Shown: piece after piece, positions 1 to 37,560 of the stretch
How the letters are laid out: the number at the start of each line of letters is the position of its first letter
Position numbering within the stretch: the first letter of the stretch is position 1
From: Bacteroidaceae bacterium
GTDB lineage: Bacteria; Bacteroidota; Bacteroidia; Bacteroidales; Bacteroidaceae
Length of the DNA: 37,560 nucleotides
Assembly: GCA_017381015.1 (NCBI GenBank)
Contig: JAFOCV010000108.1
Span: 1 to 37,560 of the forward strand
Direction: 5' to 3'
The notes under the pieces: model-generated
Told to the model about the DNA's origin: nothing
Databases searched by the model: none
The model's input: only the letters and a program-made list of their open reading frames with translations
Translations under genes and position numbers: made by a program

Positions 1-575
1 AGAACAGTGATATCTCGTTTCATCTGTTGATGATATCAATGACTCGTGTGGTTCTGTTTCGCTAATCGCTCGTCGCTAATCTCTAATCGAATATATATTA
101 GAAGATTATATTTCGCACAGAATCCACGGATTTCTCAGATTATCTTCTTCTCAAAAGGTCAGTTTTGCGAGTGTGTTTGAACCCACAGAATTTGTCGCAA
201 GCTTCGCTACGACGGCTGGCGCAGTGTTTACGAAAGCATCGGATACCCATTAGATAGGAGTGTCATTTGGGGGATTTTGCTCACCAACCTGCTCCGCTTA
301 TATAACGTGCATGAAGATTGGCTCGCTCAAGCACTGAGTCAATGAGGAATTCGTGTATTTGGAATTTCTGCGTGTATGGGTTATAGCCAGAAAAAAATAT
401 TTTCCCTTTGCGGAAAGTATCCACTATGCCCGTCGTATTTCCTGCACTATCAGCACCGGTTTTAGAGTTGCAAGGAGGGAGTCCTCCTACGGGCAACTGG
501 ATAAAGCACCAAATTGTCCGATGTTCTTGTGAGCTAATATTAGAATGGCGTGTTTCATGAAATTTATCTAATTAC
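1..575. other. Left-edge non-coding stretch, no gene recognised
   Basis: No convincing gene is visible here. The best open frame (281-496, minus, 71 codons) has no signal peptide, no recognised motif and no clear start context, so it may be chance or a gene remnant. A short 7-base repeat lies at 61-88 and is listed separately. The stretch is downstream of the minus-strand gene starting at 1616, so it could hold that gene's 3' end signals, but I see no strong hairpin with a T tract. Confidence 0.5.
61..88. repeat. Short 7-bp tandem repeat, about four units
   Basis: The units are GCTAATC, GCTCGTC, GCTAATC and TCTAATC, back to back. The CGCT-rich pattern resembles the reverse complement of the 7-bp array at 5282-5330, so both may belong to one intergenic repeat family. 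It is imperfect and non-coding by position. Confidence 0.5.
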
Positions 576-1616
576 TCATTCAATTTGTATATTTTTTAGG
601 GCTTTTGTTATCAACATCTCTGCCGTGGCTTCGTCCACGTTTGAGTTATCATCACAATGATAGATATTACTTGTGCATTTGAAGGTCCCGTCTTTATGGA
701 ACTCCAAAATCAAACGATCCGTGTACGGGACACCTACTTTGGGTATCGCACAATCCTTGATAACGAAAAAGTACCAGATATCTTCCGTTTCAATATACCG
801 GCATGGAATCCATCGGATGTCCCTGGGCCAAGTATTATAATCAAGCGTGTCCGGTATCAGTGACAGGCATGATTCAAAGGGCAATTCTGCCTGGTCACTT
901 GATGGGGTGAACAATGTGTGGTCCACATAAGGCTTGTCCCATTTCTGGAAATTAGACACGAACTGATCAAAGGAAAACTGCATCACAGAGGACATAACGT
1001 CTACGACTTCCTTATGTGGAGCAACGACCTCCCGTTCCTTTATCTTCCCATCGGATTTGAGAACATATTCTTTTACGAAGACCGTACGCACAGGATTTAC
1101 ATATTGGAGCAACTGACTGCAATCATCTACAATCCTCTGTTCAACAACAATCCCCAAACCATGTTTCGGTTCAGACATGCGGAGCGAATAAGCTGCGCCG
1201 GAACGCCCCACCGTCTTACAATCCAGCATTTTGCCTTCACTGGAATATGTGATGATTACGTAGTCCGTTCCCTCGTTTTCCATGAACCATCGGTGGTTCC
1301 CATCCAGGAAGTCCGAATAATATCGTTGCAGAATGACAGCAATATAGTTCTTGCACTCAATGTAGCTTCCTCTTTGCCAGCCCCAAGTTACATAAATGCT
1401 GCCCTTGTATCTGTCATCTGTCGGAGGCAGGAAATCGGAATAACGTTCCACATCTTCGATTAAGTCGAACGCCTTGCCAAAAGACACACTGTCAATGCAG
1501 TTGACCTTTTCATGTTCAGAGAGGAATGTCCGAAAAGATACTTCCTGCGCACAGATGTGTGTCAGTGGCAAAATAACAAATGACAATAATGCCAATTTTA
1601 TTGTTTTATAATTCAA
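576..1616 (-). CDS. Secreted protein of unknown function
   Basis: A 346-residue protein that I do not recognise. The N-terminus is a clear Sec signal peptide: lysine near the start, a hydrophobic stretch at about residues 8-19, and a likely cleavage after the Ala of ICAQ near residue 23. The mature part is rich in aromatic and acidic residues and shows no transmembrane segment, no lipobox and no catalytic motif known to me, so a periplasmic or exported soluble protein is likely. It stands alone on the minus strand, about 90 bases downstream of a pair of secreted paralogs; that gap is AT-rich and could carry its promoter. Base composition matches the window average, unlike the GC-rich pair upstream. 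Existence as a real gene is fairly sure because of the signal peptide and length; function is unknown. Confidence 0.75.
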   Translation of the reverse strand: MNYKTIKLALLSFVILPLTHICAQEVSFRTFLSEHEKVNCIDSVSFGKAFDLIEDVERYSDFLPPTDDRYKGSIYVTWGWQRGSYIECKNYIAVILQRYYSDFLDGNHRWFMENEGTDYVIITYSSEGKMLDCKTVGRSGAAYSLRMSEPKHGLGIVVEQRIVDDCSQLLQYVNPVRTVFVKEYVLKSDGKIKEREVVAPHKEVVDVMSSVMQFSFDQFVSNFQKWDKPYVDHTLFTPSSDQAELPFESCLSLIPDTLDYNTWPRDIRWIPCRYIETEDIWYFFVIKDCAIPKVGVPYTDRLILEFHKDGTFKCTSNIYHCDDNSNVDEATAEMLITKALKNIQIE

Positions 1617-1709
1617 AACTAAATAATTATATATAGTTTACTTTATTTATTCTCTCTTACGCTGGTTAGGATATAATAACGAGGTGCTCACAGGCATTTC
1701 ATCACTTGC

Positions 1710-2342
1710 TCATTTCCTGCTTCTTACTTCGTTGTGGAAGAGATGGAAGGCGCAGGCGGAGATGGAGGCTGTGTGGGGATGGCGGGTGAGGAGGCCGGGC
1801 TGAAGGGATTCGAAGAGCAGGTCACGGCTGTCGGCTTCTGCCGATGACCACACCATGGCCCAGAACTCCAACTGATGGCCGCTGCGCAGGCGTGCCACTT
1901 CATCTATAATCACATCTCTCAACTCGGGCAGGGCGAGCGCTTGGCGCAGATACCATTGCCAGTACCATGATGCACCTTGGCTGAAGCGGAGGCCGCAGGT
2001 GATGCGTACCACCTTCTCGGCCAGTACTTCGGCAGGTATCAGCCGGAGATTCCAGAAGGCCGAGGTGTGGCAATAGGAACTGCTGGAGAAGTCGAAAGTA
2101 GTACCGGCCGTCAGGTTGTGAGGTTCGTAGAGGAGCGTGAAGTCCTCCCCACGGTCGGGAAAGGCGTTGAAGAAACGGGCCTCCGCGAGGCTGTCGGGAC
2201 AGGAAAGGAGGGCGGCGTGGGCGGCTGCAATCTCCTCGGGACGCAGGTCTTGACTTTGCGCCGATGCCTTGACAAGGCTGGCGAGGGCAAGCAAGCAGAT
2301 GGCCGCCCGCTTGAAGTATGATGCTGTCGTGTACATAATCAT
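1710..2342 (-). CDS. Secreted protein of unknown function, second member of a tandem paralog pair
   Basis: About 210 residues with a signal peptide (hydrophobic core near residues 12-25, cleavage near KASAQ). Function unknown. It is clearly related to the gene just upstream (ends 2339). Shared landmarks in the same order are FF-AFP-GEDF/Y, a conserved TCGLR, a YWQW/YWQAR segment, DEVA/DRVA, and FW-VWS followed by an RHP motif. Three in-frame ATGs lie at 2348, 2342 and 2336. The one at 2342 overlaps the upstream TGA as ATGA, the usual translational-coupling arrangement, so I chose it. The gene is strikingly GC-rich: in 2161-2220 I counted 40 G/C of 60, against 24 of 60 at 3001-3060. Together this suggests duplication of a gene acquired from outside or under different codon pressure. 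It ends in a charged EVRSRK tail. Confidence 0.75.
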   Translation of the reverse strand: MIMYTTASYFKRAAICLLALASLVKASAQSQDLRPEEIAAAHAALLSCPDSLAEARFFNAFPDRGEDFTLLYEPHNLTAGTTFDFSSSSYCHTSAFWNLRLIPAEVLAEKVVRITCGLRFSQGASWYWQWYLRQALALPELRDVIIDEVARLRSGHQLEFWAMVWSSAEADSRDLLFESLQPGLLTRHPHTASISACAFHLFHNEVRSRK

Positions 2343-2977
2343 TCGCATTCGGGAAAGTTTCGTGGCGAAGGCTCCGAAGAAAAGTTTATGCCATTGAAAA
2401 AGAGCTTGCGTGCCGAGTCGTATACGGGCACCATCTGAGGGTGCCGTCTAAGGATGTAGCCACGGTGAAAGTCGCGCCTGCTCCGTACCTCGTCGTCGAG
2501 CGTTGTTGACCACACGAAACTCCAGAAACGCATTTGGTCACCTACCGAAAGGCTTGCTACCCGGTCGATGAGAGTCTCCGCATCCCTGCCATGCCGCGTG
2601 AGCACACTTTCCAAACGTGCCTGCCAGTAGTTCGGCGCGTCCGCATCAAGCCTCAGCCCGCACGTCACGGCTGCTACTTTGCTGTAGAATAGCGAGTCGG
2701 GAATCGCATCGTGGCACCAGAAGGCCTCCACCATGTCGGCAGCGCAGTCGTAGAGCGACGAGTCCCGCAGTTCCGGGTGGTAGCCGAAGATTAGCTCATA
2801 ATCCTCTCCGTTTGTGGGGAAGGCATCGAAGAAAAGCCTCTGCCGCAATCTTCCGCCCTCGCCGACCGACGCCTCATAGGCTGCCCGCAACCTTCCTGCC
2901 GACACTCCTCCGTGCTGCGCCCGCAGTGCCGGGCACAGCACGATGAAGAGCAATGCTACAAGTCCGTAATTCCTCAT
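2339..2977 (-). CDS. Secreted protein of unknown function, first member of a tandem paralog pair
   Basis: 212 residues. A signal peptide covers about residues 1-20 (hydrophobic LVALLFIVLC, cleavage near LRAQ). There is no recognised domain. It shares with its downstream neighbour the motifs FFDAFP-GEDY, VTCGLR, YWQ, DRVASL, FWSFVWS and RRHP, at matching spacings over almost the whole length, so the two are paralogs. It overlaps the downstream gene by four bases (ATGA), so the two form one transcript and are probably made in similar amounts. GC content is well above the flanking genes. It lies 23 bases from the end of the convergently irrelevant, same-strand GH16 gene upstream (start 4757, stop 3000), so it could be co-transcribed with it. 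The ORF is intact, with start ATG at 2977. Confidence 0.75.
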   Translation of the reverse strand: MRNYGLVALLFIVLCPALRAQHGGVSAGRLRAAYEASVGEGGRLRQRLFFDAFPTNGEDYELIFGYHPELRDSSLYDCAADMVEAFWCHDAIPDSLFYSKVAAVTCGLRLDADAPNYWQARLESVLTRHGRDAETLIDRVASLSVGDQMRFWSFVWSTTLDDEVRSRRDFHRGYILRRHPQMVPVYDSARKLFFNGINFSSEPSPRNFPECE

Positions 2978-2999
2978 TGAATAATATTCTACATTACCC

Positions 3000-4757
3000 T
3001 TATTTCATCACTATCTGTCCATTGTAGACATAGATACCATTTTGGGGAGCAGAGCTGAGTTTGCGACCACTGAGGTCATAGATTTCTGCCTTCTGTACGG
3101 TTTCGTTGGCATCAGCCTCATCAATGAGGACGTCCTCGATGGCTGTGTACTCGGGGCGCTGATATACGCGTACCCAATCGAAGAGGGTTTCATAGGTGAA
3201 TGACTCATCAGCAGGACGTGCCCAGGAACCATTACCTACACTCTGATTGAGGATAAGATAGAAAGCCTTGTCGAAGGGCCACTGACCTTGATTGAGAACA
3301 CTTTGGTCCTTGCTCTTCTCATAGGTAAACATCTTCTCACCATCTACGTACCAGGTGATTGAGGTAGCATTCCATTCAATAGCATAGATGTGCCATAAGT
3401 CGTAATCCATACCACCCTTGGTACCTCCGTTGCCACCCTTGCCCAGATCGTAGGTCCAATGACTATGCACTGTGCCATAAGCTACAGTACCATCGTCGAT
3501 AGTTTCCCAAATATCAATCTCGCCACATGAGGGCCAACCGGCACTACCATCTGTGGGCATCATCCAGAATGCGGGGAATGAACCAGTATGTGCAATGGTC
3601 TTGATACGTGCCTCTGCACGTCCCCACTGGAAATCAAACTTACCCTGAGTCTTCACGCCACCTGTTATCATGGGCACATTATCGGAAGCACGGTCGGGAT
3701 TGGGTACGGCACGACAATGCAGGTAACCATCCTCGCGATACACCACGAGGGGAGAATCCGAGCACCAACGATTCCATGTAGCGCCCTGACGAGCAGTGCG
3801 GCTCCACTTGGTCAGAGTGGGCTCGCCTGTGCCATCAAACTCATCGCTGAAACTGAGCAATTGTGCATTCTTCACGCTGGCATCGCGTTTCCACACACCA
3901 GTAATCACCACATCATCGGTAATCATCTCACCGGGGATGGTAACCTCGGTAGCATAGGCGCCCTCGTTGATATTTTCCACCTTGAACTCGTTGTCGCCCA
4001 CCTTGATGGTAAGTCCATCGGTACAGTTCCAACCATTACGAGCACGAGTGTAGAAGGTAAGGTCGCGACCCTTATAGATGCGTTCGGGCATGGGACCGCC
4101 ATTCTTGCCACTCCATACATATCCATGTTTGGTATTAATGGTTAGCGAGGCGGTTTCTGGTATAGCATTTCTGAGTTTCTGCATGCATGTTTCGTAATCT
4201 GCCTCTACCTGTGTATTCTCCTCAATCTGCCATGTAGCACCATTGTCGGTATTTGTCCAAATGCTAATGGGATAAGCCAATTGAGGCGCTACGCAAAGGT
4301 AATTGTGAGTACCCTGATGAGTGCGAAGGTGGAAGCCACCACCCTGCTTCTGGGTGAACTCAATTGCTGCTGGCTCGTCCTGCAACTTAGCAGCTGCTGT
4401 GGCTGCTGTAGCTGGATTGTAACCCACGGCAAGGAACTTCTGAGCACCAAGATTGTAAACATACCATTGCTCGTTGTATTGCACTATCATCCATGATGAA
4501 GATGGAGCAGAGGCATCAAGAGCCTGCTTATAACTATTGTCGGCTATTGTCTTGCCCGTATCCGAAGCATTCAGAGTCATACCTGCCGCCCATACCTGAG
4601 AGGTGCTCTTCTGAGCATTGTACACGGCATAGGTGGTAAAGTGAGGATTGTAGAGGGTGTAAGCCTTGTTGGGGGCAACCTCTTGCAAGGAATTGACTTG
4701 AGCCTTCACAGCAAAGGCTAGAGCAAACAGAGTTGCTAAAGTGAGGATTCTCTTCAT
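3000..4757 (-). CDS. Secreted GH16-family beta-glucanase (laminarinase/lichenase type)
   Basis: 585 residues. A signal peptide lies at 1-20 (cleavage near VKAQ). Residues about 25-185 look like a carbohydrate-binding beta-trefoil or lectin-like region rich in aromatic residues (inference). Residues about 200-290 form a short beta-rich linker domain, and about 300-535 the GH16 catalytic jelly roll. The GH16 signature is present as GEIDIWETID with E413 (nucleophile), D415 and E418 (acid/base), and the pattern SFSDEFDG-TKW starts the domain as usual. The last 35 residues (AEIYDLSGRKL then NGIYVYNG) are a short Por/T9SS-like C-terminal sorting domain typical of Prevotella. Family knowledge says retaining hydrolysis of beta-1,3 or beta-1,3-1,4 glucans; which glucan cannot be told here. 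It follows a DUF4199-like gene by six bases and probably shares its transcript. Confidence 0.93.
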   Translation of the reverse strand: MKRILTLATLFALAFAVKAQVNSLQEVAPNKAYTLYNPHFTTYAVYNAQKSTSQVWAAGMTLNASDTGKTIADNSYKQALDASAPSSSWMIVQYNEQWYVYNLGAQKFLAVGYNPATAATAAAKLQDEPAAIEFTQKQGGGFHLRTHQGTHNYLCVAPQLAYPISIWTNTDNGATWQIEENTQVEADYETCMQKLRNAIPETASLTINTKHGYVWSGKNGGPMPERIYKGRDLTFYTRARNGWNCTDGLTIKVGDNEFKVENINEGAYATEVTIPGEMITDDVVITGVWKRDASVKNAQLLSFSDEFDGTGEPTLTKWSRTARQGATWNRWCSDSPLVVYREDGYLHCRAVPNPDRASDNVPMITGGVKTQGKFDFQWGRAEARIKTIAHTGSFPAFWMMPTDGSAGWPSCGEIDIWETIDDGTVAYGTVHSHWTYDLGKGGNGGTKGGMDYDLWHIYAIEWNATSITWYVDGEKMFTYEKSKDQSVLNQGQWPFDKAFYLILNQSVGNGSWARPADESFTYETLFDWVRVYQRPEYTAIEDVLIDEADANETVQKAEIYDLSGRKLSSAPQNGIYVYNGQIVMK

Positions 4758-4763
4758 AAGGTG

Positions 4764-5279
4764 TTAGTTTTTAGTTATTACTCTTGGCTTTGCCACAAAA
4801 GCAGTGGGAACACTGAGGAGTAATGCCAAGAGGACGTTAATAATTAGGAAATTCATTGTTAGGGAGGTAAGGCTAATCTGTGATAGCATGTCCAATACCA
4901 TCTCGGGCTTGTATTCGGGCATCATCTCCTTCATTGACTCGACGAAGGCTGGATTGTTGTAGGTCTCCGTCATAATGGTGAGCAATCTGCCTCCGTCCAC
5001 AAAACGGAAATAGATATACTGGACGAAGGTGCACAATACGGCTGCCAACAACTGCACCATGATAGACTTTTGCCAACGGGTACTCATATTCCATGGCTGG
5101 GCATCAGCGGGAAGGAGCATCTGAAATGCTCGCAACTGCACTCCTGCCACCCATATAGAGAGCATACCTATCAGATTACCAGCAAAGCCCCACGCTGGAT
5201 TCGTGAGGCTGTACATTGCTATTAGGAACGAGGCACTCCAGCAGAGGCCTGTATAAAAACCAATCTTAGATATTTCCAT
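4764..5279 (-). CDS. DUF4199-like integral membrane protein
   Basis: 171 residues. Four hydrophobic segments are visible at about 8-30, 32-52, 70-92 and 137-162, with an acidic amphipathic stretch between the third and fourth (ESMKEMMPEYKPEMVLDML). This arrangement is that of the DUF4199 family of small Bacteroidetes inner-membrane proteins, whose function is unknown. In Bacteroidetes it is often encoded near cell-envelope glycosyl transferase genes; here it lies six bases upstream of a secreted GH16 enzyme. The start ATG at 5279 sits two bases after a 7-bp tandem repeat array that occupies the whole proximal leader, so no Shine-Dalgarno site is possible in the usual position. It is separated from oadB by about 180 bases. 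Confidence 0.7.
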   Translation of the reverse strand: MEISKIGFYTGLCWSASFLIAMYSLTNPAWGFAGNLIGMLSIWVAGVQLRAFQMLLPADAQPWNMSTRWQKSIMVQLLAAVLCTFVQYIYFRFVDGGRLLTIMTETYNNPAFVESMKEMMPEYKPEMVLDMLSQISLTSLTMNFLIINVLLALLLSVPTAFVAKPRVITKN

Positions 5280-5281
5280 AG

Positions 5282-5330
5282 AACGTTTAACGTTTAACGA
5301 TGAACGATGAGCGGTGAACGGTGAGCGATT
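5282..5330. repeat. 7-bp tandem repeat array in the leader of the DUF4199-like gene
   Basis: Seven contiguous 7-base units on the plus strand: AACGTTT twice, AACGATG twice, AGCGGTG, AACGGTG, AGCGATT. They start two bases upstream of the minus-strand start codon at 5279. Related sequence continues at 5420-5455 as an AACGGAA-like pattern on the minus strand. The whole 5280-5458 gap shows no gene. Confidence 0.8.
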
Positions 5331-5458
5331 TAGTTTTTCGTTTTAATCCGACTGCGTCGTCTTGAATCTGCTCACGCTCGGCAGAGTAAATAAATTTTCT
5401 CTGCACTCACTTACTCGCAGATTTCCGTTTTCACATTTCCGTTTTCCGTTTACTCTTA

Positions 5459-6709
5459 TCATCCCAAGAAAGAAATAAGTACACCTGCAGCTACGGCCGA
5501 ACCTATCACACCAGAGATATTGGACGACATGCAGTAGTTGAGCACATGATTCTTGGGGTCGTACTTGGTAGAGATGACATTGCACACACGGCTAGCCATG
5601 GGCACGGCGCTAAGGCCAGTGGCACCGATGAGTGGATTAATCTTCTTCTTGGCAAAGAGATTCCATACCTTAACCATGAAGATACCAGATGCAATACTGA
5701 GAGCAAAGGCAAAGAATCCACCTGCCACGATACCCAATGTCTGGAAATTGATAAAGGCATCTACCGTCATCGTAGCACCTACGCAAAGTCCCAGGAAGAT
5801 GGTGGCTGCATTCATCACACCATTTGATGCGGCATCAAACAAGCGAGAGGTATCATTACCAATTTCCTTGACCAAATTACCAAACATAAGCATACCCACC
5901 AAGCTCACCGCTGATGGCACAAAGATAGCCACGATGGTGGTAACGGCAATGGGGAAGATTATCTTCAGCACGCGCATATTCTTAATCTCGGTACCGTCGG
6001 GATAAAGGCGGTCCTGCTCCTTCATATTGATGCGCAATTCCTTCTCAGAGCACAAAAGTTTTACCACCAGAGGAATAATCACTGGCACCAATGCCATATA
6101 GCTATATGCTGCTATGGCGATGGGACCTAGCATATGGGGAGCCAACTTGATAGTGGTAAAGATGGCTGTTGGACCATCAGCGCCACCAATAATGCCCAGC
6201 GATGCAGCTTCCTTGGGAGTAAAACCTAGCAACAGAGATACCAGCAAGACCGCGAAGATGCCCAACTGAGCAGCTGCTCCGAAGATGGCAAGCTTGAGGT
6301 TTCGCAACATGGGACCAAAGTCGGTAAGCGCACCCACACCCATGAAGATGATGGGTGGGAGCAAGCCGCTCTTGATTAGTGCATAGTAGAGATAGTTCAT
6401 CAAACCCAGGTCGTGTGCTATCTCGTGAAGAGGCATAGAGTAGATGTCTTTCTTTACCATCACTCCATTCTTCATAAACTCTACCATACCCTCGCTATCC
6501 GCCTGGGTAACACCCATACCACCACCGGGGAAGTTGGCTATCAGCACACCAAAGGCTATAGGCACCAGCAAGAGGGGCTCGTACTTCTTTACGATACCCA
6601 GGTACAGGAGTACGAAGGCCAAGAGGTACATCACCAGGAAGAGAGGATTGTCAATGATGGCCGAGAAAGCCGTCATCGAATAGAGGTTTTGCAATATTTC
6701 GTTAAACAT
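5459..6709 (-). CDS. oadB: Sodium-pumping oxaloacetate/methylmalonyl-CoA decarboxylase, beta subunit
   Basis: 416 residues, a polytopic inner-membrane protein with about nine to eleven hydrophobic segments. It carries the family landmarks MGVGALTDFGPML (about 123-135) and GGADGPT (about 175-181), whose Asp is part of the Na+/proton site in characterised OadB proteins. In this family the beta subunit decarboxylates carboxybiotin carried by the alpha subunit and uses the energy to export Na+. The gene starts 18 bases after oadA, and the oadG-oadA-oadB order is the usual operon. The length is normal. The sequence does not separate oxaloacetate from methylmalonyl-CoA as the substrate; in Prevotella both succinate and propionate metabolism are possible uses. 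About 180 non-coding bases with short repeats follow. Confidence 0.95.
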   Translation of the reverse strand: MFNEILQNLYSMTAFSAIIDNPLFLVMYLLAFVLLYLGIVKKYEPLLLVPIAFGVLIANFPGGGMGVTQADSEGMVEFMKNGVMVKKDIYSMPLHEIAHDLGLMNYLYYALIKSGLLPPIIFMGVGALTDFGPMLRNLKLAIFGAAAQLGIFAVLLVSLLLGFTPKEAASLGIIGGADGPTAIFTTIKLAPHMLGPIAIAAYSYMALVPVIIPLVVKLLCSEKELRINMKEQDRLYPDGTEIKNMRVLKIIFPIAVTTIVAIFVPSAVSLVGMLMFGNLVKEIGNDTSRLFDAASNGVMNAATIFLGLCVGATMTVDAFINFQTLGIVAGGFFAFALSIASGIFMVKVWNLFAKKKINPLIGATGLSAVPMASRVCNVISTKYDPKNHVLNYCMSSNISGVIGSAVAAGVLISFLG

Positions 6710-6727
6710 AAGCTCTTATCCTCCGTA

Positions 6728-8569
6728 TTACTTGCGTTGAATCTTCATAATCACATCATCCTCCTCCACGGCATCACCCGAGTTGACAACAACGGCGGTC
6801 AGTATACCGTCAAAGTCGGCACGGATGGCATTGTAGGTCTTCATTGCCTCGATATAACCGAGGGTATCGCCTGCCTTTACCTCCTGACCTATCTGAATGG
6901 GCTGCTCCTGAGTGTCCTTGGTACGATAGAACTTGCCCTCCAGGGGTGCAAGGATATCCTCGCCTTCTCCCATAGCAACGGGAGCCGAAGCTGAGGGTTG
7001 AGTAGCCTGTGGAGCTTCATTGCCGTAAGCAATATTCACTTCATAGGTTTGACCATTAACACTTACCTTGATGGTCTTGGGCAATTCTGCACCTGCAGCG
7101 GGAGCGTTCTTCTTAGCCTTACGCTCTGCCAGGTCCTTCTCAAAGTCAGCCTTTGCCTTACCACTCTTGTATGCCTCGTACTGAGATGGATGCATAGAGT
7201 ATTCAAAGAGTTCCTCGTCGTCCTCGCCAAGTTCCCATCCCTGAGCCTCCATCTTCTGACGATAATCAGCCAGGTCGTCGGGATAATAGTTCTGTGGGTC
7301 GTCGGTCTCAAACTCTCTACCCTGCTCCTTGGCCATAGCCACTATTTCTGGTGCCACAGGACCAGGCAACTGACCGCTCTTACCAAGAATCATGTCCCAG
7401 ATATTGTCGGCAATCATGCTCCAACGCTCCTTGCCCTTCTCCATCTGAATGACATTCATCAGAGCCAGATTCTTGACATACTGGCTGAAGGGAGTTACCA
7501 GGCAGGGATAACCAACCTTGGGCCATACGTATGCAACCTCGTCAAAGAGCTTGACCAACAACTGGTCGGTGGTCAATTCGGGTTGGTTGTTCTTCACCTT
7601 CCACTTATTGAGGCTCTTCAAGTTGTCTTCCAGGTCGGTCATCAACGAACCCATCATACCGCCAGGCAAACCTGGCTTGATGAGCAGAGAATTATTGATA
7701 TGATTGAGGGCTGGGATGTAGTATCCGAGGAAATCGTCATACATCTCCTGAATCAATGTGCGCGCCTCCATGTAAGCCTCCATGTTGATATCCTTCACCT
7801 TGAAACCAGCATCCTTCAGCATCTCCTGAACGGTAATGATATCTGCATGTCCAGTACCCCATGAAAGTGGAGACATACCAGTATCGATGTAATCACAACC
7901 GGCCTTAGCCACCTCCAGAATAGATGCCACACAGAAGCCGGGACCTGCATGTGAGTGATACTGAACCACGATGTCCTTCTTCAATGCCTTGATACCCTCA
8001 ACTATCTTGCCAAGGCTGACGGGACGACCAATGCCGGCCATGTCCTTCAAGCAAATCTCGTCGGCACCTGCCTCGATAAATGTCTTAGCCAAATTGACAT
8101 AGTACTCAACAGTATGAATGGGGCTATGTGTGATGCAAAGCGATGCCTGTGCTATCATGCCTGCCTCCTTGGCATACTGAATAGAGGGAATCACATTGCG
8201 TACATCGTTCAGACCACAGAAGATACGAGTGATATCTGTGCCCTGTGCCTTCTTTACCTTGTAGAAAAGTTTGCGAAGGTCCTTGGGACATGGACTCATA
8301 CGGAGACCATTCAGTGCGCGGTCCAGCATATGTGTCTGGATACCTGCCTCATGGAAAGGCTTTGTCCACGCACGGACACTCTTGTTGGGATTCTCGCCAT
8401 AGAGCAAGTTTACCTGCTCAAAGCCACCACCATTTGTTTCTACACGGTCAAAGCAACCCATACGGATAATTGCAGGGGCCACCTTCAATAGTTGGTCCAC
8501 ACGGGGCTGATACTTGCCAGCACTCTGCCACATATCACGGAAGACCAAACTAAACTTTACTTCTTTCAT
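6728..8569 (-). CDS. oadA: Biotin-containing decarboxylase alpha subunit (oxaloacetate decarboxylase type)
   Basis: 613 residues. Residues about 5-270 are an HMGL-like carboxyltransferase TIM barrel: metal-binding D12 in VFRDMWQS, catalytic K175 in CLKDMAG, and the metal pair H205/H207 in YHSHAG. A PYC/OADA conserved domain follows to about 470. A Lys/Ala/Pro-rich linker (about 490-540) leads to a C-terminal biotinyl domain with the attachment motif EAMKT; the biotinylated lysine is K577. The enzyme transfers CO2 from the carboxy-acid to biotin, and the beta subunit then decarboxylates it in the membrane. The N-terminal motif differs from the classic LRDAHQS but keeps the Asp, as I remember for other Bacteroidales homologs. 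Substrate (oxaloacetate or methylmalonyl-CoA) is not settled by sequence. It lies 67 bases after oadG. Confidence 0.93.
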   Translation of the reverse strand: MKEVKFSLVFRDMWQSAGKYQPRVDQLLKVAPAIIRMGCFDRVETNGGGFEQVNLLYGENPNKSVRAWTKPFHEAGIQTHMLDRALNGLRMSPCPKDLRKLFYKVKKAQGTDITRIFCGLNDVRNVIPSIQYAKEAGMIAQASLCITHSPIHTVEYYVNLAKTFIEAGADEICLKDMAGIGRPVSLGKIVEGIKALKKDIVVQYHSHAGPGFCVASILEVAKAGCDYIDTGMSPLSWGTGHADIITVQEMLKDAGFKVKDINMEAYMEARTLIQEMYDDFLGYYIPALNHINNSLLIKPGLPGGMMGSLMTDLEDNLKSLNKWKVKNNQPELTTDQLLVKLFDEVAYVWPKVGYPCLVTPFSQYVKNLALMNVIQMEKGKERWSMIADNIWDMILGKSGQLPGPVAPEIVAMAKEQGREFETDDPQNYYPDDLADYRQKMEAQGWELGEDDEELFEYSMHPSQYEAYKSGKAKADFEKDLAERKAKKNAPAAGAELPKTIKVSVNGQTYEVNIAYGNEAPQATQPSASAPVAMGEGEDILAPLEGKFYRTKDTQEQPIQIGQEVKAGDTLGYIEAMKTYNAIRADFDGILTAVVVNSGDAVEEDDVIMKIQRK

Positions 8570-8636
8570 ATATCTTTTCTTTTTTTATCGTGAATGATTT
8601 GATTTATTTCTAACTGGGACGCTTGCACCTGGGGAA

Positions 8637-8900
8637 CTAGATTTTCTTGGCACTCTCCACTCGTCCTTTTCCACCGGTAATCTGCTTTACCACCTCCTGA
8701 AGGATAGCCATAGTAGAAGCATCCACCTGTGAGGGATTTGATGCTTGCACTTGTTTCTTAGCTGCAGCCACCTCTTCGGGAGCTATCATATTGACTAGCT
8801 TGATGAGCAATTTACCACCATTGATTACGATGAGCAATATCAAAAAGACAGTGGACATACCCACTATCATCAATTGCAAACCGGTTCCTAAATTTTCCAT
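8637..8900 (-). CDS. oadG: Decarboxylase sodium pump gamma subunit (OadG family)
   Basis: 87 residues. One transmembrane helix at about 8-32 (LMIVGMSTVFLILLIVI) is followed by a Lys/Ala-rich cytoplasmic tail. This is the OadG/MmdD-like small subunit that holds the alpha subunit to the membrane beta subunit and often binds Zn2+ through its tail; no His/Cys cluster is visible here, so any metal role is uncertain. It is first in the operon, and a good Bacteroidetes promoter lies about 100 bases upstream (9000-9030). Confidence 0.88.
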   Translation of the reverse strand: MENLGTGLQLMIVGMSTVFLILLIVINGGKLLIKLVNMIAPEEVAAAKKQVQASNPSQVDASTMAILQEVVKQITGGKGRVESAKKI

Positions 8901-8999
8901 ATCGTTTTAGTTTTTCTTAATTAATTAATTTGCCCTACCACCTCCTATGAAAGTAAGCTGCTATACATAATAAATAGCATTTTGCCACTTTTCATGCGA

Positions 9000-9030
9000 C
9001 AAAGATACAATTTCGTCATCAATTTTGCAA
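9000..9030 (-). promoter_or_regulatory. Promoter of the oadGAB operon
   Basis: On the minus strand TATCTTFG-type -7 box reads TATCTTTG (9007-9000), matching TAnnTTTG exactly, with TTG (9030-9028) 20 bases upstream as the -33 element. It leaves a leader of roughly 95 bases before oadG. Confidence 0.7.
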
Positions 9031-9190
9031 GTAGTTGACCAATCGAGAGGGTAATTTTTTTTCAGAAAATTGCAATTTAATCCACTCATTGCCTTTCTGC
9101 ATTAGAATAACAGGGTAGAAAGGTCACACTCTGGAGGAAAGTTTTCCGTAGATTCGCTCCAACTTTTCTGCAAGACAAATGAAAGCAAAA

Positions 9191-9396
9191 TTTATAGAAT
9201 TGACAACGTGCCTATAAAAAACAATGCCATTTTTTATAGGATTAACGACAGTTCTATAAAAACCAAAACTATTTTTTATAGAATCAACAACGTCTCTATA
9301 AAAATCGATGTTATTTTTTATAGAATCAATGACGTACCTTTAAAAACTAAAGCCATTTTTTATAGAATCAATGACGTCTCTATAAAAAATGGCTAT
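9191..9396. repeat. 42-bp tandem repeat array A, five palindromic units
   Basis: Units begin at 9191, 9233, 9275, 9317 and 9359, exactly 42 bases apart. Each has a constant core of about 32 bases made of inverted arms, TTTTTATAGA and TCTATAAAAA (perfect in units 3 and 5), around a 12-base centre such as ATCAATGACGTC, then a variable stretch of about 9-10 bases that differs in every unit. A 76-codon frame (9208-9438, plus) runs through only because 42 is a multiple of three; I regard it as non-coding. The array lies between the oadG promoter and the end of folB. Confidence 0.9.
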
Positions 9397-9434
9397 AATT
9401 ATCTAAAAACAACACTGGAACATAGGAATACGTA

Positions 9435-9797
9435 TTAGCGCGCCAACTTGACTGACACGCCAATAGCATCTACAGGCACACCACAGGGAGGATTCTCCTT
9501 GTCAATCCTCAAAACCAGCGATTGAATGAGAGGAAATTCGTTGAGCAACCTCTGCCCCACTCTATATGCCAAATGCTCGAGCAAGGCGGCAGGGATAGCC
9601 ATCTCCTTACGAATGCAATCAATAATATCGGCATAGGAAACGGTGCCTTCAAGGCAATCGCGAAGAAGAGCATCATCCGACACTTCCACGTCGGCCTCCA
9701 GGGATACGAAAAAACGAGCTCCCACCACCCTCTCCTGTGGAATCACACCATGATGAGAGTAGGTGGACAATCGTTCAATATGTATGGTATTAATCAT
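9435..9797 (-). CDS. folB: Dihydroneopterin aldolase
   Basis: 120 residues, the usual length. FolB cleaves 7,8-dihydroneopterin to 6-hydroxymethyl-dihydropterin and glycolaldehyde in folate synthesis, as a cytoplasmic octamer. Landmarks are STYSHHGVIPQERVVGARF near the N-terminus, SYADIIDCI with the substrate-contacting Tyr, LLEHLAYRV with the conserved Glu, and a C-terminal IDKENPP (KxxP type). I chose ATG at 9797 over TTG at 9800: AGGAGG lies six bases upstream of the ATG. The start overlaps the stop of the preceding gene as ATGATTAA, so translation is coupled to the nitroreductase fusion protein. No other folate gene is in the window. Confidence 0.92.
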   Translation of the reverse strand: MINTIHIERLSTYSHHGVIPQERVVGARFFVSLEADVEVSDDALLRDCLEGTVSYADIIDCIRKEMAIPAALLEHLAYRVGQRLLNEFPLIQSLVLRIDKENPPCGVPVDAIGVSVKLAR

Positions 9798-11013
9798 CAA
9801 TTTCCTCCTGACCCTGTATTAGCTCGGTATCACCACCACTGGCGTATCTCTTCAGTGCCTTGGCCACACCAGACACCCAGGTATTCATATTATCCGAATC
9901 CAATTGCAAGGAAGACACAAGGGCAATAACATTGTCCATAGGCATACCATAGCGCAAGACACCAGAAAGGAGTTTGGCATAATTCCAATACTCAGGATTG
10001 AAGCGCTCGGAAAGTCCCTCGATGGTAATCTTATAACCTCGTTTGTTGGTAAACTGGAAATCATAGCGACGAGAACCATCCTTGAGCACACGTCGAAGGA
10101 TATTACCCTTGCACACACTCTTGGGAATCATGATACCCTCATCATCGTCAAGGATACCGGTGAAAATCTCATACGGATGTCCATCCAGCAAACCCACGAA
10201 GGCCACCCATCTGTCTTTCTTATTCTGAAAACGCACTACGTCACACTCCAAAGATTCGGGGCGTGTTCCTTTGTAACCATTAGTAATATCGCCTAAGAAA
10301 TTTTGCTTGCGCAAGGCTGCTGCCAAGGTTAAGGACATAGCTTCATTGGCCTCTGCAGTATAACGAATATCAGTAAACACCTGAGCCAGGGTTTCCTTCT
10401 GATTAATCTCCACGAAATGCTTATTCTCTTCCAACGACTCCTTATAGGCATAGTGCTTGTCTATGTCCTCTGGGGTGTAAAGAGAATATGTTTCATTATG
10501 TATGATAGCCTCAATGGGAAGTCTGTCAGAGGGCTTTGGTGTCTCAGCTGGCCATCCAAGAGTAATCGTTGCTACAGGGAACACCAATTGGGGCAAGCGA
10601 AGCACATCGATGATTAATTGAGGATTGTAGACAGTAGTTCCCAGAAAACAAAGGCCCAAACCTTCCTCCTCTGCCAGGTCGCAAAATCTCTGACAGAAGA
10701 GCATGGCATCGGTAGTTGCATTCTGATAAGACAGGAAATTGTCATAACCAGGATGTCCCTGTCTGTTCAATGCCCAATCCGTGGTGCGGCGAAAATCTGC
10801 ACAGAACGTGAGCACCACGGGAGCTTGCATAAGCATAGGTTGAGAGAAATGAGCTGGAGCCAAGCGCTCCTTCATCTCCTGCTCGCGAGTAACCACCACG
10901 CTATACAATTGCAGGTTACCCATCGTCTGGGTATGCGATGCCTTCTCCAGAAGGGTATTCAATAGTTCCTCACTAATGGGTTGGGATGTATATTTTCTAA
11001 CTGTTGCTCTCAT
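9790..11013 (-). CDS. Nitroreductase fused to the C-terminal domain of class II ribonucleotide reductase
   Basis: 407 residues in one uninterrupted frame. Residues 1 to about 225 are a full-length FMN nitroreductase of the Bacteroidetes type (RATVRKYTSQPIS at the FMN-binding N-terminus, VVLTFCADF, GLGLCFLGTTVYNP, LPIEAIIHNETY, KETLAQVFTDIRYT near its normal end). Residues about 226-395 read like the C-terminal TSCPD-type region of the adenosylcobalamin-dependent reductase NrdJ from Bacteroidetes: DVVRF, WVAFVGLLDGHPYEIFTG, IPKSVCKGNI, YDFQFTNKRGYK, GLSERFNPEYWNYAKL, SGVLRYGMP, SLQLDSDNMNTW, ALKRY. The Cys-rich CxxC tail that ends NrdJ is absent; only two lone Cys remain in this half. It overlaps folB and follows dnaA by about 120 bases. 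The nitroreductase half should reduce a quinone or nitro compound with NAD(P)H; the role of the other half is unknown. Confidence 0.85.
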   Translation of the reverse strand: MRATVRKYTSQPISEELLNTLLEKASHTQTMGNLQLYSVVVTREQEMKERLAPAHFSQPMLMQAPVVLTFCADFRRTTDWALNRQGHPGYDNFLSYQNATTDAMLFCQRFCDLAEEEGLGLCFLGTTVYNPQLIIDVLRLPQLVFPVATITLGWPAETPKPSDRLPIEAIIHNETYSLYTPEDIDKHYAYKESLEENKHFVEINQKETLAQVFTDIRYTAEANEAMSLTLAAALRKQNFLGDITNGYKGTRPESLECDVVRFQNKKDRWVAFVGLLDGHPYEIFTGILDDDEGIMIPKSVCKGNILRRVLKDGSRRYDFQFTNKRGYKITIEGLSERFNPEYWNYAKLLSGVLRYGMPMDNVIALVSSLQLDSDNMNTWVSGVAKALKRYASGGDTELIQGQEEIDD

Positions 11014-11134
11014 TGTTGTTTGTAAATAAAAAATGCAAAAAATCTCATTGCTCCTGGCTGTATACTAGTGGCATATTGATTCTCTGCATTTAGTTGTTTT
11101 AGGTTGAACGTTATAGAGGGGATAAGGATGTGAG

Positions 11135-12529
11135 CTAGAGTTTCTTTTCCAATTCCTTGATTTCTTTTTTAAACTCTGCACTCTCCTTCATCTTTTTATC
11201 AATGCACTGAATACCATGTATCACGGTGGCATGCGAACGACGACCGATGATATGACCGATGTGCTTCACGGTGTCGCCCGTGTGCTTTTGGGTGAGATAC
11301 ATTGCCACCTGTCTGGCCAGTACAAACTCTGCCTTGCGGCTCTGACCACAAAGTTCTTCATTGGTAACCTTGTATTTGCGGCATACTACCTCGATGATTT
11401 CGTCTGCATTTAGCACACGACGGCGGTATCTGGTATTGGCTTTTAATATCTTCTTGGCAAATTCCAGGTCTATCACATCACCATTCACCACACTATAGGC
11501 AAGCATCGAATTGACAAAGCCTTCCAATTCACGCACATTGTCTTGCAAATGCTCTGCAACGTATTCTATTACGTCGTCGGATATCTCAAGACCATCCTTG
11601 CTTACCAACTGACGGAGAATATCTCGACGCAATTGAATATCGGGTGATTCCAATTCGGCTAGCATACCCCACTTGAATCGGGTGAGCATGCGCTCCTCCA
11701 CGTCCCTCAACTCCACTGGTGGGCGGTCGCTGGTCATTATTATCTGACGTCCGTTCAGATGGAGATGATTGAAGATATGGAAGAAAGCCTCCATGGTCTT
11801 CTCCTTACCAGAGAATTCCTGTACGTCATCCACTATCAAGCAATCAATACTCTGATAGAAGTGAATGAAATCGTTGGTCTTATTGTTCAAACGAGCATCT
11901 ACGTATTGCACCTGAAACACGTTGGCAGACACATAGAGCACTCTCTTCTCGGGGTGCATCTGACGAAGGCGAACACCAATAGCATTAACCAGGTGAGTCT
12001 TACCACATCCACTGGGGCCATAGATGAAGAGAGGATTGAAGGTCTTGCGAGCTGGTTGGTCAGCAACACTCTGACCCACACTTCTTGGCAATCTATTTGA
12101 AGAACCCTCGATAAAATTATCAAAGTTCTGCGACAGATTCAAATAAGACTGAAAATCCGACACGGGAGCAGCCGTATGTATTGCACCAGGCGCACGATTT
12201 AATGGACGACTGGAGGATGGCTCGCGCAAGAGAGTGGCTTGATTTCCTTCCTCTCGAACTTCCTCATCCTGAATCAGTGCAACCTTATATACCAACTTAG
12301 AATCGGGCCCGAAAACATGAAAGATGGCCAGATATATCAGCTGGCGATAATGCTCCTCCAGGTATTCGTAGAAGAAATGACTGGGTACGTATATGGTAAC
12401 CTCCTTGGTGGCGATATCATAAGACTTAAATCCTATGGGTTCGAACCAAGTGGTATATTGCTGAGGGTTTAGTCTGGAGCGTATTAATTCCAGACATTTT
12501 TTCCACTGAGTTTGCTCAGTTGTAATCAT
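11135..12529 (-). CDS. dnaA: Chromosomal replication initiator protein DnaA
   Basis: 464 residues, normal length. Domain I (about 1-85) recruits partners, a short linker (about 86-125) follows, then the AAA+ domain: Walker A GPSGCGKT (171-178), Walker B LIVDDVQ (231-237), sensor 1 TSDRPP (266-271), Arg-finger region around RFKWG (284-288), and sensor 2 NVRELEG (331-337). The C-terminal DNA-binding domain has GRRSHATVIHG (429-439), which replaces the textbook GGRDHSTVIHA but keeps the HATV/HSTV contact residues. DnaA binds 9-base boxes, opens the origin and loads helicase. It lies downstream of the MlaD-like gene by about 70 bases. I saw no cluster of TTATCCACA boxes near it, so the origin is not placed here. 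Confidence 0.97.
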   Translation of the reverse strand: MITTEQTQWKKCLELIRSRLNPQQYTTWFEPIGFKSYDIATKEVTIYVPSHFFYEYLEEHYRQLIYLAIFHVFGPDSKLVYKVALIQDEEVREEGNQATLLREPSSSRPLNRAPGAIHTAAPVSDFQSYLNLSQNFDNFIEGSSNRLPRSVGQSVADQPARKTFNPLFIYGPSGCGKTHLVNAIGVRLRQMHPEKRVLYVSANVFQVQYVDARLNNKTNDFIHFYQSIDCLIVDDVQEFSGKEKTMEAFFHIFNHLHLNGRQIIMTSDRPPVELRDVEERMLTRFKWGMLAELESPDIQLRRDILRQLVSKDGLEISDDVIEYVAEHLQDNVRELEGFVNSMLAYSVVNGDVIDLEFAKKILKANTRYRRRVLNADEIIEVVCRKYKVTNEELCGQSRKAEFVLARQVAMYLTQKHTGDTVKHIGHIIGRRSHATVIHGIQCIDKKMKESAEFKKEIKELEKKL

Positions 12530-12600
12530 CTATATTCTGGGTATGATGGGATTCGTATTAGATTTTCTTTTATTCCTAGAAGACGCAAGTGTAATGAGAA

Positions 12601-13485
12601 TTACTTTGTCTTGCTTCCAAACAGAGAGAAGTGCACATAGCGCTTTGGGCGAGCCTTAATGTCTGTCATCAACGAATCTACGGTGCTCACCGTCCTGTTC
12701 AAACTATTATACAAACTTCTATCATACATCAATGCGCCTAGAGTACCATTTGGATTGGATACCTGTTGCATAATGGCATTGACATTGCTTATTGTCATAT
12801 TCACGCTATCCAATGTATTCTGGATATCAACTGACTTGAGATTTTCAGTAATCACACGCACGTTTTCTCCCACCTTATTATATGTGCTTGCCAAAACTGG
12901 CAGGTCACGACCCATAAAGGTATTGATGTGCTCTGTGGTAGTGGTGAGATTAGCGCTCATCTGCTCTACGTTACTAAGGATAGAAGCAAGGTTGGGATTT
13001 GACACCAATGTGTTCAGTGCTCCAATGAGAGTATCTAATTTGCAAGTAATGGCATTGATTCTGGGCATCATTTCCTCCACTTGGTTCATCAGAGGAGCCT
13101 CTTCATAACCTTGGATAGTATCGCCTGGCAGATATCTCTTGTCAGAAAGAGGAGTGGGAACAATGTTCATCGTGCAACCACCCATCAAGTCAGACTCTAC
13201 CATGATTTGGGTTCCTTCACACAGGACTATATTGGGGTCAATGCTGATTTCAACCAAAACATTGCCTCGGTTTGAATAACTGTATACAACATCAGTCACA
13301 ATACCGGCATCGTATCCATCCACGTAAACAACGGTACTTTTTGTCAAGCCCTTTGCATTGGTGTATCGAACATAATACTCATTATAGGTATTGAAGAGCG
13401 ATTTACCCTTCAAAAAATTTATTCCCATGAACAAGGCTACCAAGGCAATTATGCCCACCAAACCTATTTTGAATTCTTTCTTCAT
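12601..13485 (-). CDS. MCE/MlaD-family lipid transport protein
   Basis: 294 residues. One N-terminal membrane anchor (about 6-26, IGLVGIIALVALFMGINFL) is followed by one MCE domain (about 36-115, starting YYVRYTNAKGLTKSTVVYVDG) and a long helical, coiled-coil-like region (about 125-290) with repeated Asn/Thr/Leu pattern. This matches MlaD-like substrate-binding subunits that carry phospholipids across the periplasm with an MlaE/MlaF transporter. Those partners are not in this window, so it may work with proteins encoded elsewhere. It sits 41 bases after the amidase gene in the same direction, an arrangement I recall from other Bacteroidales, so both are probably co-transcribed. Confidence 0.88.
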   Translation of the reverse strand: MKKEFKIGLVGIIALVALFMGINFLKGKSLFNTYNEYYVRYTNAKGLTKSTVVYVDGYDAGIVTDVVYSYSNRGNVLVEISIDPNIVLCEGTQIMVESDLMGGCTMNIVPTPLSDKRYLPGDTIQGYEEAPLMNQVEEMMPRINAITCKLDTLIGALNTLVSNPNLASILSNVEQMSANLTTTTEHINTFMGRDLPVLASTYNKVGENVRVITENLKSVDIQNTLDSVNMTISNVNAIMQQVSNPNGTLGALMYDRSLYNSLNRTVSTVDSLMTDIKARPKRYVHFSLFGSKTK

Positions 13486-13526
13486 ATCATTTGTCCCCCT
13501 CTTGGTTTATGTCCGTTACTATTGTT

Positions 13527-14282
13527 TTATCTGCTCTTGTAGTATTTGACAAAGGCATTATAGATACTCTTTGCCAATTGTTTTTGTCCCCAATCGCTAG
13601 CCAAGTACTTTTCTTCCTCTCGGTTGTTGATAAACCCTAGCTCTATCAACACACTTGGCATACTCACTTCACGCAGCACCAGGAATCCAGCTTGATGCAC
13701 TCCCTTGTTGTAGCGCTTGGCCGTGGAAACAAATTGTTTCTGTATCAAGTCTGCAAACTTTACGCTTGATGCCATATACTGGTCTTGCATAAACTCGAAG
13801 ATGATGTACGATTCGCTACTATTGGGGTCAAAGCCTTCATACTTCTCTTCAAAATTTGATTCCAGTGCAATTACCGAGTTCTCTCTCTTAGCCACCGCTA
13901 GATTGTCTGCTGCTCGATGCATACCCAGTGTATATGTCTCTGTACCTTGTGCTTTGGTACCCTTTGTGCCAGATGCCGTGCTATTTGTATGAATCGAGAT
14001 AAACAAATCGGCTTTCACCTTGTTGGCTATCTGTGCTCGACGTCCCAATTCCACAAAGGTATCATTATTCCTGGTGTAAACCACTTTGATACCAGGATAG
14101 TTGGCCTTTATCAAATTTCCCAAAGCCAGAGCAACCTTCAGATTGATATCTTTTTCTTTTGCTCTTAAACCTAGTGCTCCTACGTCTCTGCCTCCATGTC
14201 CAGGGTCAATCACCACTGTGTATGCCAAAGACTGAAAGCAACAAAAGAATATAGAAATAACAATCGCTAAAAATCTGCTCAT
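13527..14282 (-). CDS. N-acetylmuramoyl-L-alanine amidase (Amidase_3, AmiC-like)
   Basis: 251 residues with a signal peptide (about 1-20, cleavage near SLAYT). The zinc-amidase motifs are all present: VIDPGHGGRDVGA with the first His, the Glu in KEKDINLKVAL, SIHTNS with the second His, and the catalytic Glu in VLIELGFINN. It cleaves the bond between N-acetylmuramic acid and the stem peptide in the periplasm and acts in daughter-cell separation. It has no LysM, AMIN or SPOR domain, so it is a single-domain enzyme. The promoter box TAACTTTG lies 28 bases before the start; the intergenic region also carries the divergent promoter of the CotH-family gene. Confidence 0.93.
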   Translation of the reverse strand: MSRFLAIVISIFFCCFQSLAYTVVIDPGHGGRDVGALGLRAKEKDINLKVALALGNLIKANYPGIKVVYTRNNDTFVELGRRAQIANKVKADLFISIHTNSTASGTKGTKAQGTETYTLGMHRAADNLAVAKRENSVIALESNFEEKYEGFDPNSSESYIIFEFMQDQYMASSVKFADLIQKQFVSTAKRYNKGVHQAGFLVLREVSMPSVLIELGFINNREEEKYLASDWGQKQLAKSIYNAFVKYYKSR

Positions 14283-14309
14283 TTACCCAAGTTCACATTA
14301 TTACGGGTG

Positions 14310-14317
14310 CAAAGTTA
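14310..14317 (-). promoter_or_regulatory. Promoter -7 box of the amidase gene
   Basis: TAACTTTG on the minus strand, an exact TAnnTTTG match, ends 28 bases before the amidase start. No clear -33 element was found. Confidence 0.6.
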
Positions 14318-14412
14318 TATAAAAAATGTGCGAGAAGCATACTTGACGAGAAGGATTTTACTTTTTTTTTGCAAAATAATTGCCTACTTCTCATCGCATG
14401 GACATTTTTTTA

Positions 14413-14420
14413 TATATTTG
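14413..14420 (+). promoter_or_regulatory. Promoter -7 box of the CotH-family gene
   Basis: TATATTTG, an exact TAnnTTTG match, 48 bases before the chosen ATG at 14469. This supports the shorter start, because the frame's earlier GTG at 14307 lies upstream of the promoter. Confidence 0.6.
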
Positions 14421-14468
14421 CGTGCGAAATCTAAACAATTAAGTATAAACCAAAACCTAATTCAGCAC

Positions 14469-17048
14469 ATGAAACGATTTTTTACGTTAGTTTTTATGGC
14501 TTTAGTGTCTTGTTGCGCAATCTCTGCTCAACCAAGCCGTGGTGTCAAGAACACAACCCGCTACATCACAATGAAAGACGGGCAGCTAATTGCTATTCCC
14601 GAGAAATACATCCTTGAAGAACAGGAAGTTAACGGAATATGCACCCTTACTCTCGAGGGCGACACTACCTTCACCTATTCCGTTGATAATGTTGCCAACA
14701 TCAGCAACACCTACACCGGAAATTCTGCCAAAATCCTCTCTATGGGCTTCACTCACGAGGATAATGACCAAGTATATGCCGACGTGGCAGCTACCATTAC
14801 CGAAAAGGGTGATAGCATCTTGGTACATGCTGACGTTCCCGTTATTGGTAAGCGTCTACGTCCCAGCTTCACCCTGTCAGAAGGTGCCAGCCTTTGGGTA
14901 GATGGCATTCAGCAGGTAAGCGGTCAAAGCAGTCAACGCTATGAAAAGCCTGTAGACTATACCCTGGCTATGCCTCAGCAATGGATTTATGAGGTAAAGG
15001 AAGTAGTTACTCCTCCCAGCGATGCGGCTTGGAACCTTACAAAGATTGACATTTCCGAATCTATCAGCACAAATGCTCCCAGCAACTATGCAAATCAGGC
15101 TTTGAGCAACATCTGTGATGGTAACCCCGCAACTCACTTCCACTCTACATGGGGTGACGGAAGCTACGAACCCCTATATTGGCCTGGCTATGGTTTTTGG
15201 GGCGACGGTGTTTCTGAATGGCCATACCTGGACATCGAACTGGCTGATGCTCCTGAGCATTTCTGTTTCAAATACACTACTGCCGACCAAAACAACCGTT
15301 TCCCTCTAGGTTGGTGCATCTATGCACGCAATAAGAGCAATGGCAAATGGGAAGAGTTGGATATGCTCAATTATGAAGAGGACAATCTGCCCTTTTACAC
15401 CCTGGCAGAGTACACATCTCCCGTATATGCTTTGGGCAACAACTATGATGCAGTACGTATCGAATTGACAGAGGCATGGCACAAGAACTACCTTGTTCTA
15501 GCAGAACTCTCTCTATACAGTTGCACCATGCAGGAAGCTAAGCCTGAAGACATCACTTACGAAAGCAGATTCATTCCCTTGGGTCGTCCCTGCTCTGTAA
15601 GTGTAAAATATCTTACCGACTATGCTACTGGCACATATAAGATTCCTACTGTATACGTAACCATCGGAAAGGACACCACCAGATGGGACAATAGCAACTG
15701 GATTGGTATGACTTTGCCTGATGGCACTAACACCAAGGAAGAGTGGATTGAAGACTGTACATTCCAGTTGGATGGTGCTGGCGTATGGCCAGACATCGCA
15801 AAAGTAGAAGGTTGCGAGGTACGCGGCCGTGGTAACAGCAGTTGGACATGGAGCTACATGAGCAAAAACCCCTTCCGCATCAAATTCCCAAAGAAAAAGA
15901 AGCAATCTCCTTTCAATTTGACAGAAGACCGTCAGTGGGTATTCATTGCAAACAAGCAGAGCGGTTCTATGACAAGTAACTCTATCGGTCAGAAGATAGC
16001 TGCTATGGTAGACGCAGAAGCTCTTTGCCACATGATTCCTGTTGACGTATATATCAACGGACATTATCGCGGTTCATACTGCTTCACCGAAAAAATTGGT
16101 ATTGCAGACAACAGCGTTGCTATTGACGAGACAACTGGTTGCTTGTTGGAGCTAGACGACTACTACGACGAGCTATTCAAATTCAAGGACAATTCCTTCA
16201 ACCTACCAGTTATGGTTAAGGACCCCGACTTCTCTGAAGACGACGACGAAAGAATTATCACATTCGGTGACATCCAAAATTCTTTCAACACCATGACAGC
16301 TACCCTCAATGCTGGTGGTGACATCACTAAGCATATTGACATGGACACTTGGGCCAAGTTCTGGTTGGTAAACGATTTGATTCGCAACGTAGAAACTCAT
16401 CACCCCAAGAGCTGCTATATCTTCAATGAGAATCCTGCAGGTGGAGAGAAATGGCAGTTTGGTCCTGTTTGGGACTTCGACTGGGCATTCGGTTACGAAG
16501 AAACAAAGGACTACTTCATCTATGGTGCTGATACCGATTTGTTCAGTGCTGTTGCTCATAACGGCAAGGCTGGTTATCGTTTCTATGATGCTATTCGTAC
16601 CAGCCCACAGGGTAAGAAGGCATATTACAAGGAATGGATTAATTTCATGGCTGAAGGCAGACTCCAGGAGCTACTTGAATACATTGATGATTACACCGAA
16701 TTTGCAATGCCCAGCATCCAGCATAACAACGATGCTAACATCAGTGAGAAGAACTATCACGACTACAACACCGTAGCAACCAGAAGTAAGGAGTGGCTCA
16801 CCAAGCGTGCCAACTTTATCTTCAACAATCTGGAGACATTCGACATCTCTCCTGACATCATCGAACCAGAAGATTTCGGTCAGCCCACAGATATCGAATC
16901 AACCGTTTCTGATGCCATCAACCGTCCTGTAGATGTTTACACTATCAATGGTGTATTGGTTCGCCGCCAAGTTTCCTACATGCAAAGTACTCTAGGTCTC
17001 GAACCTGGTCTTTACATCATCGATGGCAAGGCTACCGTGGTCAAGTAA
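14469..17048 (+). CDS. Secreted CotH-family protein with discoidin-like and T9SS-type C-terminal domains
   Basis: 859 residues. I start at the ATG at 14469: it begins a clear signal peptide (MKRFFTLVFMALVSC, cleavage near ISAQ) and lies after a promoter box; the open frame reaches back to 14307 but that part is not signal-like. Order: an N-terminal beta-rich region (about 25-180), an F5/8 type C (discoidin-like) carbohydrate-binding domain (about 195-355, ICDGNPATHFHSTWGD is its typical start), and a CotH domain (about 385-690) with RGRGNSSW near 451 and GPVWDFDWAFG near 664. The last 45 residues (VDVYTINGVLV, LEPGLYIIDGK) are a Por/T9SS-like sorting domain. CotH proteins are kinase-like and, in spore formers, phosphorylate coat proteins; in Bacteroidetes the secreted versions have unknown targets. 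A strong terminator follows. Confidence 0.9.
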   Translation: MKRFFTLVFMALVSCCAISAQPSRGVKNTTRYITMKDGQLIAIPEKYILEEQEVNGICTLTLEGDTTFTYSVDNVANISNTYTGNSAKILSMGFTHEDNDQVYADVAATITEKGDSILVHADVPVIGKRLRPSFTLSEGASLWVDGIQQVSGQSSQRYEKPVDYTLAMPQQWIYEVKEVVTPPSDAAWNLTKIDISESISTNAPSNYANQALSNICDGNPATHFHSTWGDGSYEPLYWPGYGFWGDGVSEWPYLDIELADAPEHFCFKYTTADQNNRFPLGWCIYARNKSNGKWEELDMLNYEEDNLPFYTLAEYTSPVYALGNNYDAVRIELTEAWHKNYLVLAELSLYSCTMQEAKPEDITYESRFIPLGRPCSVSVKYLTDYATGTYKIPTVYVTIGKDTTRWDNSNWIGMTLPDGTNTKEEWIEDCTFQLDGAGVWPDIAKVEGCEVRGRGNSSWTWSYMSKNPFRIKFPKKKKQSPFNLTEDRQWVFIANKQSGSMTSNSIGQKIAAMVDAEALCHMIPVDVYINGHYRGSYCFTEKIGIADNSVAIDETTGCLLELDDYYDELFKFKDNSFNLPVMVKDPDFSEDDDERIITFGDIQNSFNTMTATLNAGGDITKHIDMDTWAKFWLVNDLIRNVETHHPKSCYIFNENPAGGEKWQFGPVWDFDWAFGYEETKDYFIYGADTDLFSAVAHNGKAGYRFYDAIRTSPQGKKAYYKEWINFMAEGRLQELLEYIDDYTEFAMPSIQHNNDANISEKNYHDYNTVATRSKEWLTKRANFIFNNLETFDISPDIIEPEDFGQPTDIESTVSDAINRPVDVYTINGVLVRRQVSYMQSTLGLEPGLYIIDGKATVVK

Positions 17049-17070
17049 ACAAACACAATCGTACATAATG

Positions 17071-17105
17071 AAGGCTGAATCTCTCCATGGGATTCAGCCT
17101 TTATT
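17071..17105 (+). terminator. Rho-independent terminator of the CotH-family gene
   Basis: A perfect stem of AAGGCTGAATC with GATTCAGCCTT around a nine-base loop is followed by TATTTTAT. It starts 23 bases after the stop codon. Confidence 0.85.
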
Positions 17106-17255
17106 TTATCAACACCAAAGGAATGCACTTTCACTACGTATTTCATTTACCGAGAGTTGTCTAATACTTTTTCAGAAACATATCGCTCAAGGCAACGATG
17201 GAAATACCAATTCTGACATCATGTTGTTAGAAGCCAAACTATGAGCAGAATAAAA

Positions 17256-17286
17256 AGAACCCGCAAAGATTCATTGACTTTGCGGG
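17256..17286 (-). terminator. Rho-independent terminator of asnA
   Basis: The stem CCCGCAAAG/CTTTGCGGG (17260-17268 and 17278-17286) has a nine-base loop. Read on the minus strand it is followed by TTCTTTTTATT, 28 bases after the asnA stop. Confidence 0.85.
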
Positions 17287-17314
17287 ACTATATATTATAT
17301 ATATTATTGTATTA

Positions 17315-18352
17315 TTAAATCAATGGCATACCAGCTTCTTTACACTGTTTGCGCATGTCGTCTGGCCAAATGCTGGATTGGGTCTCACCCACGTGTGCCT
17401 TATGAAGAAGTATCATACAGAGTCTGCTCTGACCGATACCGCCACCTATACTGAGCGGAAGAGAACCTTCTAGGAGGCGACGATGGAAATAAAGTTCCTT
17501 TCTATCTGTCTTACCCTGCAATTCCAACTGATGCATCAAGGCTTTGCTATCTACACGAATACCCATAGAAGAAAGTTCTATGCTACGTCCAAGGATAGGA
17601 TACCAAATTAGCAAGTCACCATTCAGACCTAGGAAACCATCGCTATTGGGAGTGCTCCAGTCATCATAGTCAGGAGCACGATTGTCATGTGGTTCGCCAG
17701 ATGAAAGTTTGCCTCCAATACCAATAATAAACACAGCTCCATACTTTTTACTGATTAGGTCTTCACGCTCCTTGGGAGTATTGTTGGGGTAAAGGCGCTC
17801 CAGTTCTTCACTATGGATGAAATGAATCTCTTCGGGAAGGAAGGGACGTAGTTGGGGATAAGTTTCGCAAATATAAAACTCAGTACGCAGGATGGTACCA
17901 TAGATGCGTCTAACTATCTGCTTCAGGAATTCTACATTACGCTGCTCATTAGTCATTGTACGTTCCCAGTCCCATTGGTCAACGTAAAGAGAATGCAGAT
18001 TGTCCAACTCTTCATCTGCGCGTATAGCATTCATATCAGTGATGATACCATAACCAGGCTCTATTTGATACTCAGCCAGAGTAACGCGCTTCCATTTGGC
18101 TAGCGAGTGAACCACCTCTGCCATAGCCTCGTTCATATCCTTAATTGGGAATGATACTGGTCGCTCTGTGCCATTGAGGTCATCATTAAGACCAAGTCCA
18201 CGCAACACAAACAAAGGTGCTGTTACACGACGCAGGCGCAACTCGGTGGAGAAGCTACGCAAGAAGAAGTCTTTTATCTGCTTAATAGCCAACTCTGTTT
18301 GCTTAAGGTCCAGAGCTGGTTGATAATCTTTAGGAATAAGTAAACTGCTCAT
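17315..18352 (-). CDS. asnA: Aspartate--ammonia ligase (asparagine synthetase A)
   Basis: 345 residues, the usual length for the Bacteroidetes form. AsnA makes asparagine from aspartate and ammonia with ATP to AMP, and is related to class II aminoacyl-tRNA synthetases. Visible landmarks are RLRRVTAPLFV, NGTERPVSFPI, LAEYQIEPGYGIITDMNAIR, YVDQWDWE, a class II core DLLIWYPILGRSIELSSMGIRVD, and the C-terminal LPLSIGGGIGQSRLCM (motif 3). It is a single-gene transcript: own promoter (18380-18409) and own terminator (17256-17286). The start ATG at 18352 fits the promoter, leaving a leader of about 22 bases. Confidence 0.97.
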   Translation of the reverse strand: MSSLLIPKDYQPALDLKQTELAIKQIKDFFLRSFSTELRLRRVTAPLFVLRGLGLNDDLNGTERPVSFPIKDMNEAMAEVVHSLAKWKRVTLAEYQIEPGYGIITDMNAIRADEELDNLHSLYVDQWDWERTMTNEQRNVEFLKQIVRRIYGTILRTEFYICETYPQLRPFLPEEIHFIHSEELERLYPNNTPKEREDLISKKYGAVFIIGIGGKLSSGEPHDNRAPDYDDWSTPNSDGFLGLNGDLLIWYPILGRSIELSSMGIRVDSKALMHQLELQGKTDRKELYFHRRLLEGSLPLSIGGGIGQSRLCMILLHKAHVGETQSSIWPDDMRKQCKEAGMPLI

Positions 18353-18379
18353 TGGAGTAGATATGTATCAATTTGACCA

Positions 18380-18409
18380 CAAAGTTACAAAAATTATTTT
18401 GTAGAGCAA
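18380..18409 (-). promoter_or_regulatory. Promoter of asnA
   Basis: TAACTTTG (-7, 18387-18380) with TTG (18409-18407) 19 bases upstream as the -33 element, both on the minus strand. A close match to the Bacteroidetes primary sigma consensus. Confidence 0.72.
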
Positions 18410-18578
18410 GCAATTCGCATGATTATGTGCCGATTTTCCATAATATTCTATAGAATTGTAGAAAAGTGCTAACTATCTAAAATGTTAAAAGATATTACTT
18501 TTTATTTAGATATGTTAAATAACGTTAAAGAGAGTATGATTTATGAAGACTGCTAGCCTGTAAATCGTTTTTTTTTCG

Positions 18579-18586
18579 TACCTTCG
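18579..18586 (+). promoter_or_regulatory. Possible -7 box of the OmpA-like lipoprotein gene
   Basis: TACCTTCG, one mismatch from TAnnTTTG, 29 bases before the ATG at 18616. No clear -33 element. Confidence 0.4.
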
Positions 18587-18615
18587 CACCAGTTTAATAA
18601 GGTAACCGAAAGATT

Positions 18616-19539
18616 ATGAAGACAATTAAGTACATGATGATGGCTGCCGTAGCTACATTAGCATTGGGCAGTTGTGTTAGTAAGAAGGAATATCTTGCTG
18701 TTCAGCAGCAGTTGCAAGAGTGTCGCAATGGCGGTATGTCTTTGGGCAAGAAATATAGTGATGCTCAAATACAATTGGCAGAGTTCAAGACCAAGACAGA
18801 GAATCTCCAGCATATGCTCGACGACAAGAACGCCTTGATTAAGGAAAAGAACGAGGCTTTGCAGATTATGCAGAAGACTCTTGACCAGAGTATTTATCAG
18901 GGTGGCGCAAACATCAGTAAGTTGGTAGACGAAATCAACTCTAGCAACAAGTACATCCAGCAGTTGGTAGAAGCAAAGAGCAAGAGTGATTCATTGAACG
19001 TGGCATTGACCAACAATTTGACTCGCAGTCTTTCTCGCGAGGAGTTGAAGGATGTAGACATCCAGGTATTGAAGGGTGTTGTATACATTTCTTTGAACGA
19101 CAACATGCTTTACAAGAGCGGTTCTTATGAGATTAGTCCTAAGGCTGGTGAGACCCTTTCAAAGATTGCAAAGATTATCACCGATTATGACGACTATGAA
19201 GTACTTGTAGAGGGTAATACTGATAATGTGCCCATTAGTCGCACAAACATTCGTAACAACTGGGACCTCTCAGCATTGCGTGCTAGTAGTGTGGTACAGG
19301 AGTTGCAGACCAAATATGGTGTTAATCCCAGCCGTTTATCAGCTGCAGGTCGTGGCGAATACAATACCGTAGCCGACAACGATACCCCCGAGGGTCGCGC
19401 AAAGAATCGTCGCACTCAGATTATCATCACTCCTAAGCTCGACCAGTTCCTGGAGCTCATTGACAAGGCACCTGCTACCGACGAGGAGACAACACCTGCT
19501 GCTGAAGCCGAGGCTGCAACAGAAGCTACACAGGAATAA
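18616..19539 (+). CDS. OmpA-family peptidoglycan-binding lipoprotein
   Basis: 307 residues. The lipobox LGSC puts the lipid on C20. Residues about 24-115 form a Gln/Lys-rich coiled coil (QQQLQEC, KTKTENLQHML, KEKNEAL), and about 145-275 an OmpA-like domain with VEGNTDNVP, LSALRASSVVQELQ, LSAAGRGEYNTVADND and EGRAKNRRTQIII, whose Asp and Arg bind meso-diaminopimelate. The last 30 residues are an Ala/Glu/Thr-rich low-complexity tail. It should sit on the inner face of the outer membrane and tether it to peptidoglycan. It may be transcribed alone, since a hairpin follows at 19555-19580, or with the lipoprotein 88 bases downstream. Confidence 0.92.
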   Translation: MKTIKYMMMAAVATLALGSCVSKKEYLAVQQQLQECRNGGMSLGKKYSDAQIQLAEFKTKTENLQHMLDDKNALIKEKNEALQIMQKTLDQSIYQGGANISKLVDEINSSNKYIQQLVEAKSKSDSLNVALTNNLTRSLSREELKDVDIQVLKGVVYISLNDNMLYKSGSYEISPKAGETLSKIAKIITDYDDYEVLVEGNTDNVPISRTNIRNNWDLSALRASSVVQELQTKYGVNPSRLSAAGRGEYNTVADNDTPEGRAKNRRTQIIITPKLDQFLELIDKAPATDEETTPAAEAEAATEATQE

Positions 19540-19554
19540 TTCTTACACTATACA

Positions 19555-19580
19555 TATCCCCTCCCGCAATGGAGGGGATA
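19555..19580. terminator. Hairpin after the OmpA-like gene, possible weak terminator
   Basis: A perfect ten-base stem TATCCCCTCC/GGAGGGGATA with a six-base loop. No good T tract follows, so termination may be weak and the stem could instead protect mRNA ends. Confidence 0.5.
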
Positions 19581-19627
19581 ATTCAATAAAGATAAAGAGT
19601 CACACCCAATTATTATAATTAAGAGAG

Positions 19628-20191
19628 ATGAATCATAAGATAAGTCTAATGCTGCTCGTACTTCTCGCAATGGTAGCATGTACTTCCAACGAGAAAGCGC
19701 CACAGGCAACAGAGCCAGTACAAGAAAAGCCAGTACAAGTAGTGGACAACAGTCCACGCTCGCTTCCCCTGCTATATGCCACCGACACATGCAAAATAGG
19801 TCAGAACTATTACGTGTGGGAATTAGAGCGCAAAGCGTGTGATTCTTTGGGAGTCGTAGCTGATGACATGGGAGACAAGTATTACGACAATACCATCAAG
19901 ATTGTTGTAAAGAAAAACGCCTCCACTCTCTTTGCCCGTACATTCAAGAAATCTGACTTCAGACACATGCTCGACAAAGATTTCTTCAAGAACAGTATCC
20001 TTGACGGTTGTCGTTTCATGAAGATTCACGAGGGTATGGTAAGCTTTTCAATGGCTGTAAGCTATCCCGAAAGCGACATGTCTCGCCCCTTCATTCTGAA
20101 CATTGGTCCCGATGGCAGTTATATGATATTGCCCGACGATGACCTGGACGAGGAATACATCACAGACTCTTTATCTTCAGACGGAGTATAA
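19628..20191 (+). CDS. DUF4738-like lipoprotein of unknown function
   Basis: 187 residues. A lipoprotein signal with C18 (LLAMVAC) is followed by a Pro/Gln/Glu-rich spacer and a single globular domain at about 45-175. The order YYVWELERKACDSLGVV, GDKYYDNTIKIVVKK and RTFKKSDFRHML resembles the DUF4738 family of Bacteroidetes lipoproteins (from memory, not searched). The C-terminus is acidic (DDDLDEEYITDSLSSD). Function is unknown. It follows the OmpA-like lipoprotein by 88 bases and ends at a strong bidirectional terminator. Confidence 0.75.
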   Translation: MNHKISLMLLVLLAMVACTSNEKAPQATEPVQEKPVQVVDNSPRSLPLLYATDTCKIGQNYYVWELERKACDSLGVVADDMGDKYYDNTIKIVVKKNASTLFARTFKKSDFRHMLDKDFFKNSILDGCRFMKIHEGMVSFSMAVSYPESDMSRPFILNIGPDGSYMILPDDDLDEEYITDSLSSDGV

Positions 20192-20210
20192 AACATTATA
20201 GACAAAACAC

Positions 20211-20252
20211 AAGTGGCGCATGCAAGAGTTAATTTCATTGCATGCGCCACTT
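20211..20252. terminator. Bidirectional terminator between convergent genes
   Basis: A perfect 15-base stem (AAGTGGCGCATGCAA and its complement) with a 12-base loop lies between the convergent lipoprotein (ends 20191) and HAD (ends 20273) genes. T-rich bases follow on both strands. Confidence 0.88.
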
Positions 20253-20272
20253 GTTTATAAAGCATTAATAAC

Positions 20273-21016
20273 TCAAACGAGCAATACGGGCAAGGCCTCC
20301 AATAATGCACAGTGGTTAGGGAAAACAATATCCGCACCCGCATCATACAGTACCTTGTCAGGCAGAGGACCTGTGTTTACCGCAATAGTAAATATACCAG
20401 CCGCCTTTGCTGCCTGAACACCTAACGGTGCGTTTTCCACTACTACGGCTTCTTCCGCACTGATACCGGCTTTTTCTAATCCCATCAGATAAGGTTCGGG
20501 ATGAGGTTTGCCATGCTTTACATCAAAGGCCGTTACCATCAGTTCTGCCTTGAAGATACCAGGAAAGTTCTTTTCCAATCTTTCAAGCAGACTCTTTTGG
20601 CCACTTCCGGTCACGATGACACGTTCAATTCCCCTGTGTTTAACAGCTTGCAACAGTTCCAGAGCACCAACTATAGGCTCCACGTGTGGCAATGTGTTAA
20701 AGATATCGCTCTTTACCTTATATATATATTCGCACTCCTCTTTAGTAGCACTCCTACCCCATTGCTCCTGTGCAAAGATGTCAATTGTACCTTCACCGGT
20801 GCGACCTTCGTTCATGTAAACATCCTCATGGGTCATCACGAGATTGTTCTTCTCCATGGCACGCACCCAAGCCTCAGCATGATTCTTCATGCTATCAAAG
20901 AGCACACCATCCATATCAAATAGAATGGCGCGAACATTCTTTCTGGCCAATGAGGCTACATTAATAAAGGAAGGGCTTTCTGCCCCTCCTTTACTATTTG
21001 TTATTGATTCTGACAT
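20273..21016 (-). CDS. HAD-superfamily sugar phosphatase / beta-phosphoglucomutase-like
   Basis: 247 residues. The four HAD motifs are present: I, FDMDGVLFDS with the nucleophile and acid Asp; II, IVTGSGQKS; III, Lys in KHGKPHPEPY; IV, VVENAPLGVQAA. The helical cap between motifs I and II (about 45-115) is subfamily I. A 25-residue extension before motif I is unusual, and an internal start is possible. The family includes beta-phosphoglucomutase and sugar-phosphate phosphatases; motif IV has Glu-Asn rather than Glu-Asp, as several phosphatases do. It follows pgi by 15 bases and is the last gene of lysS-gpsA-pgi-HAD, so a sugar-phosphate substrate is a reasonable inference only. Confidence 0.85.
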   Translation of the reverse strand: MSESITNSKGGAESPSFINVASLARKNVRAILFDMDGVLFDSMKNHAEAWVRAMEKNNLVMTHEDVYMNEGRTGEGTIDIFAQEQWGRSATKEECEYIYKVKSDIFNTLPHVEPIVGALELLQAVKHRGIERVIVTGSGQKSLLERLEKNFPGIFKAELMVTAFDVKHGKPHPEPYLMGLEKAGISAEEAVVVENAPLGVQAAKAAGIFTIAVNTGPLPDKVLYDAGADIVFPNHCALLEALPVLLV

Positions 21017-21031
21017 TTAATTGTCCGTGTA

Positions 21032-22366
21032 TTATAGGCGAGCCTTGATAGCCTCTGTCTCTGCCTCATAACCAGGCTTACCAAGCAGAGCAAACATATT
21101 CTTCTTGTAAGCCTCTACACCGGGCTGGTCAAATGGATTAACCTCAAGCAACAAACCGCTGATACCACAACCACGCTCAAACATATATATAAGCTGACCG
21201 ATATGGTACTCATCAAGACGAGTGATGCTAAGTTTGATATTGGGGACACCACCATCAACATGAGCCAACTTAGTACCCAACTCTGCCATCTTGTTTACCT
21301 CATCGATACGACGACCGGCAAGGAAGTTAAGACCGTCAAGGTTCTCCTCATCAGAAGGAACAGCCAGACATGTATTGGGCTGCTCAACGCTAACAACAGT
21401 TTCAAAGATGGTACGCTCGCCATCCTGAATCCACTGACCCATTGAGTGAAGGTCGGTAGTAAGGTCTACACTTGCGGGGAAGATGCCCTTGCCGTCCTTA
21501 CCCTCGCTCTCACCATAAAGTTGCTTCCACCATTCACCCAGATTGTGAAGCTTAGGCTGATAGTTAGCCAAAATCTCTATCTTCTTACCGTTCTGATAAA
21601 GAGCATTACGAATAGCAGCATATACAGCAGCAGGATTCTCCATGAAGGGAACCTCGGGTGCACACTGAGCCTCCATATCCTGAGCACCCTTTACCAATGC
21701 CTCGATATCCAAGCCAGCTACGGCAATTGGAAGAAGACCTACGGGAGTGAGCACACTGAAACGGCCACCTACGTTATCAGGAATAATGAATGACTTATAG
21801 CCTTCCTTATCAGCAGTAACGCGAGCTGCACCACGCTTAGCGTCTGTTACAGCCACGATTACCTTAGAAGCCTCAGCCTTGCCGCGCTGCTCTTCGCAAA
21901 GAGTCTTCAACAGACGGAAGGTAATAGCAGTCTCAGTAGTAGTACCGCTCTTTGAGATATTGATAATACCGAAGCGAACGGTCTTCAAGTAGGCAATCAG
22001 TTCTGAAAGGTAATCCTCGCCAATGTTGTTACCAGCGAAAAGTATACGAGGATACTTGCTCTCCTGCAACCAGCCGAAGGTATTGCTCAATGCATCGATT
22101 ACCATACGAGCACCAAGGTAAGAACCACCGATACCAGCCACTACCACTGCATCGCACTCCTGCTGCAGAGTCTTTGCACAATCGTTGATTTCTGCGATAA
22201 ACTCGGGGGTGATGCTAGTGGGCAGGTGCATCCAACCGAGGAAATCGTTACCCTTGCAGGTACCTTCTTCTAGAGCCTTCTGAGCTGCTGCTACAGGAGC
22301 CTCAAACTTTGCTAAAGCATCAGCACTTAGAAACTGTGATGCCTTTGAAATATCCAGTGTTACCAT
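21032..22366 (-). CDS. pgi: Glucose-6-phosphate isomerase
   Basis: 444 residues, the short form found in Firmicutes and Bacteroidetes. It interconverts glucose-6-phosphate and fructose-6-phosphate in the cytoplasm. Landmarks are [38 protein letters not shown] (phosphate-binding), [19 protein letters not shown] (a PGI signature), [24 protein letters not shown] (a longer conserved block; catalytic Glu lies here), and the C-terminal [20 protein letters not shown] with the catalytic Lys. It lies 53 bases after gpsA with no promoter box seen between, so the two are probably one transcript. Confidence 0.97.
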
Positions 22367-22419
22367 ATTTATGAATTTGTTTATTATTTGTTCTGTATTG
22401 TTTTATGAAATAAAATCAC

Positions 22420-23409
22420 TTATCTGAATGCCTCTGAAAGAAGCTTGATTTCGATACTGGGACTTATACGTTCGTAAAGGATGTTGTAGACGGAGTCAAG
22501 GATTGGCATATTGACATGCAAGTGTCTGTTGATATCCTTCATACACTTTGTACCAAAGTATCCTTCCGCTATCATTTCCATTTCCAATTGAGCGCTCTTT
22601 ACAGAATAGCCCTTGCCTATCATTGTACCGAAGACACGATTGCGCGAGAAGTTGGAATAACCAGTCACAAGAAGGTCACCACAGTATACGCTGTCGATGA
22701 TGCTACGGTCAACGGGATAAACAGCCGTAAGCAGACGTTTCATTTCCTGCAAAGCATTTGACATAAGCACTGCCTGGAAGTTGTCACCATATTTCAAACC
22801 ATGACATATGCCCGAGGCAATACTATAGACATTCTTCAGTACGCTGGCATATTCTATTCCAATGACGTCTTGCGAGATTTTGGTCTTCACATAATGGCTT
22901 TCTATGCAGTCGGCAAAGGCCTGCGCCTTCTCCCTGTCGGCACATCCGATGGTGAGGTATGTCAGTCTGTTCAGCGCCACCTCTTCGGCATGACTGGGAC
23001 CACCAATTACGGCAAGGTTCTCATCGGGTACGTTATACACCTGATGGAAATACTCCGAGCAGATTAGATTCTCTTCTGGCACTATGCCCTTGATGGCAGT
23101 GATGAGGAACTTGTCGCTCAGTCGTACCTTCAGTTTCTTCAGATGTCCCTTGAGATAAGGCGAAGGAGTAACGAATACCAAAGTCTGGCAATTGCGCACT
23201 ACCTCATTGATATCTGAAGAGAATGTGATACGATTAACGTCAAAATGAACACTAGTCAGATATGCCGGATTGTGACCGAGGCGCTTGAAATCCTCTATGC
23301 GGTCATCACGACGCAGATACCACCATATCCGTTCGTTCTTCTCCAGCAATATTTTGGCTATAGCTGTTGCCCAGCTACCTCCGCCCATTACTGCTACTGT
23401 ACCTATCAT
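22420..23409 (-). CDS. gpsA: NAD(P)H-dependent glycerol-3-phosphate dehydrogenase
   Basis: 329 residues, normal for the family. It reduces dihydroxyacetone phosphate to sn-glycerol-3-phosphate for phospholipid synthesis. An N-terminal Rossmann fold starts with VAVMGGGSWATAIAK (9-18 is the nucleotide-binding loop), followed by FVTPSPYLKGHL, TAIKGIVPEENLICSEYF, VIGGPSHAEEV, then the catalytic Lys in YASVLKNVYSIASG and the substrate region GDLLVTGYSNFSRNRVFG. In the order lysS-gpsA-pgi-HAD, gpsA begins about 120 bases after lysS. The only promoter box found is upstream of lysS, so it likely serves the whole cluster. Confidence 0.97.
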   Translation of the reverse strand: MIGTVAVMGGGSWATAIAKILLEKNERIWWYLRRDDRIEDFKRLGHNPAYLTSVHFDVNRITFSSDINEVVRNCQTLVFVTPSPYLKGHLKKLKVRLSDKFLITAIKGIVPEENLICSEYFHQVYNVPDENLAVIGGPSHAEEVALNRLTYLTIGCADREKAQAFADCIESHYVKTKISQDVIGIEYASVLKNVYSIASGICHGLKYGDNFQAVLMSNALQEMKRLLTAVYPVDRSIIDSVYCGDLLVTGYSNFSRNRVFGTMIGKGYSVKSAQLEMEMIAEGYFGTKCMKDINRHLHVNMPILDSVYNILYERISPSIEIKLLSEAFR

Positions 23410-23532
23410 AGTTATATATCACTCTCGAGCTTCCTCTTCTGGATAAGAATACGACGTACAACCGTTATTATATCCTCTCCCTCATCGGGATATGAATCTA
23501 GAAGCTTTGGTTATGGATTTTACTTACTCAAA

Positions 23533-25152
23533 TTACTTGCTCTCTTCCTGCTCAGTGCTTTCCTGAGTGCTAGAAGCTGCATGCGCAGTCTTCTCTGGCT
23601 TCATCTGGGGGAAGAACAATACCTCCTGAATGAAGGGTTTACCAGTAAGAAGCATTACCAAGCGGTCGATACCAATACCAATACCACTGGTAGGAGGCAT
23701 ACCGTATTGTAGCGCACGCAAGAAGTCCTGGTCGATAATCATAGCCTCATCATCGCCCTTGTCTGCCAAGCGCATCTGCTCGCGGAAACGCTCTTCCTGG
23801 TCGAGAGGGTCATTGAGCTCAGAGTAAGCATTGGCCAACTCCTTGCCATTTACCATCAACTCGAAGCGCTCTGTCAAACCGGGCTTGCTACGGTGCTTCT
23901 TGGTAAGGGGAGACATCTCTATGGGATAGTCGGTGATGAATGTTGGCTGAATAAAGGTGCCTTCGCAGGTCTCACCGAATATTTCGTCGATAAGCTTACC
24001 CTTGCCCATACTTGGGTCAACCTCTACGCCACACTTCTTGGCTACCTCGCGCATTTCATCCTCGCTCATACCCTCCAGGTCATAACCAGTCTTCTCCTTG
24101 ATAGCTTCCAGAATGGGCAGACGACGGTAGGGAGCCTTGAACGAAATCACCTTGCCATCAATCTCTGTTTCGGGCTTTCCGTTTACGGCAACACAAATAC
24201 GCTCCAAAACCTTCTCGGTGAAAGACATCATCCAATTGTAGTCCTTGTACTGAACGTAAAGTTCCATACATGTAAACTCGGGATTGTGGTTCTTGTCCAT
24301 ACCCTCGTTACGGAAATTCTTACCAATCTCATAAACACCCTCAAAACCACCCACGATTAGACGCTTCAGGTAAAGCTCGGTAGCGATACGACAATATAGG
24401 TCGATATCCAAGCTATTGTGATGTGTGATGAAAGGACGCGCACTGGCACCACCAGCGATGCTCTGAAGGATTGGAGTTTCCACCTCGGTGTATCCAGCCT
24501 CATCAAGGCACTGACGCAAGGTACTGATTACCTTTGTACGCTTCAGGAAAGTCTCCTTCACACCCTCGTTAACGATTAGGTCAACGTATCTTTGACGGAA
24601 GCGCAACTCGGGGTCAGAGAATGCGTCAAATACATTACCCTCCGAGTCTGTCTTAACCACTGGCAGAGGACGAAGGCTCTTGGCCAATATTGTCAATTCA
24701 GTACAGTGGATACTGATTTCACCAGTCTTTGTACGGAATACAAAACCCTTCACGCCGATGAAGTCACCCAAGTCCAGTAATTTCTTGAAGACAGTATTGT
24801 ACATCATTGTATCCTCGGCATTAGGGCAAAGCGCATCACGTGTGATGTACACCTGAATTCGTCCCTTACTGTCCATCAGTTCCACGAAGCTAGCCTTACC
24901 CATGATACGACGGCTCATCATACGACCAGCCACACATACCATACGACTATTCTCTGGAGTAGCAGGTGTGGGTACTTCCTCGCCCTGCTCGTTGGTCATT
25001 GTGGGAAGGTCTACGAACTCTGCCTTAATATCTGTAGAAAATGCATCAGTAGGATACTCTGCTGCGGGGTATGGATCGATACCCAAATCACGCATCTGCT
25101 GAAGATTACCACGACGAACTATCTCTTGTTCACTTAATTCTTGTACACTCAT
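23533..25152 (-). CDS. lysS: Lysyl-tRNA synthetase, class II
   Basis: 539 residues from the ATG at 25152. I prefer this to the GTG at 25182, because the promoter box TAACTTTG ends at 25182 and transcription must start downstream of that codon. It has an OB-fold anticodon-binding domain (about 55-180, with [19 protein letters not shown]) and a class II catalytic core: motif 1 near [14 protein letters not shown], motif 2 [20 protein letters not shown], motif 3 [29 protein letters not shown] and [13 protein letters not shown] are LysRS-specific. It charges tRNA-Lys. The last 15 residues are a Ser/Thr/Glu tail without known function. Length is slightly shorter than the Bacteroides enzyme as I remember it. 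Confidence 0.97.
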
Positions 25153-25181
25153 AATATCTAATATGTTACTATTTTCGCGCA

Positions 25182-25189
25182 CAAAGTTA
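25182..25189 (-). promoter_or_regulatory. Promoter -7 box of lysS and probably the lysS-gpsA-pgi-HAD cluster
   Basis: TAACTTTG on the minus strand, an exact TAnnTTTG match, 29 bases before the lysS ATG. It decides the start codon, as the alternative GTG overlaps the box. Confidence 0.65.
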
Positions 25190-25231
25190 TAAAAAAAAAC
25201 TCAAAATTCTCAGTATTTCCCTAAATAATAT

Positions 25232-25239
25232 TACCTTTG
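25232..25239 (+). promoter_or_regulatory. Promoter -7 box of the porin gene
   Basis: TACCTTTG, an exact TAnnTTTG match, 29 bases before the ATG at 25269. Confidence 0.6.
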
Positions 25240-25268
25240 TAAGTGCATTGTAATTAATACGTACAATT

Positions 25269-26450
25269 ATGAAACTAAAACACGCTCTACTGGCACTCAC
25301 AATGGCCAGTGTTTCTGCTCCTGCTATGGCCCAGTTGGCCATGAACGAGGAGTACGCAGATGGTTACGACCATTCTCTTCAAAACTACGTTACCGAGAAG
25401 TTTTTTCAGCCCCAAAACACCTCTCAGGCTTCCACCTCCACCCCTGAGAAGAAGTGGAAGGTAGCTGACTATGTTACCGTGCCCAAGTTTGGCGGTTACG
25501 TAGTATCTACCTACAAGTACGATAGCCAAGAGGGCAAGAATGGCGGTGACGGTTTCGGCATCCGCTACGTTCGTCTATACCTTGACGGCAAGGTATTCAA
25601 CGATTTCAGTTATCGTGTGCAGATGAATGTCTCTGGCGAACCCGGTACCAAGAGTGGTGCCCGAGTGATTGATGCCTTCGTAGCATGGCAGAAATGGAAG
25701 TCATTCGGCATAAAAATGGGTGAGTTCAAGCGTTGCTTCTCATTCGAAAACCCCATGAACCCCTGGGATGTGTGCGCAGGCGACTACACCCAGCTCACCA
25801 AGCACTTTGCAGGCATGAACGGTAATCTCTATCAAGGTGGTACCAATAGTGGTGGCCGCGACCTTGGCATACAGGTTTATGGCGATGCCTTCAAGGTTGG
25901 TGACACCAAGCATTATCTACTACATTATCAGGCTGGTGTATACAATGGCCAGGGCATCAACACCTCCGACAAGGACAAAGAAAAAGACTACATTGCTACC
26001 CTGCAACTCCAACCCATCAAAGGCCTTTACCTAGGTGTATTCGGATGGAGCGGTTCTTTCCACGATGGCACACAGAGCAACTATTTCAAACGCTGGGCAG
26101 CAGGTGTAAGTTATGAGGGTGTCATTTCTGCTCGCGCCGAGTATGCTCGCAACATCTACGCCCAAGACTATGGTGTAAAGAATGTAGGTCAGAAGTCAGA
26201 TGCATGGTACGTACGTATGGGCATCCCCACATGGCGCTGGTTGAAGGTCAATCTTGGTTATGATGCATATCGTACAGATATGAGCACTCTCACCTCGCTC
26301 AACTCCATCTACTCACTTGGTTTGCAAGCGCGTCCTCACAAGAATCTGCAATTCCAGCTCCAGTGGAATTACATTCACAACAACACACGCGCAACCACTG
26401 CCGACAAGGATTACCACCAGCTTTGGGCATTGGCTTACATCAGATTCTAA
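25269..26450 (+). CDS. OprO/OprP-like outer-membrane porin
   Basis: 393 residues. A signal peptide (about 1-21, cleavage near AMAQ) leads into a Ser/Thr/Gln-rich spacer and then a barrel with alternating aromatic and polar beta strands to the C-terminal Phe (ALAYIRF, the outer-membrane sorting end). The segment GFGIRYVRLYLDGKVFNDFSYRVQM, and GIKMGEFKRCFSFENPMNPWD soon after, are typical of the phosphate-selective porin O/P family as found in Bacteroidetes. Selectivity for phosphate is not established by sequence; many members are general porins. The gene has its own promoter and terminator, so it is a single transcript. Codon use matches highly expressed neighbours. Confidence 0.85.
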   Translation: MKLKHALLALTMASVSAPAMAQLAMNEEYADGYDHSLQNYVTEKFFQPQNTSQASTSTPEKKWKVADYVTVPKFGGYVVSTYKYDSQEGKNGGDGFGIRYVRLYLDGKVFNDFSYRVQMNVSGEPGTKSGARVIDAFVAWQKWKSFGIKMGEFKRCFSFENPMNPWDVCAGDYTQLTKHFAGMNGNLYQGGTNSGGRDLGIQVYGDAFKVGDTKHYLLHYQAGVYNGQGINTSDKDKEKDYIATLQLQPIKGLYLGVFGWSGSFHDGTQSNYFKRWAAGVSYEGVISARAEYARNIYAQDYGVKNVGQKSDAWYVRMGIPTWRWLKVNLGYDAYRTDMSTLTSLNSIYSLGLQARPHKNLQFQLQWNYIHNNTRATTADKDYHQLWALAYIRF

Positions 26451-26465
26451 TCTACAAGGCATATC

Positions 26466-26512
26466 AAAAACATCCGCGACACTCGCTACGAGTAATCGCG
26501 GATGTTTTTTCT
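26466..26512 (+). terminator. Rho-independent terminator of the porin gene
   Basis: The stem AAAAACATCCGCGA pairs with TCGCGGATGTTTTT (26466-26479, 26496-26509), with a small inner stem CTCG/CGAG, and runs into T-rich sequence. It starts 15 bases after the stop codon. Confidence 0.9.
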
Positions 26513-26541
26513 TCATTTATTCTCCAAGCTCTTGCAAAAGG

Positions 26542-26676
26542 TCCGAGTATTCTGATAATTCCGATTATTCCGAATACTCAAATTACTCCGAGTTTTCTGA
26601 TTATTCAGAGTAGTCAGACTATTCAGATTACTATGATTACTCCGAGCATTCTGATTATTCAGACTATTCCGCCTAT
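26542..26676. repeat. 9-bp tandem repeat array C, fifteen units
   Basis: Fifteen contiguous, imperfect 9-base units with consensus TCNGANTAT, for example TCCGAGTAT, TCTGATTAT, TCAGACTAT. It lies between the porin terminator and the end of aroC, both convergent. A frame runs through it because the period is a multiple of three, but it has no start signal and I regard it as non-coding. Confidence 0.88.
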
Positions 26677-26706
26677 TCTAAAAAGCCACTTAGCTTTCAG
26701 CCCTCG

Positions 26707-27783
26707 CTAAATGCTTCTCGCCTTATTCAATAGATAATAATCCAGAATAGTCATGGCCGACATAGCTTCCACCACAGGCACTGCACGTGGCAGTACGCAG
26801 GCATCGTGTCTGCCACGAGCCTTTAGCGTGGTACGCTCGCCCTGTGCATTTACCGTTGGTTGTTCCATCAGTATTGTTGCCACGGGTTTGAATGCCACAC
26901 GGAAATATATATCCTGACCATTGGAGATACCACCCTGTATACCACCGCTATGGTTGGTAAGTGTAGTTATATTGCCATCGTCATCGGTGGTGAATATATC
27001 ATTCTGCTCACTACCACGCATTTCCATACCAGAGAAGCCCATTCCATATTCAAAGCCCTTTACGGCATTGATGCCAAGCATGGCACCACCCAAGGCCGCG
27101 TGCAGTTTACCAAAACATGGTTCTCCCAACCCCACGGGGCATCCTTTCACCACACAAGTAATCACACCGCCAATGGTATCGCCCTTGGCTTTGACCTGCA
27201 TGATGAGGTCTGCCATCTTCTGAGCCGTCTCTTCGTCAGGACATCTAACCGGGTTGGATTCAATCCTGGAAAGATCGTAATCCATATACGAACCACTCAA
27301 AGCGATGCCTCCCACCTGCGATGTATATGCCTGTATGCTGATGCCCAATTGGCGCAAGGCTAGCATAGCAAAAGCTCCAGCCACCACGCGAGCTATAGTT
27401 TCACGTGCCGATGACCTTCCTCCTCCGCGATGGTCGCGTATGCCATACTTGGACGTATAGGTAAAGTCGGCATGCGAGGGTCTGAAGACATCGCGAATGT
27501 TGTCATAGTCATTACTATGCTGATTGGTGTTGCGCACAAGGAAACCGATGGGGCACCCGGTGGTATATCCTTCAAACACACCACTGAGTATCTCCACCTG
27601 GTCTTCTTCTTTACGAGCTGTAGTGAGTTTGCTCTGTCCTGGGCGACGGCGTGCCAATTGCGACTGGATAAAATCCATGTCCACCTCTATGCCTGCTGGC
27701 ATACCATCTATCACGCCTCCTATGCCAGGTCCGTGGCTCTCACCAAAACTGGTTAGTCGGAATATATTTCCAAATGTATTCAT
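26707..27783 (-). CDS. aroC: Chorismate synthase
   Basis: 358 residues from ATG at 27783; the in-frame upstream start at 27801 would add six non-family residues and overlap the slyD-like gene. AroC makes chorismate from 5-enolpyruvylshikimate-3-phosphate using reduced FMN, the last step of the shikimate pathway. Landmarks: [44 protein letters not shown], the signature around [40 protein letters not shown], and [17 protein letters not shown] near the end. It starts eight bases after the slyD-like stop, so both are on one transcript. Confidence 0.97.
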
Positions 27784-27791
27784 GACAGAAA

Positions 27792-28364
27792 TCAGTTGCA
27801 ACTACCGCAGCATCCGCCTTCGCCGCAATTGCCACCACAATCACCGCCACAGTTGCCACCACAACCACCGCAGCCGCCCTGGCTATTCAGGTAGTCCTGA
27901 ATCTCTTGATTTGTAGCTGCACGATTTTCTTCTACGTGACCCTTAAAGTTGAGTGTCTTACCAGCAAAGGGATGGTTGAGGTCGACAACAACGATTTTAT
28001 CTGTTACCTCCACGATGGTACCATTGAATTTATCGCCCTCGTCGTTCATCAGGGGAACTACTGCACCTGGATAGATATGTTCCTCATCCATCTTGCCATT
28101 GATGAAGAATGCCTCTACGGGTACTTCCTGCACACCTTCCTCATAGAAGGGACCATACGCCTGTTCCTCTGTCAGAGTGATATCAAAAGACTCTCCTTCC
28201 TTGATATCCTGCAACTGGTTTTCCAACTCTTTGAGCACCATGCCCAGACCGCTGATAAACATAAAAGGCATCTCGGGGCGTGTTTCTTCCACCAACTCTA
28301 TATTCTTCTCTTTGCCCATAGGAGCATAGAGTTTGTACTGAACTTTGATATAACGATTTTCCAT
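27792..28364 (-). CDS. SlyD-like FKBP-type peptidyl-prolyl isomerase with Cys/Gly-rich metal-binding tail
   Basis: 190 residues. An FKBP core (about 1-75 and 125-145) is split by an insert-in-flap chaperone domain (about 76-125), the SlyD arrangement. Landmarks are [34 protein letters not shown], and [19 protein letters not shown] at the end of the core. The last 28 residues are a run of Gly and Cys with ten or more Cys in CxxC-like spacing ([25 protein letters not shown]), instead of the His-rich tail of E. coli SlyD. This probably binds Ni2+, Zn2+ or Cu+. It acts as a cytoplasmic folding helper. Own promoter box at 28395-28402; aroC follows. Confidence 0.92.
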
Positions 28365-28394
28365 TGTTAAATATAATTAATGTATAATTCGGTG

Positions 28395-28402
28395 CAAATA
28401 TA
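28395..28402 (-). promoter_or_regulatory. Promoter -7 box of slyD-like/aroC
   Basis: TATATTTG on the minus strand, an exact TAnnTTTG match, 30 bases before the start at 28364. Confidence 0.55.
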
Positions 28403-28508
28403 CAAAAAAACTACTCAAAGAAATGTGCCTCTGCCAGTAAATTAGTACACTAACACGGTTTATTCTCAAAATACTTTGTTTGTCAATACAGGTTTTGCAT
28501 ATTTTCTA

Positions 28509-28516
28509 TAACTTTG
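28509..28516 (+). promoter_or_regulatory. Promoter -7 box of the GHL10 gene, giving a nearly leaderless mRNA
   Basis: TAACTTTG, an exact TAnnTTTG match, ends only seven bases before the ATG at 28524, so the predicted transcript start is within a few bases of the start codon. Confidence 0.6.
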
Positions 28517-28523
28517 CGTACTG

Positions 28524-30041
28524 ATGAAATACATTGCAATGATTGTGTCGCTACTAATGGCGACAATGAGTTGGGCAGAACGTACAGATGCCCCCAAGCT
28601 ACAGAGTGAGCAAGAAGTGATGAAGCATGCACCTAAGAGAGAGTTCCGTGGTGCATGGATTCAGTGTGTCAACAATCAATGGACTGGCATCGGCAGGGAG
28701 CGTATGCAACGAACCCTCACCGAGCAATTGGACGAGTTGAAACGATGCGGCATCAATGCCATCATGTTTCAGGTGCGTGCCGAGGCCGATGCTCTATACG
28801 AAAGCAGATTCGAACCCTGGAGCAGATATCTCACTGCCGAGCAAGGACGCATTCCCGAGCCTTACTGGGACCCTCTCTCATGGATGATAGAGGAATGTCA
28901 CCGCCGTGGTATGGAATGCCACGCATGGATTAACCCCTATCGTGCTAAGACCAAGGGCACCAATGCTTTGGCTGCTACACATCCCTATTTCAAGAATCCC
29001 AATGCATTCTTTCACTATGATGGTCTGATGCTTTTCGACCCCGGTTTGCCCGAGAATCGCAACTATATCTGTCAGGTGGCTCAAGATATAGTAAGACGCT
29101 ATGATGTGGACGGACTGCATATCGATGACTATTTCTATCCCTACCCCGTGGCTGGACTTCCTATCCCTGACGATGCTACTTACGAAAAGTATGGCAATGG
29201 TATGTCTCGCGACGATTGGCGCAGAGATAATGTGAACAAGTTTATTAAACAACTGAATGAATCAGTCAAGGATATCAAACCCTGGTGCAAGTTTGGAGTA
29301 AGCCCGTTTGGAATATTCCGTAATAAGGCCAATGACCCTATGGGCTCTGATACCAAGGGTCTACAAAACTTTGACGACCTCTATGCCGACGTACTGGAAT
29401 GGGTGCGACAAGGCTGGGTAGACTATAATATTCCTCAGATTTACTGGCAGATAGGTCATCCCACTGCCGACTACGATGTACTCATCAGATGGTGGAGCGA
29501 GAATGCTGGTGCCCGTCATCTATACATCGGTCAGGACGTGGAGCGTACTGTAAAATACCAAGACCTCAGCGATGCCTCAAAACATCAGATGGACGCCAAA
29601 TATGAACTGCAGCGCTCCTTACCTGGTGTAGAGGGCAGTTGCCAGTGGTATGCCAAGGCTGTTGTGGACAACGTAGGTGACTATGCCACCAAACTGAAGA
29701 CCGAGTACCACAAATATCCCGCTTTGGTTCCCCTGATGCCCTGGATTGACAGCAAGGCTCCCAAGGCTATTCGCAAACCTGCCATCATCTCCACCAAGGA
29801 TGGCCCCACTCTCTTCTGGACTTCTCCCAAGGCCAAGACGCCTATGGATGCTGCCGCATGGTATGCCGTCTACCGTTTTCCCAAGGGAGTGAAGGTTGAC
29901 CTGAACAATCCTCAGTATTTGCTCACTGTTACTCGCAATACTTTCTACAACCTGCCCAACGATGCACTGGGCTACACCTACGTAATCACCGCCCTTGACC
30001 ACATGCAGAACGAGAGCAAGGGCAAGAAGATTAAACTATAA
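28524..30041 (+). CDS. Secreted GHL10-family (DUF187) glycoside hydrolase-like protein
   Basis: 505 residues with a signal peptide (about 1-18, cleavage near SWA). The catalytic-type domain (about 38-380) opens with REFRGAWIQCVNNQW, then FQVRAEADALYES, PLSWMIEECHRRGMECHAWINPYRA, DGLHIDDYFYPYP, and KFGVSPFGIFRN, all typical of the GHL10/DUF187 family. The acidic HIDDYF is the likely active-site strand. About 420-505 is a fibronectin type III-like C-terminal domain (PTLFWTSP to YTYVITALD). Members act on peptidoglycan or related cell-wall glycans in some bacteria; the substrate here is not known. The start ATG lies right after a promoter box. The uvrA gene begins 41 bases downstream and may be on the same transcript. 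Confidence 0.9.
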   Translation: MKYIAMIVSLLMATMSWAERTDAPKLQSEQEVMKHAPKREFRGAWIQCVNNQWTGIGRERMQRTLTEQLDELKRCGINAIMFQVRAEADALYESRFEPWSRYLTAEQGRIPEPYWDPLSWMIEECHRRGMECHAWINPYRAKTKGTNALAATHPYFKNPNAFFHYDGLMLFDPGLPENRNYICQVAQDIVRRYDVDGLHIDDYFYPYPVAGLPIPDDATYEKYGNGMSRDDWRRDNVNKFIKQLNESVKDIKPWCKFGVSPFGIFRNKANDPMGSDTKGLQNFDDLYADVLEWVRQGWVDYNIPQIYWQIGHPTADYDVLIRWWSENAGARHLYIGQDVERTVKYQDLSDASKHQMDAKYELQRSLPGVEGSCQWYAKAVVDNVGDYATKLKTEYHKYPALVPLMPWIDSKAPKAIRKPAIISTKDGPTLFWTSPKAKTPMDAAAWYAVYRFPKGVKVDLNNPQYLLTVTRNTFYNLPNDALGYTYVITALDHMQNESKGKKIKL

Positions 30042-30082
30042 AGACATTCACTCCATTACTCCCTCACCCTAACACCGTATCT

Positions 30083-32923
30083 ATGGAAAGTATCAAGATA
30101 AAAGGCGCCAGAGTAAACAACCTCAAGAATATAGACATAGAGATACCTCGTGACAAACTGATTGTTGTCACGGGTGTTTCGGGTTCTGGAAAATCCAGCC
30201 TTGCCTTTGATACTCTTTATGCCGAGGGCCAACGCAGATATGTGGAGAGTCTTTCCAGTTATGCTCGCCAATTCCTGGGCCGCATGGTAAAGCCTGAGTG
30301 CGACTATATCAAAGGCATTCCGCCAGCCATAGCCATAGAGCAGAAGGTGAGCAGCCGCAATCCTCGCTCTACCGTGGGCACCAGTACAGAGATATACGAA
30401 TATCTGCGCATGCTTTTTGCCCGTGTGGGACACACCTATAGCCCCGTGAGTGGAGATGAGGTAAAGAAGCAAGGGGTGGAGGATGTGATACGTTGTGTGA
30501 TGTCATACACTCCTGGCACCCGTTTCGCTGTGCTTGCACCAATGCACATCTGCAAGGAACAGGCCGAAGATAATGTGGAGGAATGTTTGAAAAAATATCT
30601 CCAACAGGGTTTCGTTCGCGTAGAGATTGGTGGACAGATTACTACCATAGAGGAATTCCTTGCCAACCCTTCCAAGGTTGACATCAACGAGATTTTCCTC
30701 GTAATAGACCGTCTGGCTGTGCGCGATGACAGCGATAGTATTTCCAGACTGACTGACAGTGTGGAGACAGCCTTCTACGAGGGTAGCGGAGAAATGATGC
30801 TTCGTTTCTACCCTGCCGGCATCATGCACACCTTTAATTCCAAATTCGAGGCAGATGGTATCGTCTTTCAAGAACCCACCGACCAACTCTTTGCTTTCAA
30901 CTCGCCCATCGGTGCATGCCCCGAGTGCGAGGGTTTTGGCAAGATTATGGGTATAGACGAGAAACTGGTCATCCCCAACTCTGCCCTTTCCGTCTACGAG
31001 GGCTGTGTGCAATGCTGGCGAGGTGATAAGATGAGCGAATGGAAGACCTGGTTCATCCGCTTCAATGCTGAGCGCGGTTTTCCTGTGCATAAACCATACT
31101 ACGAACTGACTCAGGCAGAGAAAGATTGGCTTTGGCATGGTAAGCCCAACGACAAGATAGCTGCCGAATGGCAACTGACACCCGAAGAAGAGGAATGGGG
31201 AATGGTCTCCATAGATGCTTTCTTTGAGATGCTCAAGGCCGGACAGTACAAGATACAAAACCGCGTGATGCTCTCTCGCTATAGAGGCAAGACCACATGC
31301 CCCAAATGCTTGGGCAGAAGATTACGCCCAGAGGCCAACTATGTGCGAGTAGCCGGACACACTATTACTGAATTGGTGGAATGGCCCATATCCAAACTAT
31401 CGGAATGGTTTGCCAACGACATCAATGCTTCGCTCTCCGAGAGTGAGCAGAAGATAGCCATGCGCCTGCTCGTAGAGATTAGAGCACGCCTGCAATTCCT
31501 GGTTGACGTGGGTCTACCCTACCTCACCCTCAATCGTCTTTCCAACACCCTTTCCGGTGGTGAATCGCAGCGTATCAACCTGGCCACATCGCTTGGCTCT
31601 GCCCTGGTAGGCAGCTTATACATCCTGGACGAGCCATCCATAGGTTTGCACTCTCGCGACACGGAACGACTCATCAAGGTGCTCACACAACTGCGCAACC
31701 TCGGCAATACCGTAATCGTGGTGGAACATGACGAGGATATCATGCGTGCTGCTGATTGGATTATTGACATTGGTCCGGATGCCGGCCGTTTGGGTGGCAG
31801 AGTAATATATAATGGTGATGCCAAATCGTGCGAACAGGTCAAGACGGAATACCCATCTCACACTCTGGATTTCCTCTTGGGAGAGGACACTATACCTGTG
31901 CCTGATGGGCGTCGCCGTTGGAATAGATACATAGAAATCAAGGGAGCTCGCGCCAATAATCTGAAAGGTATTGATGTGCGTTTCCCTCTCAACGTAATGA
32001 CCTGCGTCACCGGTGTATCTGGTTCGGGCAAGAGCAGTTTAGTCAGAGATATCCTATTCAATGCCATGAAGAGAAACCTGGACCAGGTGGCAGACCGCCC
32101 TGGAGAGTTTGCTGCTCTCGATGGCGATGTCAATGCTATTCAGGCAATCGAGTTTGTAGACCAGAATCCTATAGGAAAGAGTTCTCGCTCCAATCCCGTC
32201 ACCTATGTCAAGGCGTGGGACGAGATTCGCAAGATATTTGCCCAACAAGCCCTCTCGCAACAGATGGGCTTCACTGCTGCATACTTTAGTTTCAATGCTT
32301 CTGGGGGCAGATGCGAGGAGTGCAATGGTGAAGGTACCGTTACGGTGGAGATGCAATTCATGGCCGACCTGGTCCTGGAGTGCGAATCATGCCACGGCAA
32401 GCGTTTCAAGAAGGAGATTCTGGAGGTGAGATTCCACGACAAGAATGTATACGACATTCTGGATATGACCATCAATCAAGCCATCGAGTTCTTTACCGAA
32501 TGGAAAGAGAAAAAGGTGGTCAAACTGTTGAAACCCTTGCAAGACGTGGGGTTGGGATATATCAAACTGGGTCAGTCTAGCAGTACACTGTCTGGAGGTG
32601 AGAATCAGCGTGTCAAACTAGCGTATTATCTGGGTATGGAAAAGCATGTGCCCACTATGTTCATCTTCGACGAACCTACCACGGGACTTCACTTCCATGA
32701 CATAAAGAAACTTTTGAAGTCCTTTGACGCTCTGATAATGAAGGGACACACACTGGTCATCATCGAGCACAATCTGGATGTAGTAAAGTGTGCCGACCAC
32801 GTTATAGACATGGGACCTGATGGTGGCGAAAAGGGTGGTCGACTGGTAGTATGCGGTACTCCCGAAGAGGTAGCTTCTTGCAAAGATAGTTTCACTGGTC
32901 GTTTCCTCAAAGAGAAGCTTTAG
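30083..32923 (+). CDS. uvrA: Excinuclease ABC subunit A
   Basis: 946 residues, the usual length. UvrA finds bulky DNA damage as a dimer and loads UvrB for nucleotide-excision repair. Two ABC ATPase modules are visible: Walker [11 protein letters not shown] (31-40) and again near residue 640 ([11 protein letters not shown]), signatures [13 protein letters not shown] (about 490) and [13 protein letters not shown] (about 835), and Walker [13 protein letters not shown] and [12 protein letters not shown]. Zinc-module CxxC pairs are present ([27 protein letters not shown] paired with CESCHGKRF). The first part also carries the UvrB-binding region with ARQFLGRM. It is probably read through from the GHL10 gene. 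The 42-bp array B begins 39 bases after the stop. Confidence 0.97.
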
Positions 32924-33407
32924 GCATTTGGAAATACTATTCCACAGTTTTTGGGATTGTATTTTCGTAATGGAAAATGGACTTCGCACTTAGTGCAGAG
33001 GGCATTTTCGGAATGGAAAGTGGCTTCGTACTTAGTGCGAAATGAATTTTCGGAATGGAAAATGGCTTCGTACTTAGTGCAAAATGAATTTTCGGAATGG
33101 AAAATGGCTTCGTACTTAGTGCAAAATGGATTTTCAGAATGGAAAATGGCTTCGTACTTAGTGCGGAATGAATTTTCGGAATGGAAAATGGCTTCGTACT
33201 TAGTGCAGAATGGATTTTCGGAATGGAAAATGGCTTCGTACTTAGTGCAGAATGAATTTTCGGAATGGAAAATGGCTTCGTACTTAGTACAGAGGGTATT
33301 TTCGGAATGGAAAATGGCTTCGTACTTAGTGCAGAATGCCTCCTGTAAATGGGAATTACACCTTACACAGAGTGCCGAGTACATCTGTAAGAATGAAAAT
33401 CAACTGG
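32924..33407. other. Intergenic region between uvrA and the TPR regulator
   Basis: 484 bases between convergent genes. It contains array B (32962-33340), its decayed remainder, and no credible gene or hairpin terminator. Confidence 0.7.
32962..33340. repeat. 42-bp tandem repeat array B, nine units
   Basis: Units begin at 32962 (43 bases, one extra A), 33005, 33047, 33089, 33131, 33173, 33215, 33257 and 33299, then a decayed copy to about 33385. The constant core of about 33 bases contains TTTTCGGAATGGAAAATGGC and TTCGTACTTAGTGC; nearly all differences fall in the last nine bases (CAGAATGAA, CGAAATGAA, CAAAATGGA, CAGAGGGTA and so on). Units 1 and 8 contain perfect 11-base palindromes, GCACTTAGTGC and GTACTTAGTAC, which differ by a matched pair of changes. 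Frames of about 150-170 codons are open on both strands, as expected when the period is a multiple of three. Confidence 0.92.
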
Positions 33408-35372
33408 TTACTCTTGCGGAGCCTCATCTTCTGATTGCTCAGGGACTTCGGACTCTGGCGCAATGATTACTTCATCTTCCATGGCAATGATGCCTTCGAT
33501 GAAAATGTCAAGTGATGACTCGATTGCCAGTCCTATCTTTTGGCGCAAACGATGACGAAGCATCAAGACGCTTCGTGGAACTATACCCATCAGTTCGGCT
33601 ATTTTCTTATTGTCTTGCCTCAACACTACGAGCATGCAAAACAGTTCCTCACGACGGGTGATAGATGGTACCCTCTCGCGCAAATGGGGGAGGAACATGG
33701 GGTACAATAGTTCGAAGCACTGACGGAACTTGCGTTCACCCTCGGTGGGTAGTAGCATTGGAGTGATGTTTTCTAATTCATCACGGTTCTCCTTGATTTC
33801 AAGGAATTCTTTGATTTCTTCTTTCCTTATTTCCTTCTCGGCACTGGATTTACGGAGCTTCTCGAGCAATGCCGAAAGCCTTTCATCTGCACGCTTAATA
33901 CGTGCCTGGTAGCGTCTACGTTGTTTGACAAAAGAAACTACAATGACAAATATAGATACAAATGCCATCACGATGCCTACGAGCAACCAAAGACGCTGAT
34001 TGGTGTATGTCAGATGCATTATCTGCAGTTCTTGTCTCTTTTTCTCGGTCTGCAGTTCTACGATATTCTCCACCAGATTGTAGTTCAACTTCTTTTCCTT
34101 GAATGATTGCTGCTCCTGGAGCATCATTGTCAGATACTGCTCGGCCTTGCCGTGATTCTTCTTTCCCAGATAATGGTGGAGTATCGGTTGGTAATCTATG
34201 TGAATAAAGGTGGGAGTGGCATTTTGATTGAGCAGCATATACATACTATCCAGCATCACCTCTGCCTTGGCACTTTCATTAATCTTCAAATAGGTTTGCG
34301 CCAATTGATGATAAGCCTTAGCACGATTGATGGCAGTGGCTTGCTTTGTGACCACTTCCAGTTCCTCTATACCTATATATATATGGTCGCCGCCCTGCTC
34401 GGTAAGCAGAGCTCCGTGAAGCAGATTGACATCCACCATACCACTATTGTAGGGCAGAGACTGACATTTCTGACGTGCCTTCCCAACATAGAAGAAAGAG
34501 GAATCTGCCTCTCCCATTTGATACAAGGCACGACCCTTATTGATATATGTTTGTGCAGAGACCATGGGATTCTCTGCCTTCATGCTCTGCTCCACTAGTA
34601 CTGCCTCGGAAGCATATACATTGGCATATTCCGGTATGTCCCAATAGAGAAAGAGGTCTATCAATGCATGAAGGGTGTTTAGAACTCCCAGAGTATCGTT
34701 TCTCTGGATGGACTCTTCCCTGCTTTGTTGGAACATAACTAATGCATCGTTGAGACGACCATTTCTCTTATATAAAGAACCTAGCATGGCAGATACCCAC
34801 TGCTTGCCAGATGTGTTTTTGCATTGCTCTGCCTGAAGCATAGCCTCTTCACACCAATTTATCACATCCTCAAGATAATCTGGGTTGCTATAGAAAACGG
34901 CAGCAGCATAGGCATAATCACGGAAATATCGCTGAGGAGTGGGGTGATACAAGGGCATGGTCAACGCCTTGAGCATCGTCTCCTCAGCTGCCTGCATGTC
35001 TTCAGTACGCGAGAGAGCATAACCCAATATGGAATAGTAGTCTCTCTGGCAATACTTCTGTAGCACGGGCGAAGCATCATAAACTCTATTCATGGCAATG
35101 ATGCAGGAATCAGGAGCACCCTTGCTCTGAAACGTGTTCATCATCTGCAATAGTGCCTCGATGTAAAGGGCTTGTACCTCATCGGTCATCGCATCATCAT
35201 CCACCGGTTGTGCCAAATAGGATTGGAATGCTCCGATGGCCTCATCATACTTTCTATTACGCTGATGGTCTCTTGCATGACGAAAAAGGGCATCGTTGGC
35301 AAACGAAGCGAATGACAGCATGACCAGCACCACAAATGTAAATATTTTTCTGCTCCACGAAGATAACCTCAT
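33408..35372 (-). CDS. Membrane-anchored TPR protein with C-terminal LuxR-like HTH
   Basis: 654 residues. Start chosen at the second ATG of an ATGATG pair (35375/35372), as AAAGGA is spaced better for it; the frame extends to 35408. A signal peptide or first membrane segment (about 10-26, FTFVVLVMLSFASFA) is followed by a periplasmic TPR array (about 30-400), one transmembrane helix (about 460-480, LLVGIVMAFVSIFVIVVSF), a basic coiled coil (about 485-540), and an HTH near 565-615 (TRREELFCMLVVLRQDNKKIAELMGI, VPRSVLMLRHRLRQKIGL). This layout is a common Bacteroidetes one-protein regulator: periplasmic sensing, cytoplasmic DNA binding. The acidic tail is Glu/Pro-rich. It is divergent from the gene at 36024, a possible target. 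Confidence 0.85.
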   Translation of the reverse strand: MRLSSWSRKIFTFVVLVMLSFASFANDALFRHARDHQRNRKYDEAIGAFQSYLAQPVDDDAMTDEVQALYIEALLQMMNTFQSKGAPDSCIIAMNRVYDASPVLQKYCQRDYYSILGYALSRTEDMQAAEETMLKALTMPLYHPTPQRYFRDYAYAAAVFYSNPDYLEDVINWCEEAMLQAEQCKNTSGKQWVSAMLGSLYKRNGRLNDALVMFQQSREESIQRNDTLGVLNTLHALIDLFLYWDIPEYANVYASEAVLVEQSMKAENPMVSAQTYINKGRALYQMGEADSSFFYVGKARQKCQSLPYNSGMVDVNLLHGALLTEQGGDHIYIGIEELEVVTKQATAINRAKAYHQLAQTYLKINESAKAEVMLDSMYMLLNQNATPTFIHIDYQPILHHYLGKKNHGKAEQYLTMMLQEQQSFKEKKLNYNLVENIVELQTEKKRQELQIMHLTYTNQRLWLLVGIVMAFVSIFVIVVSFVKQRRRYQARIKRADERLSALLEKLRKSSAEKEIRKEEIKEFLEIKENRDELENITPMLLPTEGERKFRQCFELLYPMFLPHLRERVPSITRREELFCMLVVLRQDNKKIAELMGIVPRSVLMLRHRLRQKIGLAIESSLDIFIEGIIAMEDEVIIAPESEVPEQSEDEAPQE

Positions 35373-35571
35373 CATATTTCCTTTTAAAGTATATATATTA
35401 TGATACATGATATTTGTGTTGTTTCGTCTGGAAAGTCCTGTCTCAACACATAAAACTATGCCTACATTATGTTAACCCAGCTGCTGATTCTTATATACAA
35501 CACCGATGATTTATGTAGACTGGCTGTATAATTTCTATTAGTATTAGCGTAAAAAAACGAGTTTTCCGAGA

Positions 35572-35602
35572 CAAATTTACGCAAAATCAGCCTTTCCACC
35601 AA
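35572..35602 (-). promoter_or_regulatory. Promoter of the TPR/HTH regulator gene
   Basis: TAAATTTG (35579-35572) as -7 box with TTG (35602-35600) 20 bases upstream, minus strand. Confidence 0.6.
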
Positions 35603-35611
35603 GATATCTGT

Positions 35612-35666
35612 GTTTACATTTCGGTTTACAAATGCATTTTTTTGAGGAATGTATACAAATGTAAAC
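35612..35666. promoter_or_regulatory. Operator-like inverted repeat in the divergent region
   Basis: GTTTACATTT (35612-35621) and its exact complement AAATGTAAAC (35657-35666) flank a 35-base centre; a further GTTTACA lies at 35624-35630, 12 bases from the first. The elements sit between the two divergent promoters, as expected for a shared operator, but AT-rich inverted repeats also occur by chance. Confidence 0.35.
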
Positions 35667-35686
35667 CAAATTGTAGGACAGAGATA

Positions 35687-35718
35687 TTTGATTATTTTGC
35701 AACAACACCATATCTTTG
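35687..35718 (+). promoter_or_regulatory. Promoter toward the secreted protein gene at 36024
   Basis: TTTG (35687-35690), 20 bases, then TATCTTTG (35711-35718): a full match to the Bacteroidetes -33/-7 consensus on the plus strand. The implied leader to 36024 is about 300 bases. Confidence 0.7.
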
Positions 35719-36023
35719 CACAAGAATTATTTGCGCGCGAGTATATACGCTACGTGCGAGAGGGACATCCTACTTTTGTATTCTTAATACCAATAAAACT
35801 ATATTTAACTCTAATTCCAAAAGACAATATGTTTTAGGGTGTAAAATTATAAAGCAGGAAACACACACATTACTTTGCGAAGAGGAAGACACAAGAATAA
35901 AATTTTTGTAATTCTAAATGAACAAGCAAGCAATGGAAAAAATATACAAAAAACAACAACAGGAAACGACCAAAGCAACATGCCATAAGGCACAACCGAT
36001 GAACAATGATTAACAAAACAGGA

Positions 36024-37127
36024 ATGAAAACTATATACGCTATAATCATAGGGGCACTTTTGTATTGCCTGCCAGCAGGTGCTCAGCAACGAGTGATAGA
36101 TGCTACGGATAGCATACCCGTAGCGGTGGCTTCTATCTTTGATGCCAACGGCAACGTAATAGGTTATACTTTGGCAGATGGTACTTTTTCTGAGATATCT
36201 GCCGAGGCATACCCCGTTACCCTGCGCTGTTTGGGCTACGAGCCCTTGGTGATAGAGCAACCGAAGGACACAGTGTGGAAGATGAAGCCCTGCTTCTTTG
36301 ATATGCAGGAATTGGTGGTAGTACCTGTGGAGCGCAACGTGCTGAAGCAGACTTTCTACGTAAGAGAATACTTCAGCATCAGTAATGAGACCGATACCGT
36401 CACCTACTTTAGCGAGCACATGGCACACCGCTTTGTGCCTGCCAGCAAGGATGCCAAGACGGGAATGAGCAGCAAGATGTATACAGACTGCACTCGCAGC
36501 TATTCACACTACAAGGATGCTGATACGGATAGCGTAGCGATGGACAACAAATCTGAATTCCCCTTCATGCTATCACTCATAGAGGTGACAGACAAGGAGG
36601 TTACCGCACCCAAGGATTTCAAGGCACAAAGCGACAGCACACAAATATACGAGAAGTCAGGAAAGTCTGGCGTCCTACTGATAAAGAAGCAGAACGGCCA
36701 GGTATTTTCCTATACGATGGATGGACTTGCAGACATGGAGAACCATATATACTCTCCCTGGGCTCTGAAACTATTGGGTATGACCATGGATATAAATCAG
36801 ATGTACATCACCAGGGCTTTTCGCGTGAATAATGAGGGTCACTACATAGAAAAGGATTTGCTGCAATCCAACTTTGTAATGGAGGCAGAATGTAGAGGCA
36901 AATACATCCGCAAGATTTTGGACTCGGACAAACCCGTACTGATGCGCATGATGGCAGAAACATATGTGGTAGAGCGCGAATACTTCTCTAAAGAAGAAGC
37001 AAAGGCAGAGCGCAAGAAGACTTCATCGAAGACCGATTTTGTAATACCCTCTGATGTGCCACCTCTGAACGATGCCACCCTACGCTTGGTAAATCGTGCC
37101 AAGGCAGAAAGCAATCAAATCAAATAA
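36024..37127 (+). CDS. Secreted protein with N-terminal carboxypeptidase-regulatory-like domain, function unknown
   Basis: 367 residues from the ATG at 36024; an in-frame ATG at 36006 would add six residues before the signal peptide. The signal peptide is about 1-20 (YAIIIGALLYCLPAGAQ). Residues about 22-95 fit a CarboxypepD_reg-like beta-sandwich, as found at the start of TonB-dependent receptors (VIDATDSIPVAVASIFDANGN, then YTLADGTFS and VTLRCLGYEPL). The rest (about 100-367) I do not recognise; no plug or beta-barrel follows, so this is not a receptor. The C-terminus is basic and Lys-rich (EEAKAERKKTSSK). A small lipoprotein gene follows by 47 bases and may share the transcript. Divergent from the TPR/HTH regulator. 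Confidence 0.75.
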   Translation: MKTIYAIIIGALLYCLPAGAQQRVIDATDSIPVAVASIFDANGNVIGYTLADGTFSEISAEAYPVTLRCLGYEPLVIEQPKDTVWKMKPCFFDMQELVVVPVERNVLKQTFYVREYFSISNETDTVTYFSEHMAHRFVPASKDAKTGMSSKMYTDCTRSYSHYKDADTDSVAMDNKSEFPFMLSLIEVTDKEVTAPKDFKAQSDSTQIYEKSGKSGVLLIKKQNGQVFSYTMDGLADMENHIYSPWALKLLGMTMDINQMYITRAFRVNNEGHYIEKDLLQSNFVMEAECRGKYIRKILDSDKPVLMRMMAETYVVEREYFSKEEAKAERKKTSSKTDFVIPSDVPPLNDATLRLVNRAKAESNQIK

Positions 37128-37174
37128 TCATATTATTATTTCACAAACACAAAAGGTTATTATTTTTTTAAGTT

Positions 37175-37560
37175 ATGAAGACATTAAAGAAGATGGTAAT
37201 GGCAATGGTTGCCATTTGTATGAGTATTAGTTTTATGGCATGTGAGTCAGATGACCACAAGACTGAAAACATCAATCTGAAGGGAAGATGGTATTCTAAA
37301 ACAGAAACTGTGAACAATCTCCTGATTATAAACGATGACAATAGCGTTGTCACATATAAAGTCAGCGATTATGAATCGTGGGAGAGCATTAATGGTAATC
37401 TTACTGTAGAGGGCAACAAGGTAAACATCTATTTCCAAGATGGTAACACCTTGGCTGGTACTGCCACTCTGCAGAATAGCATTCTAATCATCAGCACTAC
37501 CAACGGAGAATACAGATACTCCAGATTGGCAGAAGAGACCAACCTGACCGGCGATTGGAA
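37175..37560 (+). CDS. Lipoprotein with lipocalin-like repeats, cut by the window edge
   Basis: Partial: 128 codons run to the edge without a stop. A lipoprotein signal ends at C23 (SFMAC), then an acidic spacer. The globular part starts INLKGRWYSK and runs as short alternating beta strands (LLIINDDNSV, NGNLTVEGNKVNIYF, TLQNSILIIS, GEYRYSRL), a lipocalin-like pattern common in Bacteroidales surface or periplasmic lipoproteins. At the edge a second copy seems to start (TNLTGDW, matching INLKGRW), so the full protein may have two such domains. It follows the secreted protein gene by 47 bases. Function unknown. Confidence 0.8.
   Translation, partial: MKTLKKMVMAMVAICMSISFMACESDDHKTENINLKGRWYSKTETVNNLLIINDDNSVVTYKVSDYESWESINGNLTVEGNKVNIYFQDGNTLAGTATLQNSILIISTTNGEYRYSRLAEETNLTGDW

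Follow-up and report, generated by a model that had tools for sequence, protein, structure and literature searches.

Introduction

The C-terminal, cysteine-rich domain (CRD) of the class II ribonucleotide reductase NrdJ is encoded by a separate gene, nrdJb, in Pseudomonas aeruginosa (PMC5704485), and the roles described for the CRD and NrdJb, in the portions of the sources available to us, are thiol-disulfide exchange and oligomerisation (PMC5704485, PMC4520616). A family-wide analysis divides the long C-termini of class II enzymes into an IscU-like domain and a zinc finger, and its accessible text says that the IscU-like domain, a folded unit close to the end of many of these enzymes, has had no role reported (PMC9669993, Protein Sci 2022). 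A nitroreductase-NrdJ fusion, a free NrdJ C-terminal domain or an NrdJ pseudoenzyme was not recognised in any report listed by searches of open-licence PMC papers, judged mostly on titles and abstract openings.

Here we describe a gene in a 37,560-nucleotide stretch of Bacteroidaceae DNA (the window, meaning the whole stretch analysed) that joins a nitroreductase in frame to a domain homologous to, and colinear with, the NrdJ C-terminus (hereafter the C-domain). It differs from NrdJ and NrdJb in that the six-cysteine tail is lost, a nitroreductase is attached, and nearly all genomes carrying the fusion are without a detected catalytic subunit. The C-domain is of the same alpha+beta type as the IscU-like domain, which the available text of PMC9669993 places after the catalytic barrel and before the zinc finger; judging from this position and from its TSCPD match, it is probably the same unit. 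By contrast with IscU itself, the C-domain has one conserved cysteine column, so that the Fe-S ligand set is incomplete, and hhalign of the C-domain against two near-identical IscU sequences returned no match.

Results and discussion

Predicted domains of the fusion protein

The fusion gene (9790..11013, minus strand) is an ATG-initiated frame of 407 unbroken codons with zero internal stops, encoding a 407-residue protein in which a nitroreductase precedes a TSCPD-type NrdJ C-terminal domain. The nitroreductase domain (residues 1-240; 10294..11013, minus) matches PF00881 over residues 2-154 (E 4.2e-13, 50.3 bits against a cut-off of 23.5) and PDB 3eof, a free-standing oxidoreductase of 248 residues, over residues 2-240 (E 1.6e-94), an extent that agrees with the ends of unfused relatives and with the model confidence (pLDDT). 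Unlike such free-standing enzymes, the fusion has an extra domain, and it scores 95 bits against a cut-off of 223 for NF008033 (NCBIfam, oxygen-insensitive NADPH nitroreductase). By these sequence matches the first half is a complete PF00881-type domain and a putative FMN/NAD(P)H oxidoreductase.

A linker (residues 241-250; 10264..10293, minus), placed by comparison of fused and unfused relatives and with residues 244-248 at pLDDT <50, leads into the NrdJ-derived C-domain (residues 251-391; 9841..10263, minus), for which homology and the model predict six strands followed by four helices, with one conserved cysteine at position 257. In the relatives printed, fusions run on via the linker into 'RPE.LECD' or close variants, while unfused nitroreductases mostly end at or just past '..QGFL' without a C-domain. 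The idea that members of this nitroreductase family ordinarily carry the second half as an extension, which the preliminary description had named as a possible refutation of its reading, is rejected on these ends. Residues 392-407 and the stop (9790..9840, minus) form an acidic, cysteine-free, low-confidence end, probably disordered according to the model, in place of the six-cysteine zinc/redox tail of NrdJ.

At 62-73% identity over ~145 residues, the second half resembles NrdJ of other family genomes, where the matching frames are mostly ~850 aa long and bear the NrdJ barrel; on this homology it is taken as the C-terminal domain of class II ribonucleotide reductase NrdJ. Against PF12637 (TSCPD) it falls just below the curated threshold (E 1.9e-4; 22.1 against 22.8 bits), yet 27/28 related C-domains match that profile at E<=1 (best 3.1e-6); a six-frame search of the window's own genome listed no PF12637 match at E<=0.001. 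The second half alone had no match in a PDB sequence search at E<=10, and a profile of 28 C-domains reached a best E of 0.81 against PDB, regarded as chance. Pfam NifU (PF01106) was matched by 4/28 C-domains with a best E of 0.034, likewise regarded as chance, and an NCBIfam scan of two stand-alone proteins and one stub-form protein gave no match at E<=0.1.

The comparison proposed earlier came out clearly for NrdJ and just under the curated threshold for TSCPD. The preliminary description was right that a complete nitroreductase and an NrdJ C-terminus lie in one frame, which joins two complete domains, while its borders (225, and 226-395) shift to ~240 and ~251-391. It was also correct in finding the barrel and the cysteine-rich tail missing and in concluding that the protein would not be a reductase: TIGR02504, the NrdJ barrel profile, matched neither the fusion protein nor the window's genome.

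The AlphaFold2 model has a mean pLDDT of 86.4 and a pTM of 0.62. In blocks of 10 residues, pLDDT is 86-97 in the nitroreductase (first block 79) and 81-91 in the C-domain (one block 68); at this pTM the model says nothing reliable about the relative placing of the two domains.

In the C-domain alignment a single column has cysteine in more than three rows, where it is held in 104/117 rows, making an IscU-type Fe-S scaffold unlikely. The cysteine tail is absent from fused, stub-form and most stand-alone proteins, and thiol-disulfide exchange for an active site, as far as described in the sources above, cannot apply to the fusion. The exceptions are L140, an ambiguous case with a full tail, and three stand-alone proteins of genus g12 (L045, L046, L050), which like the eroded proteins keep four tail cysteines and miss two. 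In our reading of the available parts of PMC5704485 and PMC9669993, the two missing cysteines would be the redox pair.

Fused, free and eroded forms at the nrdJ locus

Upstream of the fusion lies dnaA (11135..12529, minus) at a gap of 121 bp, and downstream folB (9435..9800, minus), which overlaps the fusion end by 11 nt. Profile matches and the loci of relatives extend this to a cluster amidase-MlaD-dnaA-[nitroreductase, C-domain]-folB, with an MlaD-like gene at 12601..13485 and an N-acetylmuramoyl-L-alanine amidase gene at 13527..14282 (both minus). Among 27 fusion loci, with start codons assigned mechanically and one contig present twice (L038 and L087), the dnaA stop and the fusion start overlap by 4 nt in 18. 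The window also has a tandem array (9191-9389) of ~4.7 copies of a 42-bp unit (TTTATAGAATCAACGACGTC...), situated in the interval from folB to the gene for the gamma subunit of oxaloacetate decarboxylase.

When the ORFs of 40 fetched regions were compared with the window proteins, nrdJ was found to occupy the place of the fusion in relatives. The cluster amidase-MlaD-dnaA-nitroreductase-nrdJ-folB presents a graded series: an intact NrdJ, an NrdJ whose barrel has decayed (G023, G049, G043, G136), a C-domain preceded by a stub of ~62 NrdJ residues (G001, G031, G054, G106), a lone C-domain, and the fusion. Named carriers of the free domain include Prevotella lacticifex (L121) and Xylanibacter ruminicola D31d (L147). 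Two gene orders occur, in one of which folB, amidase and MlaD stand between the domain and dnaA. In most cases the nitroreductase lies next to NrdJ or the free domain in divergent orientation, so that the fusion probably needed an inversion besides a deletion. The order dnaA-nitroreductase-nrdJ also exists in two other families (L157, L158), and six further loci from other families (L159-L163, L171; 12-13 kb fetched for each) had no dnaA close to NrdJ. The dnaA neighbourhood may simply be inherited.

Retention of the C-domain in NrdJ-less genomes

A single match across both halves identified the fusion in 49/101 genomes of the genus (48 without an internal stop, and G231 with one TAG) and on 20 contigs (L073-L092, of which at least L087 is the same contig as the genus-sample L038) of uncultured Bacteroidaceae, Prevotellaceae or Bacteroidales, including Candidatus Physcousia equi. 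An assembly artefact is excluded by these matches. NrdJ_Z was undetected in 48/49 fusion genomes of the genus sample, the exception being G095. This answers in the negative the earlier question of whether all fusion carriers also encode NrdJ. In G095 (contigs L067 and L038) and in G138 of the family sample (contigs L068 and L039) the fusion coexists with a complete NrdJ located on a different contig, and NrdJ may have been reacquired or retained there. The window's genome (84.6% complete) gave no NrdJ_Z match and no class I NrdA match, and has class III NrdD.

In a family sample of 151 genomes (Bacteroidaceae/Prevotella-type Bacteroidales, a label taken from named relatives), the domain is present in 144 and an NrdJ_Z match in 121, which include some class I NrdA or eroded barrels. 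The domain is kept by 24 of the 30 genomes without NrdJ_Z (20 listed, and 10 by difference from the listed matches): 5 fused, 4 behind the stub and 15 alone. When completeness of 90% or more and contamination of 5% or less are required, 19/106 genomes are without NrdJ_Z, and all of these except G059 (18/19) retain the domain. Within the genus sample, 26 genomes have an NrdJ_Z match (24 above cut-off), and 70 of the remaining 75 keep the domain, 48 fused and 22 as a separate frame; this split is our own count from the printed rows, and 'separate' is defined by frame length and NrdJ absence only (the frame of G161 is 448 aa). Many genomes are incomplete, and some of the NrdJ-less assignments may be gaps. 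Neither NrdJ nor the domain was found in 6/30 of the family (G019, G059, G084, G090, G115, G129) and 5/75 of the genus (G192, G195, G197, G222, G243), indicating that the domain is not universally required; G059 is 96% complete and the other ten of these 11 genomes 71-87%.

Further out, in an order sample of 295 genomes, 23 are without the domain. The 20 of them that are listed all lie outside the family, and 19 of these 20 are also without NrdJ_Z (G369 has a partial match). Judged from listed matches, which also supplied the frame lengths outside the family, the gene there goes as a whole, and retention of the domain is a feature of this Bacteroidaceae/Prevotella-type family. Persistence of the domain by itself in NrdJ-less genomes is a point absent from the preliminary description, and it makes the fusion one of several outcomes of NrdJ loss.

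Conservation of the C-domain without a working barrel

The decayed-barrel proteins allow barrel and C-domain to be compared within one frame. Over the residues that align, their barrels share 28, 38, 55 and 55% identity with that of the working NrdJ L032 (80-93% for 29 other NrdJ rows), and their C-domains 78-80% (77-94% for the same 29 rows), where two of the four (L061, L062) come from one genus and L059 aligns over 298/642 barrel residues only. The catalytic N-x-C-x-E is missing in all four (L061 and L062 read NPSGE), and by sequence these barrels are catalytically dead. Median C-domain identity to L032 is 0.72 for 25 fusions, 0.77 for 37 stand-alone proteins, 0.83 for 5 stub rows (including the cut NrdJ L063) and 0.81 for 29 NrdJ.

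Pairwise medians for the C-domain are 0.745 (26 fusions, excluding L087 as a duplicate of L038), 0.800 (42 alone/stub rows, excluding L063, an NrdJ truncated where its contig ends, and L140, a 188-aa frame with the full six-cysteine tail, and including the eroded L059) and 0.893 (29 NrdJ rows, excluding L060-L062). The nitroreductase gives 0.70, 0.67 and 0.71 in the same three groups, DnaA from the same loci 0.549, 0.516 and 0.55 (5 rows for NrdJ), and FolB 0.45-0.49. Detached C-domains are thus better conserved than DnaA. Their pN/pS is 0.24 in fusions and 0.18 in alone/stub forms, with pS ~0.8, near saturation, at which dN/dS of distant pairs is unreliable; in 42 printed fusion and alone/stub pairs with a C-domain dS of 0.02-1.0 (one counted twice via L087), dN/dS is 0.00-0.30.

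The same sites are conserved across forms. The alignment has 140 columns. In 79 of them conservation reaches 95% or more in NrdJ as well as in alone/stub proteins, with the same residue in 79/79; for columns conserved to this level in NrdJ and fusions the residue is the same in 69/70, and 63 columns are conserved and identical in all three forms. Invariant residues include W269, R316/Y317 and Y342/W343. NrdJ-conserved columns dropping below 80% number 6 in alone/stub forms and 15 in fusions. The results show that, without a reductase, constraint on the C-domain is almost as strong and falls on the same positions, with a slight relaxation in fusions.

On a nitroreductase tree (without L087, L067 and L068, and with L140 labelled ambiguous), placing all barrel-less rows in one clade was rejected (p-AU 8.7e-6), indicating that barrels were lost repeatedly or that the tree is misled by gene transfer. 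Fusions as a single clade were not rejected by the AU test (p-AU 0.62, with a better likelihood), though the quick nitroreductase tree needs four changes, and the fusion may have arisen once.

A probable function of the C-domain outside ribonucleotide reduction

Retention and conservation together suggest that the C-domain very probably has a conserved function independent of ribonucleotide reduction, presumably one already carried out inside NrdJ. The explanation we favour, and hold to be probable, is that a former NrdJ at this locus lost its catalytic barrel and redox tail, which would have freed a C-terminal domain with a function of its own; selection would then keep the domain alone, behind the ~62-residue stub, behind a decayed barrel or, as in the window, in an in-frame fusion with the complete nitroreductase beside it. 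With no redox cysteines and no Fe-S ligands, it would be an adaptor or regulator that binds another macromolecule through a surface also used in NrdJ, and a binding role is somewhat likelier than a catalytic one. The nitroreductase may give it a partner that is always attached, and co-expression with DnaA.

As for the process that the partner belongs to, replication or precursor supply is a guess prompted by the gene staying in the dnaA cluster. A partner linked to DnaA or replication is doubtful: neighbourhood and the translational overlap in fusions point to it, and an inherited neighbourhood explains these equally well. On a wider view, NrdJ of Bacteroidaceae/Prevotella-type bacteria could well be a two-job protein, a reading we put slightly ahead of its negation: the C-domain would act outside ribonucleotide reduction, perhaps in replication control beside dnaA, and the gene would be kept as a pseudoenzyme, stub, free domain or fusion after class II reduction was abandoned.

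Natural deletions have several times stripped away the enzyme and kept its probable IscU-like domain, and the function of that domain becomes testable in NrdJ-less cells, with the fusion offering a covalently attached candidate partner. A second job is suggested for a well-studied metabolic enzyme across a large group of anaerobes from gut and rumen. Proteins that carry the domain alone could easily be taken for truncated reductases and passed over.

Alternative explanations

The oxidoreductase and the C-domain could instead be an obligate functional pair, in which the C-domain would have the task of docking or steering the flavin enzyme and fusion would make the pairing permanent. Consistent with this, the nitroreductase adjoins NrdJ or the free domain, divergently, in most loci where it is seen; it is fused to the domain in about half of the genus genomes; and 6/6 family genomes without domain and NrdJ are also without this nitroreductase. 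Outside the family, it is present in 23/36 domain-bearing and 7/20 domain-less genomes, a hand-picked set. However, the four stub genomes and G142, which has a free domain, gave no match to this nitroreductase at E<=1e-15, four NrdJ genomes (G009, G020, G024, G110) are without it, and the seven genomes outside the family together with G195, G197 and G222 have the nitroreductase without the domain. Obligate pairing is thereby weakened and appears unlikely, and with it the suggestion of the preliminary description that a flavin oxidoreductase is coupled to nucleotide reduction, insofar as the coupling would be obligate.

A partnership with the anaerobic class III reductase NrdD, relied on after NrdJ loss, looks quite improbable. 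NrdD (PF13597) was found in 33/35 NrdJ-less or eroded genomes searched, that of the window included, and in the available text of PMC5704485 oligomers induced by dATP/dGTP are connected with the C-terminal domain of NrdJ. By contrast, all 6 family genomes without domain and NrdJ have NrdD, arguing against a general need of the domain, and the domain has lost the redox cysteines with which it might have served a reductase; this reading is weakened as well.

The fusion might also act in the context of NrdJ, either by supplying the C-terminal subunit in trans when the catalytic subunit is a protein of its own, as in the NrdJb/NrdJa arrangement of Pseudomonas aeruginosa, or as a competitor of full NrdJ. 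NrdJb is the same kind of domain encoded by a separate gene, as far as the accessible part of PMC5704485 describes it, and G095 and G138 carry both fusion and full NrdJ. However, with no barrel detected in 48/49 fusion genomes or in the window's genome, the cysteine array required for thiol-disulfide exchange missing, and a resident full NrdJ already owning a C-domain, such a role is highly improbable and is rejected for most carriers; the proposal that the domain recognises or competes with NrdJ is likewise not supported. Evolutionary debris, a harmless tail left undecayed by a recent deletion, is hardly credible: deletions with differing end points clearly occur at the locus and the lower median identity of fused than of NrdJ copies fits some relaxation, but a neutral remnant is ruled out by purifying selection over deep divergence (pS ~0.8, 74-80% median amino-acid identity), by barrels that decay while the attached C-domain does not, and by retention of the domain in 70/75 and 24/30 NrdJ-less genomes.

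Other reductase frames in the samples

Two family genomes that are 98% complete (G063, G113) have a free C-domain and no class I, II or III reductase match, probably through assembly gaps; for G113 three of the four negatives are by absence from the match lists. In G164, of the same genus, L172 5888-8035 (plus strand) is a frame of 715 aa that is 24% identical to part of the NrdJ barrel and is without a C-domain, a divergent reductase-like protein. In G313, barrel residues 264 and 265 of the 1344-aa NrdJ frame at L169 940-4974 (minus strand) are separated by an insert of ~486 aa, which resembles an intein in its position and frame.
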